Below, piece by piece: positions 1 to 12,042 of a DNA stretch of 12,042 bases. Position 1 is the stretch's first letter. Each line of letters begins with the position of its first letter. Source of the stretch: Candidatus Latescibacterota bacterium (GTDB lineage: Bacteria > JAAXHH01 > JABIQT01); the NCBI GenBank assembly GCA_018667995.1, contig JABIQT010000629.1, positions 1-12,042 on the forward strand, given 5' to 3'. The position numbers and the translations under genes are program-made. A model generated the notes under the pieces. The model was not told the origin of the DNA. It was given only the letters and a program-made list of their open reading frames with translations, and made no database searches.

Positions 1-345
1 GAAAGAAATGTGGAATCGCTACATCGTGCTGGGGCTGATTTCGTGATGTCCTATGCTTCCATGGGCGGCAATGCGATTTTCAACCTGTTGAAACGTACCG
101 ATGTGCTCTTGATATCTGAGGGGCTTCATCTGTTCCGCATCAAGCTGCCTGTCAAGCTCGCCGGACGGACCATCGCGGATACATCCGTGCAGCAGGACAG
201 CGGATGCTACATTACTGCAATCTTCGCGAACAATACCATGCATATCAATCCAGAACCCTCAATGCGCCTGCCTGCCGAATCCGAGATAATCCTAATCGGG
301 AGCGTTGAATCGGAACAGAAATTCCTGGAACTCTATGGCAATTGA
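1..345 (+). CDS. C-terminal part of a potassium channel / TrkA-type RCK protein (5' truncated)
   Basis: The reading frame is open from the first base of the window, so the true start lies outside; the GTG at 10 is internal. The visible 114 residues begin with the last part of a TrkA-N (RCK) nucleotide-binding domain, including the AGADFVMSYASMGGNAIF stretch that typically closes that domain in prokaryotic K+ channels. A TrkA-C domain follows: a strand with EGLHLFRIKLP, an LAGRTIADTSV helix, GCYITAIF, and NPEPSMRLPAESEIILIGS near the end. In this family the RCK module binds NAD(H) or nucleotides and gates K+ flux from the cytoplasmic face. No membrane segment is visible because the pore part, if present, lies upstream. 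It could instead be a soluble TrkA subunit. It is convergent with the hybrid kinase gene, with a 58-bp gap between stop codons. Confidence 0.85.
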   Translation, partial: ERNVESLHRAGADFVMSYASMGGNAIFNLLKRTDVLLISEGLHLFRIKLPVKLAGRTIADTSVQQDSGCYITAIFANNTMHINPEPSMRLPAESEIILIGSVESEQKFLELYGN

Positions 346-403
346 GTTGGTCCCTGGTGAAGGACCCGATTCAGCTGTTAGGGCGGCCGGTATTCATTCG
401 CTT
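346..403. other. Short convergent intergenic spacer with a weak hairpin
   Basis: This spacer separates the convergent stops of the K+ channel gene and the hybrid kinase gene. GGTCC (349-353) and GGACC (362-366) could pair as a 5-bp stem over an 8-base loop. There is no T-tract on either side, so it is at most a weak shared terminator. Confidence 0.25.
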
Positions 404-3400
404 TCAGCCAATCCTCTCAGCCAGAGCTGGCGAGAGGATTTCAAGCTCAGTCTCGAGCAGATCAAGGGCATCTTCCACACCGGAAATGTTCTTTTCCCGG
501 CCCATAATTTCCAGTGCAGAGGCGGCCTTCACGACTGATTCGGCTGAGAAAACCGCGGCAGAGCCTTTGAGCGTATGGGCGTTGCGGCGCAGTTCCGGCA
601 TATCATCGTCAACAACTGCTTCTCGAATTGCCTTTACAAGCTTGGGGCACTCCTCCATAAACATCTGTGCGATGTCCCGCAGCGCGGCTTCATTTCCTCC
701 CAATTGCTCCAGGGCTCCGTTCCAGTCAAGCAGGCTCTCCCCGGCATTCTGGGTGGGCTTGGTAAACGGTACTTCAGGGGCTGTCTCGACAGGAGACATC
801 GTAGCATCTTTGTCTTCACTCTTCTTTACAATGAAGGGGCGCGTATTTGCTGGTAGCACTACGGGATTGGGGCCCTTTCCCGATTCCGGGCTATCGGTCT
901 CGATGGGGGCTTCCAAGGGGTGCGAATGTGCCTCGATAGTCTCATACAGCGTTTCTGCGCGTATGGGTTTCGATAGGTAGCCGTCCATACCCGCATCCAG
1001 GCACCGTTCCCGGTCGCCCTTCATGGCATGGGCGGTCATCGCTACAATCGGTATGTGCAGTCCTGACGCGGCCTCTCTGGTTCTGATTACACGCGTAGCC
1101 TCCAAGCCATCCATCTCGGGCATCTGTACATCCATCAGGACCAAATCAAATAAGCCCTGTTCTAGTTGGTCGACAGCTTCCTGCCCATTATTGGCGATGG
1201 TGACCGTGTGTCCTCGTGATTGGAGCATCATAACAGCTACTTTCTGGTTGACCAGTCCGTCCTCGGCCAGCAGGATCTTCAGCGGATGCAGTACCTGCGA
1301 CTGCTGCGTATCCAGCTCTGTGGTCCGATTGCCATCCTCATCCGGTTGGCAGATCCGGGCAATGGCGTTGAATAGCTCCGACTGTTTGACAGGTTTGGTC
1401 AGGACATGCGCAATTCCGAGCTCTTGGACCCTGCTAACCTCCTCGGGCCGGCCCGCAGAGGATAGGGCTATCACTGCCGTCTGCGCCAATTCCGGGCGTC
1501 GACGGATTTCCTCAGTCAACGAGAATCCATCCATATCAGGCATGGATATATCTACGAGAACGAGCGGAAAGGGACGTTTAGAATCCATCGCCCGCTCCAT
1601 GGCTTGAAGCGCAACCGCGCCACCGTCTACGCTAAGTGACTGCATGCCCCAGTTTTTCAGCATTTCCTCCAGTATAAGACGATTCGTGTCGTTATCATCG
1701 ACGACAAGAATCATCATCTCCTCGACGATTTCAGGTAGTGTTTCAGGCGCGCTGGCGGGAAGGTCCTGTTCTTCGAAGAATGCTGTGAAGGCAAAGGTGC
1801 TGCCTTTGCCAAGTTCGCTCTCGACCCACACTCGTCCTCCCATCATTGTCGCCAATTGGGACGAGATGGCCAGGCCAAGCCCTGTGCCGCCGAATCGCCG
1901 CGACATCGACTGGTCCGCCTGGCTGAAAACACTGAAAATGAACTCCTGCTTATCCTCAGGAATACCAATTCCGGTGTCGCGGACCGAAAACTGCAAACCG
2001 CACAGCTCCTCAGCTCCAGCGACAGCCTCCACGTAAACGACGACTTCTCCTGTTTCGGTAAATTTGATCGCATTTCCAACCAGATTGACGATAATCTGAC
2101 GAAGCCTACCGGGATCACCGATGAGTGCGTCTGGAATGCCTTGGGGAACATGCGATGCGAGCTCAAGCCCCTTGTCTGATGCCGAGATCCCCAGATTCTG
2201 TAGGGTGTTTCCCACCGTGTCCCTTAGGCTGAAGGGAATTAACTCCAGTTCCAGACGGCCGGCTTCTATCTTGGAGAAATCCAGAATATCATTGAGCAGC
2301 ACCAGCAGCGAATCTGCCGACTGATCAACGAGGTGGAGATACTCTCGTTGCTGTGCAGACAGCTTAGTGTTCAGAAGCAGCTGTGTCATCCCTGTGATGC
2401 CATTCATCGGCGTACGAATCTCATGGCTCATATTGGCCAGAAACTCACTCTTTGCCCGGTTCGCATTCTCGGCAGCATCCTTTGCCACGCGGAGTTCTTC
2501 CTGTGATCTTACCAGGTCGTGCGCCGTCTGCTCGAGCAATTCATTCTGGCGATACAGCTGCCTGTCGACGCGCGTCCTCTCCGCATCGATGCGCCCGAGG
2601 GATCTCGCATTCCACCAGATGAGCACATTGAAGGCCATCACGTTTCCCAATGCAAACAGTGAAAATCCGAATTCTATATCATAGAGGCCCCACCGTCTTC
2701 CCTGAAATTGTGCCCATCCCAGCACCAGGGGTATTACGAAGGCTGCAGGCAAGAGGCGCCGTGCCATGATGCCACCCGCGGTGGTGCTCACGAGCGTAGC
2801 GGTGGGTTCTCGCATGGGCCGAGCACTCAGTATCCCGATACACATCACTCCGAATCCCAACGCCGTATTCAAGGGGATCGGTATGTCGCCTGCGATGCGA
2901 TAGATAACAAGGGTACTGTAGATCGCGCCGGTAAGAGCGAGGAGAGCGATTATGGAGATAGATAGGATTCCGGTGAGCGGAAACCAGTAGTTGACAATCT
3001 TGACGTCGAGGATGAGCAGCACGAAGGCAATAAGCAGAAACGTCTTGGCTGTGTCCGGACTCATGCGGCTGCCACTGATTTTCGAACTGAAGAGAAATTC
3101 ATCAATTCCCAGATCACCCATCATGGGAATGTCTGCTATTCGGGCGGAAGCGATCAATACGGCAACGATCGCAAACAGAAGCCCAATGATCCGGCGTTTC
3201 TCGAGCAGCGGTTCCGGCAGCAGAAGCCAGAGACTGACACCCAGAACCAGGAATTCGACCGCGGTCATAGGATTCATGGGCACGCGGCCAGGTTGCACCA
3301 TGCTCGTGAGGACAGCGATGTCGAACTGCCAGCCTATGAGCACAAGCACAGACAATGTGATCACGATGCCGCCGGCGAGACGCCCTCCCACCTTGAGCAA

Positions 3401-3436
3401 CCAGACTAAGCCTGAGTCGAAATCATTGTTGGACAT
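404..3436 (-). CDS. Membrane hybrid sensor histidine kinase (HisKA-HATPase-REC-REC-HPt)
   Basis: This 1010-aa kinase carries a full set of phosphorelay domains. About eight hydrophobic segments lie in residues 15-275, ending in [11 protein letters not shown] and a WWNARSL helix, a layout common in uncharacterised membrane sensor modules. There is no HAMP domain. A coiled-coil linker (about 283-330) leads to HisKA, with phospho-acceptor H338 in MSHEIRTP. HATPase_c follows, with N-box N451/N455, DTGIGIP at 487-493 and GGTGLGL at 516-522. REC1 (about 574-697) has D580/D581, D629 and K681. REC2 (about 718-836) has E725/D726, D769 and K823. A variable Pro-rich linker precedes a C-terminal HPt with H954 in NAHTLKGSA. 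All phosphotransfer residues are intact. The architecture is BarA/ArcB-like, so the final output is expected on another protein; the co-oriented REC-glutamate dehydrogenase gene 225 bp upstream is the nearest candidate. The ATG lacks a clear Shine-Dalgarno sequence. The sensed signal is unknown. Confidence 0.95.
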
Positions 3437-3661
3437 GTTGGTTGAGGTCTTTCGCCCGATGGACTGAAGTAGGCAGGCGGCGCATCGCCGAGACGCCGAT
3501 TCCTATTCTTGGATGAGGCGGTGAGGCTCAAGATAGCCTGGCGGTAACAGATGCTTGAGGTGCGTAAGGAGCTCTGGCATAAACTGCCAAGGGTAGGAGA
3601 AGAGCGTCACATGGTAATCTTGGAGCTCTGACTCCTGAGAAACTTGGTAGTCGCGGCGTAA
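3437..3661. other. 225-bp spacer between the REC-GDH and hybrid kinase genes
   Basis: The two minus-strand genes flank this stretch. TGGCA (3575-3579) and TGCCA (3585-3589) form a perfect 5-bp stem with a 5-base loop and no T-tract, 73 bp past the GDH stop; it could be a weak terminator or processing site. The motif GGAGCTCTG occurs twice (near 3568 and 3624). On the minus strand the frame following the GDH stop stays open for about 52 codons, to a TAG at 3503-3505. There is no convincing start codon with a ribosome binding site, so no gene is called. I see no clear promoter for the kinase, so both read-through transcription from the GDH gene and an independent promoter remain possible. Confidence 0.35.
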
Positions 3662-5308
3662 TTATGGGAATACTCCGCGGAGTAACTTGGCCTGGGTGAC
3701 GCGCTGGATGCCCTCAATGAGAGCGGCGGTTCTCAGGTCATAGCCCTCACTGGTTGCCCTCTTGATGGATCGTTCAAAGGCGTCCAGAAGAATGGCGTGC
3801 AGTCGTTCATTTATTTCCTTCAGCGTCCACATATAGTTCTGCGTGTCCTGAACCCACTCAAAGTACGACACAGTCACACCACCTGCGTTGCCGAGAACGT
3901 CGGGCAGAACAAAGACACCTTTACCGTTGAGCACCTCGTCGGCTTCCAGCGTTGTGGGTCCGTTCGCTCCCTCTGCGAGGATCTTGCAGTTAATGCGATC
4001 CGCATTCTCCCCCGTGATCTGATTCTGAAGCGCACAGGGAGCGAGGACGTCACACTCGATCTCAAGTAGTTCTTCGTTGGTCACGGTGTCACCCTCGGTG
4101 TATCCTTCCAGGAAACGATTTTCAGCTACGTAATCAAACAAGGCCTGCACCGACAGGCCGTTTGGATTATAAATACCTGTTGTTACATCGCTTACCGCGA
4201 GTACTTTTGCTCCATCCTCTTCAAGAAACTTAGCGGTGCTGCTACCGACGTTACCGAAGCCCTGCACGACAGCAGTGGCACCGTTCAGATCCAGTCCTGT
4301 ATGATCCGCAGCTGCCTCTACCAGGTACACCAGGCCCCTGCCCGTCGCCTCGCGACGTCCCAGTGAACCACCCAGAACCACAGGTTTACCGGTGACCACT
4401 CCCGGAACGGTGTAACCTTTCTGTTGACTGTAGGTATCCATCAACCACGCCATTACTTGCTCATCGGTACCCATGTCCGGAGCGGGGATATCTTTGTCTG
4501 GACCGATGATATCAATAATCTCGGACGTATAGCGCCGTGTCAACCGTTGGAGTTCACGTCGTGATAGCCCTGTGGGATCAATCCGGACACCGCCTTTCGC
4601 TCCGCCGAACGGCAGGTTCATCAAAGCGCATTTCCAGGTCATCCACATGGCGAGCGCCGAAACTTCTCCCAGGTTCACGTCGGTATGATATCGGATACCA
4701 CCCTTGGTTGGCCCCATAGTCAGCAGATGTTGGACGCGATAGCCAAAGACCGTCTCCACCTGGTTGTACTCGTCTCGCCTGAATGGAAAGGTAACGATAT
4801 GGGTTCTCTGGGGGAAGAGCAGGCGCTCCTGCACGTTTACATCCAGCCCCATGAGTTGGGAGGCCTTAAGAAATTGCTGTTGCGCCAACCGAAACATGGT
4901 GGCGTCCCACTCTTCTTTGCGAGCTCTTGTTCGCTCTATCGCATAGTGAATAGAGCGCGTTAGCGTTCGACTATTAGTCTCGGTCTTGATCAGGAAATCC
5001 TGGGCGCCTTCCTCCACTGCCTTCGCAGCAAGCGTGACATCGTCGAGGCTTGTTAATATGACAATTGGCATCTCGGGTGCCGCGGCTCGTACCCGTTCCA
5101 GAGTTTCGAGTTCCTGGCTGTCCGGCAGCACCAAATCCAAGAGGACTACATCGATGTTGCCACCTGACAGCCGTTCGATGCCCGTAGACAGGCGATCAGC
5201 CGAGTTCAGGTCGAATACTGACGTAGTGGATTCCTCCAGCAGATTTTGAATTAAGCGCGCATGGATTGGATTGTCCTCAATCAAGAGCACTGAGATGCGG
5301 TCTGCCAT
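3662..5308 (-). CDS. Response-regulator receiver domain fused to NAD(P)-dependent glutamate dehydrogenase
   Basis: Residues are numbered from the ATG at 5308 (548 aa). That start is chosen because GGAGG sits five bases upstream; an in-frame TTG four codons earlier overlaps this Shine-Dalgarno sequence and is unlikely. Residues 5-125 are a receiver domain with every catalytic residue: E11/D12, phospho-acceptor D58 in LLDLVLPDS, T86 and K108. A helical linker (about 120-138, charged YAIERTRARKEEW) leads into a full-length hexameric-type GDH (about 138-548). GDH residues include K202 in TKGGIRYH, K226, catalytic K238 in GGAKGG, catalytic D278 in PAPDMGT, a dinucleotide-binding GFGNVG at 350-355, and NAGGVTVSYFEWVQD with S481, which favours glutamate over leucine-type substrates. 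The GDH half ends at the usual RGVFP-type terminus, so nothing is missing. The reaction is reversible oxidative deamination of glutamate to 2-oxoglutarate and ammonia. The cytosolic enzyme could be switched by phosphorylation of the receiver; this is inference. A second possible start for an unfused GDH is the ATG at 4897. Confidence 0.96.
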   Translation of the reverse strand: MADRISVLLIEDNPIHARLIQNLLEESTTSVFDLNSADRLSTGIERLSGGNIDVVLLDLVLPDSQELETLERVRAAAPEMPIVILTSLDDVTLAAKAVEEGAQDFLIKTETNSRTLTRSIHYAIERTRARKEEWDATMFRLAQQQFLKASQLMGLDVNVQERLLFPQRTHIVTFPFRRDEYNQVETVFGYRVQHLLTMGPTKGGIRYHTDVNLGEVSALAMWMTWKCALMNLPFGGAKGGVRIDPTGLSRRELQRLTRRYTSEIIDIIGPDKDIPAPDMGTDEQVMAWLMDTYSQQKGYTVPGVVTGKPVVLGGSLGRREATGRGLVYLVEAAADHTGLDLNGATAVVQGFGNVGSSTAKFLEEDGAKVLAVSDVTTGIYNPNGLSVQALFDYVAENRFLEGYTEGDTVTNEELLEIECDVLAPCALQNQITGENADRINCKILAEGANGPTTLEADEVLNGKGVFVLPDVLGNAGGVTVSYFEWVQDTQNYMWTLKEINERLHAILLDAFERSIKRATSEGYDLRTAALIEGIQRVTQAKLLRGVFP

Positions 5309-5418
5309 TTGAACCTCCAATTATTACTTTGATCGGTGTGTCGAAGTCGGTCTCTATTTTGTGATAACCAATTGAACAGGAAGAGTCTTAGATATCGCAA
5401 CATTGCGGATAGGGAGAA

Positions 5419-5441
5419 CTTGACCTCCAGCACGGGTCAAG
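5419..5441. repeat. Inverted repeat CTTGACC-N9-GGTCAAG
   Basis: Two perfect 7-base arms surround a 9-base spacer, with a further GTCAAG directly abutting (5441-5446). The arm centres are about 16 bp apart, a geometry compatible with a dimeric DNA-binding protein. The element lies about 110 bp upstream of the REC-GDH start and about 145 bp upstream of the divergent gene. There is no T-tract, so a terminator is unlikely. Confidence 0.4.
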
Positions 5442-5488
5442 TCAAGCTGATTCCCTGCTGAGTATCGCTTTCATTATGAAATGAGGAC

Positions 5489-5517
5489 TCGACTTTTCAA
5501 GTACGTCGACCTATATT
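5489..5517 (+). promoter_or_regulatory. Candidate sigma70-type promoter for the outer-membrane protein gene
   Basis: A TCGACT -35-like hexamer (5489-5494) stands 17 bases before TATATT (5512-5517), a good -10 match. The predicted transcription start is near 5524, about 60 bases before the ATG. The -10 box lies between two CGACC copies, so a protein binding that repeat would compete with RNA polymerase. The assignment is by eye only. Confidence 0.35.
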
Positions 5518-5584
5518 CAACGACCAGGTCGGAAGGTGTATTCTGGCAACGAAACTCGTTAACCTGCCTCGAAGGATTTTCTCT

Positions 5585-6439
5585 ATGATACGTCTGACAT
5601 TGACTTGTTTGTGTCTTGTTACATGGTTCAGCAATTCTGCGGCACAGGACGCTGCGGCGGATGCCACGAAACTTTGGGAGCACGGTCTCACTGGATCCGT
5701 TGCCATGTCGCAGGTAGCCTTCAAAGATTGGGCTCAGGGAGGAGAGAGCGCTCTGGCGTGGACGCTCAACTTGGATGGCAAGTCTGAGAGAAAGGGAGCC
5801 ACTACGGACTGGACTACATCCTATAAGGCAGGTTTCGGACAGACGCGCCAGGGGGATCGTGGGTTTCGAAAGACAGACGATAAGATAGATATAGACACGG
5901 TGCTGATCTACAAGGTCGGGACATATATCAATCCGTTCGTGTCAGCGACTCTGAAAACACAGTTTGCAAACGGAATTACCTATGACGCGAACGACGTGGG
6001 GACAGTCGTTTCGAGGTTCTTCGATCCGGCCTATCTTACCCAGAGTGCCGGAGTGGGTTACCAGCCTCTCCCTGAGGTCAAGACGCGCCTCGGTGCCGCC
6101 TTGCGGGAGACATCGACCCGCCGGTTTACGAATTTCTCCGATAGCCCCAGCACTCTGAAGATAGAAGACTTTAGAGTCGATGGAGGTCTCGAATCAGTCA
6201 CCAACGTGGACTGGAATTTAGCGGCCAATATCATCTTCAAGGGAAAACTCGAGATATTCCAGGCCATCACTGGGAGCCAGAAGGATCCGATTGTTCGTAC
6301 CGATACTACTCTGGTCATGTCGGTCAATAAGTACATCTCTGCGAACATTAATGTGCAGGTCCTGAGGGACAAACTGTCCAGCCCTGATACTCAGATTAAA
6401 CAGACACTCTCTGTGGGGTTGAATTATTCCGTATTCTAA
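5585..6439 (+). CDS. Predicted outer-membrane beta-barrel protein, DUF3078-like
   Basis: This 284-aa protein begins with a signal peptide (residues 1 to about 20; hydrophobic LTLTCLCLVTWF followed by SNSAAQ as a probable signal peptidase I site). The mature part consists of alternating polar/hydrophobic strands with many W, Y and F residues. It includes a KDWAQGGESALAWTLNLDG segment near residues 47-65, characteristic of DUF3078 proteins, which are mostly from Bacteroidota and relatives. It ends in GLNYSVF; a terminal phenylalanine on the last strand is the usual recognition signal for barrel assembly by BAM. About 10-12 amphipathic strands can be picked out by eye. GAAGGA lies 8 bases before the ATG. 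The gene is divergent from REC-GDH and shares its control region, and it is convergent with the REC-ATPase gene. The function is unknown; no substrate or transport role can be deduced. The DUF3078 assignment is from pattern memory and is moderately certain. Confidence 0.8.
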   Translation: MIRLTLTCLCLVTWFSNSAAQDAAADATKLWEHGLTGSVAMSQVAFKDWAQGGESALAWTLNLDGKSERKGATTDWTTSYKAGFGQTRQGDRGFRKTDDKIDIDTVLIYKVGTYINPFVSATLKTQFANGITYDANDVGTVVSRFFDPAYLTQSAGVGYQPLPEVKTRLGAALRETSTRRFTNFSDSPSTLKIEDFRVDGGLESVTNVDWNLAANIIFKGKLEIFQAITGSQKDPIVRTDTTLVMSVNKYISANINVQVLRDKLSSPDTQIKQTLSVGLNYSVF

Positions 6440-6492
6440 CGTAGTTCCTACCGCTTGTGCTCCGTAAAAGGCGCCGGAGGCGAGAGTCGCGA
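6440..6492. other. Convergent spacer with small palindromes
   Basis: This spacer lies between the stops of the outer-membrane protein gene and the REC-ATPase gene. It contains CGCC-GGA-GGCG (stem of 4) and, at its right edge, the loopless palindrome AGTCGCGACT (6485-6494). Neither has a T-tract. A bidirectional terminator is expected here but is not convincingly visible. Confidence 0.2.
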
Positions 6493-7377
6493 CTATCGCT
6501 TCTCAAGCGTCATCTGGATCTCATTACCATCGTCGTTAAATGTTACAGCATCCATAAACGTATTGATTAGCAAAAGCCCACGACCACTGAGTTTCTCCAG
6601 GTTGTCGTGGGCTTTTGGGTCTGGGAGTGCTGTTGGGTCGAATCCTGGCCCTTCGTCCCTGACAGTGTACACGGCCGCCGTCGATGAGATCTGAACGGTA
6701 ACGTGCAGCTTGCGATCTTTGAAGGGCGCTTGAAGGGATCGTGTCCGGGCTGCAGACTCAAAGTCACGGCCCCCTGTCTCACGGAGTGACGAATCCAACT
6801 CAAGATTGCCGTGGTACAAGGCATTCATCAATGCCTCGCAAAGGGCAATCCCAGCTTGAACCAGAGATGTCTCGTCACAGAAACGCCTGCGGTTAAGCAT
6901 ACTTTGAAGGTATCCTACGAGCGCCATTACGAGTTCCAAATCATTGCCCAGGACAAATCTATGCTCGGTGTGTTCCAGATATTCCAGTATTTGTCGTTCC
7001 TGGCGCCCGGCTTTCGTCATCTGGAGTACTTCAGTAACGGTTGGAATAAGATCTGACGTGAGCGCCTGTTTGGTTACGTAGCTGGCTGCCCCCTTGCGGA
7101 GTGCGTTAACGACGATGTCCTCGTTGCCGTAGGCCGTCATCATTATTACTGGTAGGCCGGGATAGGAGCTGGTGATCTCCTCTACCAAAGACATGCCGTC
7201 CATGTCCGGCATCATGAGATCGGTTATGATCAGTTCTGGCTGATTTTCGGAGATGAGACTTAGTGCACTTCGCGCATTGTCCACCTCGATCGGCGTTAAG
7301 TTGGTACGCGTCTCGATGAGTGAGGATACAATACGTCGTTCAACTGCTGAATCGTCCACGATGAGAATGTGCGGCAT
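6493..7377 (-). CDS. Response regulator with RsbW-like ATPase (anti-sigma/serine kinase type) output domain
   Basis: This 294-aa protein starts with a receiver domain (about 1-120) whose residues are all present: D8/D9, phospho-acceptor D53 in ITDLMMPDMDG, T81 and K103. The C-terminal half (about 140-294) is a HATPase_c domain of the SpoIIAB/RsbW class, not a histidine kinase: N-box EALMNALYHGN (181-191), DEGPGFD (241-247) and LSGRGLLLINTFMD (263-276), with no HisKA helix. Members of this class bind ATP and either phosphorylate a STAS antagonist on serine or hold a sigma factor. Here the receiver would gate that activity. No STAS, PP2C/SpoIIE or sigma-factor gene is visible nearby, so the partner lies elsewhere. 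A loop at about 192-222 is longer than in minimal RsbW. The ATG at 7377 has only a weak AAAGAG-like upstream sequence. The gene is transcribed toward the outer-membrane protein gene and is divergent from the TatA-like gene. Confidence 0.92.
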   Translation of the reverse strand: MPHILIVDDSAVERRIVSSLIETRTNLTPIEVDNARSALSLISENQPELIITDLMMPDMDGMSLVEEITSSYPGLPVIMMTAYGNEDIVVNALRKGAASYVTKQALTSDLIPTVTEVLQMTKAGRQERQILEYLEHTEHRFVLGNDLELVMALVGYLQSMLNRRRFCDETSLVQAGIALCEALMNALYHGNLELDSSLRETGGRDFESAARTRSLQAPFKDRKLHVTVQISSTAAVYTVRDEGPGFDPTALPDPKAHDNLEKLSGRGLLLINTFMDAVTFNDDGNEIQMTLEKR

Positions 7378-7567
7378 GGGGCGCTCTTTGGGGAGGACTT
7401 GAATCTACCTGTCAATCTTGAATGTGGGCTCGCGGACAAGTGAAGTCAAGCCCCCTATACATCGGATCGGATTTTGCTTGCGGGAGTACCCGCCCACTAG
7501 TACTTTACACGCGCTAACACGAATTTTTCGATAGTATCAGTTTGAGTTCTTCCCGGGAGCAGTCTTT
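7378..7567. promoter_or_regulatory. Divergent control region between REC-ATPase (-) and the TatA-like gene (+)
   Basis: This 190-bp stretch has no gene. CTTGAAT occurs twice in direct orientation (7398-7404 and 7417-7423), 19 bp apart, just upstream of the REC-ATPase start. AAGTCAAGC at 7443-7451 also occurs in the REC-GDH control region. A GCGGG-AGTA-CCCGC hairpin (7480-7493) lies before a TTTACA -35-like hexamer (7504-7509) facing the TatA-like gene. The -10 for that hexamer is poor; the best guess lies within 7527-7537. Promoter positions remain unsure. Confidence 0.35.
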
Positions 7568-7831
7568 ATGATCTTCGATATCGGCATGGGCGAAATGATG
7601 GTCATATTTCTCATCGTTCTGATGCTGTTCGGGGCAGACCGAATTCCTCAATTAGCAAAGGGGCTCGGAAAAGGAATTCGAGATTTCAAACGGGTGGTTA
7701 ACGGTTATCAGAATGAGATTCAGCGCATTGTAGAACAGGAGGAAATCAAACCTCCGCCTCGCAAGATGCCGCCTCCTAAAATTGATAGCCCAGCAAGTGA
7801 TAGCAAGAAGTCCGACGCCACGGAAGCCTGA
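7568..7831 (+). CDS. tatA: TatA/TatB-family twin-arginine translocase protein
   Basis: This 87-aa protein has the classic Tat layout: a short periplasmic N-terminus (FDIGMGE), one transmembrane helix (residues about 8-22, MMVIFLIVLMLF), the FG hinge (22-23), IP as the helix break, and an amphipathic helix (LAKGLGKGIRDFKRVV). A charged helix and a Pro/Lys/Ser-rich tail follow. Together with TatC such proteins form the pore that exports folded, cofactor-bearing proteins. The acidic residue before the membrane helix (E9) is TatB-like, while the FG motif and short length are TatA-like. In many non-proteobacterial genomes a single protein does both jobs, so the A/B choice is open. No tatC is in the window; the gene is followed after 95 bp by an unrelated kinase. 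GGGAG lies about 9 bases before the ATG. Confidence 0.9.
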   Translation: MIFDIGMGEMMVIFLIVLMLFGADRIPQLAKGLGKGIRDFKRVVNGYQNEIQRIVEQEEIKPPPRKMPPPKIDSPASDSKKSDATEA

Positions 7832-7926
7832 CAGTGCCCCGAGCCAACGTGAACCCCGGTAACAGTAATTCCCGTTCCCCGATTCCAACCTGATTATATC
7901 ACCTTAATAACCCTATTGTAAACCAC
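7832..7926. other. 95-bp spacer between the TatA-like and glycerate kinase genes
   Basis: The spacer is C-rich at first and AT-rich near the end. No Shine-Dalgarno sequence precedes the ATG at 7927. TAATAA near 7902 could be a weak -10, but no good -35 accompanies it. No clear terminator for the TatA-like gene is seen. Confidence 0.2.
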
Positions 7927-9258
7927 ATGTCAGTTGCTGAATTGAGATCATCGGCTTTTCAGATTTTCCGTAGCGCAATAAGTGCGGTGGATCCGGCTGC
8001 GGCAATCCGGCGATACGTCCGTGTGCACGGCGACAAACTTATCGTTCAGGATCGTACTTATGATCTGACTCACGTGGACCGGATTATCGTAATAGGAACC
8101 GGTAAGGCAGGCGCCGTAATGGCACAGGCCATAGAGTCTCTGCTGGGAGATCGAATAACCAGTGGCTCAGTGAACGTCAAGTACGACCACCTGGCTCCCG
8201 TTCAAACTGTCTCTCTCGTCGAAGCAGGGCATCCGATACCAGATGAGAATGGTATTCTAGGTTCGCGTCGAATTGGTGAACTCATTTCAGACCTATCGGA
8301 GCGAGACCTGGTTCTTTGTCTCATTTCGGGCGGTGGCTCCGCACTCATGCCCCTGCCCGTTTCCGGTGTCTCACTGTCCGAGATACAGGAGACCACGCAG
8401 TTACTACTGAGCTGTGGCGCTACCATCAATGAGATCAATGCTCTCCGCAAGCATATATCCCAGCTCAAAGGTGGTCAGCTTGCCCGGAGAACGGCCCCTG
8501 CACATATCGTGAGTCTCATTCTGTCCGATGTGATCGGAGATCCTCTCGATGTTATCGCCTCGGGCCCCACATCGCCAGACGCGAGTACGTTTGACGATTG
8601 CCGTCGTGTGGTCGAGAAGTACGGGCTTGAAAACCAGTTGCCCGGTTCGGTTCGGGAGCATCTCAAATCAGGTTTGTCTGGAGAGATCGAAGACACGCCG
8701 GGGCCGAATGATCCAATCTTTGACCGGGTTCAGAACGTTCTGATTGCTACAAATATCCAAGCCCTTGATGCAGCCAAGGTAGCGGCTGACCAGTCCGGAT
8801 ATAATACGACTATTCTGACGAGTGGGCTTCAGGGCGAAACACGAGAGGTCGCTGGTCTATTTCCGGCCATCGCGGCGGAGATTAAGGCTTCAGGCAATCC
8901 CATAAACGCGCCCGCTTGCGTGATTATAGGCGGCGAGACTACAGTGGCTATCCGGGGAAATGGTAAAGGGGGCCGAAATCAGGAATTCGTCCTTGCTGCG
9001 GCTCTCGGCTTGGCGGGGATGGATAATACAGTGGTCTTTAGCGCTGGGACTGACGGTACGGACGGCCCCACCGATGCTGCAGGCTCTATTGCCGACGGAC
9101 AGACCCTCGCTAGAGCTGAGGCCCTCGGTTTGGATCCATTGGCTTTTCTGAACGATAATGATTCCTATAACTTTTTCAAACCGCTCGGTGACCTCGTCAT
9201 GACCGGACCGACTGGCACCAATGTCATGGATCTTCGGCTACTCCTGGTTGGAACCTGA
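7927..9258 (+). CDS. gckA: Glycerate 2-kinase (GckA/TtuD family, DUF4147-MOFRL)
   Basis: This 443-aa protein matches the usual length of the family once annotated as hydroxypyruvate reductase (TtuD) and now known as ATP-dependent glycerate 2-kinase. It yields 2-phosphoglycerate and so feeds glycerate from serine, glyoxylate or sugar-acid breakdown into glycolysis. The N-terminal DUF4147 domain has IVIGTGKAG with K60, EAGHPIPDE (99-107), LISGGGSALMPLP (132-144), INALRKHISQLKGGQLA (170-186) and SDVIGDPLDVIASGPTSPD (200-218). The C-terminal MOFRL domain has IGGETTVAIRGNGKGGRNQE (334-353) and GTDGTDGPTDAAG (374-386). All signature motifs are intact. The ATG fits the family N-terminus, although no Shine-Dalgarno sequence is seen. 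It is convergent with accA, with only two bases between the stop codons. Nothing nearby belongs to glycerate metabolism, so the physiological route is not shown. Confidence 0.94.
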   Translation: MSVAELRSSAFQIFRSAISAVDPAAAIRRYVRVHGDKLIVQDRTYDLTHVDRIIVIGTGKAGAVMAQAIESLLGDRITSGSVNVKYDHLAPVQTVSLVEAGHPIPDENGILGSRRIGELISDLSERDLVLCLISGGGSALMPLPVSGVSLSEIQETTQLLLSCGATINEINALRKHISQLKGGQLARRTAPAHIVSLILSDVIGDPLDVIASGPTSPDASTFDDCRRVVEKYGLENQLPGSVREHLKSGLSGEIEDTPGPNDPIFDRVQNVLIATNIQALDAAKVAADQSGYNTTILTSGLQGETREVAGLFPAIAAEIKASGNPINAPACVIIGGETTVAIRGNGKGGRNQEFVLAAALGLAGMDNTVVFSAGTDGTDGPTDAAGSIADGQTLARAEALGLDPLAFLNDNDSYNFFKPLGDLVMTGPTGTNVMDLRLLLVGT

Positions 9259-9260
9259 TG

Positions 9261-10250
9261 CTATACCGGGTCAGCTGGCACTACATCATAGACGCCCATG
9301 TTGCTGAACTTGTCTATACGCTCGAGAATGAGGGTGTCAATCGGAGTGGATGTTATCTCAGCAAAGGATTCTGAGATGGCGGTTTTGAGTGCCTGGTTCG
9401 CTGCAGAAAAGTCGTGATGAGCCCCGCCCAGAGGTTCTTCTACGATCCCGTCGATGACGCCTAATTCCAAAAGGTCCGCCGCCGTCAGGCGCAGGGCCTC
9501 TGCACAGTCTGTCTTCCTGGCCGCAGCCTTTTCCTGATCTTTCCAGAGAATAGTGGAGCATGCTTCCGGTGTGATCGTCGTGTACCAGGCGTTCTCCATC
9601 ATAAGCACTCTATCGCCCACACCTATTCCCAGCGCACCTCCACTTCCACCCTCGCCGATCACCGTTACTATGATCGGTACGGTTAGTCTCCCCATTTCGT
9701 AAATGACCCGGGCTATGGCGTCTGCCTGACCCCGCTCTTCGGCACCGGCTCCCGGATATGCGCCGGGGGTATCTATGAAGGCCAGAACGGGCATCTCGAA
9801 TTTCTCCGCCAGCTTCACGATTCTCAGGGCTTTTCTGTAACCCTCAGGTCCGGCCATGCCGAAGTTCCGCATCAGGTTTTCCTTGGTATCGCTGCCCTTT
9901 TGATGTCCGATTACCATGACAGGCATACCGTCCAGTTTGGCCATGCCGGCGACCATCGCTTTGTCGTCTCCGAATGCGCGATCACCGTGGAGCTCCACGA
10001 AATCTGTCATCATTCCAGCTATATAATCCAAGGTATGGGGTCGATCAGGGTGTCGCGCTATTTGTACACGTTGCCAGCGCGTCAAATCTGCGTAGATATT
10101 CTCGCGTAGTCGGGCTAATTTCTTTTCGAGGCGCTGAATCTCTTCGTTGAGCGCGCCAATATTCTCCGTTACGGCAAAGTTCCGCATCTCGTCGATCTGA
10201 CGCTCTAATTCGTAAATCGGCTTTTCAAAATCAAGAATAAGTCCACTCAT
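9261..10250 (-). CDS. accA: Acetyl-CoA carboxylase carboxyltransferase subunit alpha
   Basis: This 329-aa protein is of normal AccA length. With AccD it forms the carboxyltransferase that moves the carboxyl group from biotinylated AccB to acetyl-CoA, making malonyl-CoA for fatty acid synthesis in the cytosol. The N-terminus is a coiled coil (about 8-55), followed by [19 protein letters not shown] (59-77) and HGDRAFGDD (88-96). The crotonase-like core includes [11 protein letters not shown] (115-125), [17 protein letters not shown] (159-175) with backbone-binding glycines, and [15 protein letters not shown] (199-213). GGAGGAG, 10 bases before the ATG, lies in the 21-bp gap after the upstream glycosyltransferase stop, so the two genes are probably cotranscribed. 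accD is not in the window; split accA and accD loci are common. No anomalies are seen. Confidence 0.98.
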
Positions 10251-10271
10251 ATTTCTTGTACTCCTCCACGG

Positions 10272-12008
10272 TCATTTCCGGATGCGCCGGATGGCCTTGC
10301 GTATGTTCACCAGAGGTTCGGTCCCGGCGTCCACCAGGGAAACCATTTCAAGAGGCGTCGCCTCATCCTCGGTCGCCTCAATATTGGCCACAAGCTTCAA
10401 ACCAACACCAAGGCGCATGCACGATGACACCAATTGCAGTATCTCCTGGTAGGTCACAGTAGACGAAGCCACTATGACCTCGTCGATTTTGTGCTTGTCC
10501 AATGTATCGGACAACTTTCCATTCCCATTAAAAACATCTACATTGTGCAGCCGTTTTCCGATCATTCGCGGATCTGAGTCCAGGAAACCGACCACATCAA
10601 AGTCTGACCGATCCTGCATTCGCGAGAGAATACAGCGGCCAGTTCTGTCCGTACCAACGATGATGGCGCGGGGACGTTCTGTTGAAAGATGCCTGATTAT
10701 CAGTCGCCAGCCCGCAATTACCGTCAGGTTCATAAGCCATGCCAGCAGAATCACCACACGGGAAAACGCATACGGCGGAGCATAGTAGGTTAATGCAGCA
10801 ACTAAGACAAATCCCGCTGTCACACCGCCTGCGGCGGTCACAGGTGACATCCTGCGACGACCGTATAAGCCGGACACGTATAGTGATGACATCCAGATCG
10901 CACTATACATGCCGTGGATTACAAGATACGCAGGAAGAGACTCGGCCGTCAATGGTGCCAGATGCCCGACTCGAATCAGCGTGGCTATCAGGGGGGTGAC
11001 GTTTATCGTCGCCAGATCTATCAGCGGCAGCCAGCTGCTTCGTATCCCGGCGCTTGCGATGGACAGCCCGCCCCTTGCCACGATACCAACGGTAACCAAC
11101 AAGTGGTTGAGGCGCGCGATAATCCGTGTTCCCTTTGTGGATTGATGTTTTCTGGCGTAGGTGTACATGGCCCGGTAGAACTCAACGAATGCCCGCGGCC
11201 GGTTCTTGCGCGCACTTTCACCCTTATAGTGGACAACTTTCGTTTGAGGCACATACCGAATCCGCCAGCCGGACTGCCGAATCCTGTACAGCCAGTCGAG
11301 GTCCTCCCCATACATGAAGAAAGAATCGTCCAACGGGCCGGCATGATTAATAGCTTCCCGTCGGACAAACATGAAAGATCCTGAGACGGCATCCACATCT
11401 GTGGCCTCGTCGGGGTCAAGGTGCGTCATATTGTAGGCACCTATTTGGCGGTTTTTTGGAAAAAGTCGACTGAGGCCTGTCAGTTTAAAGAAGGCATTCA
11501 TCGGGGTCGGGATGCTGCGCCGGCATGCCAGTTGTAGCGATCCATCGGCGTTCAGGATTTTGCACCCGGCCGCCCCGATATCGGAATGACCGTCCATATA
11601 ATCCATCATGGTTCGCAGCGTGTCTTCCTGAAGAAGTACATCCGGATTCGCGAGGCAGGCGTATTTGCCCCGGTATCTGGAAAGGGCCTGGTTGTTCGCT
11701 GCAGCGAAGCCGACATTTTCTGTATTCTTGATCAACAGGACTTCGGGGAAGTTTCGCTCTATCATCTCCACACTATCGTCTGTCGAATTGTTGTCCACGA
11801 CAATGGTCTCTACAGTAATACCAACTGATGCGCTGGCGGCCGATTGCAGCATGACTTCAAGAAATCGGCTGACGTTGTAGCTAACGATAATCAGCGAAAT
11901 ATCCACAGCGTCATCTAAGTTGTCACTGAGTGATGTTGGCATAGGTTTGAACCGAGAAGCTGGTGGTGATTCTAAACTGTTTGGCATCGTCGCACTAGGG
12001 CCGATCAT
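10272..12008 (-). CDS. GT2 glycosyltransferase fused to the membrane/Rossmann half of a polyprenyl-phosphate sugar transferase
   Basis: This 578-aa protein has two parts. Residues 35-285 are a family-2 glycosyltransferase of the WbbL/rhamnosyltransferase kind: DISLIIVSYN (36-45), VDNNSTDDS (71-79), NVGFAAANN (98-106), LANPDV (119-124) as the DXD-like site, and MYGEDLDWLYRIR (232-244) with the catalytic acidic pair. Residues 300-440 hold four to five hydrophobic segments, including LYGRRRM and YAFSRVVILLAWLMNL, as in the N-terminus of WcaJ/WbaP-type phosphoglycosyl transferases. Residues 446-545 form the nucleotide-binding domain of that family (AIIVGTDRTG, VVGFLDSDPRMIGKRL, IDEVIVASS). The catalytic bacterial sugar transferase domain that normally follows is absent; the protein stops after an Arg/Lys-rich tail. 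It probably works on surface polysaccharide at the inner membrane. The start is uncertain: ATG at 12008, 11987 or 11942 are all possible, none with a strong Shine-Dalgarno sequence. The N-terminal 30 residues look disordered. Confidence 0.88.
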   Translation of the reverse strand: MIGPSATMPNSLESPPASRFKPMPTSLSDNLDDAVDISLIIVSYNVSRFLEVMLQSAASASVGITVETIVVDNNSTDDSVEMIERNFPEVLLIKNTENVGFAAANNQALSRYRGKYACLANPDVLLQEDTLRTMMDYMDGHSDIGAAGCKILNADGSLQLACRRSIPTPMNAFFKLTGLSRLFPKNRQIGAYNMTHLDPDEATDVDAVSGSFMFVRREAINHAGPLDDSFFMYGEDLDWLYRIRQSGWRIRYVPQTKVVHYKGESARKNRPRAFVEFYRAMYTYARKHQSTKGTRIIARLNHLLVTVGIVARGGLSIASAGIRSSWLPLIDLATINVTPLIATLIRVGHLAPLTAESLPAYLVIHGMYSAIWMSSLYVSGLYGRRRMSPVTAAGGVTAGFVLVAALTYYAPPYAFSRVVILLAWLMNLTVIAGWRLIIRHLSTERPRAIIVGTDRTGRCILSRMQDRSDFDVVGFLDSDPRMIGKRLHNVDVFNGNGKLSDTLDKHKIDEVIVASSTVTYQEILQLVSSCMRLGVGLKLVANIEATEDEATPLEMVSLVDAGTEPLVNIRKAIRRIRK

Positions 12009-12042
12009 TCATGTCCAGGATACGAGCGTTTGGCGGCAGGGC
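12009..12042. other. Window edge upstream of the glycosyltransferase gene
   Basis: Only 34 bases are present. An overlapping ATGAATG arrangement on the minus strand (12006-12012) would allow stop/start coupling with an upstream gene, but the edge prevents a decision. Confidence 0.15.

Follow-up and report, generated by a model that had tools for sequence, protein, structure and literature searches.

In Actinobacteria, the GarA/OdhI-PknG system acts on glutamate dehydrogenase (GDH), 2-oxoglutarate dehydrogenase and GOGAT by means of a Ser/Thr kinase that works via a separate FHA protein. The targets of two-component systems, as mostly known, are transcription, second messengers or motility; in the locus described here, the conserved neighbour of a complete hybrid histidine kinase is the enzyme that links glutamate and 2-oxoglutarate. 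Ammonia sensing by GrtKR in Burkholderia glumae relies on a conventional two-component system with DNA-binding output and not on a fusion (PMC12918730). According to a census of two-component systems in archaea, receiver (REC) domains joined to standard metabolic enzymes have been observed many times in bacteria (PMC5847659, citing Galperin 2006 and 2010), and its archaeal REC-enzyme examples are phyletically narrow, involving KaiC, a BcsA-like protein, thioredoxin reductase and pyruvate phosphate dikinase. We found no precedent for REC-GDH in the literature searched, in keeping with an earlier note on this DNA, which knew of no described GDH with a built-in phospho-receiver; the enzyme-output tables of Galperin 2006/2010 might list one. 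Joining REC to a metabolic enzyme is a known trend, of which a REC-GDH with a partner kinase is apparently an undescribed case.

The window (the whole stretch analysed, 12,042 nucleotides of contig JABIQT010000629.1 from a Candidatus Latescibacterota bacterium) carries on its minus strand, at 3662..5308 with the stop included, a REC-GDH fusion gene of 548 aa, which reads as one uninterrupted frame and is conserved over its full length in the order and beyond. A Shine-Dalgarno GGAGG (5314..5318) lies 5 nt ahead of the ATG, and stops interrupt the corresponding frame of the plus strand at 3662-5308. The receiver (residues 7-114, 4967..5290), with the acidic pair E11/D12, the acceptor D58, T86 and K108, matches Pfam Response_reg at 67.8 bits (cut-off 30.2). 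It forms a 136-residue N-terminal extension ahead of a complete hexameric-type GDH, composed of the N-terminal dimerisation/substrate domain (residues 166-294, 4427..4813; ELFV_dehydrog_N, 178.9 bits), with K202, K226, K238 and D278, and the dinucleotide-binding domain (residues 313-545, 3674..4372; ELFV_dehydrog, 272.1 bits), with GFGNVG at 350-355 and S481; all three scores are far above cut-off. The earlier note had described a single unbroken frame with a Shine-Dalgarno sequence before the ATG (3662-5308, given with no strand) and a phospho-receiver joined to a GDH with intact catalytic residues; the reading holds, the listed residues (E11, D12, D58, T86, K108, K202, K226, K238, D278, GFGNVG) all stand at the positions given, and Pfam and residue conservation agree. 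The fusion also matches the Thermotoga maritima GDH 1b26 over its whole length (E 1.3e-137). Its AlphaFold model, a monomer with mean pLDDT 79 and low confidence around the active site, reaches a Foldseek TM-score of 0.90, normalised by target, against the small hexameric GDH fold. By key residues, whole-length similarity and fold, the protein would be classed as a small hexameric GDH (ELFV), for which GDH activity and a hexamer are predicted. Annotation calls the protein only a "Glu/Leu/Phe/Val dehydrogenase dimerization domain-containing protein", a name under which the receiver goes unnoticed.

Across 14 fusions of the window's order, the nine single residues named above and the GFGNVG motif are invariant. 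The five receiver phosphorylation residues also never vary among 34 fusions drawn from several phyla, down to 59% identity; the acidic pair, acceptor Asp, Thr/Ser and Lys expected of Response_reg are thus all in place. On the enzyme side, K226 and D278 are kept in all 34, K202 and K238 in 33, and S481 is present in the fusions, its position being unreadable only in locus L059, whose GDH stops at a contig edge. We take K202, K226, K238, D278 and S481 to correspond to K89, K113, K125, D165 and S380 of Clostridium symbiosum GDH, which are catalytic or glutamate-binding. A substrate other than glutamate (Leu/Phe/Val) is disfavoured by the retention of K202 and S481, given their presumed roles. Mean column identity is 0.68 in the receiver against 0.78-0.89 in GDH. 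In a Latescibacterota MAG, the divergent fusion paralogue L056 (4268-5914) has an intact receiver and a GDH with K202L and K238M, stands without a kinase alongside, and shares its genome with two further ELFV genes. To judge from these substitutions, a receiver that still works seems to precede a GDH that has lost catalysis, a pseudoenzyme, and catalysis would be dispensable in this one fusion lineage.

The two parts are connected by an alpha5/linker helix (residues 115-136, 4901..4966, minus strand), recognized from conservation and the model, which ends in a family motif EWDSPMF (EWDATMF in the window, residues 133-139). Within this joint all 32 sequences used have E133, W134, M138 and F139, and the motif is more conserved than the surrounding receiver. 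In the AlphaFold model, the final helix of the receiver (113-135) and the first GDH helix (137-153) follow each other with hardly a break. No indel falls between K108 and P166 in the 34 fusions; since indels are rare throughout the protein, this gap-free junction would be only supportive of a constrained connection. As for the ancestry of the receiver, its closest non-GDH relatives among the matches listed precede GGDEF, HD-GYP, GAF/PAS or histidine-kinase modules, which supports an earlier guess that it was captured from a kinase or GGDEF-type protein.

The fusion occurs in more than 40 other genomes or plasmids, from Latescibacterota-like MAGs, Planctomycetota, Myxococcota, Gemmatimonadota, and Alpha- and Gammaproteobacteria. 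In the window's order, 13 further genomes have it at full length and free of stops (75-82% identity), and in a fourteenth relative (G014) the GDH runs off the contig end. Titled genome records, which are partly the same genomes as the order relatives and whose MAG names are given as deposited, yielded at least 33 fusion loci with the same in-frame junction. They belong to Latescibacterota and related MAGs, Gimesia, another planctomycete, Myxococcales, Enhygromyxa, Gemmatimonadetes, Sinorhizobium/Ensifer, Ruegeria, Zobellella and several Halomonadaceae. The scan used patterns drawn from the REC-GDH family, which unrelated or further REC-GDH fusions could escape. Nine plasmid records carry the fusion, among them the megaplasmid of Sinorhizobium fredii NGR234. 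Nearly all genomes examined from the window's phylum have the gene (14 of 16, plus the truncated G014), and elsewhere its occurrence is patchy: 6 of 151 genomes in the family of Halomonas beimenensis, 2 of 247 in that of S. fredii, and none among 44 species in a loose sample from outside the window's order.

A maximum-likelihood tree, whose root is not known, groups the fused GDHs in a single clade apart from 25 stand-alone GDHs (support 100/100). Given this monophyly, the simplest reading is that a single fusion event was followed by patchy horizontal spread. Repeated independent fusions are disfavoured by the grouping of the sampled fusions, found with patterns of the REC-GDH family itself, in one clade, and the titled loci (at least 33) rule out a one-off fusion. 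Viral contigs contained no related sequence, which speaks against a viral origin. The earlier note had named a sequencing or assembly error, seen as a stop or frameshift between the domains, as one finding that would overturn its reading; relatives were checked, and the same stop-free junction in the 13 order genomes, the titled loci and the 9 plasmid records excludes an assembly or frameshift artefact.

The next gene on the same strand encodes a hybrid histidine kinase of 1010 aa (404..3436, minus strand), identified as the partner by Pfam, adjacency and co-inheritance. It combines several transmembrane segments, read from the sequence, with HisKA (328-393), HATPase (440-551), two REC domains (the second at 721-834) and Hpt (922-1001). 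The gap of about 225 bp to the fusion is longer than in relatives; no terminator was seen in it, and a promoter/terminator scan gave numbers near chance. A kinase homologue adjoins the fusion in all order relatives examined. More broadly, a hybrid kinase lies beside it in 29 of 33 listed loci. Most often the kinase is downstream; it precedes the fusion in two Gimesia loci and is convergent in Enhygromyxa. The loci without one are L042, L044, L056 and L059, the last of which ends at a contig edge inside GDH. When eight other genomes are searched in full with the window kinase, the top match is the fusion-adjacent gene; in a ninth (G066) the match begins where a contig ends, as would fit the same gene. 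Between kinase transmitters and fusions, pairwise distances correlate at r = 0.965, a value reached by none of 2000 permutations. The correlation shows that the two genes are inherited jointly; it is no sign of interaction, as non-interacting neighbours also give such values.

The phospho-accepting His of HisKA, the Asp of both RECs and the His of Hpt are conserved in 25-26 aligned kinases, so that, with D58 present in all fusions, the chain of intact His and Asp sites typical of a multistep phosphorelay is complete. In two Myxococcales loci (L040, 10379-10774; L043, 5710-6138) Hpt is a separate small gene behind a HisKA-HATPase-REC-REC kinase, still within the cassette. The sensors change with lineage. 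The window kinase and its relatives have a multi-TM region, Ruegeria has CHASE+GAF+PAS, Myxococcales have CHASE, Gimesia has dCache+HAMP+PAS, Halomonas and Zobellella have GAF and PAS, and Sinorhizobium has PAS. Sensors that vary while transmitter and output stay the same suggest a reusable signalling cassette; no second output gene is conserved in it. Before the first membrane segment of the partner kinases of family f3 (L016, L019, L030, L033), ASTEIDA-like repeats occur in variable number. On the S. fredii NGR234 megaplasmid the kinase was confirmed next to the fusion, and the cassette there is complete.

The genomic complement of GDH genes was also considered. In the 13 genomes searched from family f3, which belongs to the window's order, no ELFV gene other than the fusion scores above cut-off, and the large GDH-180 is absent from the three f3 genomes tested. 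The window's own genome has a second GDH-like gene, 33% identical. In S. fredii USDA 205 the single ELFV gene is the fusion, and GDH-180 is also present. Full-length GOGAT was found in all eight genomes tested. When glutamate is supplied by GS-GOGAT, GDH likely runs mainly as glutamate oxidation and a futile cycle must be avoided; such avoidance would justify a switch. On an Ensifer adhaerens plasmid (L108, 1-9650) the cassette lies near genes for methylaspartate mutase, methylaspartate ammonia-lyase, a CoA-transferase, a CoA ester lyase and fumarate hydratase, a group that is likely a glutamate-degradation cluster.

We consider it probable that the two genes constitute a phosphorelay cassette in which the kinase phosphorylates D58 of the fused receiver and thereby changes GDH activity, gating GDH against GS-GOGAT. 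The membrane hybrid kinase (3436-404 in the window) would sense a lineage-specific signal, and phosphate would pass from the kinase His to its receivers, to Hpt and finally to D58. Phosphorylation of D58 would alter the alpha4-beta5-alpha5 face of the receiver, a change that could reach the GDH hexamer by way of the length-constrained alpha5-EWDSPMF-alpha1 junction and alter its activity. The earlier note, which makes no mention of the kinase, had likewise proposed that a phosphorelay tunes glutamate/2-oxoglutarate flux, perhaps by altering hexamer packing, which would be one candidate route. With GOGAT encoded in these genomes as well, the cassette would most likely serve to gate GDH, probably in the glutamate-oxidising direction, against GS-GOGAT. 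From genetic linkage and co-inheritance with an Hpt-containing kinase we infer phosphotransfer from kinase to fused receiver; the change of activity, the direction of control and the hexamer are likewise predictions. With somewhat less assurance, we lean towards the wider view of a mobile cassette by which a two-component phosphorelay directly controls a central carbon-nitrogen enzyme, with interchangeable sensors and, in some bacteria, the cell's sole GDH under kinase control.

The receiver might instead set the location or the partner of GDH, recruiting it to the membrane kinase or to an enzyme such as GOGAT, and leave the active site unaffected. In the window and related loci the sensor region of the kinase is indeed membrane-embedded, and these genomes encode GOGAT. 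GDH is also known to form complexes with GOGAT, and one of the matches is PDB 7mfm ("Glutamate synthase, glutamate dehydrogenase counter-enzyme complex"). However, the gap-free passage from the last receiver helix to the first GDH helix exceeds the needs of a tether, and the Sinorhizobium kinase has only PAS sensors in the Pfam scan, which rules out membrane recruitment as a common theme; we regard this alternative as unlikely. Still less probable is a reversed flow, in which the GDH part senses glutamate, 2-oxoglutarate or NAD(P)H and sets the gain or loss of phosphate on the receiver, serving as a phosphate sink or feedback arm of a kinase with other outputs. Such a role would suit L056, where the receiver stays intact while GDH has lost two key lysines, and the hybrid kinase's own two receivers could serve other targets. 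Yet L056 lacks an adjacent kinase, the cassette lacks a conserved second output gene, 33 of 34 fusions retain the catalytic residues, and the fusion, as the sole small GDH of f3 genomes, is probably used as an enzyme. That the receiver is vestigial and non-signalling, or the whole an assembly or annotation artefact, is hardly credible: although the receiver is less conserved overall than GDH, its phosphorylation residues do not vary in the 34 sequences even at the lowest identity, and unrelated assemblies, like the plasmid records, share the identical junction, with the kinase travelling along.

If phosphorylation tunes GDH as we propose, the cassette would provide a fast, enzyme-level switch at the carbon-nitrogen crossroads that requires no change in gene expression, made by one fusion event and passed between phyla together with its kinase. 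The complete cassette of S. fredii NGR234 makes the hypothesis directly testable there. Two genes from the cassette, the window encodes a receiver fused to an RsbW-like HATPase_c_2 domain (6493-7377, minus strand), beyond a DUF3078 protein divergent from the cassette (5585-6439, plus strand); and in a Gemmatimonadetes MAG (L045, 790-2520) the gene directly upstream of REC-GDH begins with another receiver.

With respect to known systems, the fused GDH has the catalytic residues and fold of stand-alone hexameric GDHs (T. maritima 1b26, 54% identical over the whole enzyme; Bacillus RocG/GudB), which lack the receiver extension and from which the fused enzymes separate as a clade of their own. The partner kinase shares the HisKA-HATPase-REC...Hpt layout of the BarA/ArcB/TorS hybrid kinases, and its best NCBIfam match is the BarA model, at 541 bits, below the BarA cut-off of 890; their output is a DNA-binding regulator, whereas the neighbour here is an enzyme-fused receiver. 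Control by GarA/OdhI-PknG in Actinobacteria (PMC5448819, PMC12321487) is phosphorylation-based, post-translational and set at the glutamate/2-oxoglutarate node, and in this it resembles the switch proposed here. In contrast to that separate FHA regulator, an Asp receiver is built into the enzyme itself, and the Pfam scan, which covered the fusion and further window proteins, detected no FHA domain. With enzyme-output response regulators the fusion shares an N-terminal REC, an intact acceptor site and an enzyme domain behind it, an arrangement that fits environmental control of enzymes. The archaeal examples (PMC5847659) include no GDH and are narrowly distributed, whereas the REC-GDH fusion spans several phyla and is accompanied by a conserved kinase partner.
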